DNA of 64,000 bases, taken from the NCBI GenBank assembly GCA_947170495.1, contig CAMVUB010000004.1, positions 1 to 64,000 on the forward strand, in the 5' to 3' direction. Below, piece by piece: positions 1 through 64,000 of the stretch. Source of the stretch: an uncultured Prevotellaceae bacterium. Lineage in GTDB: Bacteria > Bacteroidota > Bacteroidia > Bacteroidales > Bacteroidaceae. The notes below the pieces were generated by a model. The model was not told the DNA's origin. It saw only the letters and a list, made by a program, of their open reading frames with translations, and did not search any database. The position numbers and the translations under genes are program-made. Position 1 is the stretch's first letter. Each line of letters opens with the position of its first letter.

Positions 1-76
1 TGACACCCTTCGCTGTGACACCCTTCGCTGTGACACCCTTCGCTGTGACACCCTTCGCTGTGATACCCTTGCTCTC
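1..76 (+). repeat. 15-bp tandem repeat (TGACACCCTTCGCTG, about 4 copies plus a degenerate copy), in frame, encoding DTLRC pentapeptides
   Basis: Direct reading: tgacacccttcgctg x4 then tgatacccttgct; frame 2 is open from the window edge into the DUF4421-like ORF. Confidence 0.9.
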
Positions 77-1228
77 GACTCACTTTCATCCGACACACTC
101 AACCCGGCAGCATTGGCTGCTGTCGGCGGCCTCGTCGCGGAGCCGCTGGCGACTCCGAAGGTCAAGAAAACGTTCTTGGAGCGTCTGGGCGGCTTCGGAC
201 GGTTTATCAAACGCGCCGTCGATGCCTTCAACGACATTGACTCCAACTATGTAGAGCCTATTCATTACAACTTTACGGCGATGGGGCAGATGACGACGAA
301 TTTCGAGCGTTATGTCGTCAGCTCATCGGATTACGATGCAAAGCTCACGTTTGCGCAACACCCTGATTTGCGCATTGGGCCGTACTTCGGTTGGCGTTGG
401 CTTTTCTTTGGCTATACCTACGACCTCACGAGTCTGGGTAAGACGCGCCACAAGCGTGGCGACAAGATAGAGTTCTCCTTGTATTCGTCGGTGATAGGCG
501 TGGATCTCATCTGGCGCCGCACGGGTTCTGACTTCTACCTGAAAAGTGTGAGTGGCCTGGGAGAGGAAGCGAAAGCGTATGAGGGCGAGACGTTCGATGA
601 CTATATCCGCACGAATATGATGGGTGTGAACATCTATTACGTTTTCAACCATCGTAAGTTCTCGCACCCGGCCATCTATTCCCAGAGCACCATTCAGAGA
701 CGCTCGGCAGGCTCCTGGCAGCTGGGTGCCAGCCTCACTTTTCACGATATACATTTTGACTACGATGCGCTTCCGAAGTCCATGTTCAGTGAGCTGAATG
801 CCCAGAACCAATATGCCTCTTTGGAATTGGTGAAGTATTTCGATGCGAGTATCACCTTCGGCTATGCTTACAACTGGGTGTTCCATCGCGGTTGGTGCCT
901 AGGCATCTCGCTCTTGCCTGCTATAGGCTATAAACGAGCCAGTACGCAGACGGCCGTCTTCGAGGAGCCCGAGGGGCAGGATGCTTCAGGAGCGGAGCAC
1001 CCCAGCTATCTCAGCGAGAAGATTGACGATATCTTCCGCAAGCGTGGCAATCTCAACTTCAATGTCACGGGACGCTTGGGCCTTATATATAACACAGGTC
1101 GTTGGTTCACGGGCCTGTTCGGCATTGTACACAATTATAACTACCGCCGTGATGATATCCGTTTTACGAATGTCTTTGGCACGGTGAATGTCTGCGGCGG
1201 TTTCTATTTCCAGAAAAGAAAGAACTGA
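2..1228 (+). CDS. DUF4421-like outer membrane protein, 5' truncated by window edge
   Basis: ORF open from the left edge in frame 2; YVVSSSDYDAKLTFAQHPDLRIGPYFGWRWLFFGYTYDL resembles DUF4421. The listed start at 113 is a TTG and unlikely to be the true start. Confidence 0.75.
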   Translation, partial: DTLRCDTLRCDTLRCDTLRCDTLALDSLSSDTLNPAALAAVGGLVAEPLATPKVKKTFLERLGGFGRFIKRAVDAFNDIDSNYVEPIHYNFTAMGQMTTNFERYVVSSSDYDAKLTFAQHPDLRIGPYFGWRWLFFGYTYDLTSLGKTRHKRGDKIEFSLYSSVIGVDLIWRRTGSDFYLKSVSGLGEEAKAYEGETFDDYIRTNMMGVNIYYVFNHRKFSHPAIYSQSTIQRRSAGSWQLGASLTFHDIHFDYDALPKSMFSELNAQNQYASLELVKYFDASITFGYAYNWVFHRGWCLGISLLPAIGYKRASTQTAVFEEPEGQDASGAEHPSYLSEKIDDIFRKRGNLNFNVTGRLGLIYNTGRWFTGLFGIVHNYNYRRDDIRFTNVFGTVNVCGGFYFQKRKN

Positions 1229-1256
1229 GGCTTCTTCTGCAGAAGAACAAGCTTCT

Positions 1257-3497
1257 TCAATCGTAGAAGTTCCATGACACGCCGAAATGAATGCTCAGCG
1301 GGTCGATGGGGTAGTGGGGTGCCCAGAAGGCGTTGCCGTTGCCCTCGTTGACGTGTGTGACGTTGATGTAACCACGCACGCGTTTGATGGCGAAGTTGGC
1401 GTAGGCGTTGATGATGGGATAGTTGCCGATCTTCACACGGGGCTGCTCGGTGTCCTGAACGGCGTACAGTCCGATGAACGGTGAGTAGTCGGGGGCGTAA
1501 TAGCTGGTGAAATAGCGCATGTCGGCGCCGATCTCCACGCGCAGGACCTTGGCGATATGGAAGACGACGTAGGGATTGGTATATACTGATACGACGGGCA
1601 ACGGCAGTACGTCGCTGTTCGTCGTGTGTTGCCAGGTCACTTCGTTGTCCCAGTGGAAGAAACCGAAATGCAGGTCTTGGCGGAGGCTGGCGCTGAGAAC
1701 CTGTATGCTACCGCTTTGTTGGCGGACAGACACGTTGTGGGCATAGTTCTTGAACGTGCCATCATCTGTGTAAACAGGTGTCAGCGTCGTTGCCAGATGC
1801 GTGTAGTTGGAAATGTTCTCCATGCCAAAGCGCAGGCTCGTATGTGTGCGGTCCAGTGTCAGACGACCTTCTACGCGTGTGTGCGTCTCGCGGCTGAGCG
1901 AATTGTCCCACCAGAGGCCCTCGCTGTGGAAATGGCGGTAGTAGAAGGGTGCCGTGAGGTTCTGGAACTTCACCAGCGCCTCCAGGCGGACGGTGTCCTT
2001 TCCCAGACGGAAGTTGAGGTCGCCATTGCCGTGGACATCAAGGTCGCCAGCCCTGGCTCCGATGGCCCAAAACTCAGCACCGGCATTATAGTGGATCAGC
2101 GACCCTTGCATCTTCGAGATCTCGCCGCCCACGGTGATGTGATTCTCCTTGTAGGTCTCAAAGACATTCTCTGCGTCGGTGGTCTCGGTTGACAGAAGCT
2201 TGAAGCGCTCGAATTCGTGGGCTGCGAAGAGGGTGATGCCTGCCTTGGCCCATTTGTTGAAGCCCTCGCGCAGTTGCAGGCCAAGGGTGTTCTTGATGCT
2301 GATGGCCCTTGTTTCGTCCTCGTAGTTGCCGTAGCTGGAACGGATGTATGGGTCGTGGTCGAAATAGTCGTCGGGGAGTGCCGAACGGCTGTAGTTCACG
2401 TGCATCAACCGCTTGAAATGTGCTGTGTGCACAATGCTGGTAACAGGGATGAATTCACGCGGTGGTGTCTGCTCGATTTCCCATTGCAGGCGCAGAGAGT
2501 CAAGGGTGGCATGCAGGCGAAGGGTGTCAGCCTTGATGGCAGCAACCAGACTGTCTGATTTCAAGCGCGACAATAGTTCGTCGTCCTTGGGCATCTGAGG
2601 CTTGAGGCTGTCGGGGACTTCCACATCCCTGTAAATGCCCATATTGTAGCGGTGTGTAAGAAAGACGGTCTGGTGGTCGTTGCGGTTCCAGAGGTTGGAC
2701 AGCACTGTCGGGATGTCGGTGCTCTTGTAGCTGCGTGGGAAGCTCTGCGGGTTGGTAATATAGTTATCGTCCTCGATACCGCCGTTCTCGGCCATCTTCA
2801 TGTGCTCCCAAGCGGCCATCGCGTGAATATCGTAGTGGTCGCTCTTGAAGTAACCGAAGAGGGTGGTGTTGAGCTCCGAGTTAGCCTGATTATTATAGTA
2901 CCCGCGCGCGTAGAGATAGTCAGCACGGAAACCTATACCGGCATTCTTGTTGATATTCGTGGCGAAATAGGCTCGCAATCGGTCCTGCCCGTTTTCCTTC
3001 GTACCGCATTTGTGGTATTGCAGGTTGGTCAGCGGGCTCTTGGTGTTGGTGAACAACAGGTTGCCGGGCTCGACATGGAAATAGTCATACGGCTGGATAA
3101 ACAGGAAGTCGCCCGCCTGCGCCCGGTCCAGGAAATGACGGGCCAGACGTGGGGAACCCAGGTTACCGAGGATGTTGTATTCACCCCTGTAACCATCGGT
3201 GCTGTTGAAGTTCTGGAAGAGATGGGGGAGGGTGTCGTTGTAAACCTCGGGGTACTTCGTGCCCAGGCGCTCATCAATGCGCCATTGTTTGTATTCTGTA
3301 GGTACAAACCGCTCCACCTTCGAGGTGTCGCGCCCCCAGGTGCTGCGCTTCAAGCCTCGTGCGATGCTGTCGTTGGTACTCATGCCACTGCCCATGGGAT
3401 CACCAAAGGCATCATCGCCATAGTCTTGAGCGAGAAGCCGCTGGGGTACGATGGCGATGACAAAGAGGGTGGCAATGAGGGCAACGAGGTGCTTCAT
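1257..3497 (-). CDS. putative outer-membrane porin (Bacteroidetes Porin_10-like)
   Basis: 746 aa with signal peptide and beta-barrel-like aromatic pattern. Confidence 0.7.
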   Translation of the reverse strand: MKHLVALIATLFVIAIVPQRLLAQDYGDDAFGDPMGSGMSTNDSIARGLKRSTWGRDTSKVERFVPTEYKQWRIDERLGTKYPEVYNDTLPHLFQNFNSTDGYRGEYNILGNLGSPRLARHFLDRAQAGDFLFIQPYDYFHVEPGNLLFTNTKSPLTNLQYHKCGTKENGQDRLRAYFATNINKNAGIGFRADYLYARGYYNNQANSELNTTLFGYFKSDHYDIHAMAAWEHMKMAENGGIEDDNYITNPQSFPRSYKSTDIPTVLSNLWNRNDHQTVFLTHRYNMGIYRDVEVPDSLKPQMPKDDELLSRLKSDSLVAAIKADTLRLHATLDSLRLQWEIEQTPPREFIPVTSIVHTAHFKRLMHVNYSRSALPDDYFDHDPYIRSSYGNYEDETRAISIKNTLGLQLREGFNKWAKAGITLFAAHEFERFKLLSTETTDAENVFETYKENHITVGGEISKMQGSLIHYNAGAEFWAIGARAGDLDVHGNGDLNFRLGKDTVRLEALVKFQNLTAPFYYRHFHSEGLWWDNSLSRETHTRVEGRLTLDRTHTSLRFGMENISNYTHLATTLTPVYTDDGTFKNYAHNVSVRQQSGSIQVLSASLRQDLHFGFFHWDNEVTWQHTTNSDVLPLPVVSVYTNPYVVFHIAKVLRVEIGADMRYFTSYYAPDYSPFIGLYAVQDTEQPRVKIGNYPIINAYANFAIKRVRGYINVTHVNEGNGNAFWAPHYPIDPLSIHFGVSWNFYD

Positions 3498-3499
3498 GC

Positions 3500-4042
3500 T
3501 TAGTGTTTCAGAATGATATCCATGCCCATTCGGAGGGCAGCCTCATTGGCGGGAATGAGGTGGTGATGGCGCTCGGGGAGGGTCTTGTGCAGGCCCTTGA
3601 TGACATTCTCCAGCGTCACAATGGGTCGCACTTTGAGCAGACCGCCCAGGACAATCATGTTGAAGCTCTTGGGGTTACCACTCTCGGCAGCAGCGTCCAT
3701 CGCACTAATCTCATAGATGTTGATATCTGTGCGTTTAGGGGGTATCGTGATGCCGTAGCCATCGTAGATGAGAGTGCCACCGGGCTTGATCTTTGACTCG
3801 AACTTCTCCAACGAGGGCTGGTTCAGGATGATGGCCGTGTCGTAGGTGCTGATGATGGGCGATGAGATACGTTCGTCGCTGACGATGACCGTCACGTTGG
3901 CCGTGCCGCCACGCTGTTCGGGACCGTAGGCAGGCATCCAAGACACTTCCTTGCCTTCCATCAGCGCGCTGTATGCGAGAATCTTACCCATCGACAGGAC
4001 GCCCTGTCCGCCGAAACCGGCTATGATGATTTCTTCTGTCAT
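3500..4042 (-). CDS. 2-oxoacid:ferredoxin oxidoreductase gamma subunit
   Basis: MTEEIIIAGFGGQGVLSMGKILAYSALMEGKEVSWMPAYGPEQRGGTANV is typical of KorC/VorC. Confidence 0.9.
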   Translation of the reverse strand: MTEEIIIAGFGGQGVLSMGKILAYSALMEGKEVSWMPAYGPEQRGGTANVTVIVSDERISSPIISTYDTAIILNQPSLEKFESKIKPGGTLIYDGYGITIPPKRTDINIYEISAMDAAAESGNPKSFNMIVLGGLLKVRPIVTLENVIKGLHKTLPERHHHLIPANEAALRMGMDIILKH

Positions 4043-4083
4043 AAACTTTAAACTTTAAACCATAAACTTTAAACCTTAAACCA
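4042..4083. repeat. heptamer micro-repeat TAAACTT/TAAACCA x6
   Basis: TAAACTT|TAAACTT|TAAACCA|TAAACTT|TAAACCT|TAAACCA, exact 7-bp period. Confidence 0.9.
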
Positions 4084-4831
4084 CCTTCAGGTCTCCGACA
4101 TGATAGAAGTCGAACATGTGCTCTTCCATCCACTTGTTGGCCTCGACGGGTGTCTTCTTCCAACCGGAGGAACAGGTGCTGACGATTTCCACGAGGCTGG
4201 AGCCGCGGCGGTTGATGCTGTTCTCGAAAGCCTGACGGATGGCGCGCTTGGCCTTGCGGATGGCGGCGACGCTGTGGACGCTTTGGCGCGTCACGTAGCA
4301 CGTGCCCTCCAGCTGAGCGGCAATCTCCGTAATCTTCAGGGGGTATCCGTGGAGGTCTGCCTGACGGCCGTAGGGGCAGGTAGCAGTCTTCATGCCCATC
4401 AGCGTTGTGGGAGCCATCTGTCCACCCGTCATGCCGTAGATGGCGTTGTTGATGAAGATGATGGCGATGTTCTCGCCACGGTTCAACGCGTGGATGGTCT
4501 CAGCCGTACCGATGCAGGCCAGGTCGCCGTCACCCTGATAGGTGAAGACCAGATGGTCGGGCCACAGACGCTTGATGGCCGTCGCGATGGCGGGTGCACG
4601 GCCGTGAGCGGCTTCCTGCCAGTCGATGTCGATATACTTGTATGCGAAGACGGCACAGCCTACGGGCGACACGCCGACAGCCTTCTCTTCGACGCCCATC
4701 TCCTCGATGACCTCGGCGATAAGCTTGTGCACAACGCCGTGCGAACAACCAGGGCAGTAGTGCATATCGGTGTCGTTCAGCAGCGTAGGCTTCTGATAGA
4801 CGATATTCTCAGGGGATATGATATTTTCCAT
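4076..4831 (-). CDS. 2-oxoacid:ferredoxin oxidoreductase beta subunit (TPP-binding)
   Basis: MHYCPGCSHGVVHKLIAEV..GDGDLACIGTAETIHALNRGENI. Confidence 0.92.
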   Translation of the reverse strand: MENIISPENIVYQKPTLLNDTDMHYCPGCSHGVVHKLIAEVIEEMGVEEKAVGVSPVGCAVFAYKYIDIDWQEAAHGRAPAIATAIKRLWPDHLVFTYQGDGDLACIGTAETIHALNRGENIAIIFINNAIYGMTGGQMAPTTLMGMKTATCPYGRQADLHGYPLKITEIAAQLEGTCYVTRQSVHSVAAIRKAKRAIRQAFENSINRRGSSLVEIVSTCSSGWKKTPVEANKWMEEHMFDFYHVGDLKVV

Positions 4832-4836
4832 AGTTT

Positions 4837-4871
4837 CGTTTAACGTTTATCGTTTAACGTGTAATATTTAT
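4837..4871. repeat. heptamer micro-repeat CGTTTAA x about 5
   Basis: CGTTTAA|CGTTTAT|CGTTTAA|CGTGTAA|TATTTAT. Confidence 0.8.
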
Positions 4872-4873
4872 CT

Positions 4874-5047
4874 TTAGAACATGAAGCGGATGAAGAACTC
4901 TGCCACTTTGATGATCATGGCGATGCCGATGACGACGAGGCCGATGATGTGGTGTGCGGGGAATGCGAAATACACCACCACGCCGATGAGCGCCAGTAAC
5001 AGGAACACGGTGTTCAGGATGTTGCGGACTTTTTCTCTGTTCTCCAT
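4874..5047 (-). CDS. 57-aa small membrane protein, not in the supplied ORF track
   Basis: Reverse-strand ATG ORF MENREKVRNILNTVFLLLALIGVVVYFAFPAHHIIGLVVIGIAMIIKVAEFFIRFMF* with two hydrophobic segments, between kor beta and alpha genes. Confidence 0.8.
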   Translation of the reverse strand: MENREKVRNILNTVFLLLALIGVVVYFAFPAHHIIGLVVIGIAMIIKVAEFFIRFMF

Positions 5048-5080
5048 ACTCTGCTTCGTTTAGCGTTTAAGTGTCAATGG

Positions 5081-6172
5081 TTATTTGCTAACGGTCAACT
5101 TCGTTCTAAGTGCCTGAATCAGCTCGTCGGGCGTGGGCACGATACCTCCCATCTTGCCGTAGTGGGCTACGGGCGTGCGACCTTCGACGGCGAGGCGCAC
5201 GTCTTCTACCATCTGTCCGGCGTTGATCTCGAAGGAGAGGATACCTTTGACCTGCTCCGACAGCTCCTGAATGCGCTTTGAGGGGAACGGCCACAGGGTG
5301 ATGGGGCGCAGCAGTCCTACGCGCAGGCCTTCGGCACGCATGATGCTGATGGCTTTCTGCGCGATGCGTGCTGCGGAGCCGAAGGCTACAATCAGATATT
5401 CGGCATCCTCGGTCTGCTGCTCTTCATAGCGCACCTCCGTCTCGCGGATAAGCTGGTATTTCTCCTGCAGGTGCAGGTTGTGTTTCTCCATCGCCTCGGG
5501 CAGCAGCTCCAGGGAAGTGATGACATTGATGGGTCGCTTGCCCTTGCGGCCTGTGCTGGCCCACGGACATTCGCGCTCAATCTCCTCGTCTGTGCGGCGG
5601 GGCTTGAAGGGCGGCAGCACCACCTTTTCCATCACCTGACCTACGACACCGTCGGAGAGAATCATGGCAGGGATGCGATGCTTGAAGGACAACTCAAAGG
5701 CCAGGTCCACGAAGTCGGCCATCTCCTGCACCGAGGACGGAGCCAGCACCAGCACATAATAGTCGCCATTACCGCCGCCACGTGTGGCCTGGAAGTAGTC
5801 GCCCTGTGAGGGCTGGATGGTTCCCAGACCGGGGCCGCCGCGCTGTACGTTGACGATAAGACCCGGAATCTCGGCACCAGCCATGTAGGCGATGCCTTCC
5901 TGCATCAGCGCCACACCGGGGCTGGAGGAGGAGGTCATCACGCGCTTGCCGCTGCCGCCGCCGCCGTAGATCATGTTGATACTGGCCACTTCGCTTTCAG
6001 CCTGCAGCACGACCATGCCAGTGGTCTCCCAGGGTTTCTCGACAGCCAGGGTCTCCAGAATTTCGCTTTGAGGAGTGATGGGGTAGCCGAAATAGCCGTC
6101 GCACCCGCAGCGGATGGCAGCGTGTGCAATGGCCTCGTTCCCCTTCATGAGGAGTATTTCTTGTTCTTTCAT
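5081..6172 (-). CDS. 2-oxoacid:ferredoxin oxidoreductase alpha subunit (VorB/KorA)
   Basis: MKEQEILLMKGNEAIAHAAIRCGCDGYFGYPITPQSEILETL. Confidence 0.92.
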   Translation of the reverse strand: MKEQEILLMKGNEAIAHAAIRCGCDGYFGYPITPQSEILETLAVEKPWETTGMVVLQAESEVASINMIYGGGGSGKRVMTSSSSPGVALMQEGIAYMAGAEIPGLIVNVQRGGPGLGTIQPSQGDYFQATRGGGNGDYYVLVLAPSSVQEMADFVDLAFELSFKHRIPAMILSDGVVGQVMEKVVLPPFKPRRTDEEIERECPWASTGRKGKRPINVITSLELLPEAMEKHNLHLQEKYQLIRETEVRYEEQQTEDAEYLIVAFGSAARIAQKAISIMRAEGLRVGLLRPITLWPFPSKRIQELSEQVKGILSFEINAGQMVEDVRLAVEGRTPVAHYGKMGGIVPTPDELIQALRTKLTVSK

Positions 6173-6176
6173 AATC

Positions 6177-6416
6177 TTATTCTACTTTCTTACGATAAAC
6201 CGTGATGCAACCGTCAGGGCATACGATGGCACAGGACGTGCAACCTGTGCAAGCCTCCTGATTGGTCTGTTCCACATAGCGATAACCGCGGCGGTTGACC
6301 ATCTTGTCGGCGAGTTGGATAATGTTGAGCGGGCAGGCCACGACACACAGGCTGCAACCCTTGCAGCGCTCTGTATTCACGACAATAGCCCCTTTCATTT
6401 TTGCCATAATAATCAA
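6177..6416 (-). CDS. 4Fe-4S ferredoxin-type subunit of 2-oxoacid oxidoreductase
   Basis: Two CxxCxxCxxxCP clusters: CKGCSLCVVACP and CTGCTSCAIVCP. Confidence 0.92.
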   Translation of the reverse strand: MIIMAKMKGAIVVNTERCKGCSLCVVACPLNIIQLADKMVNRRGYRYVEQTNQEACTGCTSCAIVCPDGCITVYRKKVE

Positions 6417-6613
6417 GGATTATAGTATTCTTTACAATAGTAATTCATGATGCTCATTAACATCTGTCTGGCAGCCACAGCGGGCGACTCAGGGTCCAGC
6501 GCAATAGCGGCCTCGTAGGCATTCAGTGCTTCAGCCCATTGCTGCTGTTTGCGGAATGCGTTACCCTGAAGATAAAGCGCTTGTGCGTGCTCCTTAGATG
6601 TTACTGTGCTCAC
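6413..6613 (-). CDS. short TPR-like protein (probable GTG start)
   Basis: STVTSKEHAQALYLQGNAFRKQQQWAEALNAYEAAIALDPESP; the ORF upstream of 6613 overlaps the promoter region. Confidence 0.65.
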   Translation of the reverse strand: MSTVTSKEHAQALYLQGNAFRKQQQWAEALNAYEAAIALDPESPAVAARQMLMSIMNYYCKEYYNP

Positions 6614-6634
6614 GTGTGTGCGTTTAAACGGCTG

Positions 6635-6642
6635 CAAAAGTA
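6635..6642 (-). promoter_or_regulatory. Bacteroidetes -7 element TACTTTTG
   Basis: caaaagta on + strand, just upstream of the TPR/kor operon. Confidence 0.55.
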
Positions 6643-6737
6643 CAAAATAATCCCCATATAGCCGCTCTTTTATGCAAAGAATCATCTGAAAACGTGTTTT
6701 TTTAACACGTATCAAGGTCATTACCAAAGAAAAGCTA

Positions 6738-6745
6738 TATCTTTG
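6738..6745 (+). promoter_or_regulatory. Bacteroidetes -7 element TATCTTTG
   Basis: TAnnTTTG match upstream of the HD-domain gene. Confidence 0.55.
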
Positions 6746-6763
6746 TCTTGTAAAAGCAAGTAC

Positions 6764-7396
6764 ATGATGTCTGATACGAGTATAAGACCTGAGCTACGAC
6801 AGTATATTGAGGAGTTCATCATTCCTCAATACGATGGCTTTGATTCGGCGCACAGACGTGACCATGTTCAAATGGTGATTCAGCAGAGTCTTGAGATGGC
6901 GAGGAACCTGGGTGTTCGTGAGGAGATGGCTTATGTCATTGCCGCCTATCATGACGTTGGCTTGTGTGAGGGGCGCGAACACCATCACGAGGTGTCGGCA
7001 AAGATGATGAAGGCTGATGCGCGGCTCCTTGAATGGTTCTCGCAGGAGGACATTCAAATGATGGCAGATGCTGCCGAGGACCACCGTGCTTCTGCAGCTC
7101 ATGCACCACGTACGATCTACGGACGTATTGTGGCTGAGGCAGACAGGTTTATAGACCCGGAAACGATCATCCGGCGTACCGTACAATTCGGATTAGAGCA
7201 TTACCCGAAGTTGAGTCGTGAGGAGCACTACGAGCGAATGATGACTCATCTGCAAGAGAAATACGGCCGTGGAGGCTACTTGCATCTCTGGTTTAATGAT
7301 TCACCGAATGCAGCCCGCCTGGAACGGCTTCGTGAGATGATGACTGATGAGGCGTTGATGCGCCGACTCTTCGAAAGGTTCTTCCTAAATTCCTGA
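6764..7396 (+). CDS. HD-domain protein (predicted phosphohydrolase)
   Basis: AHRRDHVQMV..AAYHDVGLCEGREHHHE HD motif. Confidence 0.8.
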   Translation: MMSDTSIRPELRQYIEEFIIPQYDGFDSAHRRDHVQMVIQQSLEMARNLGVREEMAYVIAAYHDVGLCEGREHHHEVSAKMMKADARLLEWFSQEDIQMMADAAEDHRASAAHAPRTIYGRIVAEADRFIDPETIIRRTVQFGLEHYPKLSREEHYERMMTHLQEKYGRGGYLHLWFNDSPNAARLERLREMMTDEALMRRLFERFFLNS

Positions 7397-7400
7397 GATT

Positions 7401-7934
7401 TCAGCTAATGACAACAAAGCTGTCGAGGTGCTTGTCGATGTAGTAGGCGATGAGGGTGGTGATGTCCTCCTCGGTTTCTACGAAGGTGTCGTCGAGGTCA
7501 TCGAAGTCGGGGTATTGCTCGAAAAGGGCCATGAATTCTTCATCGGTGCAGGGCGCCGTGAGTGCCGTGCCGTATTGCTCGAAGAGCTTGCGTCCTTTGT
7601 AGATGAGTTTCGAGAAATCATGTAGCACGCTGGTTCCTTCCGTTTCGATATCTTCGCCCCACAGACGCATGGCCTTGGCGAAGGGATTCAGAAAGATAAA
7701 AGGACCTAGACCATTGTGTATCAGCTGAATGAACCCGCCGTCCATCACCTCATCGCGCAGCAGACGATAGCCCAAGAGCGTAATCTGTTCGCTGTTGAGT
7801 TTCGCCATCGTGTCGGCTGTCAGCTCACCGCCAATGGCATCGAGTAAGGTGTCGGTAATCAGTGTGAAGAAGGCATCCATGCTGTCGGCAGCAGCTGCTT
7901 TGATGCGGAATTCGGGAATGGAAGGGAGAAGCAT
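7401..7934 (-). CDS. DUF4375/DMP19-like protein
   Basis: LGYRLLRDEVMDGGFIQLIHNGLGPFIFLNPFAKAMRLWG. Confidence 0.65.
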   Translation of the reverse strand: MLLPSIPEFRIKAAAADSMDAFFTLITDTLLDAIGGELTADTMAKLNSEQITLLGYRLLRDEVMDGGFIQLIHNGLGPFIFLNPFAKAMRLWGEDIETEGTSVLHDFSKLIYKGRKLFEQYGTALTAPCTDEEFMALFEQYPDFDDLDDTFVETEEDITTLIAYYIDKHLDSFVVIS

Positions 7935-7936
7935 TT

Positions 7937-7971
7937 AGTTGATAGTTGAAAGTTGATAGTTGAGAGTTGAA
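7937..7971. repeat. heptamer micro-repeat AGTTGAN x5
   Basis: AGTTGAT|AGTTGAA|AGTTGAT|AGTTGAG|AGTTGAA, exact 7-bp period. Confidence 0.92.
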
Positions 7972-7979
7972 AAGGGGGA

Positions 7980-10826
7980 TTAGAAGAAGTGCGGTTTGTG
8001 GGCGCGTGCTTCTTCGATGGAGAGGGCAGGAGAGGTGTTGGCGGGGACTGCGGCCTGTTGGCGCAAGGCTTCCTGTTCGGCGGTGAGGGCGGCTGTCGCC
8101 TCGGCGGCCGTAGCGGGATTCAGGAAGGGAGCTGCGAGGGGAGCGTTCTGTGAGGCATCGCATACATGGAGCACGGGACCGTGATAGACGGGGGCTATCT
8201 TCAGTGCCGTGTGCAGGGCGCTGGTCGTGGCGCCGCCGATCATTACAGGCACGCTGATGCCCGCCTCGTCCAACAGATGTACCGTGTGTACCATCTCTTC
8301 CAACGAAGGGGTGATCAGCCCGGAGAGTCCTATCACATCGGGGTGCAGCTCCAGGGCTTTTGCCACGATCGTCTCGGCAGGAACCATCACCCCGAGGTCG
8401 ATGACTTCGTAGCCATTGCAGGCCATCACCGTGGCGACAATGTTCTTACCGATATCGTGGACATCGCCTTTGACGGTGGCGACGAGGATCTTAGGGGAGG
8501 ATGAGCCAACAGACCCACCCCCGACCCCTCCCGTGAGGGAGGGGAGAGCTGGCGCGGAGGCGTTATTGAGGGATTGAAGGAGTATCTCTACGGCGCGTTT
8601 CATCGTTCGAGCTGTTTTTACGACTTGCGGCAGGAACATCTTCCCTTCGCCAAACAGCTTTCCAACCTGGTTCATACCTTCCATCAGCGGCCCTTCGATG
8701 ATGGCGATGGGCGAGGGGTTTTCCTTGAGCGCCTCGGTCAGGTCAGCCTCCAGCGTGTCGGTGCTGCCACGGCGCAGGGCATTGATGAGGCGGGATGCAA
8801 CATCAGGAGCCTCATGATTTGCAGGCCTCTTTGGGGACGCTTGCGATTCTTGAGGCTCCTGATGCAGGTTTCCTGCCATTTCTATCAACCGCTCACAAGC
8901 GTCTTCTCTTCTTGCAAGGATGGCATCTTCGATGACTTCGAGCTGGTCGGCGGGAATGTCGGCATATGCGACGGTGGTGGCGGGATTGACGATGGCCATG
9001 TCCATGCCTGCCTGACGGGCGTGGTAAAGGAATACGGCGTGCATCGCTTCACGCAGGTAGTTGTTGCCGCGGAACGAGAAACTGAGGTTGCTGACACCAC
9101 CGCTGATGTGTGCGCCGGGTAAGTGGCTCTTGATCCATTGTGTGGCACGAATGAAATCGAGCGCATAGCGGTCGTGTTCAGGCATTCCTGTGGCGATGGC
9201 CAGAATGTTGGGGTCGAAGATGATGTCTTCAGCGGGGAAGGCGGCCTGCTCCGTTAGCAAGCGGTAAGCCCGCTCGCAGACTGCGATGCGACGCTCGTAG
9301 GTGGTGGCCTGTCCTTCTTCATCGAAGGCCATCACGATGACTGCGGCTCCCAGTCGGCGCAGTTCACGCGCGTGTTCCAAGAAGATAGCTTCGCCCTCCT
9401 TCAGCGAGATACTGTTGACGATGGCCTTGCCTTGAATACAGCCGAGTGCCGCACGAATCACTTCCCAGCGCGATGAGTCAATCATGAACGGCACGCGGCA
9501 GATATCGGGTTCGGCTGCCAGGAGGTTCAGGATGTGGCACATCTCGGTACGCGTGTCCAGCAGCCCGTCATCGAGGTTAATGTCCAACACCAGCGCGCCA
9601 TCCTCCACTTGCTTGCGTGCGATGCCTACCGCCTCCTCGTAGTTCTTCTCCTTGATGAGGCGCAGGAACTTGCGGCTGCCCGCCACGTTACAGCGCTCAC
9701 CGACATTGATGAAGGCAACCTCGGGCGTGAGCTTGAGCGGAGAGAGGCCGGCAAGCGAGAAAAGGGAGTCATTAGACGAGCATTGCGGGTGTTCGCCTTT
9801 GATGCTCATGGCTTCTTTCTTGATAGCCTTGATATGGCTGTCTGTTGTGCCGCAGCAGCCGCCGAGGATATCCACCAATCCCTCCTCTAAGAAGGGACGG
9901 ATGTGCGAGGCCATCAGTTCCGGCGTTTCGTCGTATTCACCCAGCTGGTTGGGCAGTCCGGCGTTAGGGTAGGCGCTAATATAAATAGGTTCGCGCGCAA
10001 GAGTGTTGTGTTGGTCGGCCAAGCGGCGCAGTTCGCGCAGATGGGGGAGCATCTCTTCAGCGCCGAAGGAACAGTTCAGTCCGATGCTGAGTAGTGGCGC
10101 GTGGCTGACGGAGATAAAGAACGCTTCGAGTGTCTGTCCGCTCAGCAGGCGGCCGGCGCGGTCGCTGACGGTGGCGCTGAGCATGAGGGGCAGCGCGTGT
10201 CCGCTCTCTTTCATCGCAACGTCGGCTGCATAGAGGGCGGCTTTTGCATTCAGGGTGTCAAAGACCGTCTCGATGAGCAGCGCATCTACGCCGCCATCGA
10301 TGAGGGCTGTCATCTGTTCCGTGTAGGCGTCAACGAGTTCGTCGAAGGTGATGGCACGGAGAGCCGGGTCGTTGATGTCGGGGCTCATTGACAGCGATTT
10401 GTTCGTGGGGCCGACAGAGCCGACGATTAATTGACCCACCCCCTGCCCCCTCCCGTTAGGGAGGGGAGTGGCTGGCGCACAGCTTTCGTGGGCGATGCGG
10501 GCTGCGGCAAGGTTGATATCGCGAACGAGATGCTCACAACCGTAGTCGGCGAGCGAGATACGCTGGGCGTTGAAGGTGTTGGTGGTGATGATGTCCGCGC
10601 CGGCTGCGAGATAGCGACGATGGATGTCGGCGATGACATCGGGGCGGGTGAGACACAGCAGATCGTTGTTGCCTGCTTGTTGTCCGGGCAGGTCGTAGTC
10701 GCCGCGATAGTCCGCTTCGCCGAGGCGATAGGACTGAATCATTGTTCCCATGGCGCCATCGAGAATCAGGGGGCGTCGCTGGGAGAGGGCTTCGCGGATG
10801 GATGGGGTGTCGTGTTGGGCGGTCAT
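7980..10826 (-). CDS. metH: B12-dependent methionine synthase lacking the C-terminal activation domain
   Basis: [43 protein letters not shown] (cobalamin DxHxxG); ends [15 protein letters not shown]. Confidence 0.93.
8511..8560. repeat. G/C-rich palindromic element (family 1) inside metH, copy a
   Basis: agacccacccccgacccctcccgtgagggaggggagagctggcgc; encodes ..[17 protein letters not shown].. Confidence 0.9.
8801..8864. repeat. inverted repeat with 14-bp perfect ends inside metH linker
   Basis: CATCAGGAGCCTCA ... TGAGGCTCCTGATG. Confidence 0.85.
10433..10480. repeat. G/C-rich palindromic element (family 1) inside metH, copy b
   Basis: gacccaccccctgccccctcccgttagggaggggagtggctggcgc; encodes [14 protein letters not shown]. 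Confidence 0.9.
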
Positions 10827-10859
10827 GGGAGGAATCCCGAAAGCAAACTTTCGGGCGCA

Positions 10860-11327
10860 CTAATAACTGTGTTTGAATTGGCGGTCAATGTCGCGGCGAT
10901 CCTCTTTTTCTTTGAGCGTCTCGCGCTTGTCGTAGGCATGCTTGCCTCGGGCCAGATAGATATCGAGCTTGGCGCGACCGTTTTCGTCGATGAATAGGAG
11001 TGTGGGCACAATGGTGAAGCCGGGGCTCTTGGTGGCGTTCTGCAGGCGGTGAATCTCACGGCGGTTCAGCAGCAGCTTGCGGTCGCGGCGGGCAGCGTGG
11101 TTGTTGTAGGTGCCATAGAAATACTGTGAGATGTTCATGTTCTTGACCCACATCTCGCCGCTGATGATGACACAGTAAGCATCTACCAGGCTGGCTTTTC
11201 CCAGGCGGATGCTCTTGATTTCCGTGCCTGTCAACACCAATCCGGCGGTGTATTTCTCCATCAAGTAGTAGTCGAACTCCGCTTTTCGGTTCTTGATGTT
11301 GATGGTCTTTTGCTTCTCTTTTGCCAT
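10860..11327 (-). CDS. smpB: SsrA-binding protein
   Basis: [39 protein letters not shown]. Confidence 0.95.
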
Positions 11328-11341
11328 TGTTTCATGAAAGA

Positions 11342-11366
11342 AGCCCAGCCCTTTGTGGACCGGGCT
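11342..11366 (-). terminator. GC-rich hairpin downstream of ribH
   Basis: agcccagccctttgtggaccgggct stem with a T-rich tail on the minus strand. Confidence 0.45.
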
Positions 11367-11406
11367 CCTGTATGGGTTAAAGCCGTGTGCAGAATGACGG
11401 AGCGCT

Positions 11407-11916
11407 TTAGAAGGGCTGTTCGTCGGCTCGGCGCTTGTGGTTGTAGGCTACCATCTTAATGGCTGTGACGGCACATTCCGTTCCCTTATTGCCCAGGACA
11501 CCGCCTGTTCGTGCCTCTGCCTGTTCAGGCGTGTTGCAGGTGAGCAGTCCGTAGATGACGGGAATGCCGCCTTTCGCGTTCAGCTCAGCCAGGCCCTGGG
11601 TTGTACCTTGACAGATGTAGTCGAAGTGGGGCGTGTCACCACGAATGACACAGCCGATGGCGATGATGGCATCAACCGGCATATTGCGGCTCATCCACGC
11701 AGCACCATAGACCAGCTCGAAGCTGCCGGGCACATGCTTGACCTCGATGTCCTCGTCGGTCACGCCGTGTGTCTTCAGCGTCTCGATAGCCGCCTCCGCC
11801 ATCGCGTAGGTATAGCGGTCGTTCCAATCTGCCACGACAATACCGAAGCGCATACCCTTGGTGGAGGGAATGGTGGCGGGGTCGTAGTCCGAGAGATGGT
11901 GGAAAGCGGTAGCCAT
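11407..11916 (-). CDS. ribH: 6,7-dimethyl-8-ribityllumazine synthase
   Basis: [49 protein letters not shown]. Confidence 0.95.
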
Positions 11917-11922
11917 TTTTAA

Positions 11923-11950
11923 TGATGATTGATGAACGGTGATAGATGAA
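11923..11950. repeat. heptamer micro-repeat TGATGAT x4 (degenerate)
   Basis: TGATGAT|TGATGAA|CGGTGAT|AGATGAA. Confidence 0.7.
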
Positions 11951-11952
11951 TA

Positions 11953-12630
11953 TTACTTGCTGACGCGTTCGATATATTTGTCAATCTCCTGGTAAGCCAT
12001 GGAGTTGACATACTCCTTCTTAATCTGCTGGTAGAGAGCCAGAGCCTTCTCGGGCTGACCTTCTGCCTCGTAGAGCTCACCAGCCTGCAACAGGAAGGTC
12101 GGCGTGAGGCTGTCGCTGTCAGCGAGCTTGGCAGCCTTGAGGAGCGTCTTGATGGCTTTTTCGTTATCGCCAAGGTTGACATAAACGTTACCGAGTGCAC
12201 CGAGTGCAGCGGGGGAGATGAGGGCATCATCCTGCAGGTCGTAGTCCTCGAGCATGTCCGCAGCTTCCTGCCACTTCTCCGTCTGTGCGTAGCAGATGCC
12301 GGCATAGAGCTTAGCGAGGTTGGCAGCATCCGTGCAGCTGTAGTCATCGATGAGTTTCAGCAGACCAATGCAACCCTGACCGTCGCCATTGAGTGCCTTG
12401 TCGTAGTTGTTAGCCTGGAAATAGGTCTCGCAACGGAACAGCGCCTCGTTGGCCTTCTGTGCGCGGGGCTTGCTGACGAACTGAACATAGCCGATGATGG
12501 CAGCTGCAATCACGATGATAGCGCAAATGCCATATACGATGTGCTTCTTGTACTTGTCGATGAATGCTTCAGTCTTGGTCACGGCTTCGATGTTCTCGGG
12601 AGCCACGTTCTTTTGTTGATTCTTTGCCAT
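11953..12630 (-). CDS. tetratricopeptide-repeat protein with one N-terminal TM
   Basis: HIVYGICAIIVIAAAIIGYVQF TM then TPR-like repeats. Confidence 0.75.
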   Translation of the reverse strand: MAKNQQKNVAPENIEAVTKTEAFIDKYKKHIVYGICAIIVIAAAIIGYVQFVSKPRAQKANEALFRCETYFQANNYDKALNGDGQGCIGLLKLIDDYSCTDAANLAKLYAGICYAQTEKWQEAADMLEDYDLQDDALISPAALGALGNVYVNLGDNEKAIKTLLKAAKLADSDSLTPTFLLQAGELYEAEGQPEKALALYQQIKKEYVNSMAYQEIDKYIERVSK

Positions 12631-12694
12631 TGTTTTGTTATGTTATGATTGATATTTCGAGGTTGCGCAGGCGCGATGCCTGCAAAAAGCGCGG

Positions 12695-12702
12695 CAAAAG
12701 TA
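12695..12702 (-). promoter_or_regulatory. Bacteroidetes -7 element TACTTTTG
   Basis: caaaagta on + strand upstream of the TPR gene. Confidence 0.5.
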
Positions 12703-12765
12703 GTTAAAATCTTTTGGATGCTCAACTTTTTCGGACATTATTTCTCGTTTTACGGCATTATTTAA

Positions 12766-12773
12766 CTACCTTT
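12766..12773 (+). promoter_or_regulatory. Bacteroidetes -7 element TACCTTTG for recF
   Basis: TAnnTTTG about 30 bp upstream of the recF ATG. Confidence 0.55.
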
Positions 12774-12804
12774 GCACCGTTTTAGCGTAGAAACGGTTGG
12801 AATA

Positions 12805-13905
12805 ATGGTTCTTCATCAGCTCTCCATACTTCATTATAAGAATATTGAGCAGGCAGATCTCACGCTGTCGGCCAAGATGAATTGTTTCATCGGGCAGAAC
12901 GGTGAGGGTAAGACGAACCTGCTGGATGCCATCTATTTCCTCTCGCTATGTAAGAGCGCTACGGGCGCCTCGGACACGACCTGTATTCAGCACGATGCCG
13001 ACTTCGCCGTCCTGCAGGGGCATTACGAGCATGAGGACGGTACGCCCGAGGAGATCTATTTGGGTATGAAACGTGGCGTGAAGAAGCAGATGAAGCGCAA
13101 CAAGAAGCCCTACAAGCGCCTGGCAGAACATATCGGTCTGTTGCCGCTCGTGATGGTGTCTCCCATGGACGCGATGCTCATCAGCGGTGGCAGCGAGGAG
13201 CGTCGCCGCTTTTTGGACGTGGTCATCTCGCAGACAGACCGCCGCTATCTCGACGCCCTCATGAACTACAATAAAGCGCTGCAACAGCGCAACGCCCTGC
13301 TCAAGATGGAGGACCCGGGCCCAGACCCTGATTTGCTGGCTTTATGGGAAGAGGAAATGGCGCGCTACGGCACCGTCGTCTATGAGGCCCGTGCCCGTTA
13401 TGTGGAGGCTTTCACGCCCATCTTCCAAAAGATCTACGCCCATGTGAGTCAGGAGAAGGAGCAGGTGGGATTGCAGTATGTCTCTCATGCCCAGCGCGGC
13501 CCCCTCTTGGAGGTCATCCAGCGCGACCGTGCCAAGGACCTCGTCATGGGCTACTCGCTACACGGCATTCACAAGGACGAGCTGGAGATGACGCTGGGCG
13601 GTTTCCCCATTAAGCGTGAGGGCTCGCAGGGGCAGAACAAGACCTATCTGATTGCGTTGAAGCTGGCGCAGTTCGATTTCCTCAAGCGCACAGGCAGCCA
13701 GACGACACCGCTGTTGCTGCTCGACGATATCTTCGACAAACTCGACGCCAGTAGGGTAGAGCAGATTGTGCGCCTCGTCTCAGGCGACAGCTTCGGGCAG
13801 ATATTCATCACCGACACCAATCGCGACCACCTCGACCAGATCTTGGCGCAGATGGACAGCGATTACAAATTGTTCCATGTTAGCGGCGGGAGGATTGAAG
13901 AATGA
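12805..13905 (+). CDS. recF: DNA replication and repair protein RecF
   Basis: MVLHQLSILHYKNIEQADL..GQNGEGKTNLLDAIYFLS..LLLLDDIFDKLD; the upstream TTG at 12772 overlaps the promoter. Confidence 0.95.
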   Translation: MVLHQLSILHYKNIEQADLTLSAKMNCFIGQNGEGKTNLLDAIYFLSLCKSATGASDTTCIQHDADFAVLQGHYEHEDGTPEEIYLGMKRGVKKQMKRNKKPYKRLAEHIGLLPLVMVSPMDAMLISGGSEERRRFLDVVISQTDRRYLDALMNYNKALQQRNALLKMEDPGPDPDLLALWEEEMARYGTVVYEARARYVEAFTPIFQKIYAHVSQEKEQVGLQYVSHAQRGPLLEVIQRDRAKDLVMGYSLHGIHKDELEMTLGGFPIKREGSQGQNKTYLIALKLAQFDFLKRTGSQTTPLLLLDDIFDKLDASRVEQIVRLVSGDSFGQIFITDTNRDHLDQILAQMDSDYKLFHVSGGRIEE

Positions 13906-14192
13906 GAAAGCAGAAGGCCGAGGCCGTGGGGCTGGTTGTCAGACAGTTCCTGCGCGAAGAAGGATTGGAAACGCCGTACAATGAGTACCGGCTCATAGAG
14001 TCGTGGCCCGAGGTCATGGGGCCCGGCATAGCACGCCATACCTCCAACCTGCAGATCCGCAACCGTGTCCTCTATGTCCATCTCACCAGCTCCGTCCTGC
14101 GTGCCGAGCTGATGGCAGGCCGTGCCATGCTTGTCCGTCGCCTCAATGAGCACGTCGGCGCCCAGGTCATCGAGCGGATAGTGCTGAGATAA
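13902..14192 (+). CDS. DUF721 domain protein
   Basis: RQFLREEGLETPYNEYRLIESWPEVMGPGIARHTSNLQIRNRVLYVHLTSSVLRAEL; overlaps the recF stop. Confidence 0.85.
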   Translation: MRKQKAEAVGLVVRQFLREEGLETPYNEYRLIESWPEVMGPGIARHTSNLQIRNRVLYVHLTSSVLRAELMAGRAMLVRRLNEHVGAQVIERIVLR

Positions 14193-14275
14193 TCAAGAAA
14201 CTAATTACAGAAACTATCAAATAGAAACATTCATTTTATCAACTAATTATCAACTAACTACAAACTTTATTAACT

Positions 14276-17029
14276 ATGAGAAAAAGACTACACTTTTTTG
14301 CAGCAGCCCTGCTGATGTCGTTAGCAGGTTTTGCTCAGGACGAGACATTCCCCGTCCACACCAAGGCCCTCAACTCAGTTATCGCGGATGCTGAGGCCAT
14401 CGTGGCAAGTGAAGACTACACCGAAGGCAAGACAGCGTTGCAGGAAGCAATCACAACCGCAACAAGCGGAATCTCTGAACTGGCAGATGACGCTGCGGTT
14501 CGTGAAGCTATCCTCACACTGCAGGCGGCGATTGACCAGTTCCTTTTGGACAACGAGGACGGAGGTCGCATTGCCGACGCTACGGCAAAGGTGACAAACC
14601 CGTCCTTTGACAAGGATGGTAACAATTCCAAGACCGTTACCGGTTGGGTGGTGAACAACTTCAAGCAGAACCGACGCGCTGTCAGCTATCCTGGAACCAG
14701 TTCGACATCAATGGTAGATTTTATTGAGCAGTGGGCGAATGCTACGGCTTTGTCGGGCAGTGGCGATATTCACCAAGTGCTTAGCGGTCTGCCCGCGGGC
14801 CATTATCGTCTGACAGCTGATATCTTGACTGTCAGCCAGAAGACTGCAGATCTTGTGGATCTGGAAGGCGTTCAGCTATATGCCAACGAGAGTATCCGCG
14901 AAATAGGTCTCTCTGGTACTGCCGATCAGACACAAGCCGTCACCTATAGCGTGGACGTCGTTATTGCCGAAAGCGAGGATTTGACCATCGGTTTCCGCTT
15001 TGACAACACCAATATCAACTGGCTCGGATGGGACAACATCAAGCTCTCCTTCATCGGTGACGCCGAAGCGTATCAGGCACAGCAGGATGCTGAACTGCTG
15101 GCCGCTGCCAAAGCTACGCTCTCTGCCAATATCGATGCAGCCACAGCGTTGATAGACGCGAACCACCCCCTCTATAACGCGGAGCTGAATACTGCTATCG
15201 AATCTGCCACCGCAGCGTTAGAGGCCGAAACCATTGATGAGGTGCAGGTTGCTATCGACGATTTGGCAAGGGAAGTGAATTTATTCAACGACTTTAATAA
15301 GTCTTATGTCAATTTCCTGGCAGCAATCGAAAAGGCTCAGGCCCTGTTGGCAGATGAGTCATACACCCAGGGCCGCATGGATTTCGAAACAGCCATTTCC
15401 GCTGCGCAGGCTGCTTTGCCAGAAGGCGTGCAGTACCCCGTGGGGAGTGCTGAGAATTTCTATAAAGAAGCACGCGCGACATTGGAAGTGGCACAGAGCC
15501 AGTTCCTCGTGGCCAACGCCAGCTATCAACATCCCGCCAACGTCATCACCAACGGTGGAATGTCCAATACCAATGGATGGGATATTCTCGTGCCTGGAGC
15601 AAACCCGGGCCTGCATATCAACGCGAGTGGCAATGTGGAGAACTTCTCCAAACCCTTCATGGAGTGTTGGGTCAACAACACCAACTATGGTCAGGAGAAC
15701 TATGCCAAGCAGACGATAGATGTACTGCCCGACGGCACTCCATTGCCCGCAGGTTACTATGTCCTGAAAGCTGCCTGCTTGGCCACGCGTCAGGATCAGG
15801 CTTCCTTAGAAGTGAGCGGTGTCACACTGCGCATCGGCGATGAGAGCGTGAATGTACACACTGCCAATGGCGTAGCTAACATCTATACGATCGGTTATGA
15901 GCAGGCAACAGCAGGTGATCCCATCACCATCGGACTCTTCATTGACGCAGAGACCGATGCCAACTGGATAGCATGGGATGAAGTGGAACTGCAATATGTT
16001 GGCGACAAGGATGCATATCTGGCCGAATACACCAAGGCCATACTGGGCAAAAGCCTTTCTAATTTGCAGGCCGAGGTAGATAAAGTGCAACAGATGCTGA
16101 CTACTGTGGACGTCACAGATGCAGATATCGATGAACTCAATTCTGCTCTTGAGAATGCTCAGGATTTGCTTGACAATCCGCTGTCGGCAACCATCGAGTC
16201 CCTGGAAGAAGCACTCGATTATCTGGTGGATAGCGAGGCGAGCTTCTCTCTCAGTGGTGCCAAGCCCATCAACGGCAACTTCTTTGACTTCACATCGTTA
16301 ATTACGAATCCGAACTTCGACATCGCTGATGCATCTGGATGGCAAACGGCAGAGCCGACAGCAGAGGATGGAATGGTACTTCCCAGCGGCACAGACTGCG
16401 TCTATTGGTGGTTCGGCGGTAGTACAACCATGAGCTTACTACAGGATTTCCGGCAGACCATTGAAAATATGCCCGCAGGCAACTATCTCCTTGATGTCAA
16501 TGCATCAATCCGTCTGGACATGACCTATTCCACCAGTGGCTACACAGAAGAAAACAAGTTCAACAACTACACCCGTTGTCAGGTGTATGCCAACGAAGAA
16601 ACCGCTGACGTCCATCCCTTCTTCTATGAAGATGAGGCCAAAGGACTCACCCTCGAGAGCATGTTGGCCATGACAAACGACTACGACTATCGCCACGGCA
16701 ACGGTACACTGATTGATGATATGTTGAAGGCCTCAGGGCTCTTCCACGTACTGGTCCCCTTCACACTTGAAGAACGCGGCGACATCACCATGGGCTTCCT
16801 CGTAGAACTGCCTAAGCGAAATGGTCAGATGCCTTTCATCGACAGTTTCGCATTGACCTTCTATGGCGACCAGGATGTTGCTGAAGCTACAGGCATCAAG
16901 ACAATTCGCAATGCACAAGGCACCATTCAGAAGGCCGATGCGGCCATCTATAACCTCGCAGGCCAACGCCTGCTGAAGTTGCAGAAGGGCATCAATATTG
17001 TGAACGGTAAAAAGGTAGTGGTGAAGTAA
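14276..17029 (+). CDS. large secreted protein with FIVAR-like helical and carbohydrate-binding-like repeats, T9SS-like C-terminus
   Basis: Signal peptide; C-terminus AAIYNLAGQRLLKLQKGINIVNGKKVVVK. Confidence 0.65.
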   Translation: MRKRLHFFAAALLMSLAGFAQDETFPVHTKALNSVIADAEAIVASEDYTEGKTALQEAITTATSGISELADDAAVREAILTLQAAIDQFLLDNEDGGRIADATAKVTNPSFDKDGNNSKTVTGWVVNNFKQNRRAVSYPGTSSTSMVDFIEQWANATALSGSGDIHQVLSGLPAGHYRLTADILTVSQKTADLVDLEGVQLYANESIREIGLSGTADQTQAVTYSVDVVIAESEDLTIGFRFDNTNINWLGWDNIKLSFIGDAEAYQAQQDAELLAAAKATLSANIDAATALIDANHPLYNAELNTAIESATAALEAETIDEVQVAIDDLAREVNLFNDFNKSYVNFLAAIEKAQALLADESYTQGRMDFETAISAAQAALPEGVQYPVGSAENFYKEARATLEVAQSQFLVANASYQHPANVITNGGMSNTNGWDILVPGANPGLHINASGNVENFSKPFMECWVNNTNYGQENYAKQTIDVLPDGTPLPAGYYVLKAACLATRQDQASLEVSGVTLRIGDESVNVHTANGVANIYTIGYEQATAGDPITIGLFIDAETDANWIAWDEVELQYVGDKDAYLAEYTKAILGKSLSNLQAEVDKVQQMLTTVDVTDADIDELNSALENAQDLLDNPLSATIESLEEALDYLVDSEASFSLSGAKPINGNFFDFTSLITNPNFDIADASGWQTAEPTAEDGMVLPSGTDCVYWWFGGSTTMSLLQDFRQTIENMPAGNYLLDVNASIRLDMTYSTSGYTEENKFNNYTRCQVYANEETADVHPFFYEDEAKGLTLESMLAMTNDYDYRHGNGTLIDDMLKASGLFHVLVPFTLEERGDITMGFLVELPKRNGQMPFIDSFALTFYGDQDVAEATGIKTIRNAQGTIQKADAAIYNLAGQRLLKLQKGINIVNGKKVVVK

Positions 17030-17072
17030 ACCCACACACAGCATTCCCGTGTCCTATGCATGGGAAACCAAT

Positions 17073-17108
17073 AAGAGCGCAGGCTTCCGATTGGAAGTCC
17101 GCGCTCTT
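17073..17108 (+). terminator. strong hairpin downstream of 14276-17029
   Basis: AAGAGCGCaGGCTTCCgattGGAAGtCCGCGCTCTT. Confidence 0.6.
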
Positions 17109-17188
17109 AATTGCAGAAGAGTAAGGTCCGCCAAAAACAAGTTCATCCCGTCTGTTGGATAAAGATGGGGTAAGGAGACGATTAGTGG

Positions 17189-17779
17189 TCAGGCGATGAC
17201 GGCGTGCACGGTGAGGTCGTGGGGCTCGGTGGGGAGGTCGGCAAGGAGCTGGAAGTGCCAGCAGAGGCCGATGAGGTAGGGGGAAGGCTCACCAGCGGGT
17301 TCCCTCTCTTCCAATGAGGGGGAGAGGGAAGAGGAGAGGGATTGGGGGAAATGGGCGAGGAGGCGGTCGTAGTAGCCGCGGCCACGGCCGAGACGACGGC
17401 CGTCGGGGGTGAAGGCGACACCGGGGATGACGGCGAGGTCGATGGCGGCATAGTCGGTGATGGGGGCTCCCGTGGGCTCTAAGATGTGGAAGGCACCTTC
17501 GCGGAGGGCGTCGGGAGTGGGCAGGAAGCGGAGCTCGAGGTCGTCGCCCACGACAACGGGCAGCAGGACGCGCTTGCCTGCGGACAGGGCTTCGGTGATG
17601 AGGTCGTGTGTCGCGACCTCATCGGGCAGGGAGTGGTAGAGGAGGACGGTGTGGGCGTGCTGCCATTGTGGGGTGGCCACGAGCTTGGCAGTCACCTGGC
17701 GCGACAGCAGCGCCCGCTCCTCTGCTGAGCAGGCTGCCTTGCGGCGACGAATCTCCTGTCGGACTTCAGACTTGGTCAT
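17189..17779 (-). CDS. fthC: 5-formyltetrahydrofolate cyclo-ligase
   Basis: EVRQEIRRRKAACSAEERALLSRQV..AVIPGVAFTPDGRRLGRGRGYYDRLL; start taken at MTKSEV. Confidence 0.9.
   Translation of the reverse strand: MTKSEVRQEIRRRKAACSAEERALLSRQVTAKLVATPQWQHAHTVLLYHSLPDEVATHDLITEALSAGKRVLLPVVVGDDLELRFLPTPDALREGAFHILEPTGAPITDYAAIDLAVIPGVAFTPDGRRLGRGRGYYDRLLAHFPQSLSSSLSPSLEEREPAGEPSPYLIGLCWHFQLLADLPTEPHDLTVHAVIA
17291..17346. repeat. palindromic element (family 3) in frame in fthC
   Basis: CCCTCTCttccaatgagggGGAGAGGG; encodes SLSSSLSPSLEEREPAG. Confidence 0.65.
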
Positions 17780-17801
17780 GTGAACACTCTTTTTTCTCAC
17801 A

Positions 17802-17887
17802 ACGAATTTCACGAATTATACGAATTCTTCTTTGCAAATAGCAACACAACGACAGAATATAATTCGTGAAATTCGTGTAATTCGTTG
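17802..17887. repeat. nonamer repeats ACGAATTnn x3 facing their inverted copy AATTCGTnn x3
   Basis: ACGAATTTC|ACGAATTAT|ACGAATTCT ... AATTCGTGA|AATTCGTGT|AATTCGTTG. Confidence 0.9.
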
Positions 17888-17896
17888 TCTTAAAAA

Positions 17897-19516
17897 TTAT
17901 TCCTCGCTGGGCAGCGTAGGCACGGATTCGCCTGCTTCGAAGAGCCGCATTGAGCGTTGGATGACTTCGTCCGTCTTGCTGAGATACTGCAGTCGCCACT
18001 GTTGGTCTTGGGCGTTGTAGATGATGTTCGAAAAGAGCGAGCGCTCAAAGAGGGGCGCACTGCGCTGCAGCATCAGGTTGCGGCGCTTGAGGCCGTGCTC
18101 CTCGCCGTAGCGTGCGAACTTCTCCAGCAGGTTCTGGCGCTTGAGCCAGCTTTCCATCTCGGTGACGTTCTTCATGCGCTGGAGCTGAGCGCGGTTCTGG
18201 TCGTTGAAGAGGTAGGCGTATTGAATCACGAGGCCGCTGAACAGCGCTTCCTTGTAGTAGCTTGTGTAGAGTGTCGTGTCCTCTGGCACGAAGATGTCGG
18301 GCATAATACCGCCGCCGCCATAGACGGTGCGCCCGATGCGGGTCTTGTACTCGGGGCCGTCCTGATGGATGCTGTCGGCGGAGAAGAACTCGCCGCGCTC
18401 GTAGCGGGCCATCAGGTCGTTCTCATACTCCTCGCCCTTGCCTTTTTCGTAGGGCTTCTGAATGCAGCGGCCCGAGGGCGTGTAGTAGCGCGCTACGGTC
18501 AGTCGCACAACGCTGCCGTCCTTGAACTCAATGGGTTGCTGCACAAGGCCTTTGCCGAACGAACGGCGACCGATGATCGTGCCGCGGTCGTTGTCCTGAA
18601 TAGCACCGGCGAAGATTTCCGAGGCTGAGGCGGAGCCCTCATCGACCAACACGATGAGGGGCAGGTGTTGGAAGGTGCCGCGGCCGTCGGTGCGGTATTC
18701 CTCGCGCGGCGACTTGCGGCCTTCGGTATAGACCACCAGCTGTCCGCCCGGCAGGAACTCGTTGACCATCATGATGGCCGTCTGCATATAGCCGCCGCGG
18801 TTGCCGCGCAGATCGATGACGAGGTTTTTCATGCCCCGTACATTGAGTTGCGCCAGTGCCGTCAGCATTTCGGGATAGGTGTTCTCGCCGAAGCTCTCGA
18901 TGGAGATGTAGCCTGTATGTTTGTCGAGCATGAAGTAGCTATCTACACTCTCCACGGGCACCTCGCCGCGCACGACGGTGATGGTCAGCGGTTTCTTATG
19001 CCCGTGACGCACGATGGTGAGCTTCACCTTCGAGTCCTTGGGGCCACGCAGGCGCTTCATGATCTCGCGGTTCTCCATGCCGATGAGCGTGCTGTCGTCG
19101 GCAGCGATGATTCGGTCTCCGGCGAGTACGCCCACTTTCTCCGACGGGCCGCCCTTGATGACGTTCATCACGTTGACGGTGTCCTTCTGCACCGTGAAGC
19201 GCACACCGATGCCTGAGAAGCTGCCTTTGAGTTCCTCTGTACTCTCCTCGGCGTCCGAAGCGCTAATGTAGCTGGAGTGGGGGTCGAGCTCCGAGAGGAT
19301 CGTGGGCATCGCCTCCTCGACGAGGTCGTTGACGTTGATGGTATCGACATAGTTGTTGTCGATGATCTGCAACAGGTAGTTCAGCTTGTTGCTACCTGTG
19401 TTGATGATATTCAGTCGGTTGCCCGAAAAGTGGTTGGCATAGAACAGGCCGATGCCAATGCCAAGAATGACGGCAATGGCCAACAACAGCGGGACGAGAC
19501 GTGACTTGGTGTTCAT
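17897..19516 (-). CDS. S41-family C-terminal processing protease
   Basis: PDZ plus LVIDLRGNRGGYMQTAIMMVNEFLPGGQLVVYTEGR..LIVLVDEGSASASEIFAGAIQDNDR. Confidence 0.92.
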   Translation of the reverse strand: MNTKSRLVPLLLAIAVILGIGIGLFYANHFSGNRLNIINTGSNKLNYLLQIIDNNYVDTINVNDLVEEAMPTILSELDPHSSYISASDAEESTEELKGSFSGIGVRFTVQKDTVNVMNVIKGGPSEKVGVLAGDRIIAADDSTLIGMENREIMKRLRGPKDSKVKLTIVRHGHKKPLTITVVRGEVPVESVDSYFMLDKHTGYISIESFGENTYPEMLTALAQLNVRGMKNLVIDLRGNRGGYMQTAIMMVNEFLPGGQLVVYTEGRKSPREEYRTDGRGTFQHLPLIVLVDEGSASASEIFAGAIQDNDRGTIIGRRSFGKGLVQQPIEFKDGSVVRLTVARYYTPSGRCIQKPYEKGKGEEYENDLMARYERGEFFSADSIHQDGPEYKTRIGRTVYGGGGIMPDIFVPEDTTLYTSYYKEALFSGLVIQYAYLFNDQNRAQLQRMKNVTEMESWLKRQNLLEKFARYGEEHGLKRRNLMLQRSAPLFERSLFSNIIYNAQDQQWRLQYLSKTDEVIQRSMRLFEAGESVPTLPSEE

Positions 19517-19520
19517 TTCT

Positions 19521-19556
19521 TGAAAAGTGAAAAATGAAGGAATGAAAAGTGAAAAA
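19521..19556. repeat. heptamer micro-repeat TGAAAAG/TGAAAAA
   Basis: TGAAAAG|TGAAAAA|TGAAGGAA|TGAAAAG|TGAAAAA. Confidence 0.8.
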
Positions 19557-19567
19557 TATGATTTTCC

Positions 19568-19612
19568 TTGAACTCTTGAACCTTTGAACTCTTTAACCGC
19601 TAACCGTTAAAC
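19568..19612. repeat. 7/8-mer micro-repeat TTGAACYC/TTTAACCG
   Basis: TTGAACT|CTTGAACC|TTTGAACT|CTTTAACC|GCTAACC|GTTAAAC. Confidence 0.7.
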
Positions 19613-20086
19613 GTACCCCTCAATCGGCAAGTGCTCCACATCGATGCCGGCACGCTGGAGCAGGTCGATGCCGTCGTGCAGGCGGTAGTCACGGGCATAC
19701 ACTACGCGGCGGATGCCGGATTGGATGATGAGCTTCGAGCACTCGATGCAGGGCGAGTCCGTCACATAGAGCGTGGCGCCCTCAGAGTTGTTGCCTGAGC
19801 GGGCGATTTTCGTGATGGCATTGGCCTCGGCGTGAAGGACATAGGGCTTGGTGACGCCGTTCTCCTCACACACGTTCTCGAAGCCCGAGGGTGTGCCGTT
19901 GTAGCCGTCGCTGATGATCATCTTATCCTTGACAATCAGCGCGCCCACTTGTCTGCGGACGCAGTAGCTGTTCTCGCTCCATATGCGAGCCATGCGTAGA
20001 TAGCGCTTATCTAAGATAGACCCACCCCTGGCCCCTCCCGTTAGGGAGGAAGAAGGCTGGTGTGTTGTATGGTCTTTATTATCCAT
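19607..20086 (-). CDS. dCMP deaminase (ComEB-like) with repeat-encoded N-terminal segment
   Basis: ARIWSENSYCVRRQVGALIVKDKMIISDGYNGTPSGFENVCE..HAEANAITK..CIECSKLIIQSG. Confidence 0.9.
   Translation of the reverse strand: MDNKDHTTHQPSSSLTGGARGGSILDKRYLRMARIWSENSYCVRRQVGALIVKDKMIISDGYNGTPSGFENVCEENGVTKPYVLHAEANAITKIARSGNNSEGATLYVTDSPCIECSKLIIQSGIRRVVYARDYRLHDGIDLLQRAGIDVEHLPIEGYV
20018..20060. repeat. family 1 palindromic element copy c, in comEB
   Basis: agacccacccctggcccctcccgttagggaggaagaaggctgg. Confidence 0.88.
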
Positions 20087-20127
20087 GTTGGTTAAATTGT
20101 TTTCTATGAATAAATGAATAAAGGTGT

Positions 20128-22302
20128 TTATCTTCCACTCCGCAGGCACTCCCCTCCATTACGGGAGGGGTCGGGGGTGGGTCTTTTTATTCCATTCCGC
20201 TTGAGGAGCGCATCAATGGTCGGCTCCTGGCCGCGGAAGCGTTTGTAAAGGGTCATGGGGTGCTCGGTGCCGCCTCGCGAGAGGATGCAGTCGCGGAAGC
20301 GCTGGGCGGTCTCGCGGTTGAAGATGCCGTCGTGCTTGAAGACCGAGAAGGCGTCGGCATCTAGCACCTCGGCCCATTTGTAGCTGTAGTAGCCAGCTGC
20401 ATAGCCGCCCGACATGATATGGCCGAACTGCACCGTCATGCAGGTGCCGGGTACCTCGTCGAACAGCAGTGCACGCTTCCACGCCTCGCGCTCAAAGGCT
20501 TGGACGTCAGCCGTGAAGGGCTCCGTGAGCGTGTAGTAAGCCATATCCAGCAGCCCGAAGCTCACCTGTCGTATGCAGGCGTAGGCCACGTTGAAGTTGC
20601 GGCTGTCGATGATGCGTTGTATCAAGTCGGCGGGCATCGGCTCGCCTGTCTCGTAGTGGGCGGCGAAGGTGTTCAGGAAGTCGGGCTCGACGGCGAAGTT
20701 CTCCATCAGCTGCGAGGGCAGCTCCACGAAGTCCCAATAGACGCTGGTGCCCGAGAGGCTGGCGAAGCGCGTGTTGGCGAAGATGCCGTGCAGCGCGTGC
20801 CCGAACTCGTGCAGGAAGGTCTCTACCTCGCCCAGCGTCAGTAGGGCGGGCTTCGTCTCGGTGGGCTTGGTGAAGTTCATCACCAGCGAGACATGCGGGC
20901 GGCTGTTCTTCCACAGCGACGGGTCTTTCGGGTCGGGGCAGTTGTCTTCGGGCCCAATCCATTGCTCTTTGAAGCTGGTCATCCAGGCGCCGCTCTGCTT
21001 GCCCTTGCGGGGGAAGAAGTCGGTGTAGAGGACAGCCAAGAAACTGCCGTCCTTGTCCAGAACCTCGTAGGCCTGCACGTCGGGGTGATAGACGGGGATG
21101 TCCTTGTTCTCGCGGAAGGTGATGCCGTAGAGGCGCGTGGCGAGGCCGAAGACACCCTCCTTGACGCGCGAGAGCTGCAGATAGGGGCGTGTCATCTCGG
21201 CATCGATATTGAAGCGCTCCATCTTCAGCTTGTGGCCGTAGTAGGAGAAATCCCAGGGCTTCAGCTCGAAGTCTGCGCCTTCCAGCTTGCGCGCAATGGC
21301 TTCTATCTCAGCCACTTCCTTGCGTGCGGGCTCCATGTAGGCTTCCAGGAGCTGGTCCAGCAGGCGATAGACATTGTCGGCCGTCTCGGCCATCCGCTCC
21401 TTGAGGACATAGTCGGCAAAGGTCTTGTAGCCCAGCAGCTGTGCGTGCTCGCGGCGCAGGTTGACAAGCTGTCGCACGATGGCCTCGTTGCTGAGCTCGC
21501 CGTCGCCCACGCAAAGCGTGTTCTTAGCCATATACATCTGGCGGCGCAGCTCGCGGTTGTCTGCGTAGGTCAGGAAGGGACCGTACGACGGGGCGTGGAG
21601 CGTGAAGAGCCAGCCCTCCTTGCCATTCTCCTTGGCGGCCAGGGCGGCGGCATCACGTGCGGAGTCAGGGAGTCCGGCGAGGTCGGCCTCGTCGGTGATA
21701 TGGAGCTGATAGGCGTTGGTGGCCTTCAGGTTGTTCTGTGAGAACTGCAGGGTCAGGAGTGCCATCTGCTGGTTCATCTCGCGCAGACGCGCCTGGCCAG
21801 CCTCGTCCAATGCGGCGCCGGCACGGATGAAGCCCTCGTAGGACTTCTCCAGCAGCATCTGCTCCTCAGGGGTGAGGGGGCGGGCTGGTTCAGGGTTTAT
21901 GGTTAAGGGTTCAGGGTTTATGGTTGAGGGTTTATGGTATTGTTCATAAACAGCCTGAATCCGCTGGAAGTAGCGCTTGTTGAAGAGGATGTTGTTGGCG
22001 TGCTCGGTGAGGATAGGGGAGAGCTTCTGCGCCAGCGCGTCCATCTCGTCGTTGGTCTCGGCCGAGAGCAGGTTGAAGAACACTTTCGTGACGCGCTCCA
22101 GCATGTCGTCGGGCGTGGTCACGGCCACCGTATTGTCGAAGGTCGGCGGCTCTGGATTGTCGGTGATGCGCTGGATGAACGCATCGTCCTGCCGGATGCC
22201 TTCGAGGATGGCAGGCTCATAGTCCTCCAACTGTATTCTGTCGAATGGTGCCGTATTGTGCGGTGTGCCGTAGTTCTTGTTAAAGAGTGGATTATCTCTC
22301 AT
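20128..22302 (-). CDS. M3-family oligopeptidase / peptidyl-dipeptidase
   Basis: HEFGHALHGIFANTRFASLSGTSVYWDFVELPSQLMENF zinc motif. Confidence 0.93.
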   Translation of the reverse strand: MRDNPLFNKNYGTPHNTAPFDRIQLEDYEPAILEGIRQDDAFIQRITDNPEPPTFDNTVAVTTPDDMLERVTKVFFNLLSAETNDEMDALAQKLSPILTEHANNILFNKRYFQRIQAVYEQYHKPSTINPEPLTINPEPARPLTPEEQMLLEKSYEGFIRAGAALDEAGQARLREMNQQMALLTLQFSQNNLKATNAYQLHITDEADLAGLPDSARDAAALAAKENGKEGWLFTLHAPSYGPFLTYADNRELRRQMYMAKNTLCVGDGELSNEAIVRQLVNLRREHAQLLGYKTFADYVLKERMAETADNVYRLLDQLLEAYMEPARKEVAEIEAIARKLEGADFELKPWDFSYYGHKLKMERFNIDAEMTRPYLQLSRVKEGVFGLATRLYGITFRENKDIPVYHPDVQAYEVLDKDGSFLAVLYTDFFPRKGKQSGAWMTSFKEQWIGPEDNCPDPKDPSLWKNSRPHVSLVMNFTKPTETKPALLTLGEVETFLHEFGHALHGIFANTRFASLSGTSVYWDFVELPSQLMENFAVEPDFLNTFAAHYETGEPMPADLIQRIIDSRNFNVAYACIRQVSFGLLDMAYYTLTEPFTADVQAFEREAWKRALLFDEVPGTCMTVQFGHIMSGGYAAGYYSYKWAEVLDADAFSVFKHDGIFNRETAQRFRDCILSRGGTEHPMTLYKRFRGQEPTIDALLKRNGIKRPTPDPSRNGGECLRSGR
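20148..20183. repeat. family 1 palindromic element copy d (inverted relative to c), in the M3 peptidase 3' end
   Basis: actcccctccattacgggaggggtcgggggtgggtct. Confidence 0.88.
21889..21937. repeat. heptamer micro-repeat x7 inside M3 peptidase coding sequence
   Basis: TTCAGGG|TTTATGG|TTAAGGG|TTCAGGG|TTTATGG|TTGAGGG|TTTATGG. Confidence 0.95.
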
Positions 22303-22305
22303 TGA

Positions 22306-22983
22306 TTAAAGTGTTTCTTTGATGATGTTCTCGAAGGCGGGGACGTGAATCATGCGACGATTCATTTGCAGCAGCCCCTTCTTTTCCAGTCTGTGTAGCG
22401 CCCTGGAGATATAGCGCGAATCCTCGCCCAGATAGGCACCCAGGGTTGACAGGGAGATGCGGAATAGCTTGTAGCCCGCTGGACGTTGCACATGGTTTCG
22501 CATGAAATGTACGATGCGCCCCTCCAGCGTCTGCGGGGCTGGCATCCATTGCAGCTGTCGCTGTCGGGCGACGAGGGCGGAGAGCGTGTTGAGGACGTTG
22601 ATGCGGAAGACCTCGAAATAGCTCGTCAGCGCGGCCAGCGTTCGCTTGTCCACCCGCATGAGCCGCACGGTGGTGTCGGCATAGGCGGTGTAGGGATAGA
22701 CGCGTGTGCTGCCGTAGAGCACCTCCAAACCCAGTAGGGTGGGTACAGGCAGCACCTCCTCCACATTCCACATGCGGTCGGCGGCCGTGGTGGTGCAGCG
22801 GACTGTGCCGCCCAGGATGAAGATGACCTCATTGCACAAGTCATCCTGCTGCACAAACTGGGTCTCGGGCATCAGCGTCTCGAACCTGAGACGTGTCGAT
22901 TCCAGGATGCGCGTCAGGTCGTCGGGGCTCAGTCCTTGGAACAGGGGCAGCGACAGCACGGTATCAAACATTGTTTGCGCCAT
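22306..22983 (-). CDS. Crp/Fnr-family transcriptional regulator
   Basis: cNMP-binding-like N-terminus and HTH RISLSTLGAYLGEDSRYISRALHRLEKKGLLQ. Confidence 0.85.
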   Translation of the reverse strand: MAQTMFDTVLSLPLFQGLSPDDLTRILESTRLRFETLMPETQFVQQDDLCNEVIFILGGTVRCTTTAADRMWNVEEVLPVPTLLGLEVLYGSTRVYPYTAYADTTVRLMRVDKRTLAALTSYFEVFRINVLNTLSALVARQRQLQWMPAPQTLEGRIVHFMRNHVQRPAGYKLFRISLSTLGAYLGEDSRYISRALHRLEKKGLLQMNRRMIHVPAFENIIKETL

Positions 22984-23003
22984 CAGACTCGCGAATGAGT
23001 GTG

Positions 23004-23011
23004 CAAAAGTA
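23004..23011 (-). promoter_or_regulatory. Bacteroidetes -7 element TACTTTTG
   Basis: caaaagta on + strand upstream of crp/fnr. Confidence 0.5.
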
Positions 23012-23095
23012 CAACGAATACACTTCAAATGCAAAAAAATATGCACCTTTTGACCTAATTTTACTGCTTTCTGCGGCTGAATGGCAAAAACTCCG

Positions 23096-23103
23096 TACCT
23101 TTG
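23096..23103 (+). promoter_or_regulatory. Bacteroidetes -7 element TACCTTTG
   Basis: TAnnTTTG upstream of the CotH gene. Confidence 0.55.
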
Positions 23104-23133
23104 TGGCGTAAAATGTAGCAAAACAATAGAACT

Positions 23134-25692
23134 ATGAAGCATATCTACTTACTGATAACTTGCCTGTTGGGAAGCCTCTGCGCCCCCATGAACGTGTATG
23201 CCGGAGAGGAAGAGGAGCGGGAGGACTCCATCTTCGTGGAGAAGAAGGACGGCTCGCTCGACATCTTCCCTGCCTCGGCAGTAGCCGAGGAAACCATCGA
23301 CGAGGCGTACCTCAAGGTGGTAACCATCGGCGGCTCGGAGTTCATCTATCCCCTCGCGGAACTCAACTCCTACGACCACCAGATGCAGTTGAACCGCCCG
23401 ACCATCACTTCGTTCAAGTTCAATAACAAATTCAACCACCAGCTGTTCTCCGACGTGCTGTGTGACATCACCCCCGACAACCAGATCAACAGCACTTCGC
23501 AGGTGGCTGCCTTCACGCATTGGCTGACGCCCTCCTTCAAGCGCTCCGATGCTCGTGCCGAGGTCTATCTCAACGATGAGGAGCGCCTCTACAGCAAGGT
23601 GAGCCGTGTGAAGATGGGCGCCCAGGAGCGCGTGACCATCGCCTTTCCCGGTGTCAGGATCCTCAAGAACACGCTCGTGAGCCCTGCCGAGGAAGGCAAG
23701 GAGGAATGGAAACTGACGGAGATTCCCCTGACGGCCGACAAGCTCAGCACCAACGCACCCTCCAACTATGAGGATCAGATCTTGGATATGGCTGTTGATG
23801 GTGACTACAACACTTATTTTCATTCTACTTGGGGTTCAGGTGAATATGAGAAGCTGCCGCTGGAGGAGTTCCCATACATTGATGTGACTCTTCCCGAGCC
23901 CGTGTATAACATCTCCTATGCTGTGACCAATCGTGCGGACACCGATGGCCGTTCTCCACTGGTGCTCAGCTTGTGGACCAGCTATGATGGAGGTGAAACA
24001 TGGCAGGAGGTTCAGCGTAATCTGGAGGGAGATCTGAATACGAGTGCCGGTGCTACCAATACCTCGCCCGTCGTGGAGCTGGAGCAACCCTGCGCGTTGT
24101 TCCGTATCGCCATGCTGAAGGCCGGCTACAAAAACTACTTCTGCGTGGCCGAGTTGAAGATGTTCTCATGTGAGCTCGAGAAGACCGAAGGCACCCCCGC
24201 CGTCTATGCCGACACGATGGTGCCCTACGGCACGGAATACCAACTCAACCTCGACTGGGCACAGGCCACTGGAGTGCCCAAGGTGTATATCAACATCGAC
24301 GGTGGCGGCCTGGTGAGCAGCAAGTCATACTACCTCGACGCCACCATCCGCCTCGACGGCGCCGGCATGTATCCTGACTTCGCCGAGACCCCCGTGCAGA
24401 TTCGTGGTCGCGGTAACAGCAGCTGGAGCGACACGCCCGACTCCAAGAACCCCTATCGCCTGAAGTTTGAGGAGAAGCAGAAGCCCTTCGGCCTCAAGAA
24501 AGGCAAGAGCTGGGTGCTCCTCGCCAACCGTCAGTCGGGCTCCATGACCAGCAACGCCATCGGCATGTATGCCGCAGGACTCATCGGCGCTGACGGCGCC
24601 AACCACATCGTCCCCGTGGAGCTCTACATGAACGGCCAGTACTGGGGCAGCTACAACTTCACCGAGAAGACAGGCTTCTCCAACAACAGCATCGACCTCG
24701 ACGACGAGACCAAGGCCTGCTTCCTGGAACTCGACACGTACAGCGACGAGACCCGCTACTACTCCTACGCCACCATCAATGGGCAGAGCGTGGGCATCCC
24801 CGTGAAAATCAAGGAGCCCGAAGTCTTCAATCCCACCCAGGTGAACCCCGAGGAAAGCGAGGACATCAAGACCCTCATCAAGTCATATAGCGACATCACG
24901 ACACGCTTCCAAGAGTTCGTGTGGATGGTGGAGGACCAGCAGGACATCTCCTCCGTCGTAGATATCGAGTCGCTGGCACGCTTCCTCGTCGCCAACGAGC
25001 TGATCATCAACTACGAGCTGATGCACCCCAAGAGCACCTTCCTCTACCACGAGGACGTCTATGACGAAGATTCCAAGTTCAAGTGGGGACCCGTCTGGGA
25101 CCTCGACTGGAGCTACGGCTACGAATATGGCAACCGCACCTACTTCCAGAGCGGTGCCACCGATAACTATTTCACCCGCTCGTCCATGGAGGCTTCCGCC
25201 TTCTGGAAACGCCTGCGCCAATGCGGCGAGCCCCTCGACCGCGCCATGTACAAGTACTGGTCGCGCTTCATTCGCCTCTATCTCAACGAGCTCATCGACT
25301 ACTGCGACGACTACTACAACTTCGCCCAGCCCTCGCTCGAGAATAACAACAACCACGTCTATTACAGCGACTGGGACTACGCCAACTACGCCACTGCCAC
25401 CACCAATGCCAAGCGTTGGCTCCAGCAGCGCGCCACAGCCATCTTCAATCAGCTGACGCCCTACGAGCTCACCGACGAAGAGATTATGGGCATTCCCGAG
25501 ACACCCGAGGATCAGCCCGGCGACGATCCCTATTTCACCGACGGCATCGCCGCACCCTCCACAGCCACCGTCTTTGAGGTCTATGACATGCGCGGCCTCC
25601 GCCTCAAGCAGCGCGCCACCTACAACACCTGGCGCAACGGCCTCACCCCCGGCATCTACATCGTCAACGGCCGCAAAGTCCTCGTGAAATAA
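23134..25692 (+). CDS. CotH-kinase family secreted protein with T9SS-like tail
   Basis: VQIRGRGNSSWSDTPDSKNPYRLKFEEKQKPFGLKKGKSWVLLANRQSG..; C-terminus GLTPGIYIVNGRKVLVK. Confidence 0.88.
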   Translation: MKHIYLLITCLLGSLCAPMNVYAGEEEEREDSIFVEKKDGSLDIFPASAVAEETIDEAYLKVVTIGGSEFIYPLAELNSYDHQMQLNRPTITSFKFNNKFNHQLFSDVLCDITPDNQINSTSQVAAFTHWLTPSFKRSDARAEVYLNDEERLYSKVSRVKMGAQERVTIAFPGVRILKNTLVSPAEEGKEEWKLTEIPLTADKLSTNAPSNYEDQILDMAVDGDYNTYFHSTWGSGEYEKLPLEEFPYIDVTLPEPVYNISYAVTNRADTDGRSPLVLSLWTSYDGGETWQEVQRNLEGDLNTSAGATNTSPVVELEQPCALFRIAMLKAGYKNYFCVAELKMFSCELEKTEGTPAVYADTMVPYGTEYQLNLDWAQATGVPKVYINIDGGGLVSSKSYYLDATIRLDGAGMYPDFAETPVQIRGRGNSSWSDTPDSKNPYRLKFEEKQKPFGLKKGKSWVLLANRQSGSMTSNAIGMYAAGLIGADGANHIVPVELYMNGQYWGSYNFTEKTGFSNNSIDLDDETKACFLELDTYSDETRYYSYATINGQSVGIPVKIKEPEVFNPTQVNPEESEDIKTLIKSYSDITTRFQEFVWMVEDQQDISSVVDIESLARFLVANELIINYELMHPKSTFLYHEDVYDEDSKFKWGPVWDLDWSYGYEYGNRTYFQSGATDNYFTRSSMEASAFWKRLRQCGEPLDRAMYKYWSRFIRLYLNELIDYCDDYYNFAQPSLENNNNHVYYSDWDYANYATATTNAKRWLQQRATAIFNQLTPYELTDEEIMGIPETPEDQPGDDPYFTDGIAAPSTATVFEVYDMRGLRLKQRATYNTWRNGLTPGIYIVNGRKVLVK

Positions 25693-25722
25693 TATACGTC
25701 TCAGCAAAGACTAAAGCACACG

Positions 25723-26008
25723 AAACCCTTAGGGCTTCAGCGCAAAACCCTTAAGGCTTTTTCTCAAAACCCTTAGGACTATCGCCCGAAACCCTTAGGG
25801 GTTATGACCCGAAGACCATGGTCTTCTCATCGTTCCATCGTGATGGAACGACGAACGCAGCGTGGTCTTCCTACTGGATCACCATGGTGGGACACTCAAC
25901 GCACCGCGGTCTTCAATCGTGTCCCACGCGTGGAACTCGCAATAAGGACGCGTCCCTCGGGCCGTTACGATGCGTCGTGAAGGCCGATAGGACGCGTCCT
26001 TCATTTCA
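25723..26008. repeat. 22-bp-phased tandem array of about 13 non-identical palindromes
   Basis: Units begin at 25723, 25745, 25767, 25789, 25811 ... 25987. Dyads include CCCTTAGGG, CCTTAAGG, GAAGACCATGGTCTTC, TTCCATCGTGATGGAA, CACCATGGTG, ACCGCGGT, CCACGCGTGG, GGACGCGTCC (x2), each centred at unit position 8/9. Confidence 0.92.
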
Positions 26009-26029
26009 CCCGTTCATCTCGAGAAAAAG

Positions 26030-26146
26030 TTTTGCGGAAAACCCTATGAGCCCTACGCAAACCGCCTCCCTCCGTCATCATCCTGCAACTCGCCGACGCC
26101 GACTCACCTCCCCACGTGCGTAACCCTCATAAAGTTTTCCGCAAAA
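26030..26146. repeat. 117-bp inverted-repeat element with 30-bp arms
   Basis: TTTTGCGGAAAACCCTATGAGcccTACGCA ... TGCGTAaccCTCATAAAGTTTTCCGCAAAA (25/30 arm matches). Confidence 0.88.
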
Positions 26147-26166
26147 ATAATTCTGTCTCTACGCTT

Positions 26167-26580
26167 TTACAGGATTCCTTCGCGTTGCAGTATTTCCAGC
26201 ATCTCCGATGGGGTAACAACAATGGTGTTCTTTGGGAAATGCCTTATGTTACCTGTCACAAGGTAAGCATCATCCTTCGACATGGCAACCTCATAGAACA
26301 CCACATCCTTAGGATCTGGAAACACTTCTGAACTAGGCACACGATAAGAAGCCATTCCTGACATTTGAATCTTGTTAAGAATAGAGGCAATGGCTTTAGA
26401 TGGGAATTCAAACTTCGGTCTGCTTAGCACATCCTTGTATTCCGCAATAATTTCATGATTGTACAAAGGCCGCAACCCCTTTTCAGAAATAGCACTTACA
26501 ACTTGTACTGTTGCAGAATCCGAGTGGCGCGACAACAAAGCCGCTACTAAAACATTGGTGTCAATAACAGCGTATATCAT
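26167..26580 (-). CDS. PIN-domain putative toxin (COG1569-like)
   Basis: MIYAVIDTNVLVAALLSRHSDSATVQVVSAI..LYNHEIIAEYKDVLSRPKF..KDDAYLVTGNIRHFP. Confidence 0.88.
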   Translation of the reverse strand: MIYAVIDTNVLVAALLSRHSDSATVQVVSAISEKGLRPLYNHEIIAEYKDVLSRPKFEFPSKAIASILNKIQMSGMASYRVPSSEVFPDPKDVVFYEVAMSKDDAYLVTGNIRHFPKNTIVVTPSEMLEILQREGIL

Positions 26581-26891
26581 ACTTTTGCCTTTTCTCTTGC
26601 AGCCTTTTCTTCGCGTGCTAATCTAATCTCTTCGTTAATCTCGTCGAGTGTTAAGTCCGGCAGCAAACCACTCTCTGCCATCCTTCTAAATTCACGGAAA
26701 GCCTCAAGATCGCCCATGGATTCCCATTCGGGGTCTGCTTTGATTTCAAAAGGAATTTTCCGATACGTCACTACCGCCTTTGCAAACACATTCATTGCTG
26801 TGTTTACGCTCATGCCCATACGTGCACAGAGCGCATCAAAGCTCTGTTTTAGTTGTGAGTCCATTCTCACCGTCATAGATACCTGTGCCAT
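26577..26891 (-). CDS. RelB/DinJ-family antitoxin
   Basis: MAQVSMTVRMDSQLKQSFDALCARMGMSVNTAMNVFAKAVV; 4-nt overlap with toxin gene. Confidence 0.88.
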   Translation of the reverse strand: MAQVSMTVRMDSQLKQSFDALCARMGMSVNTAMNVFAKAVVTYRKIPFEIKADPEWESMGDLEAFREFRRMAESGLLPDLTLDEINEEIRLAREEKAAREKAKV

Positions 26892-27035
26892 AGTTGTAAT
26901 GTTTTAACGATGCAAAGGAAAGCATTTTATTTCATTCTGCCATCATTTTGACGTAAAATTATATCATCCCAATTATTTTTATTTACTTTTTACTACCAAA
27001 TGAGCCTTTCCCCGTACTCTTCCATCTTCCATCGT

Positions 27036-27128
27036 TCACTCCCAACCCTCATCAACATTGTTTTCCATATAGCGGCCCATGCCGTTGTCGTCCATGTCAT
27101 CCTCTGATGCAGGATCGAAGTGGCGCAT
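27036..27128 (-). CDS. 30-aa acidic small ORF, possible gene remnant
   Basis: MRHFDPASEDDMDDNGMGRYMENNVDEGWE*; read from reverse strand, below ORF-track cutoff. Confidence 0.35.
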   Translation of the reverse strand: MRHFDPASEDDMDDNGMGRYMENNVDEGWE

Positions 27129-27191
27129 GCCAATATGATGAATCCTGGCTTCATTGTTCAAGAAAAGAAACAATCCCCACAATTTTTTTCA

Positions 27192-27233
27192 CATCAGCCA
27201 TCACACATCATACATCAGCCATCACACATCTTC
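27192..27233. repeat. heptamer micro-repeat CATCANN x6
   Basis: CATCAGC|CATCACA|CATCATA|CATCAGC|CATCACA|CATCTTC. Confidence 0.93.
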
Positions 27234-27345
27234 CTCTCACTCCGTAGAACTTCAGGAGTTCCCCAACCTTCTTGTCGACGCCCAGCTCTTTCCGCAGTTC
27301 GGCCTTGTAGTCGCCGCAGACGCTCACAGCCATCATAAAAAACAT
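27208..27345 (-). CDS. 45-aa small ORF/gene remnant
   Basis: MFFMMAVSVCGDYKAELRKELGVDKKVGELLKFYGVRGRCVMADV*; stop lies in the heptamer repeat. Confidence 0.35.
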   Translation of the reverse strand: MFFMMAVSVCGDYKAELRKELGVDKKVGELLKFYGVRGRCVMADV

Positions 27346-27435
27346 CAGAAAATATCGTTTTATACCTTTGGTTAATTGTCTTTTGTTTTATTCCCTATCT
27401 CATTAACGATTGACATATTTGGGTTATACAAAATG

Positions 27436-28203
27436 TCATATAATTGTAGGTTGAAGTCGAAAAGCATTCTCATCTACCTGCATTTGGTAGAGTTTTATTT
27501 GTGGATTTAGCTCCCTGCGAACAGATTCGACTAACATTTCTTTCTCAGTTGAATCTGTATTTATACCAAAATATATAGACTCAAAACATTCTCCTTTCAA
27601 AGGCATGTAATGATGTATCTCGCGCCAATCCCATGACTCTTTTGGTATTTTTGTTTGTTCTGGAGTAAGAGCTGCATACATTTGAGATGGTCTTGGTATC
27701 ACCAATCTGACCTCCTGCTCATATTCCCAATCCTTGGCTTTTGTTTGCCATTGATAAGTGAATAAATCTTGTGTGGAACTATATTTATTGGGACGTTCTA
27801 TTATATCCTTGTATTGAATATCTATAACAAGAGGTTTCATATATAACATACCAAACATAGGAGGAACAGACTGCATTACTTTGTCCAAATCAAGACCTAT
27901 ACAAACACCTTTATGATTATAGCAATAATGACTCCACATGAGTATAGAATCATTTACTCTCGATAAACTACAAAGCCACGTTTCGTTGCGAACGTTGAGA
28001 GCGTCATTTTCCTCTTTCTCTTGCCACCATTCTTCAGGAATCCATCCCCGTGTACACTTTGGCACATTCGAATAGTCAAGTAATTTAGGATGACAATCGA
28101 AAGGGTCATTAAGTTGTGACGCATTAGTAAATTGGAGGTTACTATTTCCAATCATGCGTCTTGCGCCTTTTATGTCTAAATATTTATAGAGTATTCGAGA
28201 CAT
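27436..28203 (-). CDS. DUF2971-like protein adjacent to type I R-M
   Basis: YKYLDIKGARRMIGNSNLQFTNASQLNDPFDCHPKLLDY..SILMWSHYCYNHKGVCIGLDL. Confidence 0.8.
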   Translation of the reverse strand: MSRILYKYLDIKGARRMIGNSNLQFTNASQLNDPFDCHPKLLDYSNVPKCTRGWIPEEWWQEKEENDALNVRNETWLCSLSRVNDSILMWSHYCYNHKGVCIGLDLDKVMQSVPPMFGMLYMKPLVIDIQYKDIIERPNKYSSTQDLFTYQWQTKAKDWEYEQEVRLVIPRPSQMYAALTPEQTKIPKESWDWREIHHYMPLKGECFESIYFGINTDSTEKEMLVESVRRELNPQIKLYQMQVDENAFRLQPTII

Positions 28204-29691
28204 TTATTTCAGTTTATCTATCTCGCCAAGGAGTTGCTCCAGCTTAGCCACGATGCGGTGCTGCTCGGCGAGAGGGGGAAGGGGAATAAGATAATTTCTA
28301 AGCTTTGTAAGACTTGTTCTTACTCTTGTTATTCCTTGCACATTGCCATATACTTGGCTTTTGAAAATCGACGAATTAATAGAATAATAAAGATACTTCT
28401 TGAATAGATAGTTTGAAAAATCAAACCGTACGGCGTCCGAAGACAACACATATTTATTATCATCAGAAGGACAAATTATAGCCCTTCCTGCAGGCATCAT
28501 TTTGGCAATAATAATATCACCAGCAAACGCTTCGCTTCTTTGGATGGTCTCAAGATGTTTATAGGTTGTATATTTTGTATTAGCATCTTTCCATCCTAAT
28601 TCTCCAATATTGCTAAGTTGTATTATTCTAACCTCTTTAGATGTCGTGTAATGATCCTTTTTCAGATTACTGCCAAAAGGGCCATCAGCTGAATCCAAAG
28701 AAATATCCCCCAATCTCACCCACTCCCAACTATCTGGTATCTCGAAGGGGATTTCGTCTTCGTTGATGGGTGTTTCGATGAGGTCTTTCTTTTTGAGTTT
28801 GCCGGCTTTTAAGAGTTGGGCTTTCTCTTTGCGGATTTTTTCGAGGAGGACGCTGGCGGGTTCGTCGTTGGGGGCTTGCGCCACCAAGCGACCTGAGATG
28901 GCTTCTTGCAGGATGCTCTTCTTTAGTCGTTCAGGCAGTTCTGTATTCAGCTTGTCGAGGGCTTCCTGCGCCTTCCCGTACTCCTCCACTTTCGGTAGCA
29001 GTTCCTTATACTTTGAAAGAATCCTCTTTTGTTCCTCTTGGGGAGGGATTGGTATTATCAAATTACTTAATGATTGGCCATTAACGTTTGGTTGTCCCGT
29101 TCCTGAAGATGCATCAATAAGTTGTTTCCAATAACAAGGAGTCATCATAAACAGCTTAAGAAACTCTTCATTTATTTCTTCAAGTGGAATCACTCTTATT
29201 AAATAAGAGGCAAAAACTGCTACATCTTCCAATTGCCTTACGATATAAGTTTTGCCTATAGTTCCACCTGTTCGAGCAATTAAGATATCTCTGTTTTTAA
29301 GTTGATATGTCTTTAAATCTTTGTCTTTAGTTGTACAATACGGCACCGATTTCCAATCGACTGTATCATCTTGAATATCTGTAATTCTTAGCAATCTTGC
29401 ATTCCCTGTTGGAGCTGCTGATGCAGTAAAGCCATAATGTATAGCAGAGGATAAAGACGATAGCCTCACCCACTCCCAACTCTCAGGAATCTCGAACGGC
29501 TTTTCGTCCTCAGAGATGGGTTTTACTTCGAGGTCTTTCTTCTTGAGCTTTCCCTCTTTCACCAGTCTTTCCTTCTCCTTCCGTATGCGTTGGAGCAGCA
29601 CGGAAGCAGGCTCATCGTTTGGGTCTTGCGGCACCAAGCGCCCCTCGATGGCTTCTTGCAGTATGGCGTTCTTCAGTTGTTGTGCGTTCAT
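28204..29691 (-). CDS. hsdS: type I restriction-modification specificity subunit (two TRDs)
   Basis: Duplicated LKKxILQEAIxGRLVxQxPNDEPASVLLxxIRKEK..PFEIPxSWEWVRL. Confidence 0.93.
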   Translation of the reverse strand: MNAQQLKNAILQEAIEGRLVPQDPNDEPASVLLQRIRKEKERLVKEGKLKKKDLEVKPISEDEKPFEIPESWEWVRLSSLSSAIHYGFTASAAPTGNARLLRITDIQDDTVDWKSVPYCTTKDKDLKTYQLKNRDILIARTGGTIGKTYIVRQLEDVAVFASYLIRVIPLEEINEEFLKLFMMTPCYWKQLIDASSGTGQPNVNGQSLSNLIIPIPPQEEQKRILSKYKELLPKVEEYGKAQEALDKLNTELPERLKKSILQEAISGRLVAQAPNDEPASVLLEKIRKEKAQLLKAGKLKKKDLIETPINEDEIPFEIPDSWEWVRLGDISLDSADGPFGSNLKKDHYTTSKEVRIIQLSNIGELGWKDANTKYTTYKHLETIQRSEAFAGDIIIAKMMPAGRAIICPSDDNKYVLSSDAVRFDFSNYLFKKYLYYSINSSIFKSQVYGNVQGITRVRTSLTKLRNYLIPLPPLAEQHRIVAKLEQLLGEIDKLK

Positions 29692-29693
29692 GC

Positions 29694-30692
29694 TTAGTCC
29701 TCCTGTTCTGGATTGATTTTAAAATCTAACAATCCCTTTACAGCCTTATCGAAGTCACTCTCAAGCATACGCATCTCGCGCTCGCGATAGATTTCAAACT
29801 CACGCTCAGCTTTCTCGATGGCTTCTTGATGCGACACAGTACCACTACCTTCGAGGATGTTTTTACGCAAGCGCAATATCTGGTCGTCGAGTGCTGCTAT
29901 CCAATCGGCCATCGTCATAGGATTCTGCTCTAAAGCTTGGAACTCAGCATAATCCAAGAATTGCGAGGTCAATAGGTTCAATCGTTGTAACTCCAACTCC
30001 GTCAGGTAGTTCTTGGCTATCTTTACATCGTCGCGAGTAACATAGTTGCCCTTAAAGTTGGTCATACCAACAAAGGGCTTCTCGTTGTCCACACGCTCAT
30101 ATATCAACTCTGCAGCAGTATGCTCATGGACAGCATAGTGCATCTTGTTCTGTACGGTAGCAAAGAACAACTTCGTCATTGGCGAACGCGGGTCATAGTC
30201 CGTTGAAGTGGCATAGATATCCGTCACCTGCTGATAGAAATTACGTTCACTGCTTCGGATATCGCGAATGCGTTGCAGCAATTCCTTGAAGTAGCGATTG
30301 CCGCCTTGCTTCAATCGTTCATCGTCCATCGTGAAGCCCTTCTGTATATACTCATGCAATAAGCGAGTGGCCCAACGGCGGAAACGTACTGCTATAGGCG
30401 ATTGAACACGATATCCTAAGGCAATAATCACGTCAAGGTTATAGTGTAATATCTGATAGTTTTTCCCGTCTGCAGCAGTTGTTCGGAATTTCCGAACAAC
30501 TGAATCCTGATCCAGTTCTTTATCTGCAAAAATGTTTGTTAGATGCTCACTGATGTTTGATTTGCTCGACTGGTAAATCTCTACCAGTTGTGCCTGCGTC
30601 AGCCACACATCCTCATCAGCAAACAGAGTGTTTACACTCAGTTTTCCCTCTTCATCCTTATAGAGAATCAGTTTATTTTCTTTGTCTGCCAT
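29694..30692 (-). CDS. RhuM-family (virulence RhuM) protein
   Basis: DEEGKLSVNTLFADEDVWLTQAQLVEIYQSSKSNISEHLTNIFADKELD..YNLDVIIALGYRVQSPIAVRFRRWATRLLHEYIQKGF. Confidence 0.92.
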   Translation of the reverse strand: MADKENKLILYKDEEGKLSVNTLFADEDVWLTQAQLVEIYQSSKSNISEHLTNIFADKELDQDSVVRKFRTTAADGKNYQILHYNLDVIIALGYRVQSPIAVRFRRWATRLLHEYIQKGFTMDDERLKQGGNRYFKELLQRIRDIRSSERNFYQQVTDIYATSTDYDPRSPMTKLFFATVQNKMHYAVHEHTAAELIYERVDNEKPFVGMTNFKGNYVTRDDVKIAKNYLTELELQRLNLLTSQFLDYAEFQALEQNPMTMADWIAALDDQILRLRKNILEGSGTVSHQEAIEKAEREFEIYREREMRMLESDFDKAVKGLLDFKINPEQED

Positions 30693-30697
30693 ACGTC

Positions 30698-32212
30698 TTA
30701 ATCAATTGTTATGCCCAACATTTTCTGTATCTCACTGAGCGTCTGGTCGATCTTGGCATCGAGGGCTGCGCGTTGGGCGTGGTACTGTTGCAGGAGTTCT
30801 TCGGGGCGCAACACTTCTTCCTCCTCCTTGGGGAACTTGCATTGGTCGAAGTTGTAGCCAAGGTCGATGAGTTGCTGTGCTGTGAAGCAGCGGGCTTTCT
30901 CGTCGCCCGTCTCAGCATCGATAATCTCCGTGCGCTGGTGCCACCAGTCGCGGATGGGCTGTGCGTGCTCGCTGAGCATGGGCTTGGTCTTGGAGAAGTG
31001 CTTGTAGCCCTCGGGCATGTCGAGGCGGTAGAACCAGGTGTTCTTTGTCGCGAAGCCTTCCTGTGCCCCTTCTGCACGCTCGTTGTTGAAGAAGAGGATG
31101 TTGGTGGCGATGCTGGTGTAGGGCGAGAAGATACTGCCTGGCAGACGGATGATGGTGTGGAGGTTGAACTGGCGCAGCAGGCGCTCCTTGATGGCCAGCT
31201 TGGCGTTGTCGGTGCCGAAGAGAAAGCCGTCGGGGAGGATGACAGCGGCGCGCCCGTGCTTAGCCAGACGATAGGTGATGACCACCATGAAGAGGTCGGC
31301 CGTCTCGCTGGAGGCGAGGTCGCTGGGGAAGTGGCGCTTGATGTCGTTCTTCTCGTTGCCGCCATAAGGGGGATTCATCAGGATGACATCGAAGCAGTCG
31401 TCGTCGGTGTAGTTGAGCACGTCCTTGGTGAACGAGTTGTCATGATAGACGTGTGGCGAGTCGATGTCGTGGAGGAGCATGTTGGTGACGCAGAGCATAT
31501 AGGGGAATTGTTTCTTCTCGATGCCGTAGATGCTCTGTGCGTAGGCCTCGCGGTCTTCGGCGGTTGTAACCTTCTTGTCGAGGGCCTTCAGCCACGATGT
31601 GAGGAAGCCGCCCGTGCCGCAGGCGAAGTCGGCCACACGCTCGCCAATCTGCGGCTGGATGATCTCAGCCATGAAATCGGTGAGGGCACGAGGGGTGTAG
31701 AACTCACCTGCCGTGCCTGCGGACTGCATCTCTTTGAGGATGCTCTCGTAGATCTCGCCGAAGGCGTGGCTCTCCTCGTAGCTACCGAGGTCGAGGCCGT
31801 CGATGACGTTGATGACTTGGCGCAGTAGAACACCATCTTTCATATATTGGTTGGCGTCCTGGAACGTGGATCGCACGATGGCGCTGCGCATGGGTGTCGA
31901 AGGTGTCACCTCCAGCGTCTTCAGGGTTGGGAAGAGAGTGTCGTTGACGAAGTGAAGCAGCTTGTCGGCTGTCAGCGCCTCGCCGGTGCCGTCGTCCTTG
32001 GCCCAGTTGCGCCAGCGGCAGTGCTCAGGGATGAAGGACTGGTAGTTGTCCTCGTTGAACTCCCAGTCGTTCTCTTTCTCGTCATATACTTTCAGGAAAA
32101 GCATCCACGCAATCTGCTCGATGCGCTGGGCATCGCCGTTGATGCCGGCATCATTGCGCATGATGTTTCGGATATTCTTAACGAAATTGGTTAATGCCAT
32201 GATATTGGACAA
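30698..32212 (-). CDS. hsdM: type I restriction-modification methyltransferase subunit
   Basis: EFYTPRALTDFMAEIIQPQIGERVADFACGTGGFL..VILMNPPYGG. Confidence 0.95.
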   Translation of the reverse strand: MSNIMALTNFVKNIRNIMRNDAGINGDAQRIEQIAWMLFLKVYDEKENDWEFNEDNYQSFIPEHCRWRNWAKDDGTGEALTADKLLHFVNDTLFPTLKTLEVTPSTPMRSAIVRSTFQDANQYMKDGVLLRQVINVIDGLDLGSYEESHAFGEIYESILKEMQSAGTAGEFYTPRALTDFMAEIIQPQIGERVADFACGTGGFLTSWLKALDKKVTTAEDREAYAQSIYGIEKKQFPYMLCVTNMLLHDIDSPHVYHDNSFTKDVLNYTDDDCFDVILMNPPYGGNEKNDIKRHFPSDLASSETADLFMVVITYRLAKHGRAAVILPDGFLFGTDNAKLAIKERLLRQFNLHTIIRLPGSIFSPYTSIATNILFFNNERAEGAQEGFATKNTWFYRLDMPEGYKHFSKTKPMLSEHAQPIRDWWHQRTEIIDAETGDEKARCFTAQQLIDLGYNFDQCKFPKEEEEVLRPEELLQQYHAQRAALDAKIDQTLSEIQKMLGITID

Positions 32213-32241
32213 TTGGACAATTTACAATTTGACGATTTACC
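32204..32241. repeat. 7/8-mer micro-repeat ATTGGACA/ATTTACA
   Basis: ATTGGACA|ATTGGACA|ATTTACA|ATTTGACG|ATTTACC between hsdM and hsdR. Confidence 0.8.
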
Positions 32242-34609
32242 CAGCCCTGTAGATTTCTTGCTCGAGCTCCTTCACGGCATCGAAGTATTGCTGGTTGCCG
32301 CCGAAGAGGCGTGCGATGCTGGCGGGTGAGCCCATCTGACGGAAGGGATCGAGGCTGAGCACACGGCGATTCTCCAGTTGGCTGATGCCCTCGTTCATAT
32401 ACTTGTCAAGCAGGGCTTCGAGCACCTTGCGGGCTTCGGGGCCGTATTTGTGGAAGATGTCGCGCTTCTTCACGTTCTCGGCACGCTCACGGCGGGTAAG
32501 CGGTTTCTGACCGTAGGCGATATGGCAGATGAAGTCGAAGTCATCGACATCGGCCATCTGTTGGTCTTCCTTCAACGCCTGCAGGTCAATGCCACTCTCG
32601 CGCAGCAGTTCTGTAATCTCAGCCTTTCGCTCAGCGCGATTCCAATGGAGGATGAAGTCGCTGAGGCTGGCATAGGAGTCGCGGATATTCTTCTTGGTAT
32701 AGTCCGTGATGCTCTCGGTGCGCAGCAGCTTGCCGTCGGCATCATAGACGGATACGACCTTGCTGATGACCTCTACCGTGCAGCCGTCCTTATCTACAAT
32801 GGGTTTGGGACGTAGGTCATAGCCCGCAGGCGCTTCCTTGACCGTAGGCAGGCCACCTTCGCCCTCTGCGGTGTCATAAGAGGTGTCGGTTTTGGGGATG
32901 TAACCCTCATGCACTTCGATGGGGCCATCCCAGTCTGGATCAGCAAACAAGCGTGTGACATTCCTGAAATCCATGATATTGAAGAACAGCTTGCCCTCCT
33001 TCTCACGAATGCGCGTGCCACGACCTACAATCTGCTTGAACTCTGTCATGGAGTTGATGTTCTGGTCGAGCACGATGAGCTTCACCATCTTGCAGTCAAC
33101 GCCTGTTGAGAGCAGTTTGCTGGTGGTGGCGATGACGGGGAACTCGGATGAGACGGAGATGAAGTAGTCCAGCTTGCCCTTGCCGTAGTCATCGGTTCCC
33201 GTGATGCGGACGACATAGTCCTTATGCTTCTTGCACATATCCGCATTCTCGTTGACAAGGGCCACTCGCATTCGCTCGGCATGATCTTCGTCGGCACAGA
33301 AGACGATGGTCTTGTTCATGCGGTTTGTCTGCTTGAGATGGTTCGTGATTTCGCGAGCCACCTCGCGGATGCGGTCTTCGATGATGATATTGTAGTCAAA
33401 GTCCGTGTTGTTGTAGATACGGTCTTCGATGATATTCCCGTAGATGTCGCGCTGGCCTTTGAGCGGACGCCAGCCATCGCCGATATTGGTCTTGATGTTG
33501 ATGACCTGATAGGGCGCAAGGAAGCCGTCGTCGATACCCTCTTTCAGGCTGTATTTGTAGATGGGTTCGTCGAAATAGCTGATATTGGACTGGTAGCGTG
33601 TTTCCTTGGGCGTGGCAGTCATACCCAGTTGAATGGCATCGCTGAAATACTCCAGAATCTCGCGCCAGTTGCTGTCGTCCTTGGCGCTGCCGCGATGGCA
33701 CTCGTCAACGATGACCAAGTCAAAGAACTCGGGCTTGAACAACTCTTCGTAGTGCTTAGCACCCTCCTGACCGATGAGCTGTTGGTAGAGGGCGAAATAG
33801 ACTTCGTGAGCCGTATCGGGGTGCTCCTTGTCCTGCTGGTAGTTGACTTTGTGAATGGTATTGGTGAGGGGCTTGAAGTCCTGCTCGATAGATTGGTCCA
33901 CGAGGATATTGCGGTCAGCCAAGTACAACACCTTCTTGATCAGCCCCGCCTTCAGCAGACGATAGACAATCTGGAAGGCGGTGTAGGTCTTTCCCGTGCC
34001 TGTGGCCATCACCAACAGCAGGCGGTCCTTGCCCTGGGCGATGGCGTTGATGGTGCGGTTGACGGCATTGCGCTGATAGTAACGCGGAGGGAAGATGTCC
34101 TGACCTGTGCAGAAGGGCTGGTTCATGACATTCAGCTCTTTGGCCGAGAGACCGGCACCATCGTTGCTCTCTGCCAGGAAACGGGCATACAGCTCATCTT
34201 TCGTGGGGAACTCGTCCATCGGGAAAGAACGCTCCTGACCCGTCAGGAAATCATACTCGTGGAAGCCGAAGCCGTTGGAGCTGAAGGCAAACGGGATGTC
34301 CATCATCGCAGCGTATTCCTTAGCCTGTTGCATACCGTGACTGACGGAATGTTTGGCATCTTTGGCTTCGACGATGGCGATGGGCGTTGCGCGATTGAAG
34401 AAAAGCATATAGTCGGCATATTTCGCTTTGCCGCGTGCCACGAGATTGCCTCGAAGGTTGATCTTGCCATCCGTCAGCTTCACCTTCGTCTCCATAGTAA
34501 TATCTTTCACCGACCATTTCTTATCCAAAATGGCGGGTGTGATATATCTCAGCTTGATATCCTCCTCGCTCAGCAGGAGGTCTTCAAAAGATGGATTCGC
34601 GTTTGCCAT
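32237..34609 (-). CDS. hsdR: type I restriction enzyme R subunit (DEAD/DEAH helicase)
   Basis: LLLVMATGTGKTYTAFQIVYRLLKAG..DLVIVDECHRGSAKD..QIVGRGTRIREKEGK. Confidence 0.95.
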   Translation of the reverse strand: MANANPSFEDLLLSEEDIKLRYITPAILDKKWSVKDITMETKVKLTDGKINLRGNLVARGKAKYADYMLFFNRATPIAIVEAKDAKHSVSHGMQQAKEYAAMMDIPFAFSSNGFGFHEYDFLTGQERSFPMDEFPTKDELYARFLAESNDGAGLSAKELNVMNQPFCTGQDIFPPRYYQRNAVNRTINAIAQGKDRLLLVMATGTGKTYTAFQIVYRLLKAGLIKKVLYLADRNILVDQSIEQDFKPLTNTIHKVNYQQDKEHPDTAHEVYFALYQQLIGQEGAKHYEELFKPEFFDLVIVDECHRGSAKDDSNWREILEYFSDAIQLGMTATPKETRYQSNISYFDEPIYKYSLKEGIDDGFLAPYQVINIKTNIGDGWRPLKGQRDIYGNIIEDRIYNNTDFDYNIIIEDRIREVAREITNHLKQTNRMNKTIVFCADEDHAERMRVALVNENADMCKKHKDYVVRITGTDDYGKGKLDYFISVSSEFPVIATTSKLLSTGVDCKMVKLIVLDQNINSMTEFKQIVGRGTRIREKEGKLFFNIMDFRNVTRLFADPDWDGPIEVHEGYIPKTDTSYDTAEGEGGLPTVKEAPAGYDLRPKPIVDKDGCTVEVISKVVSVYDADGKLLRTESITDYTKKNIRDSYASLSDFILHWNRAERKAEITELLRESGIDLQALKEDQQMADVDDFDFICHIAYGQKPLTRRERAENVKKRDIFHKYGPEARKVLEALLDKYMNEGISQLENRRVLSLDPFRQMGSPASIARLFGGNQQYFDAVKELEQEIYRAG

Positions 34610-34669
34610 ACACTTTCTATTCTCACCTTCTCAGCTCTCCATGAGCCTTTTTTCGGGTGATTTACGCCA

Positions 34670-34677
34670 CAAAGTTA
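34670..34677 (-). promoter_or_regulatory. Bacteroidetes -7 element TAACTTTG
   Basis: caaagtta on + strand about 60 bp upstream of hsdR. Confidence 0.5.
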
Positions 34678-34742
34678 CGATTAAGCGATCGAAGTGCAAA
34701 ATAAAAGCACGGAAAATCGCAGAAAGGAACGGGAAATCGCGG

Positions 34743-34776
34743 AAAAAGCCTTCCCGCTGGGTGGCGGGAAGGCTTT
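34743..34776 (-). terminator. intrinsic terminator of the efflux operon
   Basis: Minus strand: AAAGCCTTCCCGCcacccAGCGGGAAGGCTTTTT. Confidence 0.85.
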
Positions 34777-34818
34777 GAATGTAAGCGGTGTCCTGTATGT
34801 CGTATGACAGACAGGGGA

Positions 34819-36243
34819 TTATTGGGCAGGGGTGTCGGTGAGGCTGCCGCCACCGAGGGCCTGGTAGAGGTTGATGGTGGCCTGGACGGCTTCGAGGTCG
34901 TTGCCAATCTGTCCCATCTGAGCGTTCAGGAGTCCTGTCTGTGCTGTCAACACGTTGAGATAGTTGACCTGGCGCGAGACGTTGTCCTTGTAGAGGGCTT
35001 CGGTGGCCTGCACGGCATCGGTGAGGGCTGCCACTTGCTGGGTCATGAAGTTCTTCTTGGCTTCTGCGGTCTGCAGTGATGCCAGCGCGCTGTTGACTTC
35101 GTTACCCGCCGCCACGAGGCTCTGCTGGAAGGCAATCTTAGCTTCCTCCTGTTTCAACTTAGCCACCTTCTTCTGCGCACGCAGGCGTCCGTTCTGGAAG
35201 ATGGGCTGCAGGAGTTGTCCCAGCGCATTCCAGATCCACTGGCCCGGAGAGAGCTCCAAGGCACCGCCATTGTTGGTGAAGCCCAGCGTGCCGCTGATGG
35301 TGAGCGAGGGGAAGAAGTTGGCCGTAGCGCTGTTGACAGCGTAGAAGGCACTGGCCAGCTGCAGCTCAGCTTGCTTCACATCGGGGCGGTTCTGCAGCAG
35401 CGCCAAGGGAATACCTGTCTCGATGACGGCCGGAGCCTGGAAGGAGGCGAGACTGGTGCGCTCGATGTGATGAGGTGCTTCGCCAAGGATGGTGCAGAGG
35501 GCGTTCTCTGTCTGGCGGATGGCATCCTCCAAATCCAGGACGCTGGCTTCAACACTCAGGCAGTTGGCCTCTGTCTGTGACACAGCAGCCTTGTTGGAGC
35601 GACCTGCTTCCATGAGTTTCTTCGTCATCTCTACGCTCTGTCTCCAGTTCTTAGCGGTCGTTTGGCTGAGCGCCAGCTGCGCATCGAGGGAACAAAGCGT
35701 GTAGTAGAGGTTGGCGATATTGGACACGAGGTTCTGCTGTACAGCCTGACGCACCGTCTTGCTCTGCTCCAAAGCCACCTGTGCCGACTTCTTGGCGTTG
35801 CGCAGGCTGCCAAGGCTTCCGATTTGCCATGTTGCGGTGAGGGGTACGGAATAAAACCTCAGCGGCTTGTTCCAGTCCATCGATGACAGCTGTCCCTGAG
35901 GTGCCAGTGAGAGTGACGGGATGTAAGCGAGCTTGGCGACCTTCAGATAGGCCTGAGCCTCCTGAATCTGCAGATCGACCTGACGCATGTTAGCGTTCTG
36001 TGACAAACCACGCTCGATGAGGGCCTGCAGCGTCGGGTCGGTGAAGAACTCGCGCCACGCCTTGGCACCCAGGCTCTGCTCGGTGTTGCCCACCTGTGCC
36101 GAGCCATAGAGGCCGTCGGTGCGGATGTCCTCGGGGCGCTCATAGTTCTTGTAGAGGCCGCAGGAGGAGAGGAGGAAGCAGGCTAATAGAAGACCCACCC
36201 CCCAGCCCCTCCCTTGTAGGGAGGGGAGTATATACTTATGCAT
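34819..36243 (-). CDS. efflux transporter outer-membrane lipoprotein (NodT/OprM family)
   Basis: MHKYILPSLQGRGWGVGLLLACFLLSSCGLYKNYERPED; TolC-like repeats. Confidence 0.9.
   Translation of the reverse strand: MHKYILPSLQGRGWGVGLLLACFLLSSCGLYKNYERPEDIRTDGLYGSAQVGNTEQSLGAKAWREFFTDPTLQALIERGLSQNANMRQVDLQIQEAQAYLKVAKLAYIPSLSLAPQGQLSSMDWNKPLRFYSVPLTATWQIGSLGSLRNAKKSAQVALEQSKTVRQAVQQNLVSNIANLYYTLCSLDAQLALSQTTAKNWRQSVEMTKKLMEAGRSNKAAVSQTEANCLSVEASVLDLEDAIRQTENALCTILGEAPHHIERTSLASFQAPAVIETGIPLALLQNRPDVKQAELQLASAFYAVNSATANFFPSLTISGTLGFTNNGGALELSPGQWIWNALGQLLQPIFQNGRLRAQKKVAKLKQEEAKIAFQQSLVAAGNEVNSALASLQTAEAKKNFMTQQVAALTDAVQATEALYKDNVSRQVNYLNVLTAQTGLLNAQMGQIGNDLEAVQATINLYQALGGGSLTDTPAQ
36191..36229. 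repeat. family 1 palindromic element copy e, within the signal peptide of the OMF lipoprotein
   Basis: agacccaccccccagcccctcccttgtagggaggggag. Confidence 0.92.
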
Positions 36244-36301
36244 TTTGGATGTCATAATATATAATGTAGATTGATTTTGATAACTATTCTTGAGTGTATT
36301 C

Positions 36302-36336
36302 ACTCCCTCCCTACAAGGGAGGGTGAGGGGAGGGTC
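36302..36336. repeat. family 1 palindromic element copy f (inverted relative to e)
   Basis: actccctccctacaagggagggtgaggggagggtct. Confidence 0.92.
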
Positions 36337-36338
36337 TT

Positions 36339-39300
36339 TTATTCTTCTGCTTCTGCGCGCTCCTGCTGGCTGTGGGCCTTCTCTTTGAGGAACTGCTGGT
36401 CGGCCTCCACCTTCATGGCGGGGCGAATCTTCTCCTGCAGGTACTCGAAGAAGATGAAGAATACAGGCACGGTGAACAGGATGGCCAGCGTGCCGACAAT
36501 CATACCGCCGATGACGCCCAAGCCGATGGTGCGGTTACCGTTGGCACCAGCACCGCTGGCGAAGACAAGCGGGAGCATACCAAGCACACAGGTGAGCACG
36601 GTCATCAGAATCGGGCGCAGACGAGCTTCGCAGGCTGCGTAGGCGGCTTCGACAATGCCCATGCCCTTGCGACGACGCTCCAGAGCGAACTCGGTAATCA
36701 GGATGGCGGTCTTAGCCAACAGACCGATAAGCATGATGACACCAGTCTGCAGGTAGATGTTGTTCTCAATCTGTCCGATGACATACATGTCCGCACCTGT
36801 GAGGGCACGGCCGATGCCTACGGAGACCTGATTCCAGAGCCATGCGAAGCCGAAGGAACCCATCAGACCTGCAGGTACGGAAAGGATGACGGCGAAAGGC
36901 ACGAGGAAGCTCTCGTAGAGGCAGGAGAGGATGAGGAAGATGAGGACCACGCAGATGGCGTAGATGAGGATGGTCTGGTTGGAGCCCATCTGCTCATACT
37001 CCTCGCGTGAGATGCTGCCGTACTCGAAGGTGATGTGGCTGGGGAGCGTCTGATCATGCACTTCCTGAATGGCGAGCATGGCATCACTGGTGGTGTAGCC
37101 TTGTGCGGGCTGTACCATACAGGAGATCTCGGAGAAGAGGTTGAAGTGGGTGTCGATTTCAGGACCGAGCACCGGCGTCAGCTTGACGAACTGAGAGATG
37201 GGGGCCATCCCCTTGCTTCCGCGCACGTACATATTTGATAAGTCGGCTTCAGAGGTGCGGTACTTGGGATCGGTCTGCATCATCACGCGATAGACCTTAC
37301 CGAACTGGTTGAAGTTGGAGACGTAGCTGCCGCCCAGATAACCACTCATGGCGCTGAGAACGGTGGCGGGGGAGATACCAGAAAGCTTACACTGCGCAGC
37401 ATCCACCTCGACTTGATATTGCGGATAGTTGCGGGCGTAAGTTGTCATAGCCATCTGAATCTCAGGGCGCTCGTTGAGGGCAGCGAGGAAGGCCTGCGTC
37501 TGCTCCAGGAAGACTCCCTTGTCGCCGTCGCTGCGGTCTTGCAGGTGGAGGTCCACATTGGAGCCCAAACCATAACCGGGAATCATACCCGGTTCGAAGA
37601 CGAAGATCTGGGCTTCGGGAATCTCCTGCATCATCTTCAGCATCAACATCAGCTTCTTGATACTGGTGCTGTGCTGAATGCCGGGACGATCATCCCAGTG
37701 TTTCATTCGCAGAATGACCATACCATTGGCAGCACCCTGACCGGACATCATGCCGTAACCGGAGACACGTGTGTAGTTCTTGATGTCTTCATCGCCCTCC
37801 AGAATCTTCTGTACCTTATCCAGTACGCCTTCGGTGTAGGCTAAGTTAGAACCGGGAGGACAGGTCACATTGACCATCATCACACCCTGGTCTTCCTGAG
37901 GCACGAGTCCTTTGGGCAGTACACCCATGAAGAATACGAGGAGCAGGGCTGCAATGATGAAGGAGAGGGGGGCAAGCCAACGGCGGCCGATGACGGCGTG
38001 CAACCATTTCGTGTACTTACCCATGATGGCGCCGAAGCTGGCTTCATACGCAGCACGTGTGCGCTTGTTCAGTCCGATAAAGAAAGCGTTGATGCTGTTG
38101 TCGGCAGTGCGGTTCTTCTTGGCCGGGCGCATCAGCATGGCGCAGAGGGCAGGGCAGACGACAAGGGCCGAGATGCAGGAGATACCTACGGCAGTGGCCA
38201 GCGTGACACCGAACTGGGTGAAGAACATACCCGTGGTACCACCCATCATGGCGACAGGAATAAACACGGCCATGAAGACGAAGGTACAGGAGAGCACAGC
38301 CATTGTCACATCAGACATGGCATCCTTGGTAGCCTGATAGCTGGATGTGTAGCCGGCATCGAACTTTGCCTGGACGGCTTCTACGACGACGATAGCATCA
38401 TCCACCACCGTACCGATGGCCAGCACCAGCGCGAAGAGCGTCAGCAGGTTCAAGGTGAAGCCCGCCACCATCAGGGCGGCAAAGGTGCCGATGAGCGAAA
38501 TGATGATGGAGATGGACGGGATGAGTGTCGCACGGAAGTCCTGCAGGAAGAAATACACCACGAGGATGACGAGGATGATGGCGATGACAAGCGTCTCTTC
38601 CACGTTCGCCATGGACTCAAGCAGGAAGTCATTGGTGGACATCATCTGCTCAAAGTGAAGGCCTTTCGGCAGCGTCTTCTCCATCTCAGCTAACGCAGCG
38701 CTGAGTCGGTCGTTGGTTTCCTTGGCATTGGCACCGGCGAGCTGGAAGGCCATGAAGGTGACGGAGGGCTTGCCGTTGAACTTACCGCTGTAGCCGTAGT
38801 CGGCCTGGCCCAATTCAAGATCTGCGACATCCTTCAGGCGAAGGAGCGAGCCGTCGGGCTTGGCCTGTATGACGATGTTCTCAAATTCAGAGACTTCCTT
38901 CAGTCGGCCCGTGTAGCGCAGCGTGTATTGATAGACATTGTCAACGCCTTTACCGTGGCCGCCTTCCATAGGCTTCTCGCCGAACTTACCCACGGCAGCT
39001 TCTAAGTTCTGCTCGGCCAGACATGCTGTGATGTCGCTGGGGTTCAACCCATATTGTGCCATCACCTCGGGCTTGAGCCAGATGCGGAGAGAGTAGGCGG
39101 CAGACAGGGCCATCACCTCGCCGACGCCTTGCACACGCTTGAGCTGCGGCGTTACGTTGATAGCCATGTAGTTGCCCATAAAGTTTGCGTCGTAGTCGGG
39201 GTTGTCGCTGACCATGACGTTGATCTGCAGCATGGAGGTCTGTCGCTTGAAGGTGGTCACACCAATCATGGTGACTTCCTGTGGCAGGAGACCTTGTGCC

Positions 39301-39641
39301 ATGGAGACACGGTTCTGCACGTTAACGGCAGCCATATCGGGGTTAGACCCCTGCTTGAAATAGATGGTAATCGTTCCCGTTCCGGAGTTGGTGGCTGTGG
39401 AGGTCATGTAGGTCATGTTCTCCACACCGTTGATGCTCTCTTCAAGGGGTTGAATCACCGCTTTTGTTACGGTTTCAGCCGAGGCACCGGGGTAGGTGGC
39501 ATTGACGACCACCGTAGGAGGTGCGATATCGGGGAACTGCTCGACAGCCAGATTGAAGTAGCTGACGGCTCCCAACAGCACGATGACAATAGCGATAGAC
39601 ATCGCCATCACCGGCCTTTTGATAAATATATTTCCTTTCAT
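36339..39641 (-). CDS. RND efflux permease (HAE1/AcrB family)
   Basis: MKGNIFIKRPVMAMSIAIVIVLLGAVSYFNLAVEQFPDIAPPTVVVNATYPGASAETV. Confidence 0.95.
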   Translation of the reverse strand: MKGNIFIKRPVMAMSIAIVIVLLGAVSYFNLAVEQFPDIAPPTVVVNATYPGASAETVTKAVIQPLEESINGVENMTYMTSTATNSGTGTITIYFKQGSNPDMAAVNVQNRVSMAQGLLPQEVTMIGVTTFKRQTSMLQINVMVSDNPDYDANFMGNYMAINVTPQLKRVQGVGEVMALSAAYSLRIWLKPEVMAQYGLNPSDITACLAEQNLEAAVGKFGEKPMEGGHGKGVDNVYQYTLRYTGRLKEVSEFENIVIQAKPDGSLLRLKDVADLELGQADYGYSGKFNGKPSVTFMAFQLAGANAKETNDRLSAALAEMEKTLPKGLHFEQMMSTNDFLLESMANVEETLVIAIILVILVVYFFLQDFRATLIPSISIIISLIGTFAALMVAGFTLNLLTLFALVLAIGTVVDDAIVVVEAVQAKFDAGYTSSYQATKDAMSDVTMAVLSCTFVFMAVFIPVAMMGGTTGMFFTQFGVTLATAVGISCISALVVCPALCAMLMRPAKKNRTADNSINAFFIGLNKRTRAAYEASFGAIMGKYTKWLHAVIGRRWLAPLSFIIAALLLVFFMGVLPKGLVPQEDQGVMMVNVTCPPGSNLAYTEGVLDKVQKILEGDEDIKNYTRVSGYGMMSGQGAANGMVILRMKHWDDRPGIQHSTSIKKLMLMLKMMQEIPEAQIFVFEPGMIPGYGLGSNVDLHLQDRSDGDKGVFLEQTQAFLAALNERPEIQMAMTTYARNYPQYQVEVDAAQCKLSGISPATVLSAMSGYLGGSYVSNFNQFGKVYRVMMQTDPKYRTSEADLSNMYVRGSKGMAPISQFVKLTPVLGPEIDTHFNLFSEISCMVQPAQGYTTSDAMLAIQEVHDQTLPSHITFEYGSISREEYEQMGSNQTILIYAICVVLIFLILSCLYESFLVPFAVILSVPAGLMGSFGFAWLWNQVSVGIGRALTGADMYVIGQIENNIYLQTGVIMLIGLLAKTAILITEFALERRRKGMGIVEAAYAACEARLRPILMTVLTCVLGMLPLVFASGAGANGNRTIGLGVIGGMIVGTLAILFTVPVFFIFFEYLQEKIRPAMKVEADQQFLKEKAHSQQERAEAEE

Positions 39642-39651
39642 TTTTATTTGC

Positions 39652-39690
39652 AGACCCACCCCCTGCCCTCCCTGTGAGGGAGGGAGCAGA
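39652..39690. repeat. family 1 palindromic element copy g
   Basis: agacccaccccctgccctccctgtgagggagggagcag. Confidence 0.92.
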
Positions 39691-39742
39691 TACTTTTTCT
39701 AATTGTTATGATTGTGCTCTTTTTTCCATTTTCAAAGGTGAC

Positions 39743-39779
39743 CACTCCCTCCCTCACAGGGAGGGTGAGGGGTGGGTCC
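39743..39779. repeat. family 1 palindromic element copy h (inverted relative to g)
   Basis: cactccctccctcacagggagggtgaggggtgggtc. Confidence 0.92.
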
Positions 39780-39786
39780 TCTGCTT

Positions 39787-40908
39787 TTATTTTACCAGTG
39801 CTCCTTCCTTGACCATGCCGGCACCTTCAGCGATGATCTCGTCACCGACTTTCAAGCCCTTGGTGATGATAAACTCCTTGCCGGTGTTGTAGGGGGCAAC
39901 CTCCACGTCAGTACCAACAGCCGTGCGCTGGCCGTCCTTGCTAACGACCTTGAAGACCTGATAAACCGTCTGCAGCTTCTTGGTTCCAGCAGCAGGCACG
40001 ATGATGCCATTGACGGTGACGGGAATGATGACATTACCCGTGGAACCCGAATGCAGGATGCCCTTGGGGTTGTTGAACACGGCGCGGAGCTGCACACTGC
40101 CAGTGGAGGAGTCCACTACGCCGCTGGCGGTTTCTACGGTACCTGTTTCCTCGTACTCTGAGCCGTCAACCAGCTGTAAGCGCACAGGAGGCAATGCTTT
40201 GACAGCAGCATCTGCGCTGCCAGCCTCACGTATCTTTTGCAGCAGCTGATTCTCGCTCATGGAGAAATAGACATACATCTGATGGTTGTCAGAAACGGTT
40301 GTCAGGGGAGTGGGGATGGTGGGACCCACGAGGGCACCGACGCGGTAGGGCAGTGTGCCCACAACGCCGTCGGCAGGACTGGTGATGACCGTGTAGGAGA
40401 GAGAGTTCTGAGCATTCACGACTGCGGCCGTGGCCTGTGCTACCGTAGCCTTTGCCTGTGCATAGGCGTTGGTGGCCGTCTGCAGGTCGAAGTCGCTGAC
40501 CACCTGCTGAGCGTGCAGGTTCTGTGTGCTTTCCAGAGAGAGCTTTGCCGTTGCCTCGGCAGCCTTCGCGGCTTCGAGGTTGGCTGTCGCTGTGTTCAAT
40601 GCTGCCTGATAGGGAACCTGGTCAATGATGAACAGGGTCTGGCCCTTGCGCACATGCTGACCTTCAGTGACGCATAGCTGGCGCAGTTGGCCGCTGACCT
40701 GCGGCAGGACCTGAATATCCTGACGGCCGCGAATGGTGGCACTGTACTTTGTGTCGATGATGCGGTCTTCAGCCTTCACCTTCACAGTCTTGTAGGCGAT
40801 AGGCGCTGATGTTGGACTTTGCTGTTGCTTCTTGCCTCCGCAAGATGTAATCAACGTCATACTAACAGCCATTACGAGAATGGTTGTCAGTTTCATTTCT
40901 TTCTTCAT
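39787..40908 (-). CDS. RND efflux periplasmic adaptor (MFP)
   Basis: IQVLPQVSGQLRQLCVTEGQHVRKGQTLFIIDQVPYQAALNTATANLEAAKA. Confidence 0.93.
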   Translation of the reverse strand: MKKEMKLTTILVMAVSMTLITSCGGKKQQQSPTSAPIAYKTVKVKAEDRIIDTKYSATIRGRQDIQVLPQVSGQLRQLCVTEGQHVRKGQTLFIIDQVPYQAALNTATANLEAAKAAEATAKLSLESTQNLHAQQVVSDFDLQTATNAYAQAKATVAQATAAVVNAQNSLSYTVITSPADGVVGTLPYRVGALVGPTIPTPLTTVSDNHQMYVYFSMSENQLLQKIREAGSADAAVKALPPVRLQLVDGSEYEETGTVETASGVVDSSTGSVQLRAVFNNPKGILHSGSTGNVIIPVTVNGIIVPAAGTKKLQTVYQVFKVVSKDGQRTAVGTDVEVAPYNTGKEFIITKGLKVGDEIIAEGAGMVKEGALVK

Positions 40909-40953
40909 GTTCTTTTTACCTTATTAATAAATAATTTGTTTTTTGTATGATGA

Positions 40954-43900
40954 TTATCTCACGATGATTTTCTGGTGGTTGACGATATAGAGTCCCTTGC
41001 GAGCGGGGATGGTGGCTTGCTTGACCACGAAGCCCTGCCAGATGACAGCGCCGTTGAGTGCTACCACCACGACTTCCTGCGGCTCGCTGACAGCGACACG
41101 GATAGTGCCGAGACCTCCAAAGGCTTGCAGGGTGGGCTCTGCAACCACTTCGTCCTGCAGATCGTCGATGGCATCGTAGATCTCACCGGGTACAAGCTCG
41201 TGCATCTCTGTGGAGTAGAGGGTGAACTGCGAGATAGTGTGGCAGGAGAGGCCGCTCTGGTTGCTGACAACGCCAATGCTCACCTCTGTGGGCTCGTTGA
41301 GGATGAAGACGCAGCTCTTGTCGCAGCGGGCATAGCCCACGGCTTCTGAAGAGAGGTTGGCGAAGTCGGGCAGGCCTGTGCCGGCAGCCACTGCGAGGTA
41401 GTTGGGGCTGTAGTTGCGCTCGCCGCGGGCGCTGGTGCTGGTTAGCTCATAGGCGCCAGCCGGCAGCGTCACAACCTGATAGAGCTTGAGGTTCTTCACC
41501 TCGTTGGCGAAGCTGTCCCATTGGGTTTGGATGGTGAGGTTGTTGTCCTTGTTGCCATCTACATAGAACTCGGTGGTGATATTGCCGTTGATGACGCTGT
41601 TCTCCTGAATCCACGGGGTGCCGAGCTTCTTGAAACGGGTCGAAGAGGTCGGGTTAACCGTGCCTGAGCCCGTTGTGAAGGAGGCCTTGTAGTTCTTCAG
41701 GTAGGTGGAAGTGATATCGGTCTTGTTGTCGATGAAGTCCAGATAGAAGATGCCGCGTGAGCTAGTCCATGCATCGCCGTCGGGGCCGAAGTTGGAGCGT
41801 ACGCCCGTGTAGTGGTTCTTGCCATGATCAATCACATCTCCCGAAGACTGGTTGAAATCGTAGTAGAGGATGAGTGAACTGGTATTCTCAGGATCCTGAA
41901 TGGGTTCATTGGCCACTTCACGGATTCTGCTGAGGCTGAGGCTGGTACTCCAGATGCGCAGCTCATCCACGATGGCATTCATGGGAGCGTCGCTGCCGCC
42001 CATGCGGAACTGTGACCATTTCGTGGTGTTGGTGCCGGCACTGATGCTGGAGCCGAACTGCACGCCGTCACGGTAGAAGCTGACGGTGCCCGTGCTATAT
42101 ACCACCGCGTAGTGGTGCCATTCATTCGGGATAACGAAGCCAGCATTCGATTTCTTGGCAGAGCTCTTGATATAGATATTCATGCTGCCGTCGGCATTGG
42201 TGTTCAGCAGGAAGGTGCTGGCGGCGTCGCCCATCTGGCAGCCCTTCTCCAGCAGCGTGCCAGGATACATCCACCATTCAATGGTGATGTAACCCGTCTG
42301 ACGGTTGGGGAAGGGTGAGGGTGCCACGAGCTCATCGTCCTCGTTATCGAACTTCAGACCCGTCAGGCCGTCGGCATTGCAGACGGTGATGGCATTCGAG
42401 CGCGTGAGGCTGTTCTTGCCGATTTCGTTGGCGGCGGTCAGGGTGACATCGTAGATACCCGGGCGGTCAATGGTGACACTGCCGCTCTGGCAGTTGACGA
42501 TGTTGGTCACGCGGGAGTTGAAGATCGTCCACTTCCAGGAGGAGGGGTCGTACTTGGACGCATCGATGAGGTTGATCTTCTCGCCCTTGATAGCCACATT
42601 GTTCTGGATGGTGAAGGCGCTCTGCGGAGCCACTTTCACTACCTGAATCTGCTTCTCCACGGTGTTGCTGCCTGCTGCCGTCGTGGCCTTCAGACGCACG
42701 GTGTAGGTGCCGGAGGACTTGTAGGTGACGGAGGCATTGGTGGCCTTGGTGATTTCTTGATCTGCACCCTCCAGTGTCCATTCATAGGTGGCTTCCTGTA
42801 GCGGTGTGGACGTATTGATGAAGGTGACGTGTTCACCGGCTGCAATCTGTCCTTCGGGCAGACGGAAGTCGGCGGTAGGCGTCTGGGCAGCCTGCACGTT
42901 GACGGTCACAGCCTTCTCGCTGGTGGCACCGCTGATATTCGTGGTGTTCAGCGTGATGGTCTGCTCGCCAGTGGTGTTGAACACAATCACAGGCTCTTGA
43001 GTACTCATCGTGGACTGCTCGGCACCGGTGGCCGTCCAGTTCCACTGTATGGTGCTGGGTGAGCTCAGATCCTGAATCTCAACGGGCACGCCGATATAGA
43101 AGGCGCTATTCTTCAGGTTGAAATTGGAGGCGGCAGCCGGTGTCAGCGGGTTAAAGCGGTTGCCTGTGGCAAGCTTGTAGTGCGTAAAGTTGACGGAGGC
43201 TTCCGTCAGGTTGATGTCGTGTTGGTGCTTCGAGTCCACCATATAGGTGTCGTCGCCCACCTCGGCAATGTCCATCTTATAGTAATGTGTGAGATGGCTT
43301 TGCAGCAGGGGATAGGCATAGGAATCCTTGTAGGCACTCTTGATCTCGTCAGTAGTGCGGGCGTAGTCCCAAATGCGGAACTCATCGAGGTAACCGTTGA
43401 TGGGCGCATTCACGCGCTGCTTATTGCTGCTGGTGGTGCCCTCAGTGACGCCTACCAACAGGTCGTTGACACCACCCAAGCTGTTGCTATAGCCGCTGTT
43501 CCAGTCCACGCGACGGGCGCCGTTGACATAGAGCTGGAGGTTGCTGCCGCTGATGACGATGGCGATGTGACAGTTACTGTTTGTGGATACGGAACCACCC
43601 GTGGTGTAGTCGCCGCCGTCGAAGCCCAGTTCAATGGTCTTACCGCTATTGATCTTGAAGAAGAACTTGCCATTGGAGGCTTTCAAACCGTAGCCGCCAG
43701 TCGCGGCAATGGAGCCGGGGCGCATCCAGAATTCTATGGTGTGGGCGCTGGAGGCTCCCGTGGTGAAGGCGGGAACGGTGAAGATGGCATTCGTCAGCGA
43801 CAGGATATCGTTGTCGTCGGACGTTGTTTCTATGGGAACGACAGCGGCAGCAGACAGCTCGCTCTCGGTGTCATTCCCGTTGACATCATAGACCGCGCTG

Positions 43901-45564
43901 ACCTTGAATGTGCCGACAGGATCGATGGCTGCGCTGAGGGTAGTGCCATCGACTTCCTTTAGCAGCATGTTATCCTGATAGACGCGATAGGCCTTGATGG
44001 GGTAGGGTGCTGACAGCGGTGCGTTCCAGGATAAAGTGTTCTCAGCGATGCTGAGGTTGTTGGGAGTCGGAATCTTCTCGTAGCGGGCGTTGGTGGTGAT
44101 GGTGGTCTTTTGACCGGCATTGGCGATGAGTTGGCCGTCGGCGGGAAGGTCGAAGGGAATCTCCACGCCCTCGCGGTCGGTAGTGTAATCGATGATGCTG
44201 GCGTTGTAGATCTTTCCGCTGCCCTGTGCCCAGGCACGTGTCTCCACGCGGAAGAAGTACTTCAGGGGCTGCCCGTCGTCGATGCCAGCCACGAGGTCTG
44301 TGAGGTCATAGCCGAACTCCATGGGCTCCGTGTGTAGGTCGCCGTCGGCCCATTTGCCGAGCATCGGGATGGCGGGGTCGGGGTTGTCGGCATTGACGGT
44401 CACTCCCTTGCCGAGACCGGAATAGTAGAAATGGCGCAGCCATGTCTCCTTTTCAGGAGCGGTGGCATTGAGGTTCTTGGCAACACCCACATAAAGCGCA
44501 ATCTCAGAGCGGTGGTCATAGTCCATCTTCACCTTCAGTGTGCGCAGCGGACGATAGTCGCGACGTGGGGTGTAGTATTCGGGTCCCCAATAGCCGGTAG
44601 CAGTCGCCGTGGGGCGTGCCTCGGCGTAGGGGCAGTAGATGAAGCCTTTGTTCATCCATCCACCTCCCCATGAGTTGACGATGATCCAGGCACCGACCTC
44701 GTCCTTGTCTGTTTCTCCATAGATGCCGTTGCCATCGAGGTCAAACTCGATGCGGTCATCGTAGCCTACGATGGTGAGGGCGTGGTCAACGCTTGCACCC
44801 CAGTGCTTGACATATTTCATGCCAACGACACCGGCAGCGGTATTCGCGGCGGTCTTGCCAATGGTGCCGTCCGTGAGGCCAGAGGCCACACCCACGCCGA
44901 CGATACCGCCGGTGCTGTAGCTCTCGTCGCCGCAGTGGTTCCACAGGTAGTTCTTGACGAGCTCACGTCCTTCTTCTGTGTTCACCGCAGGGAAGTTGGC
45001 TGAGCCTGTGATGCGGTTGTTCATCGCCTCCAGCCATTTGTCATAGCCTTGCATGAAACCGTAGTTGCTATCCTTGGTGTCACAGTCCTGATAGCCGAAG
45101 TCCTCGCTATAGGTGTAGCCGCCATACACTTCGCTGTTGGGAATACCGTTGTGTTGGGCGATGATTTCCTTGCCCTGTCCACCCGGACACCAGGTCAGCA
45201 GCCAAGTGAAGTGAGTAGGATAGATGTTCTCGGCCTTGGAGCCGTCGGCCCAGCGGGCGGCGTTCATCTCGTGGGCGAACATGTAATAGATACGCGATGC
45301 GGAGCCGCAGGAGCCTGCACTCTGGTTCATGACAGGCGGGAAGGCGTTGCTCTCGGCGTTGTTCCAATGGTCGGGGCGTGTCTTACCCTCTGCCGCCTGG
45401 CGCTGAATGCGTGCCTTCATGCGTGTCTGTTGCATCTTGTTGATGCGTGGTGTGGGGTTGTAGTCGGGATATTTCTCTTTATCCCATTTGATGTTCTGTG
45501 CTTGAATGGTTGCCATGCCCATTGCGAGTAGCACCATAGCAGAAAATAGTTTACGAGTCTTCAT
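40954..45564 (-). CDS. secreted papain-like (C1) cysteine peptidase with LamG/PKD-like domains and T9SS-like tail
   Basis: PPVMNQSAGSCGSASRIYYM..VDHALTIVGYDDR..AWIIVNSWGGGW; LamG-like ..HTIEFWMRPGSI.. and ..YITIEWWMYPGTL..; C-terminus KGLYIVNHQKIIVR. Start at MKTRKLFSAM. Confidence 0.82.
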   Translation of the reverse strand: MKTRKLFSAMVLLAMGMATIQAQNIKWDKEKYPDYNPTPRINKMQQTRMKARIQRQAAEGKTRPDHWNNAESNAFPPVMNQSAGSCGSASRIYYMFAHEMNAARWADGSKAENIYPTHFTWLLTWCPGGQGKEIIAQHNGIPNSEVYGGYTYSEDFGYQDCDTKDSNYGFMQGYDKWLEAMNNRITGSANFPAVNTEEGRELVKNYLWNHCGDESYSTGGIVGVGVASGLTDGTIGKTAANTAAGVVGMKYVKHWGASVDHALTIVGYDDRIEFDLDGNGIYGETDKDEVGAWIIVNSWGGGWMNKGFIYCPYAEARPTATATGYWGPEYYTPRRDYRPLRTLKVKMDYDHRSEIALYVGVAKNLNATAPEKETWLRHFYYSGLGKGVTVNADNPDPAIPMLGKWADGDLHTEPMEFGYDLTDLVAGIDDGQPLKYFFRVETRAWAQGSGKIYNASIIDYTTDREGVEIPFDLPADGQLIANAGQKTTITTNARYEKIPTPNNLSIAENTLSWNAPLSAPYPIKAYRVYQDNMLLKEVDGTTLSAAIDPVGTFKVSAVYDVNGNDTESELSAAAVVPIETTSDDNDILSLTNAIFTVPAFTTGASSAHTIEFWMRPGSIAATGGYGLKASNGKFFFKINSGKTIELGFDGGDYTTGGSVSTNSNCHIAIVISGSNLQLYVNGARRVDWNSGYSNSLGGVNDLLVGVTEGTTSSNKQRVNAPINGYLDEFRIWDYARTTDEIKSAYKDSYAYPLLQSHLTHYYKMDIAEVGDDTYMVDSKHQHDINLTEASVNFTHYKLATGNRFNPLTPAAASNFNLKNSAFYIGVPVEIQDLSSPSTIQWNWTATGAEQSTMSTQEPVIVFNTTGEQTITLNTTNISGATSEKAVTVNVQAAQTPTADFRLPEGQIAAGEHVTFINTSTPLQEATYEWTLEGADQEITKATNASVTYKSSGTYTVRLKATTAAGSNTVEKQIQVVKVAPQSAFTIQNNVAIKGEKINLIDASKYDPSSWKWTIFNSRVTNIVNCQSGSVTIDRPGIYDVTLTAANEIGKNSLTRSNAITVCNADGLTGLKFDNEDDELVAPSPFPNRQTGYITIEWWMYPGTLLEKGCQMGDAASTFLLNTNADGSMNIYIKSSAKKSNAGFVIPNEWHHYAVVYSTGTVSFYRDGVQFGSSISAGTNTTKWSQFRMGGSDAPMNAIVDELRIWSTSLSLSRIREVANEPIQDPENTSSLILYYDFNQSSGDVIDHGKNHYTGVRSNFGPDGDAWTSSRGIFYLDFIDNKTDITSTYLKNYKASFTTGSGTVNPTSSTRFKKLGTPWIQENSVINGNITTEFYVDGNKDNNLTIQTQWDSFANEVKNLKLYQVVTLPAGAYELTSTSARGERNYSPNYLAVAAGTGLPDFANLSSEAVGYARCDKSCVFILNEPTEVSIGVVSNQSGLSCHTISQFTLYSTEMHELVPGEIYDAIDDLQDEVVAEPTLQAFGGLGTIRVAVSEPQEVVVVALNGAVIWQGFVVKQATIPARKGLYIVNHQKIIVR

Positions 45565-45578
45565 AATGTTAGGAATAG

Positions 45579-47693
45579 TTAGTAAGCAAGTGTGGAGGAT
45601 GTGGTGGCCGCTGTGCGCTGCTTGAAGACTTTCAAGCCGCTTTGCAACCACTGTATGAATTGATTGACATTTTCGTCGTAGCTATAGGCGGGTGCCATCG
45701 GACGGGCATCGTGGTCCACGAGGACGTAGAAGGGCTGCGTCTGGGCTCCGAACTTGGAGCGTTGCAGATAGCTCCATTTGTCGCCCACGGTGCGCAGCTT
45801 GCTCGTAGTGCCGTCGGCCTCGGTCACCTCTACGGTGGTGCGCAGTGGGGTCTTGTCATCGACATAAAGGCTCACGAGGACGTAGTCTTCGGTCATCAGC
45901 TGGCGCACGTTGGCATCGGGCCACACGGCAGCTTCCATCTTGCGGCAGTTGACGCAGCCGAAGCCGGTGAAGTCCAGCATCACGGGCTTGCCTGCCTGCT
46001 GTGCTGCGGCCATACCCTCCTCATAGTCGGTATAGACGGCCTCCACGGTGTTGGCGTTGAGGTTGAAGTCCTGTGTCCACATGGGTGGTGCAAAAGCGCT
46101 GACGGCCTTGCAGGGCGCGCCCCACAGGCCTGGCACCATATACAGCGCGAAGGCCAGGACACAGAGTGCAGACAGGAAACGTGTCACACCGATCTTAGGA
46201 CGTGCGATGACGTTGCCTTCATCGTCGTATTCATCTTCGTCGTGTGGCAGACGTATCCAGCCCAGCAGGTAGAAACCCATGAGGGCGAAGATGAGAATCC
46301 ACAAGCAGAGGAACGTCTCGCGGTCCAGCAGGCGCCAGCCATAGGCCAGGTCGGCGACACTGAGGAACTTCAGCGCAAAGGCCAGTTCCACGAGGCCGAG
46401 GACCACCTTGATGACATTCATCCAGTTGCCGCTCTTGGGTGCTGACTTCAGCCATGTCGGGAACATCGCAAAGAGCGTGAAAGGCGCTGCCAGCGCGAGG
46501 GCGAAGCCAAGCATGCCAACGGTAGGGGCGATGACGCTACCGCTGGTGACCATATCCACAAGCAGCAGACCGATGATGGGGCCTGTGCACGAGAAACTCA
46601 CGACGACCAGCGTCAGCGCCATGAAGAAGATGCTGAGCAGTCCCGTGGTGGAGCTGGCTTTCTCGTCCATCTTCGTGCTCCACGACGACGGCAATGTCAA
46701 CTCGAAGCCGCCCAGGAAGGAGGCCGCGAAGACCACCAGCAGGGCAAACAGGAACAGGTTGAAGATGGCGTTGGTGCTGAGGGCGTTCAGCGAGGAGGGA
46801 CCCCAGATGAGCGTCACCAGCAGGCCGAGGCCTACATAGATGACCACGATACTGAGTCCATAGAGGATGGCGTCGCGGATTCCCTTGCGCTTGTCATCCT
46901 TGGCGCGCTTGAGGAAGAAGCTGACGGTCATCGGTATAATGGGCCACACACAGGGTGTCAGCAGGGCTATCAGCCCGCCCAGGATGCCCAGGAAGAAGAT
47001 GCCCAGCAGCGAGCGTGACTGCGTGTCGCTGGCGACGTCAAGCGCTTTCAGCTCGTCAATGACGGGCGTCCAAAGTCCCCCTCCCTGCTCCCCCTCAAGG
47101 GGGAGGACGGTTACTTGTGCTATAGAGTCGCTATCTTGCTCAGTTTCAATGGCCTCTTGCTCATTGTCCATTGTCAATTGTCCATTCTTCAAGTGTGAAG
47201 CGTCCCCTTGGGCCGAGCGATCAATAGCCCATTGTCCCTTCAAATCAAACTCCACATTCGTGGGCGGCATACATTCCTGATCGTTGCAGGCACCATAGCG
47301 CAGGTAGCCTTGTGCTTTCCATGCGCCGCCGGTGAGGCGCAGACGTTGTGTGGCCTTGGCGCTGTGCTCCACATAGGTGACTGTGCACCCGAAGACGGGG
47401 TCTTCAACAGTGGCAGGAGTGGGGGAGAGCTGTAGCGCTCCCTGCACCTTGGCTCCTTCCAACGTCTCCATCGTGATGGTCATGGGTGTAGGGCCGCCGT
47501 TGTTGTCGGGACCATAGACATGCCAGCCTTCGTTGATGGCAAAGGTGAACACGATGTCCACGAGGTCGTCGTGACCGTTGACAGCTTTCTGCTCGACTTT
47601 CGCCTTGACGGGACTTGACATGCCGATTTGTGCATGCGTCAGCGCGCACGCGCACACAACAAATAAAAAAGTAAGAAGCCTTCTCATGCGCAT
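45579..47693 (-). CDS. thiol:disulfide interchange protein DsbD-like
   Basis: Eight-TM DsbD core plus thioredoxin-like KPVMLDFTGFGCVNCRKME; signal peptide MRMRRLLTFLFVVCACALTHAQ. Confidence 0.92.
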   Translation of the reverse strand: MRMRRLLTFLFVVCACALTHAQIGMSSPVKAKVEQKAVNGHDDLVDIVFTFAINEGWHVYGPDNNGGPTPMTITMETLEGAKVQGALQLSPTPATVEDPVFGCTVTYVEHSAKATQRLRLTGGAWKAQGYLRYGACNDQECMPPTNVEFDLKGQWAIDRSAQGDASHLKNGQLTMDNEQEAIETEQDSDSIAQVTVLPLEGEQGGGLWTPVIDELKALDVASDTQSRSLLGIFFLGILGGLIALLTPCVWPIIPMTVSFFLKRAKDDKRKGIRDAILYGLSIVVIYVGLGLLVTLIWGPSSLNALSTNAIFNLFLFALLVVFAASFLGGFELTLPSSWSTKMDEKASSTTGLLSIFFMALTLVVVSFSCTGPIIGLLLVDMVTSGSVIAPTVGMLGFALALAAPFTLFAMFPTWLKSAPKSGNWMNVIKVVLGLVELAFALKFLSVADLAYGWRLLDRETFLCLWILIFALMGFYLLGWIRLPHDEDEYDDEGNVIARPKIGVTRFLSALCVLAFALYMVPGLWGAPCKAVSAFAPPMWTQDFNLNANTVEAVYTDYEEGMAAAQQAGKPVMLDFTGFGCVNCRKMEAAVWPDANVRQLMTEDYVLVSLYVDDKTPLRTTVEVTEADGTTSKLRTVGDKWSYLQRSKFGAQTQPFYVLVDHDARPMAPAYSYDENVNQFIQWLQSGLKVFKQRTAATTSSTLAY
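47075..47112. repeat. family 2 palindromic element (CCCCCTTGAGGGGGAGCnGGGAGGGGG) in dsbD-like gene
   Basis: agtccccctccctgctccccctcaagggggagga; encodes LPLEGEQGGGL. Confidence 0.8.
47162..47189. repeat. heptamer micro-repeat CATTGTC x4 in frame in dsbD-like gene
   Basis: CATTGTC|CATTGTC|AATTGTC|CATTCTT; encodes KNGQLTMDN. Confidence 0.85.
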
Positions 47694-47710
47694 TTCTTTG
47701 TTTGCGGCTG

Positions 47711-47718
47711 CAAAGGTA
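47711..47718 (-). promoter_or_regulatory. Bacteroidetes -7 element TACCTTTG
   Basis: caaaggta on + strand upstream of the dsbD-like gene. Confidence 0.55.
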
Positions 47719-47825
47719 ATACAAAAAATTGGCGTAATCGAATATTTTGCACATTTTATCATTTGGGGGCCTCGCTTTTCATGTTTCTTATCAATTTTTA
47801 TGCGGGGACGTATCGCAGAATGTTG

Positions 47826-47833
47826 TACCTTTG
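47826..47833 (+). promoter_or_regulatory. Bacteroidetes -7 element TACCTTTG
   Basis: TAnnTTTG upstream of the 47848 ATG. Confidence 0.55.
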
Positions 47834-47847
47834 CCCCCAACTTTACC

Positions 47848-50385
47848 ATGTATGTGAGATTACACCATATTTCCAAGTGTCTTATGCTGCTATTCGGCCT
47901 CCTGACGGCTGATGTAGCCAGCGCAACCTCCATGAGGGATACCCTTGTCGTGGAGGCGGATACGATTCTTATGCGCGAGCTCACTGTGACAGGGGCCTTG
48001 CACCCCGTCACGATGCATGGCGACACCTTGGTGTATGACGTCTCTTCTTTTACGCTTTCCGTAGGTTCTCGTCTGCGCGAGCTGCTGCTCCGCCTTCCGG
48101 GTGTCGAGGTGACAGCCGACGGGACGATTAAGGCTCAGGGATTGAATATCAGTTGCTTGTTGCTCAACGGCCGCGATTTCTTCTCGGGCAATCGCACCAT
48201 CGTCCTCGATAATCTTCCTGCTGATGTGCTGCTGGATATCCGCGTCTATGACCGTGTGAAGAAGGACGAGGAGGACACGGGCCTCCGCTCGCATACGGAG
48301 CGTGTGATGGATCTCACCACAGCGCCCAACGACAACCGCGGTTGGTTCGCCGATATCACGGCCGCCGGTGGCTACGACCGCCGCTATTCAGGCAACGCCA
48401 GCGCTAGCCGTTTCGACGAGCAGCATCAGCACATGATCACGGTGGCTTTGGACAACCTCCCCGAGGCTTTCGGGTTGGGCGATTCCTTCTACGATAAGAT
48501 GGAGAAGAGCGTGGCGACCAGCGACCCGCACCACCGCAATGTCAGCGCCGTCCTGGGTAAGAAGACGGAGCGCTGGGATCTGTCCGGCTCCGTGTCGTAT
48601 TCCAACACGAAAGCCAGCCAGAAATCCGAGAGCATGACCGAGCACATCCTCAGCACAGGCCACCTCTTCTCGCGTGCCTCCACAGAGGGTGTCGAAAAGA
48701 CACATTCCGTGGCCGCCACAGGACATTTTGAACGGCGCGATTCGATGATGACCATCTCCCTCGACCCCCAACTCTCCTGGACCCGTTTCCAGGACGATAA
48801 CCACTACCAGAACTACTCCTCGAACCGTGCTCTAGGTGACCTCTTGGAAACAAGCGACTCGGCTTTGATAATTCCTTTCTTGTTGAATAGACAAACCTCT
48901 GATAACAATGAGGTTATGAAGTCGTTAAATGCGGCTATCACGGCCCACTTTCGTCGCCGCCTGAGTGCCAAGGGACGTACCCTCACGGCTACCGCCTCGT
49001 GGTCGTTTTCAGATTTCACGACCACCTCCTCCGTATTCTCCGATACCTATTATTATAGAACTGATCAGGACAACCGCCAGCTGCGCACCTCCAACCGTCC
49101 CGATCGCGACCAACAGACCCTCCTGCGTCTCGCCTGGATTGAGCCTTTGGGAAAACATATCAAGCTCAAGGGAGAGTACTGCGTGTCCTATCGTACAGAG
49201 CGCATCCGCGAGGCGGTGTATGCGGACTCCGTCTATTCCGAACAACGCTCGCGTGACGCCAGCTATCGCTACCTCAACCAAGTCGCTCGCTTGTTGATGC
49301 AATGGTCACCCTCGGAGAATCTCTACCTGGCTGTCGGTGGTCACTATAACCCTGTGCGCTCGTCCATCCGTTACCTGTGGCAGGGACGTGATCTCAGCAA
49401 GACCAATGTCGTGGATCATTTGGCCCCCGAGATGAATTTCTACTACCGTTCTCCCAGCGGGTGGAATATCACGGCACAATATTCAGGCAGCAGTCGGCAG
49501 CCAGCCTTGCTCAACCTGCTTCCCATCATCGACGATACAGACCCCCTTCATATTCGGGTCGGTAATCCCTCCCTGAAGCCCTCGTTCCTGCATCAGGCAA
49601 CCGCCACCTTCTTCTGGTTTGACCAAGATACACAGACACAGCTCAACCTGCAGGCACAGGGGCAATGGGAGCTGCATGCCATGACGGACGTCATCGAGAT
49701 CGACCGCACGGAGGGCGTACGTCGCACATCTATCAGCAATGTCGATGGCTGTCGTCAGTTCGGGGGCGCCTGGACCGTCACCTCCGACTTTGCGCCGGAA
49801 TCGCGTTGGACCATTGATTTCCAAGGCGATATCGTACATGCCCGCCGCGTGGGCTTGCAGGAGCAGCGCGCTCCGCAGGCGCCCTACGGCTCCTCGGCAG
49901 TCACCATCGTTGAAGAGCCCTTCGTGACTCACCAAACCCTTTGGCGCCAGTTCCTGGCTCTGCAATGGCGGCCGGGCGTCTTCTCCATCAAGCCTTATGC
50001 CTTCTGCTCCTACAACGGACTGCGCACGGATAAAATCTTCCAGACGGCCTCCAACTTGTGGCTCTGGGGTGTCGGCCTCATCGGTCGCTTGGAGACCGCC
50101 AATGGCTGGAGTGCTGCCGTCGATGCGTCGCGGCAGAGCCGTCGTGGCTATCTGGACGCCGTTGATAACGACGACGAGTGGCTCATCGACTTCGAGGTGG
50201 CCTACGCTTTCCTCAAGGGACGTGCCGCAGAAGTGCGCCTGCAGGTCTGCGACCTCCTGCACCAGCGCGACTTGGCACGCACCAAGACCTCTGTCTCCGA
50301 GCGCATGGAATCCGCCTATCCACATGGTGTCACCAACTACATTCTCCTTAGTTTCACCTACCGCTTCTCCTTAATGGGCAAGTAA
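47848..50385 (+). CDS. TonB-dependent-receptor-like outer-membrane beta-barrel protein
   Basis: LRELLLRLPGVEVTADGTIKAQGLNISCLLLNGRDFFSGNRTIVLDNLPADVLLDIRVYDR, then barrel strands. Confidence 0.82.
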   Translation: MYVRLHHISKCLMLLFGLLTADVASATSMRDTLVVEADTILMRELTVTGALHPVTMHGDTLVYDVSSFTLSVGSRLRELLLRLPGVEVTADGTIKAQGLNISCLLLNGRDFFSGNRTIVLDNLPADVLLDIRVYDRVKKDEEDTGLRSHTERVMDLTTAPNDNRGWFADITAAGGYDRRYSGNASASRFDEQHQHMITVALDNLPEAFGLGDSFYDKMEKSVATSDPHHRNVSAVLGKKTERWDLSGSVSYSNTKASQKSESMTEHILSTGHLFSRASTEGVEKTHSVAATGHFERRDSMMTISLDPQLSWTRFQDDNHYQNYSSNRALGDLLETSDSALIIPFLLNRQTSDNNEVMKSLNAAITAHFRRRLSAKGRTLTATASWSFSDFTTTSSVFSDTYYYRTDQDNRQLRTSNRPDRDQQTLLRLAWIEPLGKHIKLKGEYCVSYRTERIREAVYADSVYSEQRSRDASYRYLNQVARLLMQWSPSENLYLAVGGHYNPVRSSIRYLWQGRDLSKTNVVDHLAPEMNFYYRSPSGWNITAQYSGSSRQPALLNLLPIIDDTDPLHIRVGNPSLKPSFLHQATATFFWFDQDTQTQLNLQAQGQWELHAMTDVIEIDRTEGVRRTSISNVDGCRQFGGAWTVTSDFAPESRWTIDFQGDIVHARRVGLQEQRAPQAPYGSSAVTIVEEPFVTHQTLWRQFLALQWRPGVFSIKPYAFCSYNGLRTDKIFQTASNLWLWGVGLIGRLETANGWSAAVDASRQSRRGYLDAVDNDDEWLIDFEVAYAFLKGRAAEVRLQVCDLLHQRDLARTKTSVSERMESAYPHGVTNYILLSFTYRFSLMGK

Positions 50386-50435
50386 GTGCAACGTTAAAAA
50401 TCTTTGATTTTTTTGGTGCATCGCGAAAATGTACG

Positions 50436-50443
50436 TACCTTTG
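50436..50443 (+). promoter_or_regulatory. Bacteroidetes promoter: TTTG -33 and TACCTTTG -7
   Basis: TTTG at 50412-50415, 20-bp spacer, TACCTTTG, upstream of pfp. Confidence 0.65.
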
Positions 50444-50509
50444 TACGCTCTATGAGCACAAAAGGAACCTTAAGAATTCTTTTATTATACTTTATCAAAC
50501 TCTACAACA

Positions 50510-52144
50510 ATGACAAAAAGCGCATTGCAAATCGCAAGGGCTGCCTATCAGCCCAAGCTCCCCAAGGCCCTGCAGGGTCCTGTGAAAGCTAAGGAAGGTG
50601 CTGCCACGCAGAGTGTCGGCGACCAGGCTAAGATTAAGGAATTGTTCCCCAACACCTACGGACTCCCCGTTATCGAGTTCGAGGCTGGCGAGGCACAGCA
50701 GCTGCCTGCCATCAACGTGGGCGTCATCCTCAGCGGCGGTCAGGCTCCTGGCGGTCACAACGTCATCAGCGGCCTCTTCGACGGCATCAAGAGCATCAAC
50801 CCCGCCTCCAAGCTCTACGGCTTCATCCTCGGCCCCGGCGGCCTCGTGGATCATAAGTACATGGAGCTCACTGCTGACATCATCGACGAGTACCGCAACA
50901 CCGGTGGTTTCGACATCATCGGTTCCGGCCGTACGAAGCTGGAGAAGGAGGCTCAGTTCGAGAAGGGTATCGAGATTCTGCGCGAGCTGGACATCAAGGC
51001 ACTCGTCATCATCGGTGGCGACGACAGCAACACCAACGCCTGCGTCCTCGCTGAGTACTACGCAGCAAAGAAGTATGGCGTGCAGGTCATCGGCTGCCCC
51101 AAGACCATCGACGGCGACCTGAAGAACGAGCAGATCGAGACCAGCTTCGGCTTCGACACCGCTTGCAAGACCTACAGCGAGCTCATCGGTAACATCCAGC
51201 GCGACTGCAACAGCGCCCGCAAGTACTGGCACTTCATCAAGCTCATGGGCCGCAGCGCCAGCCACATCGCACTGGAGTGCGCCCTGCAGACTCAGCCCAA
51301 CATCTGCCTCGTCAGTGAGGAGGTGGAGGCCAAGGAGATGAGCCTGGATGACGTGGTGAACTATATCGCCGACATCGTTGCCGCCCGCGCTGAGCAGGGC
51401 AACCACTTCGGCACCGTGCTCATCCCCGAGGGTCTCATCGAGTTCATTCCCGCCATCAAGAAGCTCATCAAGGAGCTCAACGAGGTGCTGACAGATCCCG
51501 CCACCGGCGAGCCTCGCGAGTTTGAGAGCGCCGACGCCCAGATCGCCTTCGTGAAGAAGAGCATCGCCAAGGACAACCTCGCTGTGCTGGAGAGCCTGCC
51601 CGAGGATGTGGCCCGTCAGCTCTGCCTCGACCGCGACCCCCACGGCAACGTACAGGTCAGCCTCATCGAGACCGAGAAGCTGCTGAGCCGTATGGTGGCC
51701 AAGCGCCTGAAGGAGACGGGCCGTGCACCCAAGTTCAGCGCACAGCACCATTTCTTCGGCTACGAAGGCCGTTGCGCAGCACCCAGCAACTACGACGCGG
51801 ACTACTGCTACAGCCTGGGCTTCAACGCCAGCCGCCTCATTGCCAATGGCAAGACGGGTTATATGTCCATCATCAAGAACACGACAGCGCCTGCTGCTGA
51901 GTGGATTGCCGGTGGTGTGCCCATCACGATGATGATGAACATCGAGCGTCGCAACGGTGCTGACAAGCCCGTTATCCGCAAGGCCCTCGTAGAGCTGGAC
52001 GGCGCGCCCTTCAAGTTCTTCGCTGCTCACCGCGATGAGTGGGCTAAGAATACCTGCTATGTCTATCCTGGTCCCATCCAGTACTTCGGTCCGTCCGAGG
52101 TCTGTGACCAGAGCACCAAGACCTTACAGCTTGAACAAGCGTAA
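50510..52144 (+). CDS. pfp: diphosphate--fructose-6-phosphate 1-phosphotransferase
   Basis: [52 protein letters not shown]. Confidence 0.93.
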
Positions 52145-52976
52145 GACAGCAACTCCCCGTCGGAGTCGTCGGAAGAAGAAAAATGATTCTTTCTTCCGGC
52201 GGCACCGTTGGGCTGTTCTCATAGGTGGTGCTGCGCTCGCCGTAGCGCTGTATATCTTCATCTTCGTGCGTGTCTTCGTGGATCCTTTCTCTTTCCGATG
52301 GAATGCCATCTACGGGGAGGGCGTGGAACCCGACGGCTTCGAGGTGCGAGGCATAGATATCAGCCACTACCAGGAGCGCATTGACTGGTCGCGCGTGCGC
52401 AACGCGCAAATCAAAGGTCAGCCCCTGCGCTTTGTGATCATCAAGGCCACAGAGGGCATCAGCATCATCGACGAGAACTTCATCGACAACTTCTATCAGG
52501 CCCGCCAGAATGACCTCATCCGCGGAGCCTATCATTTCTTCACCCCCGATGAGGATCCCGTGCGTCAGGCGCGCTTCTTCATCAAGCAGGTAAAACTCGA
52601 GACGGGCGACCTGCCACCCGTGCTCGACGTAGAAAAGGCAGGGAATCTATCAACCAAGCAGCTGCGGAAGGCGGTGCATACATGGCTCGATGTCATTGAG
52701 AAACACTATGGCATCAAGCCCATCATCTATACGGGGTACAGCTTTAAGCTCAAATACCTCAACGACGGCACCTTCGATGCCTACCCCTACTGGATAGCGC
52801 ATTACTATGTCGAGCAGCTGCAATACAAGGGGCAATGGTCCTTCTGGCAATACACCGATATGGGCCGTATCGACGGCATCAACGGCAGCGTAGATTGCAA
52901 CATCTTCAATGGCGAGCTGCCACAGCTGGTTGCCCTGACAATGAAACCTGAGGAAATCGATGAGGTGGGCCTCTGA
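52131..52976 (+). CDS. GH25 lysozyme-like membrane-anchored hydrolase (likely non-ATG start overlapping pfp)
   Basis: [53 protein letters not shown]. Confidence 0.88.
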
Positions 52977-53015
52977 CGCTGGTTCACACAAACATATAGG
53001 ACATTTAATCATACA

Positions 53016-53963
53016 ATGAAACGCATATTTTTCTTTTTCCTGTTTGCTGCCGCTGCCACATTCGCTTCGGCACAGACGCAGCTCAAGTATTCCGATTTCG
53101 AAACTTGGGTCAGCCGTAGTATTAAGGAAAGCGGTATCATCGGCGGAAAGACAAAGACACTTTATGAGATTGGGCCCAATATGACTTGGGACGGCAAGAA
53201 GGCGTATGTGAACGCCGGCGGTTCGCCATGGGCTACCAGTAATATCATGGCCAAGGTGGCGGGCATCGTGAAGACCAACACCGGCGTCTATCGCGAGCCA
53301 CGCGGCAACGGCTTCTGCGCCAAGCTGGTGACACACGTGGAGGGTGTGAAGGTGCTGGGTCTAGTGAACATCCAGGTGATGGCTGCCGGCTCTCTCTATC
53401 TCGGCTCTATGCTGGAGCCCATCACCAGTTCTTCGAATCCCATGCGCTGGCTTAACTACGGCATCCCCTTCACGCAGAAGCCCAAGGCCGTGCAGTTCGA
53501 CTACAAGGTGCAGCTCTCCGGTAAACCCGACCGTGTTCGTCAGACGGGTTTCAGCGCCGTTAAAACCATTGCGGGTGCTGATATGCCGAATGTCATCTGC
53601 CTCCTGCAGAAACGGTGGGAGGACGAGAAGGGCAACATCTACGCCCGTCGCATCGGCACCGCCATCCAACGCTTCTCTCAAAACAGCGACTGGGTCAACG
53701 GCAAGCAGTTGGAGATTCATTATGGCAATATCACTGCGGAGCCCTTCTACAAGCCTTACATGAATCTATTCAATGGCGGCGATGACCAAAAGTACGCCAA
53801 GAACAGCAAAGGCAAGATGGTGCCTGTGCAGGAGGTGGAGTGGGGGACTGCCGACGACACTCCGACGCACCTCTGCCTTCAGTTCGCCAGTAGCTTTGGC
53901 GGCGCCTACATCGGCGCTGAAGGCACCACCCTCTGGGTGGACAACGTGAAGCTCATCTATTGA
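53016..53963 (+). CDS. secreted PCMD-like (putative carbohydrate metabolism domain) protein
   Basis: Signal peptide, then YSDFETWVSRSIKESGIIGGKTKTLYEIGPNMTWDGKKAYVNAGGSPWATSNI. Confidence 0.6.
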   Translation: MKRIFFFFLFAAAATFASAQTQLKYSDFETWVSRSIKESGIIGGKTKTLYEIGPNMTWDGKKAYVNAGGSPWATSNIMAKVAGIVKTNTGVYREPRGNGFCAKLVTHVEGVKVLGLVNIQVMAAGSLYLGSMLEPITSSSNPMRWLNYGIPFTQKPKAVQFDYKVQLSGKPDRVRQTGFSAVKTIAGADMPNVICLLQKRWEDEKGNIYARRIGTAIQRFSQNSDWVNGKQLEIHYGNITAEPFYKPYMNLFNGGDDQKYAKNSKGKMVPVQEVEWGTADDTPTHLCLQFASSFGGAYIGAEGTTLWVDNVKLIY

Positions 53964-54014
53964 ACTCTTGAACCCTTAAACACCTTAAACTCCTTAAACT
54001 TTAAACCTTAAACG
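53960..54014. repeat. 7-9-mer micro-repeat TTGAACYC/TTAAACYC/TTTAAACC
   Basis: ttgaactcttgaacccttaaacaccttaaactccttaaactttaaaccttaaac. Confidence 0.8.
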
Positions 54015-54023
54015 AACAACCCC

Positions 54024-55364
54024 TTGACCCCTCCCTATTACCTTGTAGAAGAAGAGAAACTGCGGCGCAACTTGGCTTTGATTAAGGACGTTGCCGACCG
54101 TTCGGGCGCTGAGATCATCTTGGCGTTCAAGGCGTTTGCACTTTGGAAGACCTTCCCTATCTTCCGCGAGTACATCAGCCACACCACGGCGTCCTCGCCC
54201 GATGAGGCCCGTCTGGCCTTCGAGGAGTTCGGCAGCCCTGCCCATACTTACAGCCCCGCTTACACGGAGCGTGACTTCCCCGAGATCCTCCGCTGCTCCT
54301 CGCATATCACCTTCAACAGCCTCTCGCAGTTTCATCGCTTTGCAGACCCACCCCTCACCCTCCCTTGTAGGGAGGGAGTGGTCACCTGTCAAGACGAGGA
54401 AGATCTCTCTAAATCTCCTAGTCAAGGGAGACTTGCCGGCGCAGAGACTGCAGATGGGAACAAAGCGGACGCCTGCTCAGAACATTCCGCTCCCTCCCTC
54501 ACAGGGAGGGCGGGGGGTGGGTCTGCTCCTTCCTTCGGTTTGCGCGTCAACCCCGAGTACAGCGAGATAGAGACAGAGCTCTACAACCCCTGCGCCCCAG
54601 GCTCACGCTTTGGCGTGCTGGCTGAGGAGCTCCCTGCGCCCGATGCATTCCCTGCTGCCATCGAGGGCTTCCACATTCATTGCCATTGCGAGAGCGGCGC
54701 CGATGCCTTCGCGCGTACGCTCGTACATATTATAGATAAGTTCTCCCCTTGGTTCCCGAAACTCAAATGGATTAATTTTGGCGGCGGCCATCTCATGACC
54801 CGCAAGGATTACGACGTGGAGCTCCTCATCCAAACCCTTCGTGACTTCCATGCCCGCTGGCCGCATCTGCGCATGATCCTCGAACCTGGCAGCGCCTTCG
54901 CTTGGCAGACAGGACCGCTGGTGGCGTCTGTCGTTGATATCGTGGAGAATCACGGCATCCAGACGGCCATCCTTGATGTCAGCTTCACCTGTCATATGCC
55001 CGACTGTCTGGAGATGCCCTACTATCCAGAGGTCCGTGGTGCAGAGCACATAGATGTTCAAGGCCTGACAGGACTCGAACGTAGTGAGGCATATCCCCCC
55101 TTGGGGGGAGCGGGGAGGGGGGCTATTTACCGCCTCGGCGGCAACTCGTGCCTCGCTGGCGACTTCATGGGTTATTGGCGCTTCCCGCAACCCCTCAGCG
55201 TGGGCGATGAGATCATCTTCGAGGATATGATTCACTACACGACCGTGAAGACCACCACCTTTAATGGCGTGCACCACCCCTCGATTGCCATCCGCCGTCT
55301 CGACGGCACCATCGAGCTGCTGCGCGCGTACAACTACGAGGATTATCGCGACCGCATGGACTGA
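54024..55364 (+). CDS. nspC: carboxynorspermidine decarboxylase with three repeat-derived insertions
   Basis: TPPYYLVEEEKLRRNLALIKDVADRSGAEIILAFKAFALWKTF..FGLRVNPEYSEIETELYNPCAPGSRFG. Confidence 0.92.
   Translation: MTPPYYLVEEEKLRRNLALIKDVADRSGAEIILAFKAFALWKTFPIFREYISHTTASSPDEARLAFEEFGSPAHTYSPAYTERDFPEILRCSSHITFNSLSQFHRFADPPLTLPCREGVVTCQDEEDLSKSPSQGRLAGAETADGNKADACSEHSAPSLTGRAGGGSAPSFGLRVNPEYSEIETELYNPCAPGSRFGVLAEELPAPDAFPAAIEGFHIHCHCESGADAFARTLVHIIDKFSPWFPKLKWINFGGGHLMTRKDYDVELLIQTLRDFHARWPHLRMILEPGSAFAWQTGPLVASVVDIVENHGIQTAILDVSFTCHMPDCLEMPYYPEVRGAEHIDVQGLTGLERSEAYPPLGGAGRGAIYRLGGNSCLAGDFMGYWRFPQPLSVGDEIIFEDMIHYTTVKTTTFNGVHHPSIAIRRLDGTIELLRAYNYEDYRDRMD
54343..54390. repeat. family 1 palindromic element copy i, in frame in nspC
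   Basis: cagacccacccctcaccctcccttgtagggagggagtggtc. Confidence 0.92.
54489..54524. repeat. family 1 palindromic element copy j (inverted relative to i), in frame in nspC
   Basis: gctccctccctcacagggagggcggggggtgggtct. Confidence 0.92.
55090..55124. repeat. family 2 palindromic element in frame in nspC
   Basis: catatccccccttggggggagcggggaggggggc; encodes YPPLGGAGRGA. Confidence 0.82.
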
Positions 55365-55432
55365 TTTTTGGAAAAAAGTGCGGTTTGACGAAAAAAATCG
55401 CACGAATCCCTTGTCAGTTCAAGAAAAAGCAG

Positions 55433-55440
55433 TACCTTTG
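55433..55440 (+). promoter_or_regulatory. Bacteroidetes promoter for tRNA cluster
   Basis: TTG(-33 like) 19-bp spacer TACCTTTG about 65 bp upstream of tRNA-Gly. Confidence 0.6.
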
Positions 55441-55504
55441 CACCCGCAATCAGAGGATTGCCTATGACTTTGACATGCTGAACAGCTGGTTGGAACACCA
55501 TTTT

Positions 55505-55580
<76 letters not shown>

Positions 55581-55617
55581 ACCGTTGAGCAATTGACGAC
55601 AACGTCGTACAGAGCCT

Positions 55618-55698
55618 GCCCAGGTGGCGGAATGGTAGACGCGCTCGTTTCAGGTGCGAGTGTTGAGAGACGTGCAGGTTCGAGTCCTGTTCTGGGCA
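55618..55698 (+). tRNA. tRNA-Leu (CAG)
   Basis: GCCCAGG/TCTGGGC acceptor, loop TTCAGGT, long variable arm, GTTCGAGTC. Confidence 0.93.
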
Positions 55699-55747
55699 CT
55701 TTCGACCTGCCTAAAGCTGACATGCTTGCTTATTACGCACACGATAT

Positions 55748-55831
55748 GGAGAGGTGGCGGAATTGGTAGACGCGCTACTTTGAGGGGGTAGTGTCGATTA
55801 TGACGTGGGAGTTCGAGTCTCCTCCTCTTCA
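55748..55831 (+). tRNA. tRNA-Leu (GAG)
   Basis: GGAGAGG/CCTCTTC acceptor, loop TTGAGGG, long variable arm, GTTCGAGTC. Confidence 0.93.
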
Positions 55832-55858
55832 CTACAGCTGTTCAAACAGTCAAGAAAG

Positions 55859-55887
55859 AAGGCCGCCCAACAGGTGGCCTTTTTTTG
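55859..55887 (+). terminator. rho-independent terminator of tRNA cluster
   Basis: GGCCgCCcaacaGGtGGCC followed by TTTTTTT. Confidence 0.85.
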
Positions 55888-55892
55888 ACCCC

Positions 55893-55913
55893 TTAAACGC
55901 TAAACGTTAAACG
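55893..55913. repeat. heptamer micro-repeat TTAAACG x3
   Basis: TTAAACG|CTAAACG|TTAAACG, upstream of the CobW-like gene. Confidence 0.75.
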
Positions 55914-55923
55914 AAATATCATT

Positions 55924-57207
55924 ATGCACGCACAAGCTATCCCCGTGCTGCTGCTCACCGGCTATCTCGGCAGCGGCAAGACAACACTCTTGAATCGCAT
56001 CCTCAACAATCGTCGCGGCATACGCTTTGCCGTGATTGTCAACGATATCGGTGAGGTGAACATCGATGCCGACCTCATTGAGAAGGGAGGTGTCGTGGCA
56101 CAGAAGGACGACAGCCTCGTGGCGCTGCAGAACGGTTGCATCTGCTGCACGCTGAAGATGGATCTCGTGGAGCAGCTGCGCGATATCACGCGTCAGCAGC
56201 GCTTCGACTACATCGTCATCGAGGCCAGCGGTATCTGCGAGCCTGCACCCATCGCACAGACCATCTGCTCGATTCCCACGATGGGAATGGAATATATGCG
56301 CGACGGCATCCCCGTGGTCGATTGCATTGCCACCGTCGTCGATGCCCTGCGTATGCGCGATGAGTTCGGCAGCGGTAAGGATCTCCTGCGTCCCAACCTC
56401 GATGAGGACGATATCGAGAATCTCGTCATCCAGCAGATCGAGTTCTGCAACCTCATCCTCCTGAACAAAGCCTCCGAGGTGACACCCCACGAGCTCGGTC
56501 GCATCCGTGAGATTATCCGTGCCTTGCAGCCCAAGGCAGAGATTATCGAGTGCGACTACTGCGATGTTGATTTCGACAAGCTCCTCAACACCCATTCCTT
56601 CGACTTCGATAAAGTAGCCACCTCTGCCGCATGGATTGATGCCATTGAGGGTCACCACGGCGATGAAGAGGACGATGACGATGATCACGACAATGATCAC
56701 GATGACGATGATGACGACCATGACCACCACCATCATGATCACGAAGACCACGATGATGACCAAGATCACCATCACGAACATCACGATCACCACCATCATC
56801 ACCACCACCATCATGATGATGAGGGCGAAGCAGAGGAGTACGGAATAGGAACCTTTGTCTATTATCGCCGCGAGCCCTTGAACCTCGGCCTTTTCGATGA
56901 GTTCGTGGCTCGCCATTGGCCCGCCTCCATCATTCGTGCCAAGGGCATCTGCTGGTTCTACGGCGAGCCCGACACCTGCTATGTCTTTGAGCAGGCCGGA
57001 AAGCAAGTCACTCTCCGCAATGCCGGACAGTGGTATGCCACGATGCCTGCCGACGAGCTTGCCGAGTTCAAGGCCCAGAACCCCGACCTACGTCGTGATT
57101 GGGACGAGCACTACGGCGATCGCATGCAAAAGCTCGTCTTCATCGGCCAGCACCTCGACCGCGAAGCCATCACCCTCGCCCTTGACATGTGCCTCGCCAA
57201 ATCCTAA
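55924..57207 (+). CDS. CobW/G3E-family GTPase (putative metallochaperone) with long His/Asp-rich insert
   Basis: PVLLLTGYLGSGKTTLLNRIL..GCICCTLKMDL (CxCC motif)..; His/Asp tract about 56650-56835. Confidence 0.93.
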   Translation: MHAQAIPVLLLTGYLGSGKTTLLNRILNNRRGIRFAVIVNDIGEVNIDADLIEKGGVVAQKDDSLVALQNGCICCTLKMDLVEQLRDITRQQRFDYIVIEASGICEPAPIAQTICSIPTMGMEYMRDGIPVVDCIATVVDALRMRDEFGSGKDLLRPNLDEDDIENLVIQQIEFCNLILLNKASEVTPHELGRIREIIRALQPKAEIIECDYCDVDFDKLLNTHSFDFDKVATSAAWIDAIEGHHGDEEDDDDDHDNDHDDDDDDHDHHHHDHEDHDDDQDHHHEHHDHHHHHHHHHDDEGEAEEYGIGTFVYYRREPLNLGLFDEFVARHWPASIIRAKGICWFYGEPDTCYVFEQAGKQVTLRNAGQWYATMPADELAEFKAQNPDLRRDWDEHYGDRMQKLVFIGQHLDREAITLALDMCLAKS

Positions 57208-57213
57208 AAACAA

Positions 57214-57240
57214 TCATCCCCGCCAACCTGGCGGGGATGA
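57214..57240. terminator. bidirectional terminator between convergent genes
   Basis: TCATCCCCGCCaacctGGCGGGGATGA. Confidence 0.8.
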
Positions 57241-57244
57241 CTGT

Positions 57245-59434
57245 TTAGCGGATAAAGAGGATCTCGCGGTATTTGGGGAGGGGCCAGAGTTCGTCGTCCA
57301 CGATGAGCTCCAGCTTATCGACGTGGTAGCGGATGCTGTCGAGGAGGGGCGCCACGGTGTCGTGGTAGGCGATGGCCTTCTCGCGCTCGTCGGTGAGGCG
57401 GTTGGCGATGCGACGTGCATCGATGAGCTGCTTCACATGGGTGGTGATATAGCTGGCGTGCTCGGATATCTGTTTGATGAGCGAGATGTTATCGCCAGTG
57501 AGGCCGTCGGCAACGTCAGCGGGGAAGATCTCGTTGAGCTTGTGCACGTTGTCGATGAGTTGGCTCTGGTAGCGCGTGGCCACAGGGATAATGTGGTTGA
57601 GGCAGAGGTCGCCGAAGATGCGGGCCTCAATCTGTATCTTCTTTGTGTAGGTCTCCCATTTGATTTCGTTGCGGGCTTCGAGCTCTGACTTCGTGAACAC
57701 GTGGGTCTTGGCGAACATCGCGACGCTGTCCTCGTCCAGATAGCGGTCGATGACGAGTGGGCACGACGCCTCCACGTCGAGTCCGCGACGCGCAGCCTCC
57801 TGCTTCCACTCCTCGCTGTAGCCGTTGCCGTCGAAGTGTATGGGCTTGCAGGTCTTGATGTCCTCGCGCACGACCTTCAGCACCGCCTTCAGGGGCTCCA
57901 TGCCTTCTGCGATGAGGGCATCGACGCGCGCCTTGAAGTCGATGAGCGCCTCCGCCACGGCGGCGTTGAGGGCTATCATGGCGCTGGCGCAGTTGGCCTC
58001 GGCACCTACGGCGCGGAACTCAAAGCGGTTACCGGTGAAGGCGAAGGGCGATGTGCGGTTGCGGTCGGTGTTGTCGATGAGAATCTCGGGAATCTGCGGC
58101 ACGCCTAGGTTGAACTCCTGCTTGCTGGCGAAGGGTATCTGGTCGTCGTCGGCCTGCTCCAGGTGCTCCAACACGTCGGTGAGCTGCTTGCCCAGGAAGC
58201 TGGAGATGATGGCGGGCGGTGCTTCGTTGGCACCGAGACGATGGGCGTTGGTGGCGCTCACGATGCTGGCCTTGAGGAGGCCGTTGTGGCGCCATACAGC
58301 CATGAGCGTCTCCACGATAAACGTGATGAAGCGCAGGTTGTCCAGCTGTGTCTTGCCAGGAGCGTGCAGGAGGATGCCGGTGTTGGTGGTGAGGCTCCAG
58401 TTGTTGTGCTTGCCGCTGCCGTTGATGCCGGCAAAGGGTTTCTCATGCAGGAGCACGCGGAAGCCATGCTTGCGCGCCACCTTTTTCATGAGGGACATCA
58501 GCAGCATGTTATGATCTACCGCAAGATTCGTTTCCTCGAAGATGGGTGCCAGCTCAAACTGGTTGGGGGCGACCTCGTTGTGTCGCGTCTTGCAGGGGAT
58601 GCCGAGCTCCAGGGCCTGAATCTCAAGGTCTTTCATGAAAGCGGCCACGCGTTCTGGGATGCTGCCGAAGTAGTGGTCGTCCATCTGCTGGTTCTTGGCG
58701 CTGTCGTGGCCCATGAGCGTGCGCCCGGTCATGAGCAGGTCGGGGCGTGCGGCATAGAGGTCTTCATCCACGAGGAAATACTCCTGTTCCCACCCGAGGT
58801 TGGAGATGACCTTCTTCACGTCGGGGTAGAAGTAGTGTGCCACGTCCGTGGCCGCCTTATCGACGGCATGTAGGGCTTTCTTGAGGGGTGCCTTATAGTC
58901 GAGTGCCTCGCCTGTGTAGGCAATGAAGACGGTGGGGATCATCAGCGTGTCGCCCAGCACGAAGACGGGGCTCGCAGGATCCCATGCCGAGTAGCCACGC
59001 GCCTCGAAGGTGGAGCGTATGCCACCGCTGGGAAACGAGCTCGCATCGGGTTCCTGCTGCACGAGCAGCTTGCCCGTGAACTCTTCCACCATTCCGCCTT
59101 TTCCGTCGTGCTCCACGAAGCCGTCGTGTTTCTCGGCGGTACCTTCTGTGAGCGGTTGGAACCAGTGTGTGATGTGTGTGGCACCCAGTTCCATCGCCCA
59201 TTGCTTCATGCCTTTCGCCACCGCGTCAGCGGTGTGCATGTCGAGTGTCGTGCCGTTCTCCATGACATCCACCATCTTGGTGAAGATGTCTGCGGGCAGA
59301 TACTTTTGCATCTTGTCGCGTGTGAACACGTATTTGGCAAAGAACTCCGATGGGCGCTCCTTGGGCGCTGCCACCTCCACGGGGCGCTTCTTGAACGCCT
59401 CGCCGACAACTTGGAATCTTAATGCTGATGACAT
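57245..59434 (-). CDS. glnN: glutamine synthetase type III
   Basis: 729 aa; VGEAFKKRPVEV..HNEVAPNQFELAPIFEETNLAVDHNMLLM..LLHEKPFAGINGSGKHNNWSL. Confidence 0.94.
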   Translation of the reverse strand: MSSALRFQVVGEAFKKRPVEVAAPKERPSEFFAKYVFTRDKMQKYLPADIFTKMVDVMENGTTLDMHTADAVAKGMKQWAMELGATHITHWFQPLTEGTAEKHDGFVEHDGKGGMVEEFTGKLLVQQEPDASSFPSGGIRSTFEARGYSAWDPASPVFVLGDTLMIPTVFIAYTGEALDYKAPLKKALHAVDKAATDVAHYFYPDVKKVISNLGWEQEYFLVDEDLYAARPDLLMTGRTLMGHDSAKNQQMDDHYFGSIPERVAAFMKDLEIQALELGIPCKTRHNEVAPNQFELAPIFEETNLAVDHNMLLMSLMKKVARKHGFRVLLHEKPFAGINGSGKHNNWSLTTNTGILLHAPGKTQLDNLRFITFIVETLMAVWRHNGLLKASIVSATNAHRLGANEAPPAIISSFLGKQLTDVLEHLEQADDDQIPFASKQEFNLGVPQIPEILIDNTDRNRTSPFAFTGNRFEFRAVGAEANCASAMIALNAAVAEALIDFKARVDALIAEGMEPLKAVLKVVREDIKTCKPIHFDGNGYSEEWKQEAARRGLDVEASCPLVIDRYLDEDSVAMFAKTHVFTKSELEARNEIKWETYTKKIQIEARIFGDLCLNHIIPVATRYQSQLIDNVHKLNEIFPADVADGLTGDNISLIKQISEHASYITTHVKQLIDARRIANRLTDEREKAIAYHDTVAPLLDSIRYHVDKLELIVDDELWPLPKYREILFIR

Positions 59435-59442
59435 CTATTTAT

Positions 59443-59520
59443 TTTATGATTTAACGATTTTTGATTTTATGATTTTTCGATCCTTCAATCTTTCAATCTT
59501 TCAATTTTTCAATCTTAATG
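59443..59520. repeat. 7/8-mer micro-repeat (TTTTATGA, TCTTTCAA) x10
   Basis: ..TTTTATGA|TTTTTCGA|TCCTTCAA|TCTTTCAA|TCTTTCAA|TTTTTCAA|TCTTAATG. Confidence 0.9.
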
Positions 59521-60549
59521 GATCCCCCTCTCATTCAGTGCCTTCTGGTAACGTCGCGCGTTCTGCTGGTGCTGCGGGAAAGTGGCGGCGAAGTTGTGCG
59601 TGCCGCTGAAATCCTCCTTGGCGCACATGTAGAGGTAGTCGTGGTCCTCCATGTGTAGCACGGCGTCGATGCCGGCGACGGAGGGGATGCGGATGGGACC
59701 TGGTGGCAGCCCTTTGTTGAGATAGGTGTTATAGGGGCTTTCCACGCGCAGGTGCTCGCCGCGGATGCGACGTAGTGTCGCGTCACCCACGGCAAACTTC
59801 ACGGTGGGGTCGGCCTGCAGGGGGATGCCTTTGCGGATGCGGTTCATGTAGAGTCCAGCTACGCGCGGCTTCTCGCCGTTGTTGGCCGTCTCCTCATCCA
59901 CGATGCTGGCCAGCGTGACGACCTCCTCATGCGTCAGTCCCAGTGCCTGGGCGCGCTCGTCGCGCTGCTGCTGTTGCCAGAACGTCTCGTTCTCGCGCTG
60001 CATGCGTTGCATGAACTTCGGCAGCGGCGTGTCCCAATACACCTCGTAGGTGTTGGGAATGAACAGAGCGGGTAGGGTAGCAGTGGCGTAGCCGTAGGAG
60101 GCTGCAAAGGCGGAGTCCGCGAACTGCGTGGCCACCTCGGCAGAGTCCAGCATCAGCTTGTTGCCCAGAAACCCCGCCAAGCGATCCATCGTCCGGACCG
60201 ATGGGATAGTGAGCTTCACGGGCGACTGGTGGCCGCGCAGCAGGTTGCGGTAGATGGTGAGGAACGACTGCCCGGGCTCCACGGCATAGCGGCCTGTGCG
60301 CACTTCATAGGGGCGCACGATGCCCAGCATCTGCCAGTAGGTGGTGACATAACCGCCGCTCAGCGCTTTCAGCTGGCCGAGCACATCCTCGGGCGTGTCC
60401 GTGGGGCGCACATAGATGTATTCCGTGTCGCCGCCCTCGCGCAGCGGACTCGTGATGCCGCGCCAGAAACCGAATCCCAGAATCAGCGCTATCACCGCTA
60501 AGCCGCCTACGAACCAGAGGATATAGAAAAGAGGCGATTTCGTATTCAT
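59515..60549 (-). CDS. mltG: endolytic transglycosylase MltG
   Basis: VTLASIVDEETANNGEKPRVAGLYMNRIRKGIPLQADPTVKFAVGD..PYNTYLNKGLPPGPIRIPS. Confidence 0.93.
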   Translation of the reverse strand: MNTKSPLFYILWFVGGLAVIALILGFGFWRGITSPLREGGDTEYIYVRPTDTPEDVLGQLKALSGGYVTTYWQMLGIVRPYEVRTGRYAVEPGQSFLTIYRNLLRGHQSPVKLTIPSVRTMDRLAGFLGNKLMLDSAEVATQFADSAFAASYGYATATLPALFIPNTYEVYWDTPLPKFMQRMQRENETFWQQQQRDERAQALGLTHEEVVTLASIVDEETANNGEKPRVAGLYMNRIRKGIPLQADPTVKFAVGDATLRRIRGEHLRVESPYNTYLNKGLPPGPIRIPSVAGIDAVLHMEDHDYLYMCAKEDFSGTHNFAATFPQHQQNARRYQKALNERGIH

Positions 60550-60625
60550 AGAGACGTGCAAGCCTTTAAAAACAACAATCGCAGACACTTGTTCGCGAAG
60601 CATCTGCGAGAGGTTTCATCGTTGG

Positions 60626-60698
<73 letters not shown>

Positions 60699-60722
60699 AG
60701 GTCTGTCTTTCAAAACCGAGCG

Positions 60723-60730
60723 CAAAGGTA
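60723..60730 (-). promoter_or_regulatory. Bacteroidetes -7 element TACCTTTG for tRNA-Thr
   Basis: caaaggta on + strand just upstream of the tRNA. Confidence 0.6.
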
Positions 60731-60738
60731 AGGAAAAT

Positions 60739-60766
60739 TTGACAATTGACAATTGACAATGGACAA
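60739..60766. repeat. heptamer micro-repeat TTGACAA x4
   Basis: TTGACAA|TTGACAA|TTGACAA|TGGACAA. Confidence 0.92.
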
Positions 60767-60820
60767 TTATTTTGTTTTTCACCTGCATTTTCTTGTGTTT
60801 TGACCTCTTTTCCCCCCTTT

Positions 60821-60841
60821 CATTCTTCACTTTTCACTTTT
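60821..60841. repeat. heptamer micro-repeat CACTTTT x3
   Basis: CATTCTT|CACTTTT|CACTTTT. Confidence 0.75.
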
Positions 60842-60847
60842 TTGCAC

Positions 60848-60855
60848 TATCTTTG
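60848..60855 (+). promoter_or_regulatory. Bacteroidetes -7 element TATCTTTG
   Basis: TAnnTTTG 25 bp upstream of the 60880 ATG. Confidence 0.55.
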
Positions 60856-60879
60856 TCCTCGGAATTTAAGACTACGATT

Positions 60880-62172
60880 ATGCGTCGCTATTTATCATTT
60901 ATCATTTACCATTTATTATTTATCATTTCAAGTCTCGCCCCTGCCGTCGCACAGACGTGGCAATTCGACTTCGTCAAGAACAAAGCTAACAAGGGTTCCG
61001 GGGCCATCCTCGTGCAGCCCACCCAACGCTATTCTGCTGATACGGACTATGGCTTCGACTTCATCGCATCGCCAGAGCGCCTGGACCGCCAGACACCTTT
61101 CTATTTCAGCGTGCGCGTGCCCGACGGCAACTACCGCGTGCGTGTCACGCTGGGCAGTCGCAAGCAGGCTGCTGTCACCACCGTGCGTGCTGAGAGCCGT
61201 CGCCTCTTTGTGGAGAACCTGGCCACCAAGAAGGGCGAGCTGCGCGACGTGGAGTTCATCGTGCACAAGCACTCCCCGCAAATCGACGCACAGCGCTCGA
61301 TGCGCCTGAAGAAGCGCGAGCTCACGAAACTCAACTTCGACGACCGCCTCACCATAGAGATCAACGGCGACGCTCCCGCCTGCGCTGCCATCCACATCGA
61401 GCGCGACGACAGCGTGCCTACGGTCTTCCTCTGCGGCAACAGCACCGTCGTGGATCAGGACTCTGAGCCGTGGGCCTCATGGGGCCAGATGATCACGCGT
61501 TGGTTCGGTCCCGAGGTGGCCATCGCCAACTTCGCTGAGAGCGGCGAGACGGCCAGCACCTTCATCGCCGCCAACCGCCTGGCCAAGGCGCTGTCGATGA
61601 TGAAGGCGGGCGACTACCTCATCGCCGAATTCGGGCACAACGACCAGAAGCAGCGCGGCCCGGGCATGGGTGCCTACTACAACTTTGCCACGGCGCTGAA
61701 GACATTTATAGATGAAACGCGCGCGCGTGAAGCCACGCCCATCTTCGTGACACCTACGCAGCGACGCTCCTTCAAGGACGGCCGCATTCAAGAGACCCAC
61801 GCTGACTACCCCGAGGCGATGGCTTGGGTGGCAGCGCGCGAGAACGTGCCCCTCATAGACCTCCACGCAATGACGCGCACCTTCTACGAGGCGATGGGCG
61901 AGGAGCCGAGCAAGCACGCCTTCGTGCACTATCCCGCAGGCAGCTTCCCCGGTCAGACCACCGACTTCAAGGACAACACTCATTTTAATCCCTACGGTGC
62001 CTATGAGCTGGCCAAATGCGTCATTGAAGGCATGAAAGCCATCCAGCTTCCTATCATTCAATACCTTCGCCCGGACTACAAACCCTTCGACCCGGCTCAT
62101 CCCGACTCCTTCGAGAACTTCCATTGGAACGACTCTCCCTTCTTCGAGGCAGAAAAACCAGACGGAAATTAG
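60880..62172 (+). CDS. secreted SGNH/GDSL esterase (rhamnogalacturonan acetylesterase-like)
   Basis: VPTVFLCGNSTVVDQDSEPWASWGQMITRWF..DYLIAEFGHNDQ..FVTPTQRRSF; start at MRRYLSFIIYHLL. Confidence 0.9.
   Translation: MRRYLSFIIYHLLFIISSLAPAVAQTWQFDFVKNKANKGSGAILVQPTQRYSADTDYGFDFIASPERLDRQTPFYFSVRVPDGNYRVRVTLGSRKQAAVTTVRAESRRLFVENLATKKGELRDVEFIVHKHSPQIDAQRSMRLKKRELTKLNFDDRLTIEINGDAPACAAIHIERDDSVPTVFLCGNSTVVDQDSEPWASWGQMITRWFGPEVAIANFAESGETASTFIAANRLAKALSMMKAGDYLIAEFGHNDQKQRGPGMGAYYNFATALKTFIDETRAREATPIFVTPTQRRSFKDGRIQETHADYPEAMAWVAARENVPLIDLHAMTRTFYEAMGEEPSKHAFVHYPAGSFPGQTTDFKDNTHFNPYGAYELAKCVIEGMKAIQLPIIQYLRPDYKPFDPAHPDSFENFHWNDSPFFEAEKPDGN
60890..60931. repeat. heptamer micro-repeat ATTTATC x6, forming the signal-peptide core
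   Basis: ATTTATC|ATTTATC|ATTTACC|ATTTATT|ATTTATC|ATTTCAA. Confidence 0.93.
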
Positions 62173-62187
62173 GCGGCGGAGCCGCAG

Positions 62188-62246
62188 TTTAAGGTTTAAG
62201 GTTTAAAGTTTAAGGTTGGTTAAGGTTATCGTTAAGGTTAAGGTTT
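62188..62246. repeat. heptamer/hexamer micro-repeat TTTAAGG / GTTAAG directly abutting a start codon
   Basis: TTTAAGG|TTTAAGG|TTTAAAG|TTTAAGG ... GTTAAG|GTTATC|GTTAAG|GTTAAG. Confidence 0.85.
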
Positions 62247-62867
62247 ATGATTAAGAATATTGCATTTGATTTTGGTGGGGTGCTCTTCGATTTGGACTAC
62301 GAGGGCGCCATCAAGACATTCAAGAAGATAGGTCTGGCGGATGCCGAGCAACGCCTGGACCGCTACCACCAGCGCGGCGTGTTCGAGCTCCTAGAGTGCG
62401 GACGCATGGCGCCCGATGCTTTCCGCGAGGAGCTGGGACGGATGTGTGGCCGTGCGCTGACGCACGAGGAGGTGATGAGTGCGTGGCTGGGCTATGTCGG
62501 TGCCCCTGTCGATGAGGACAAGCTGGCGACGCTCGACGAGCTGCGCGCCCGTGGCTACCGCACGTTCCTGCTCTCGAACACCAACCCCTTCGTGCAGTCG
62601 TGGGCCGAGAGCCCGCAGTTCAGCAAGAGCGGCCGCCCGTTGAGCGACTATCTGGAGAAATGCTATTGTTCTTTTGAGGTAGGCATCATGAAACCCGACC
62701 CCGCCATCTTCCGCTATATGCTGGACGATGCCGGCATCGCGCCCGAAGAGACCTTGTTCCTCGACGACAGCCCTGCCAACATCGCTGCGGCCAGCGACCT
62801 CGGCATACAGACACTCCTGGTGGAGAAGAACGGCGATTGGCGTCCTGCGGTGCGGGCGATGTTATAG
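62247..62867 (+). CDS. HAD-superfamily hydrolase
   Basis: [61 protein letters not shown]. Confidence 0.9.
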
Positions 62868-64000
62868 CGCCTCGCACTCAGCCAGCCAAGCCTCGCGGCA
62901 GGCATCCGACGGCATGCGCCAGTCGCCGCGCGGCGAGAGACTGATGGAGCCCACCTTGGGGCCGTCGGGCATGCACGAACGCTTGAACTGGTGCCCGAAG
63001 AAGCGGCGGTAGAAATTGGTGAGCCAATGCTTGAGGATATTGCTGGGATAGGCGTTGCCGAAGGCGGCCTGTGCCAGATACAACACCTTGGCCGGTCGGA
63101 ACCCGAAGCGCAAGGCGTAGTAAAGGAAGAAATCATGTAGTTCGTAGGGTCCCACGAGATCCTCCGTCTTCTGTGCGATATCGCCTTTGTCGTCGGCGGG
63201 CAGCAGCTCGGGGCTGATGGGCGTATCTACAATGTCGAGGAGCACGTCCTTGGCAGCGCTGTCGCGGGCGGCAATCCATCTCACGAGGTGCTGAACGAGC
63301 GTCTTGGGGACGCCCGCGTTGACGCCGTACATCGACATGTGGTCGCCGTTGTACGTGCACCATCCCAGCGCCAGCTCCGAGAGGTCGCCCGTGCCGATGA
63401 CGAGTCCGTTCTCCTTGTTGGCGACATCCATGAGGATTTGCGTGCGCTCGCGCGCCTGTGAATTTTCATAGGTGACATCGTGGACGGCCGGGTCTTGGCC
63501 GATGTCGTGGAAGTGCTGCAGGACGGCCTGCGAGATGTTGATCTCGCGCTGCGTGACGCCCAGCACCTGCATGAGCTTCACGGCGTTGTCGTGGGTGCGG
63601 TCCGTAGTGCCGAAGCCCGGCATCGTGATGCCGATGATTCCGCTGCGGTCGAGGCCCAGGAGGTCGAAGGCGCGGACCGTGACGAGCAGCGCCAGCGTGG
63701 AGTCGAGGCCTCCGGAGATGCCGATGACGGCAGTCGTGGCGCCGATGTGATGGAGACGCTGCGCGAGGCCTTCCGTCTGGATGGCGATGACCTCCTCACA
63801 GCGTGCATCGAGGTCGGCGCCCGTGGGCACGAAGGGATGCGCGTTCACGCTTCGCGTGAGCTCCAGGTCGCGCGGCGTGAGTAGGGTGGTGTCCAGGTGA
63901 ATGAACGAGGTGCTCTTGTCGAAGGTGTTATCCACGGCGCAGGCGGAGAAGGTGGTGTTGCGGCGGCGCTCCGTGCGCAGGCGCTCCACGTCGATCTCGC
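62862..64000 (-). CDS. nadE: glutamine-dependent NAD+ synthase, truncated at window edge
   Basis: [61 protein letters not shown]; the N-terminal nitrilase part lies beyond 64000. Confidence 0.92.

Follow-up and report, generated by a model that had tools for sequence, protein, structure and literature searches.

REP/BIME elements are dispersed, intergenic and species-specific palindromes in which pairing is kept as the sequence changes, and about one third of RAYT genes adjoin BIMEs (PMC2817692). The RAYT proteins of the Bacteroidetes subclass 2.6 carry an NH[LIV]H motif, average 179 aa, and are flanked by 'atypical secondary structures' (PMC2817692; PMC6006769; PMC8266576). BrickBuilt, found in Porphyromonas gingivalis and P. 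gulae, has a leader and a tail that end in IS-like inverted repeats; the word 'palindrome' is absent from its description (PMC4596501).

The locus considered here lies in the window, the whole stretch of 64,000 nucleotides that was analysed, from a Prevotellaceae bacterium, and consists of short palindromes repeated every 22 bp. It is probably best read, at a probability of roughly one half, as belonging to a dispersed family of REP/BIME-like extragenic hairpin arrays, this copy comprising about 13 units and a hairpin tail; RAYT-like transposases fused to a DprA-like domain would be the likely enzymes. Arrays that keep pitch and symmetry but not their letters are easily missed, because repeat finders seek similar sequence. 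In the open-licence literature no prior description of such arrays in Bacteroidales was found.

The array in the window and its neighbours

The array is composed of 13 units of 22 bp (25723-26008), each a 16-bp palindrome followed by a 6-bp spacer (Table 1). The sequence, the coordinates and the 22-bp register given in an earlier sequence-only reading are correct. The dyads of the 13 units (25723-26002) share one phase, and 73 of 104 pairs match (5, 7, 4, 6, 8, 7, 2, 5, 4, 7, 6, 6 and 6 of the 8 pairs in successive units). For 2,000 dinucleotide shuffles of the array, the same-phase sum averaged 25.9 (sd 4.5, maximum 41), and no shuffle exceeded 45 even at its best phase. When periods of 15-39 were examined across the whole window, the best sums elsewhere were 44-53. 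The observation that nearly every unit has a dyad is borne out by these sums, except that units 3, 7 and 9 are poor palindromes. Many of the palindromes do differ from one another; their number is nearer ten than the 'about 13' first proposed, because the first four units are near-copies of a single word. Those same first units also occur elsewhere in the host genome (C55, C65, C36, C3, C1 and C15). Units 7 and 9 are hybrids whose left and right halves come from different words, and much of the recurrence of GGTCTTC at 44-bp steps (25820, 25864, 25908) can be traced to them. An open frame of 101 aa (25818-26123, plus strand) reads through the array; it looks spurious and would mislead annotation.

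Table 1. Positions of the array, its neighbours and the candidate enzyme genes (window coordinates unless a locus is named)
Feature	Position	Strand	Basis or remark
CotH-family gene upstream of the array	23134..25692	+	PF08757, E 1.1e-23; context only
Units 1-4, AAACCCTT.AAGGGTTT-type words, 5' part of the family-A element	25723..25810	+	sequence; dyad count
Units 5-6, GAAGACCA.TGGTCTTC (perfect 16-bp palindrome) and TTCCATCG.TGATGGAA	25811..25854	+	words recur genome-wide
Units 7-9, hybrid ACGCAGCG.TGGTCTTC, palindrome GATCACCA.TGGTGGGA, hybrid ACGCACCG.CGGTCTTC; an X.Y' - Z.Z' - X.Y' block	25855..25920	+	
Units 10-13, GTCCCACG.CGTGGAAC, TAAGGACG.CGTCCCTC, TTACGATG.CGTCGTGA, ATAGGACG.CGTCCTTC, with the last spacer	25921..26008	+	
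Tail module, long imperfect inverted repeat (arms ~26022-26059 / ~26117-26154)	26020..26160	+	
Putative PIN-type toxin and antitoxin gene pair adjoining the tail	26167..26891	-	label by eye
RAYT-like HuH transposase with DprA-like second half	L166:1180-2331	+	possibly undescribed
RAYT-like HuH transposase with DprA-like second half	L167:703-1992	-	possibly undescribed

The array starts 30 bp beyond the stop codon of the CotH-family gene. The tail module on its other side follows several family-A arrays and is also present without an array. The inverted repeat of the tail, GTTTTGC.GAAAACCCTATGAGCCCTACGC, is found in the window (26020-26160) and again at L039, L121 and L074, and changes in one arm are matched in the other, for example AACACTACGAACATTACGC with GCGTAGTGTTCGTAGTGTTTTC. 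The tail together with the putative toxin-antitoxin pair (window 26007-27193; L097) is 96% identical in the related genome G082, where both the adjoining array and the adjoining gene are different ones; the block may have moved as a cassette, or the arrays may have recombined. Just past the gene pair (27436-32212), HsdS-, RhuM/Fic- and HsdM-like ORFs, named by eye, likely form a type I restriction-modification cluster. The window also contains several short runs with a period of 7 bp (and 21 bp), TAAACTT and GGTTCAG among them (4040-4083, 7936-7970, 21887-21938, 60739-60928, 62187-62217), and it starts with a 15-bp tandem repeat, TGACACCCTTCGCTG (1-96).

Dispersal in the host genome and in related species

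Consecutive dyads at a fixed step were sought, independent of sequence, in 1.18 Mb, about half of the host genome. At a step of 22 bp, 32 loci were detected with a 5-unit threshold, and 39, 35 and 32 loci across three thresholds. Of the other steps from 14 to 43, only 33 gave any, and like 44 it is a harmonic of these arrays. In shuffled copies of the same 1.18 Mb there were 0 arrays against the 39, 35 and 32 in the real sequence, so that the phased palindromes first noticed in the window withstand this comparison. Searches of plasmid and phage records gave no match.

Once spurious ORFs are set aside the host arrays are intergenic. All four gene orientations are represented, and several arrays begin 10-50 bp past a stop codon. 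The adjoining genes are mixed (among 65 looked at were housekeeping genes, three VapE-like genes and two Y1_Tnp), which rules out a single gene type beside the arrays. The proximity to the CotH-family gene, to which the sequence-only reading had drawn attention, is incidental.

Host arrays draw their words from a small set, among them TTACGACG.CGTCGTAA, GAAGACCG.CGGTCTTC, TTCTCACG.CGTGAGAA and GTTCCATG.CATGGAAC. The spacer letters have a weak bias to nGGCCn; no conserved GTAG, GGAG or CGTC foot and no fixed tetranucleotide is visible in them. The window array belongs to sub-family A, the copies of which keep the order of units and are cut at varying points at both ends. Variable truncation with a shared unit order is expected of dispersed copies. 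A further type of array, built on CTATAG palindromes (ACCCTCTA.TAGAGGGT / GACACTAT.AGAGGGTC) with AAGACACTACTACTCCCTCGCCT in front and also near a 22-bp pitch, has been observed at L075:11800-11903 and L074:18990-19057, downstream of several tails.

Arrays with the same pitch are found in other species. In bulk sequence of nine genus-mates, five had arrays, and among steps of 19-25 these occurred at 22 bp only. The 22-bp pitch is also seen in G011, G017, G028 and G089. Two genus-mates beyond the nine, G017 and G089, have arrays at the same threshold, and G083 and G093 at a slightly lower one, each with its own words. In G030, the word TAAGCTCG.CGAGCTTA is phased at 22 in 18-19 of 20 fetched loci (some of which overlap); for TTACGTGC.GCACGTAA in G023 the figure is 13-14 of 20 (a few overlap). 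Other periods account for 0-2 of these loci, the harmonic 33 apart, and neither word is part of the host usage. A covariance model of four hairpins at 22-bp pitch, trained on diverse arrays, was run on 251 genomes of the family and matched 28 of them in 12 of 30 genera, G228, G322, G190 and G266 being among those outside the genus; these are model matches and hence putative arrays. In several species of a single genus, each genome has dozens of array sites, and model matches occur in other genera of the family. Relatives do possess other 22-bp-phased arrays, and the proposal that phase and symmetry are conserved rather than sequence holds across species, with the same pitch and different words.

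Hybrid units make up about 7% of the total (34 of ~505), and the two in the window read ACGCA(C/G)CG.(C/T)GGTCTTC. At L067, and in part at L075, the palindromes of the equivalent neighbourhood are whole and follow one another as Y.Y' - Z.Z' - X.X', with spacers of matching type. Were two palindrome centres to undergo exchange, this order would become the X.Y' - Z.Z' - X.Y' of the window. Same-orientation hybrid pairs outnumber reciprocal ones 7 to 0, a count that is suggestive only because duplication of one hybrid gives the same result. Compensatory change among recent family-A copies shows a modest excess (15 cells versus 10.9 in shuffles; 24 of 500), and strong compensatory evolution in these copies was rejected on that ground. 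Their palindromes are mainly inherited, decaying words and not recently re-paired ones.

An unlikely alternative is that the arrays are mobile repeats that resemble minisatellites, as BrickBuilt does, and owe their spread to an ordinary, non-RAYT transposase or to homologous recombination. Slippage and unequal exchange would keep the period, template switching between arms at replication would keep the palindromes near-perfect, and the RAYT genes would be bystanders. Whole-unit growth and shrinkage, as in C36 versus its counterpart in G126, fits such a process. So do the frequent hybrids with their 7:0 count, which centre-to-centre inversion or duplication would give, the MITE-like long inverted repeats of the tail, and the many RAYT relatives without arrays described below. 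Slippage, however, leaves an exact 22 bp for different words across species unexplained, and RAYT genes lie near arrays more often than expected. The ends of the arrays are variable, with no terminal inverted repeats found at both ends; in three comparisons (L111/L055, L106/L082, L112/L081) the sequences diverge and neither a clean empty site nor a target duplication was seen.

Folding, strandedness and candidate enzymes

The array strand folds as single-stranded DNA far better than its shuffles do (z -6.7), and the corresponding RNA fold is strong too (z -6.4). The latter value, and the arrays that begin shortly after stop codons, would suit a transcribed chain of RNA hairpins serving as an mRNA stabiliser, a terminator or a source of small RNA. 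A selected RNA hairpin should favour G-U pairs in the strand that is transcribed; no such preference is expected of duplex sites or of elements able to fold on either strand of the DNA. In the arrays G-T and A-C mismatches between arms are balanced (53:60), which argues against a role as RNA. An Rfam search with the array matched no family, terminators are not in excess (the single terminator-like site equals the shuffle expectation), and the arrays occur in every gene orientation. The chain of transcript mini-hairpins offered in the sequence-only reading is accordingly disfavoured, and we consider an RNA function very improbable.

The lack of strand bias among mismatches is equally compatible with sites in duplex DNA. 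A period of 22 bp is close to two helical turns, and dyads set two turns apart on one face of the helix could be read by a dimeric protein that binds DNA or organises the nucleoid (or by gyrase, as with the BIMEs of E. coli). The symmetry of the units, which drops just past 16 bp, and the arrays just after stop codons can be accommodated by such binding. Against it, the words vary both within and between species, which a protein that reads sequence would not be expected to tolerate. The central base pair looks constrained (0.77 versus 0.44), but within a word class it covaries weakly (77/117 versus 66). With so small an excess, the central pair was dropped as proof of duplex recognition. Because word class explains most of the central symmetry, the centre could be a hairpin loop. 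Dyads lying on one DNA face are conceivable, although we hold arrays for duplex binding to be improbable.

When the host genome was searched for Y1 transposases, two weak matches emerged, each within 0.4 kb of an array. Both are RAYT-like genes whose second half is DprA-like. Genes related to them are present in 93 of the 138 genomes of the genus, in many of which those with the DprA-like half are multi-copy (up to 15 matches), and the proteins are ~350-480 aa long. The two host proteins score below the cut-offs of curated families, with 35 and 43 bits for the equivalog NF047646 (REP-associated tyrosine transposase; cut-off 80) and 20-21 for Pfam Y1_Tnp (cut-off 23). A DHxH motif is present in 35 of 38 RAYT-like ORFs and a Y..NP-type motif in 37 of 38; in an alignment of 32 relatives the D, H, H and Y, N, P columns are invariant, and a profile from that alignment reaches the ISDra2 TnpA. 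An AlphaFold model (pLDDT 83) is matched by Foldseek at probability 1.0 to 2xma, 2xm3 and 4er8. Among the fold matches are the REP-bound RAYT of E. coli (4er8), ISDra2 TnpA and DprA, some entries of the last being bound to ssDNA. As judged from the predicted model, the proteins have the Y1 HuH fold. By our reading of the sequence layout, the DprA match would correspond to the C-terminal half. No description of a RAYT-DprA fusion was found in a search of the open-licence literature.

The association with arrays is statistical. Of the 28 RAYT-like loci in five genomes that bear arrays, 11 lie no more than 650 bp from one, compared with 54 of 647 (8%) other ORFs 300 aa or longer (odds ratio 7.1 and p = 1.7e-5; the 28 loci were hand-tallied, with a small uncertainty). 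In G030 and G023 the array beside the RAYT-like gene belongs to a family that is dispersed in the same genome. Elsewhere the pattern differs. At 29 loci of the closest relatives of protein P1, in the same and other genera, no comparable array was seen apart from one weak exception; any three-unit signal was found at 2 of the 29, and one of these is doubtful, being AT-rich. Arrays are also lacking at most P2-like loci beyond the five array-bearing genomes. The 89%-identical relative of P1 in G082 adjoins an array (C44 of that genome) with different, non-dispersed words. A general linkage of RAYT genes and arrays across the genus and family was not found. The link is not obligatory, and the enzyme can do without arrays, because the P1 relatives and most outside P2-like loci lack them. 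That the RAYT-DprA enzymes are the best candidate for acting on the arrays, with the strongest link in G030 and G023, is a supported hypothesis.

If the window array is a copy of a REP/BIME-like family, each palindrome would be able to form a small hairpin where the DNA is single-stranded, as in the template of the lagging strand. The arrays would spread and reshuffle within a genome as non-autonomous units, most likely by means of the RAYT-like HuH transposases fused to the DprA-like domain. The geometry, hairpin and 22-nt pitch, would be kept as each species amplified its own words. We infer both the cutting or moving of hairpins by an enzyme and their formation in vivo, as well as any benefit to the host. 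A stronger version, in which geometry is all that is inherited, can be put forward tentatively. Blocks of exactly 22 bp, self-complementary and with letters rewritten in each species, would be maintained by HuH transposases that have a DprA-like domain of their own, and exchange between palindrome centres might reshuffle them. Should the RAYT-DprA proteins act on the arrays, the two would provide a tractable enzyme and hairpin-array pair for studying how REP-like arrays arise, an open question for BIMEs.

Comparison with known systems

The arrays differ from CRISPR, as had been concluded from the sequence. Regularity and a short period are shared with CRISPR, but the repeats are not identical, the spacers are 6 bp, and no cas gene was noticed at 19607-32212 of the window. 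The enzymes have the HuH-Y1 catalytic fold of the IS200/IS605 proteins (ISDra2, IS608) that act on ssDNA hairpins; unlike those elements, the arrays carry no transposase and the left and right IS ends are not recognised. MITEs have terminal inverted repeats and target-site duplications; the tail here has inverted arms, but the copies are truncated variably, and no clean empty site was seen among three loci compared. BrickBuilt, a MITE of P. gingivalis, is likewise an intergenic element of the Bacteroidales with a short-period tandem core and a tail, a variable number of units and partly truncated copies (PMC4596501). It repeats one 23-nt sequence, in contrast to the period of 22 and different words seen here.

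REP/BIME elements with their RAYT proteins are likewise close (PMC2817692; PMC6006769; PMC8266576). In both, dispersed intergenic palindromes form arrays and are specific to a species, palindromy outlasts sequence, some arrays mix words, and some RAYT genes lie beside an array family of their own genome. In G030 and G023 the array, the RAYT-like gene and the dispersed family make up the usual REPtron arrangement. Many dispersed, short intergenic palindromes, as required of REP/BIME, are present, and the array unit of 16-22 bp is at the lower edge of the 20-40 bp range (PMC3733652). The initial statement that the array matches no REP/BIME pattern was too strong, since dispersal, intergenic site and species-specific palindromes are shared, though the foot tetranucleotide is not. 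The differences are a 22-bp pitch fixed across species, symmetric units where those of REP/BIME are oriented head/tail units, arrays without the GTAG/CGTC foot, and enzymes with DHxH, ~350-480 aa and a DprA-like half in place of the features of RAYT subclass 2.6. Because the foot tetranucleotide is absent and the units are symmetric and strictly 22-bp-phased, the arrays are not filed as members of REP/BIME; in their behaviour within the genome they are REP/BIME-like.

Follow-up and report, generated by a model that had tools for sequence, protein, structure and literature searches.

Tandem repeats with a 7-bp period are known from Beggiatoaceae, Cyanobacteria and a few Bacteroidetes, where TAACTGA heptamers occur with in-frame copies near protein ends (MacGregor, 2015; PMC4679880). 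Larger repeats can also enter proteins: the dispersed YPAL/RU-2 repeat of Yersinia (~168 bp) partly forms a predicted signal peptide at a single highlighted locus, YPO1552 (Delihas; PMC2229807), and Rickettsia palindromic elements lie inside protein-coding genes (PMC2229807; PMC10969869). The arrays described here resemble the TAACTGA repeats in being 7-bp tandem direct repeats that are mostly intergenic (159 of 255) and often near gene starts; they also resemble them in their reading, since TAACTGA in reverse orientation gives the single heptapeptide LSVISYQ and, 7 being no multiple of 3, a stop-free word here is read in all three frames as one recurring heptapeptide. TAACTGA is a single word, however, whereas here ATTTATC is accompanied by many other words of constant period, and signal peptides go unmentioned in the TAACTGA report (PMC4679880), whereas here arrays form the hydrophobic core of exported-type proteins. 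With YPAL/RU-2 our arrays share that repetitive DNA contributes to a signal peptide predicted for an exported protein, but they consist of short heptamers in tandem and occur in numerous unrelated genes and species. With the Rickettsia elements they share repeat DNA in frame within conserved proteins; the passages on those elements describe palindromes of 105-146 bp and no tie to signal peptides. Compared with such MITE-derived segments (YPAL, RPE), which have terminal inverted repeats and a target-site duplication, what we find next to some arrays is no more than a short GC hairpin. Phase-variable simple-sequence-repeat loci likewise have tandem repeats close to the 5' ends of genes, in units whose length is no multiple of three, but here the copies are imperfect and their number does not change across species. 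Our search of the literature on heptamer repeats in Prevotella, or on repeats turned signal peptides, returned only the TAACTGA, Yersinia and Rickettsia precedents, relative to which tandem heptamers of many words, in many genes and many species, as signal cores is new.

The heptamer array at the start of the esterase gene

In the window (the whole stretch of DNA analysed, 64,000 nucleotides), the 42-bp array reads ATTTATC, ATTTATC, ATTTACC, ATTTATT, ATTTATC and ATTTCAA; as the sixth unit is degenerate, we count five units and a partial one. TRF delimits the repeat at 60890-60928 (period 7, 5.6 copies, 87% matches), the lag-7 identity of the array is 28/35, and all five matches to ATTTATCATTTA in the window (at most one mismatch) fall inside the array, compared with 0.08 in shuffles. 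Sequence, coordinates and translation agree with the preliminary description, according to which ATTTATC heptamers encode the hydrophobic core of the esterase N-terminus (Table 1).

Table 1. Features of the esterase locus, and further genes of the same genome with heptamer-coded N-termini
Feature	Position	Strand	Remarks
tRNA-Thr gene	60623-60698		both upstream arrays lie between it and the esterase
Upstream heptamer array, TTGACAA words	60739..60768		TRF
Upstream heptamer array, TTTCACT words	60818..60841		TRF
Putative -7 promoter box (Bacteroidetes-type), TATCTTTG	60848..60855	+	24 bases before ATG 60880
GDSL/SGNH-type esterase, 430 aa	60880..62172	+	ATG start at 60880; Pfam PF13472, 3.5e-14
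Predicted Sec signal peptide, MRRYLSFIIYHLLFIISSLAPAVAQ	60880..60954	+	basic n-region, heptamer h-region, A-x-A c-region; from sequence and orthologous signal peptides
ATTTATC-type heptamer array (five units, the sixth degenerate)	60890..60931	+	encodes YLSFIIYHLLFIIS, codons 4-17
Short GC hairpin, GCGGCGGAGCCGC	62173..62185		directly 3' of esterase stop, beside GTTTAAG array
Downstream heptamer array, GTTTAAG words	62187..62217		TRF
L078, DPP IV-like peptidase (Pfam)			heptamer-coded N-terminus MKRYLSFIIYHLSFIISLSAQ
L065, probable lipoprotein			heptamer-coded N-terminus, ending LTLSSC
L092			heptamer-coded N-terminus RIILFFIFHFSILTCISA
L109			heptamer-coded N-terminus LYYLLFIICYLSFPCQGVSA
L120 and L010			heptamer-coded N-terminal hydrophobic segments
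L027, membrane protein			heptamer-coded N-terminal hydrophobic segment

By inspection, the N-terminus has a Sec layout, MRR / YLSFIIYHLLFIIS / APAVA-Q, with a basic n-region, a hydrophobic h-region, small residues at -3/-1 and predicted cleavage; here and below, signal peptides were assigned by simple rules only. The 25-residue N-terminal segment is thus a predicted export signal. The esterase itself is probably a rhamnogalacturonan acetylesterase, the annotation carried by distantly matching DNA on plasmids of Segatella and Bacteroides. Upstream, TATCTTTG fits the consensus TAnnTTTG, and we take it to be a Bacteroidetes-type -7 box; several esterase orthologues have a TAnnTTTG box at a comparable position. 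An alternative TTG start at 60772 is disfavoured by this box at 60848 and by the standard n-region at 60880.

Two other repeats of the window deserve mention. The protein encoded at 55924-57207 has an N-terminus, GYLGSGKTTLLN, that resembles a CobW-type GTPase, and it contains a long Asp/His-rich repeat tract (56671-56813) that is probably metal-binding, and a 15-bp tandem repeat, TGACACCCTTCGCTG, occupies positions 1-70 at the contig end, which is the start of the window.

Period-7 arrays in the genome and in other species

The draft genome, of a rumen-type member of the Bacteroidales, comprises 2.33 Mb in 84 contigs, of which 1.93 Mb was analysed as stretches. These contain 216 near-perfect lag-7 tandem runs, compared with 0 in a Markov control, and a scan of lags gave strong echoes at 14 and 21. 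According to a simple gene caller, whose gene calls are crude, the 255 arrays that were placed comprise 159 intergenic and 54 internal ones as well as 21 each at gene ends and gene starts. Their words are highly diverse (AAACTTT, AACCCTC, AAGGATT and others), the period alone being constant, and they sort by place: intergenic words often contain stops (77% of readings on both strands), internal in-frame words are polar, and N-terminal words are stop-free and hydrophobic. The 54 intragenic arrays (for example, L025:19455-19488, L018:6960-6991 and L069:7341-7374) are mostly stop-free in the coding sense, adding polar heptapeptides such as PSTLNPQ and LSTLNSQ, and look as if inserted into coding sequence.

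Including the esterase, eight genes of this genome have an N-terminal hydrophobic segment coded by heptamers (Table 1). The eight words are stop-free with a mean hydropathy of 1.77, an illustrative value to which no test is attached, the words having been picked by eye as hydrophobic. Among 444 signal-peptide-like starts, six carry a lag-7 array, compared with 0.06 in codon shuffles, although L128 is possibly a false gene call and the array of L016 lies past the hydrophobic core; no arrays were found at lags 5, 8 and 10 in the same 444 starts. As a separate observation, the proteins at L078:6322-8781 and L092:6440-8917 contain PRPPYKGG, PHREGGGR and PDPSHKGGE stretches, which look like other dispersed repeats translated in frame and at which the DPP IV-like gene shows gap differences among relatives.

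To look beyond this genome, we scanned one genome per GTDB species for ATGARR followed within at most 21 bases by three ATTTWTC words. The pattern occurs at at least 118 loci, mostly in Prevotellaceae, Bacteroidaceae and other Bacteroidales, with further matches listed in some Flavobacteriia, Saprospiraceae, Parabeggiatoa, Nostoc and others; the frame running from the ATG through the array stays open for at least 120 codons at at least 49 places, again mostly in Bacteroidales. Nearly all of twenty proteins examined (eighteen from the scan) matched Pfam families, which are mutually unrelated and mostly of exported type (GH43, GH30, GH92, GH2, GH127, GH88, PorV, OEP, OMP barrel, LolA, LptE and GDSL), and SBP_bac_5 follows an array start in an Arcobacter. 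The search for further ATTTATC-type signal peptides suggested by the preliminary description succeeded, in unrelated proteins of exported type. The noncoding DNA of the scanned genomes holds the same words too. Nearly all of these genomes are metagenome assemblies, and the presence of the same arrays in independent assemblies speaks against an assembly artefact.

Age and proposed origin of heptamer-coded signal cores

The ATTTATC array of the esterase is present in the genome studied here and in G133 and G134, and absent from the orthologues of G132 and G135. Most other orthologues in the genus (G019, G018, G010, G016, G011 and others) have ordinary, non-repeat signal peptides, and that of G001 is rich in another heptamer, TTTTAAT. 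A DNA tree of the esterase supports the clade of our genome, G133, G134 and G132 (98/99) but not its internal order, and the protein tree is poorly resolved. Since the array is confined to three members of this clade, it is young, and since orthologues beyond the clade have ordinary signal peptides, it is derived, in a protein that was secreted beforehand. The preliminary description had proposed that a micro-repeat became the secretion signal: a repeat of intergenic type does supply the predicted h-region, and does so again in other genes and species, but in the esterase it did so in a protein that was already secreted.

We consider it likely that tandem heptamer DNA, of a kind that is mostly intergenic, serves as the h-region of Sec signal peptides in this genome and its relatives. 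These genomes would keep producing short tandem arrays of fixed 7-bp period and shifting words, mainly between genes; T-rich words such as ATTTATC and ATTTTTC would be read as hydrophobic peptides (LSFIIYH, FHFSFFI), and an array just past an ATG and basic residues would then take the place of the h-region in a Sec signal peptide, where nearly any hydrophobic sequence is accepted. Once recruited, the array would be kept at constant length like ordinary coding sequence. In the esterase, it would have replaced an existing h-region within one small clade. The export function of the heptamer-coded segments we infer from their sequence features. As to the mutational event, the array would have grown locally from a TATCATT seed, or an intergenic array would have been inserted or have converted the site; G132 has CTATCATTC where the first unit would be, and this would be compatible with local growth from a seed or with decay of an older array.

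For the origin of export signals, these genes form a recurrent natural data set of noncoding-type repeats as signal-peptide cores. The set covers carbohydrate-active as well as outer-membrane proteins from Bacteroidales of gut and rumen, and the cleavage region is sometimes coded by an adjacent hairpin. The notion that almost any hydrophobic sequence can be a signal core thereby becomes testable in nature.

Hairpins, possible nucleic-acid roles and the test for phase variation

In several genomes, a small perfect hairpin straight after the array codes for the last residues of the signal peptide: GCCCCGTAGGGGC (SPVGAQ), GCCCCGCAGGGGC (SPAGAQ), GCCTCGCAGAGGC (SLAEAQ) and AGCGTAGCGCT (SVAL). Such a hairpin follows 20 of 64 coding arrays, compared with 2.7 expected from shuffled bases, part of this sample having been chosen by a pattern with TTTAG at its end; when that part is excluded, the count is 14/54 (Fisher p ~4e-8). 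Ordinary c-regions of our own genome have a hairpin in 13 of 444 cases, a rough comparison because it is made across genomes. Some noncoding arrays are followed by related hairpins, GGGCGAAGCCC and GGGCGTAGCCC. Array and GC mini-hairpin might conceivably be one portable repetitive module that spreads through genomes and supplies genes with a complete signal peptide, its h-region coming from the array and its c-region and cleavage site from the hairpin (GCCCCGTAGGGGC, GCCTCGCAGAGGC, AGCGTAGCGCT); were this so, a single step could produce newly secreted proteins. We regard this as a tentative idea that is rather doubtful. We examined the hairpin as a general neighbour of intergenic arrays in our own genome and found a modest excess (21/159, compared with 31/600 random spacer positions), so array and hairpin do not always go together; no obvious hairpin is present in the c-region of the window esterase, and the composite therefore extends the finding rather than being part of it. 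Two points weigh against the h-region reading: the 54 internal arrays show that heptamers also enter genes outside signal peptides, and heptamer-coded cores could have arisen by local expansion of T-rich signal cores, independently of intergenic arrays.

Improbable, in our judgement, is that the array works at the DNA or RNA level, in translation initiation, mRNA stability or protein binding, with the hydrophobic peptide as a tolerated by-product. A translational role has been proposed for TAACTGA arrays just 5' of start codons (MacGregor, 2015; PMC4679880), and in our genome spacers between convergent genes are poor in arrays (4 arrays, although such spacers make up 70/572), pointing to a connection with the 5' side of genes. 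Yet orthologues that lack the array retain an ordinary signal peptide, in-gene words vary with their place in stop content and hydropathy, and among species the words change while hydrophobic core and length persist.

The preliminary description had also raised a phase-variation switch, in which slippage gains or loses 7-bp units and shifts the frame, turning the esterase on and off. Such a switch would be in keeping with a unit length that is no multiple of three, with the position of the array close to the gene start and with the general tie between N-terminal simple repeats and phase variation drawn in an earlier report (PMC4692102), but the comparison of relatives speaks strongly against it. 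In G133 (92.5% DNA identity), the esterase array matches ours base for base, even in the deviating units ATTTACC and ATTTATT, and in G134 (80%) it has equal length and few substitutions. The DPP IV-like array gives the same picture: it is base-identical in four species (our own and three relatives, with ~84-95% gene identity), and the signal peptide is 21 residues long in all seven array-type genomes, which include ones with ATTTTTC words and the degenerate G064. A 7-bp switch should leave many out-of-frame alleles, so the excess of in-frame arrays (at least 49 places) is the opposite of what it predicts. Among the matches listed, nine formal out-of-frame candidates proved to precede proteins with their own starts, several of them plainly cytosolic and one with a separate signal peptide, and none is a convincing off allele. 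Interrupted units, moreover, should slow slippage. As judged from these sequences, unit number is conserved across species and phase variation is very unlikely; an N-terminal tandem repeat need not mean a phase switch.

Chance, namely a Phe/Ile/Leu/Ser-rich signal core that merely looks periodic because such cores use few T-rich codons, can be practically dismissed: 39 of 100,000 random synonymous recodings of the peptide equal the observed lag-7 identity, but none of 100,000 codon-order shuffles of the array segment does, the excess in the signal peptides of this genome occurs at lag 7, with none at 5, 8 and 10, and the array recurs in many species with conservation at the nucleotide level. 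Invariant repeat number, together with non-repeat but protein-similar signal peptides in close orthologues, had been put forward as pointing to chance; the number is indeed invariant, but shuffles and recurrence contradict that conclusion. Period 8 also shows a weaker excess in the 1.93 Mb (89 runs compared with 1, its multiples too), and whatever generates the arrays may permit both periods.
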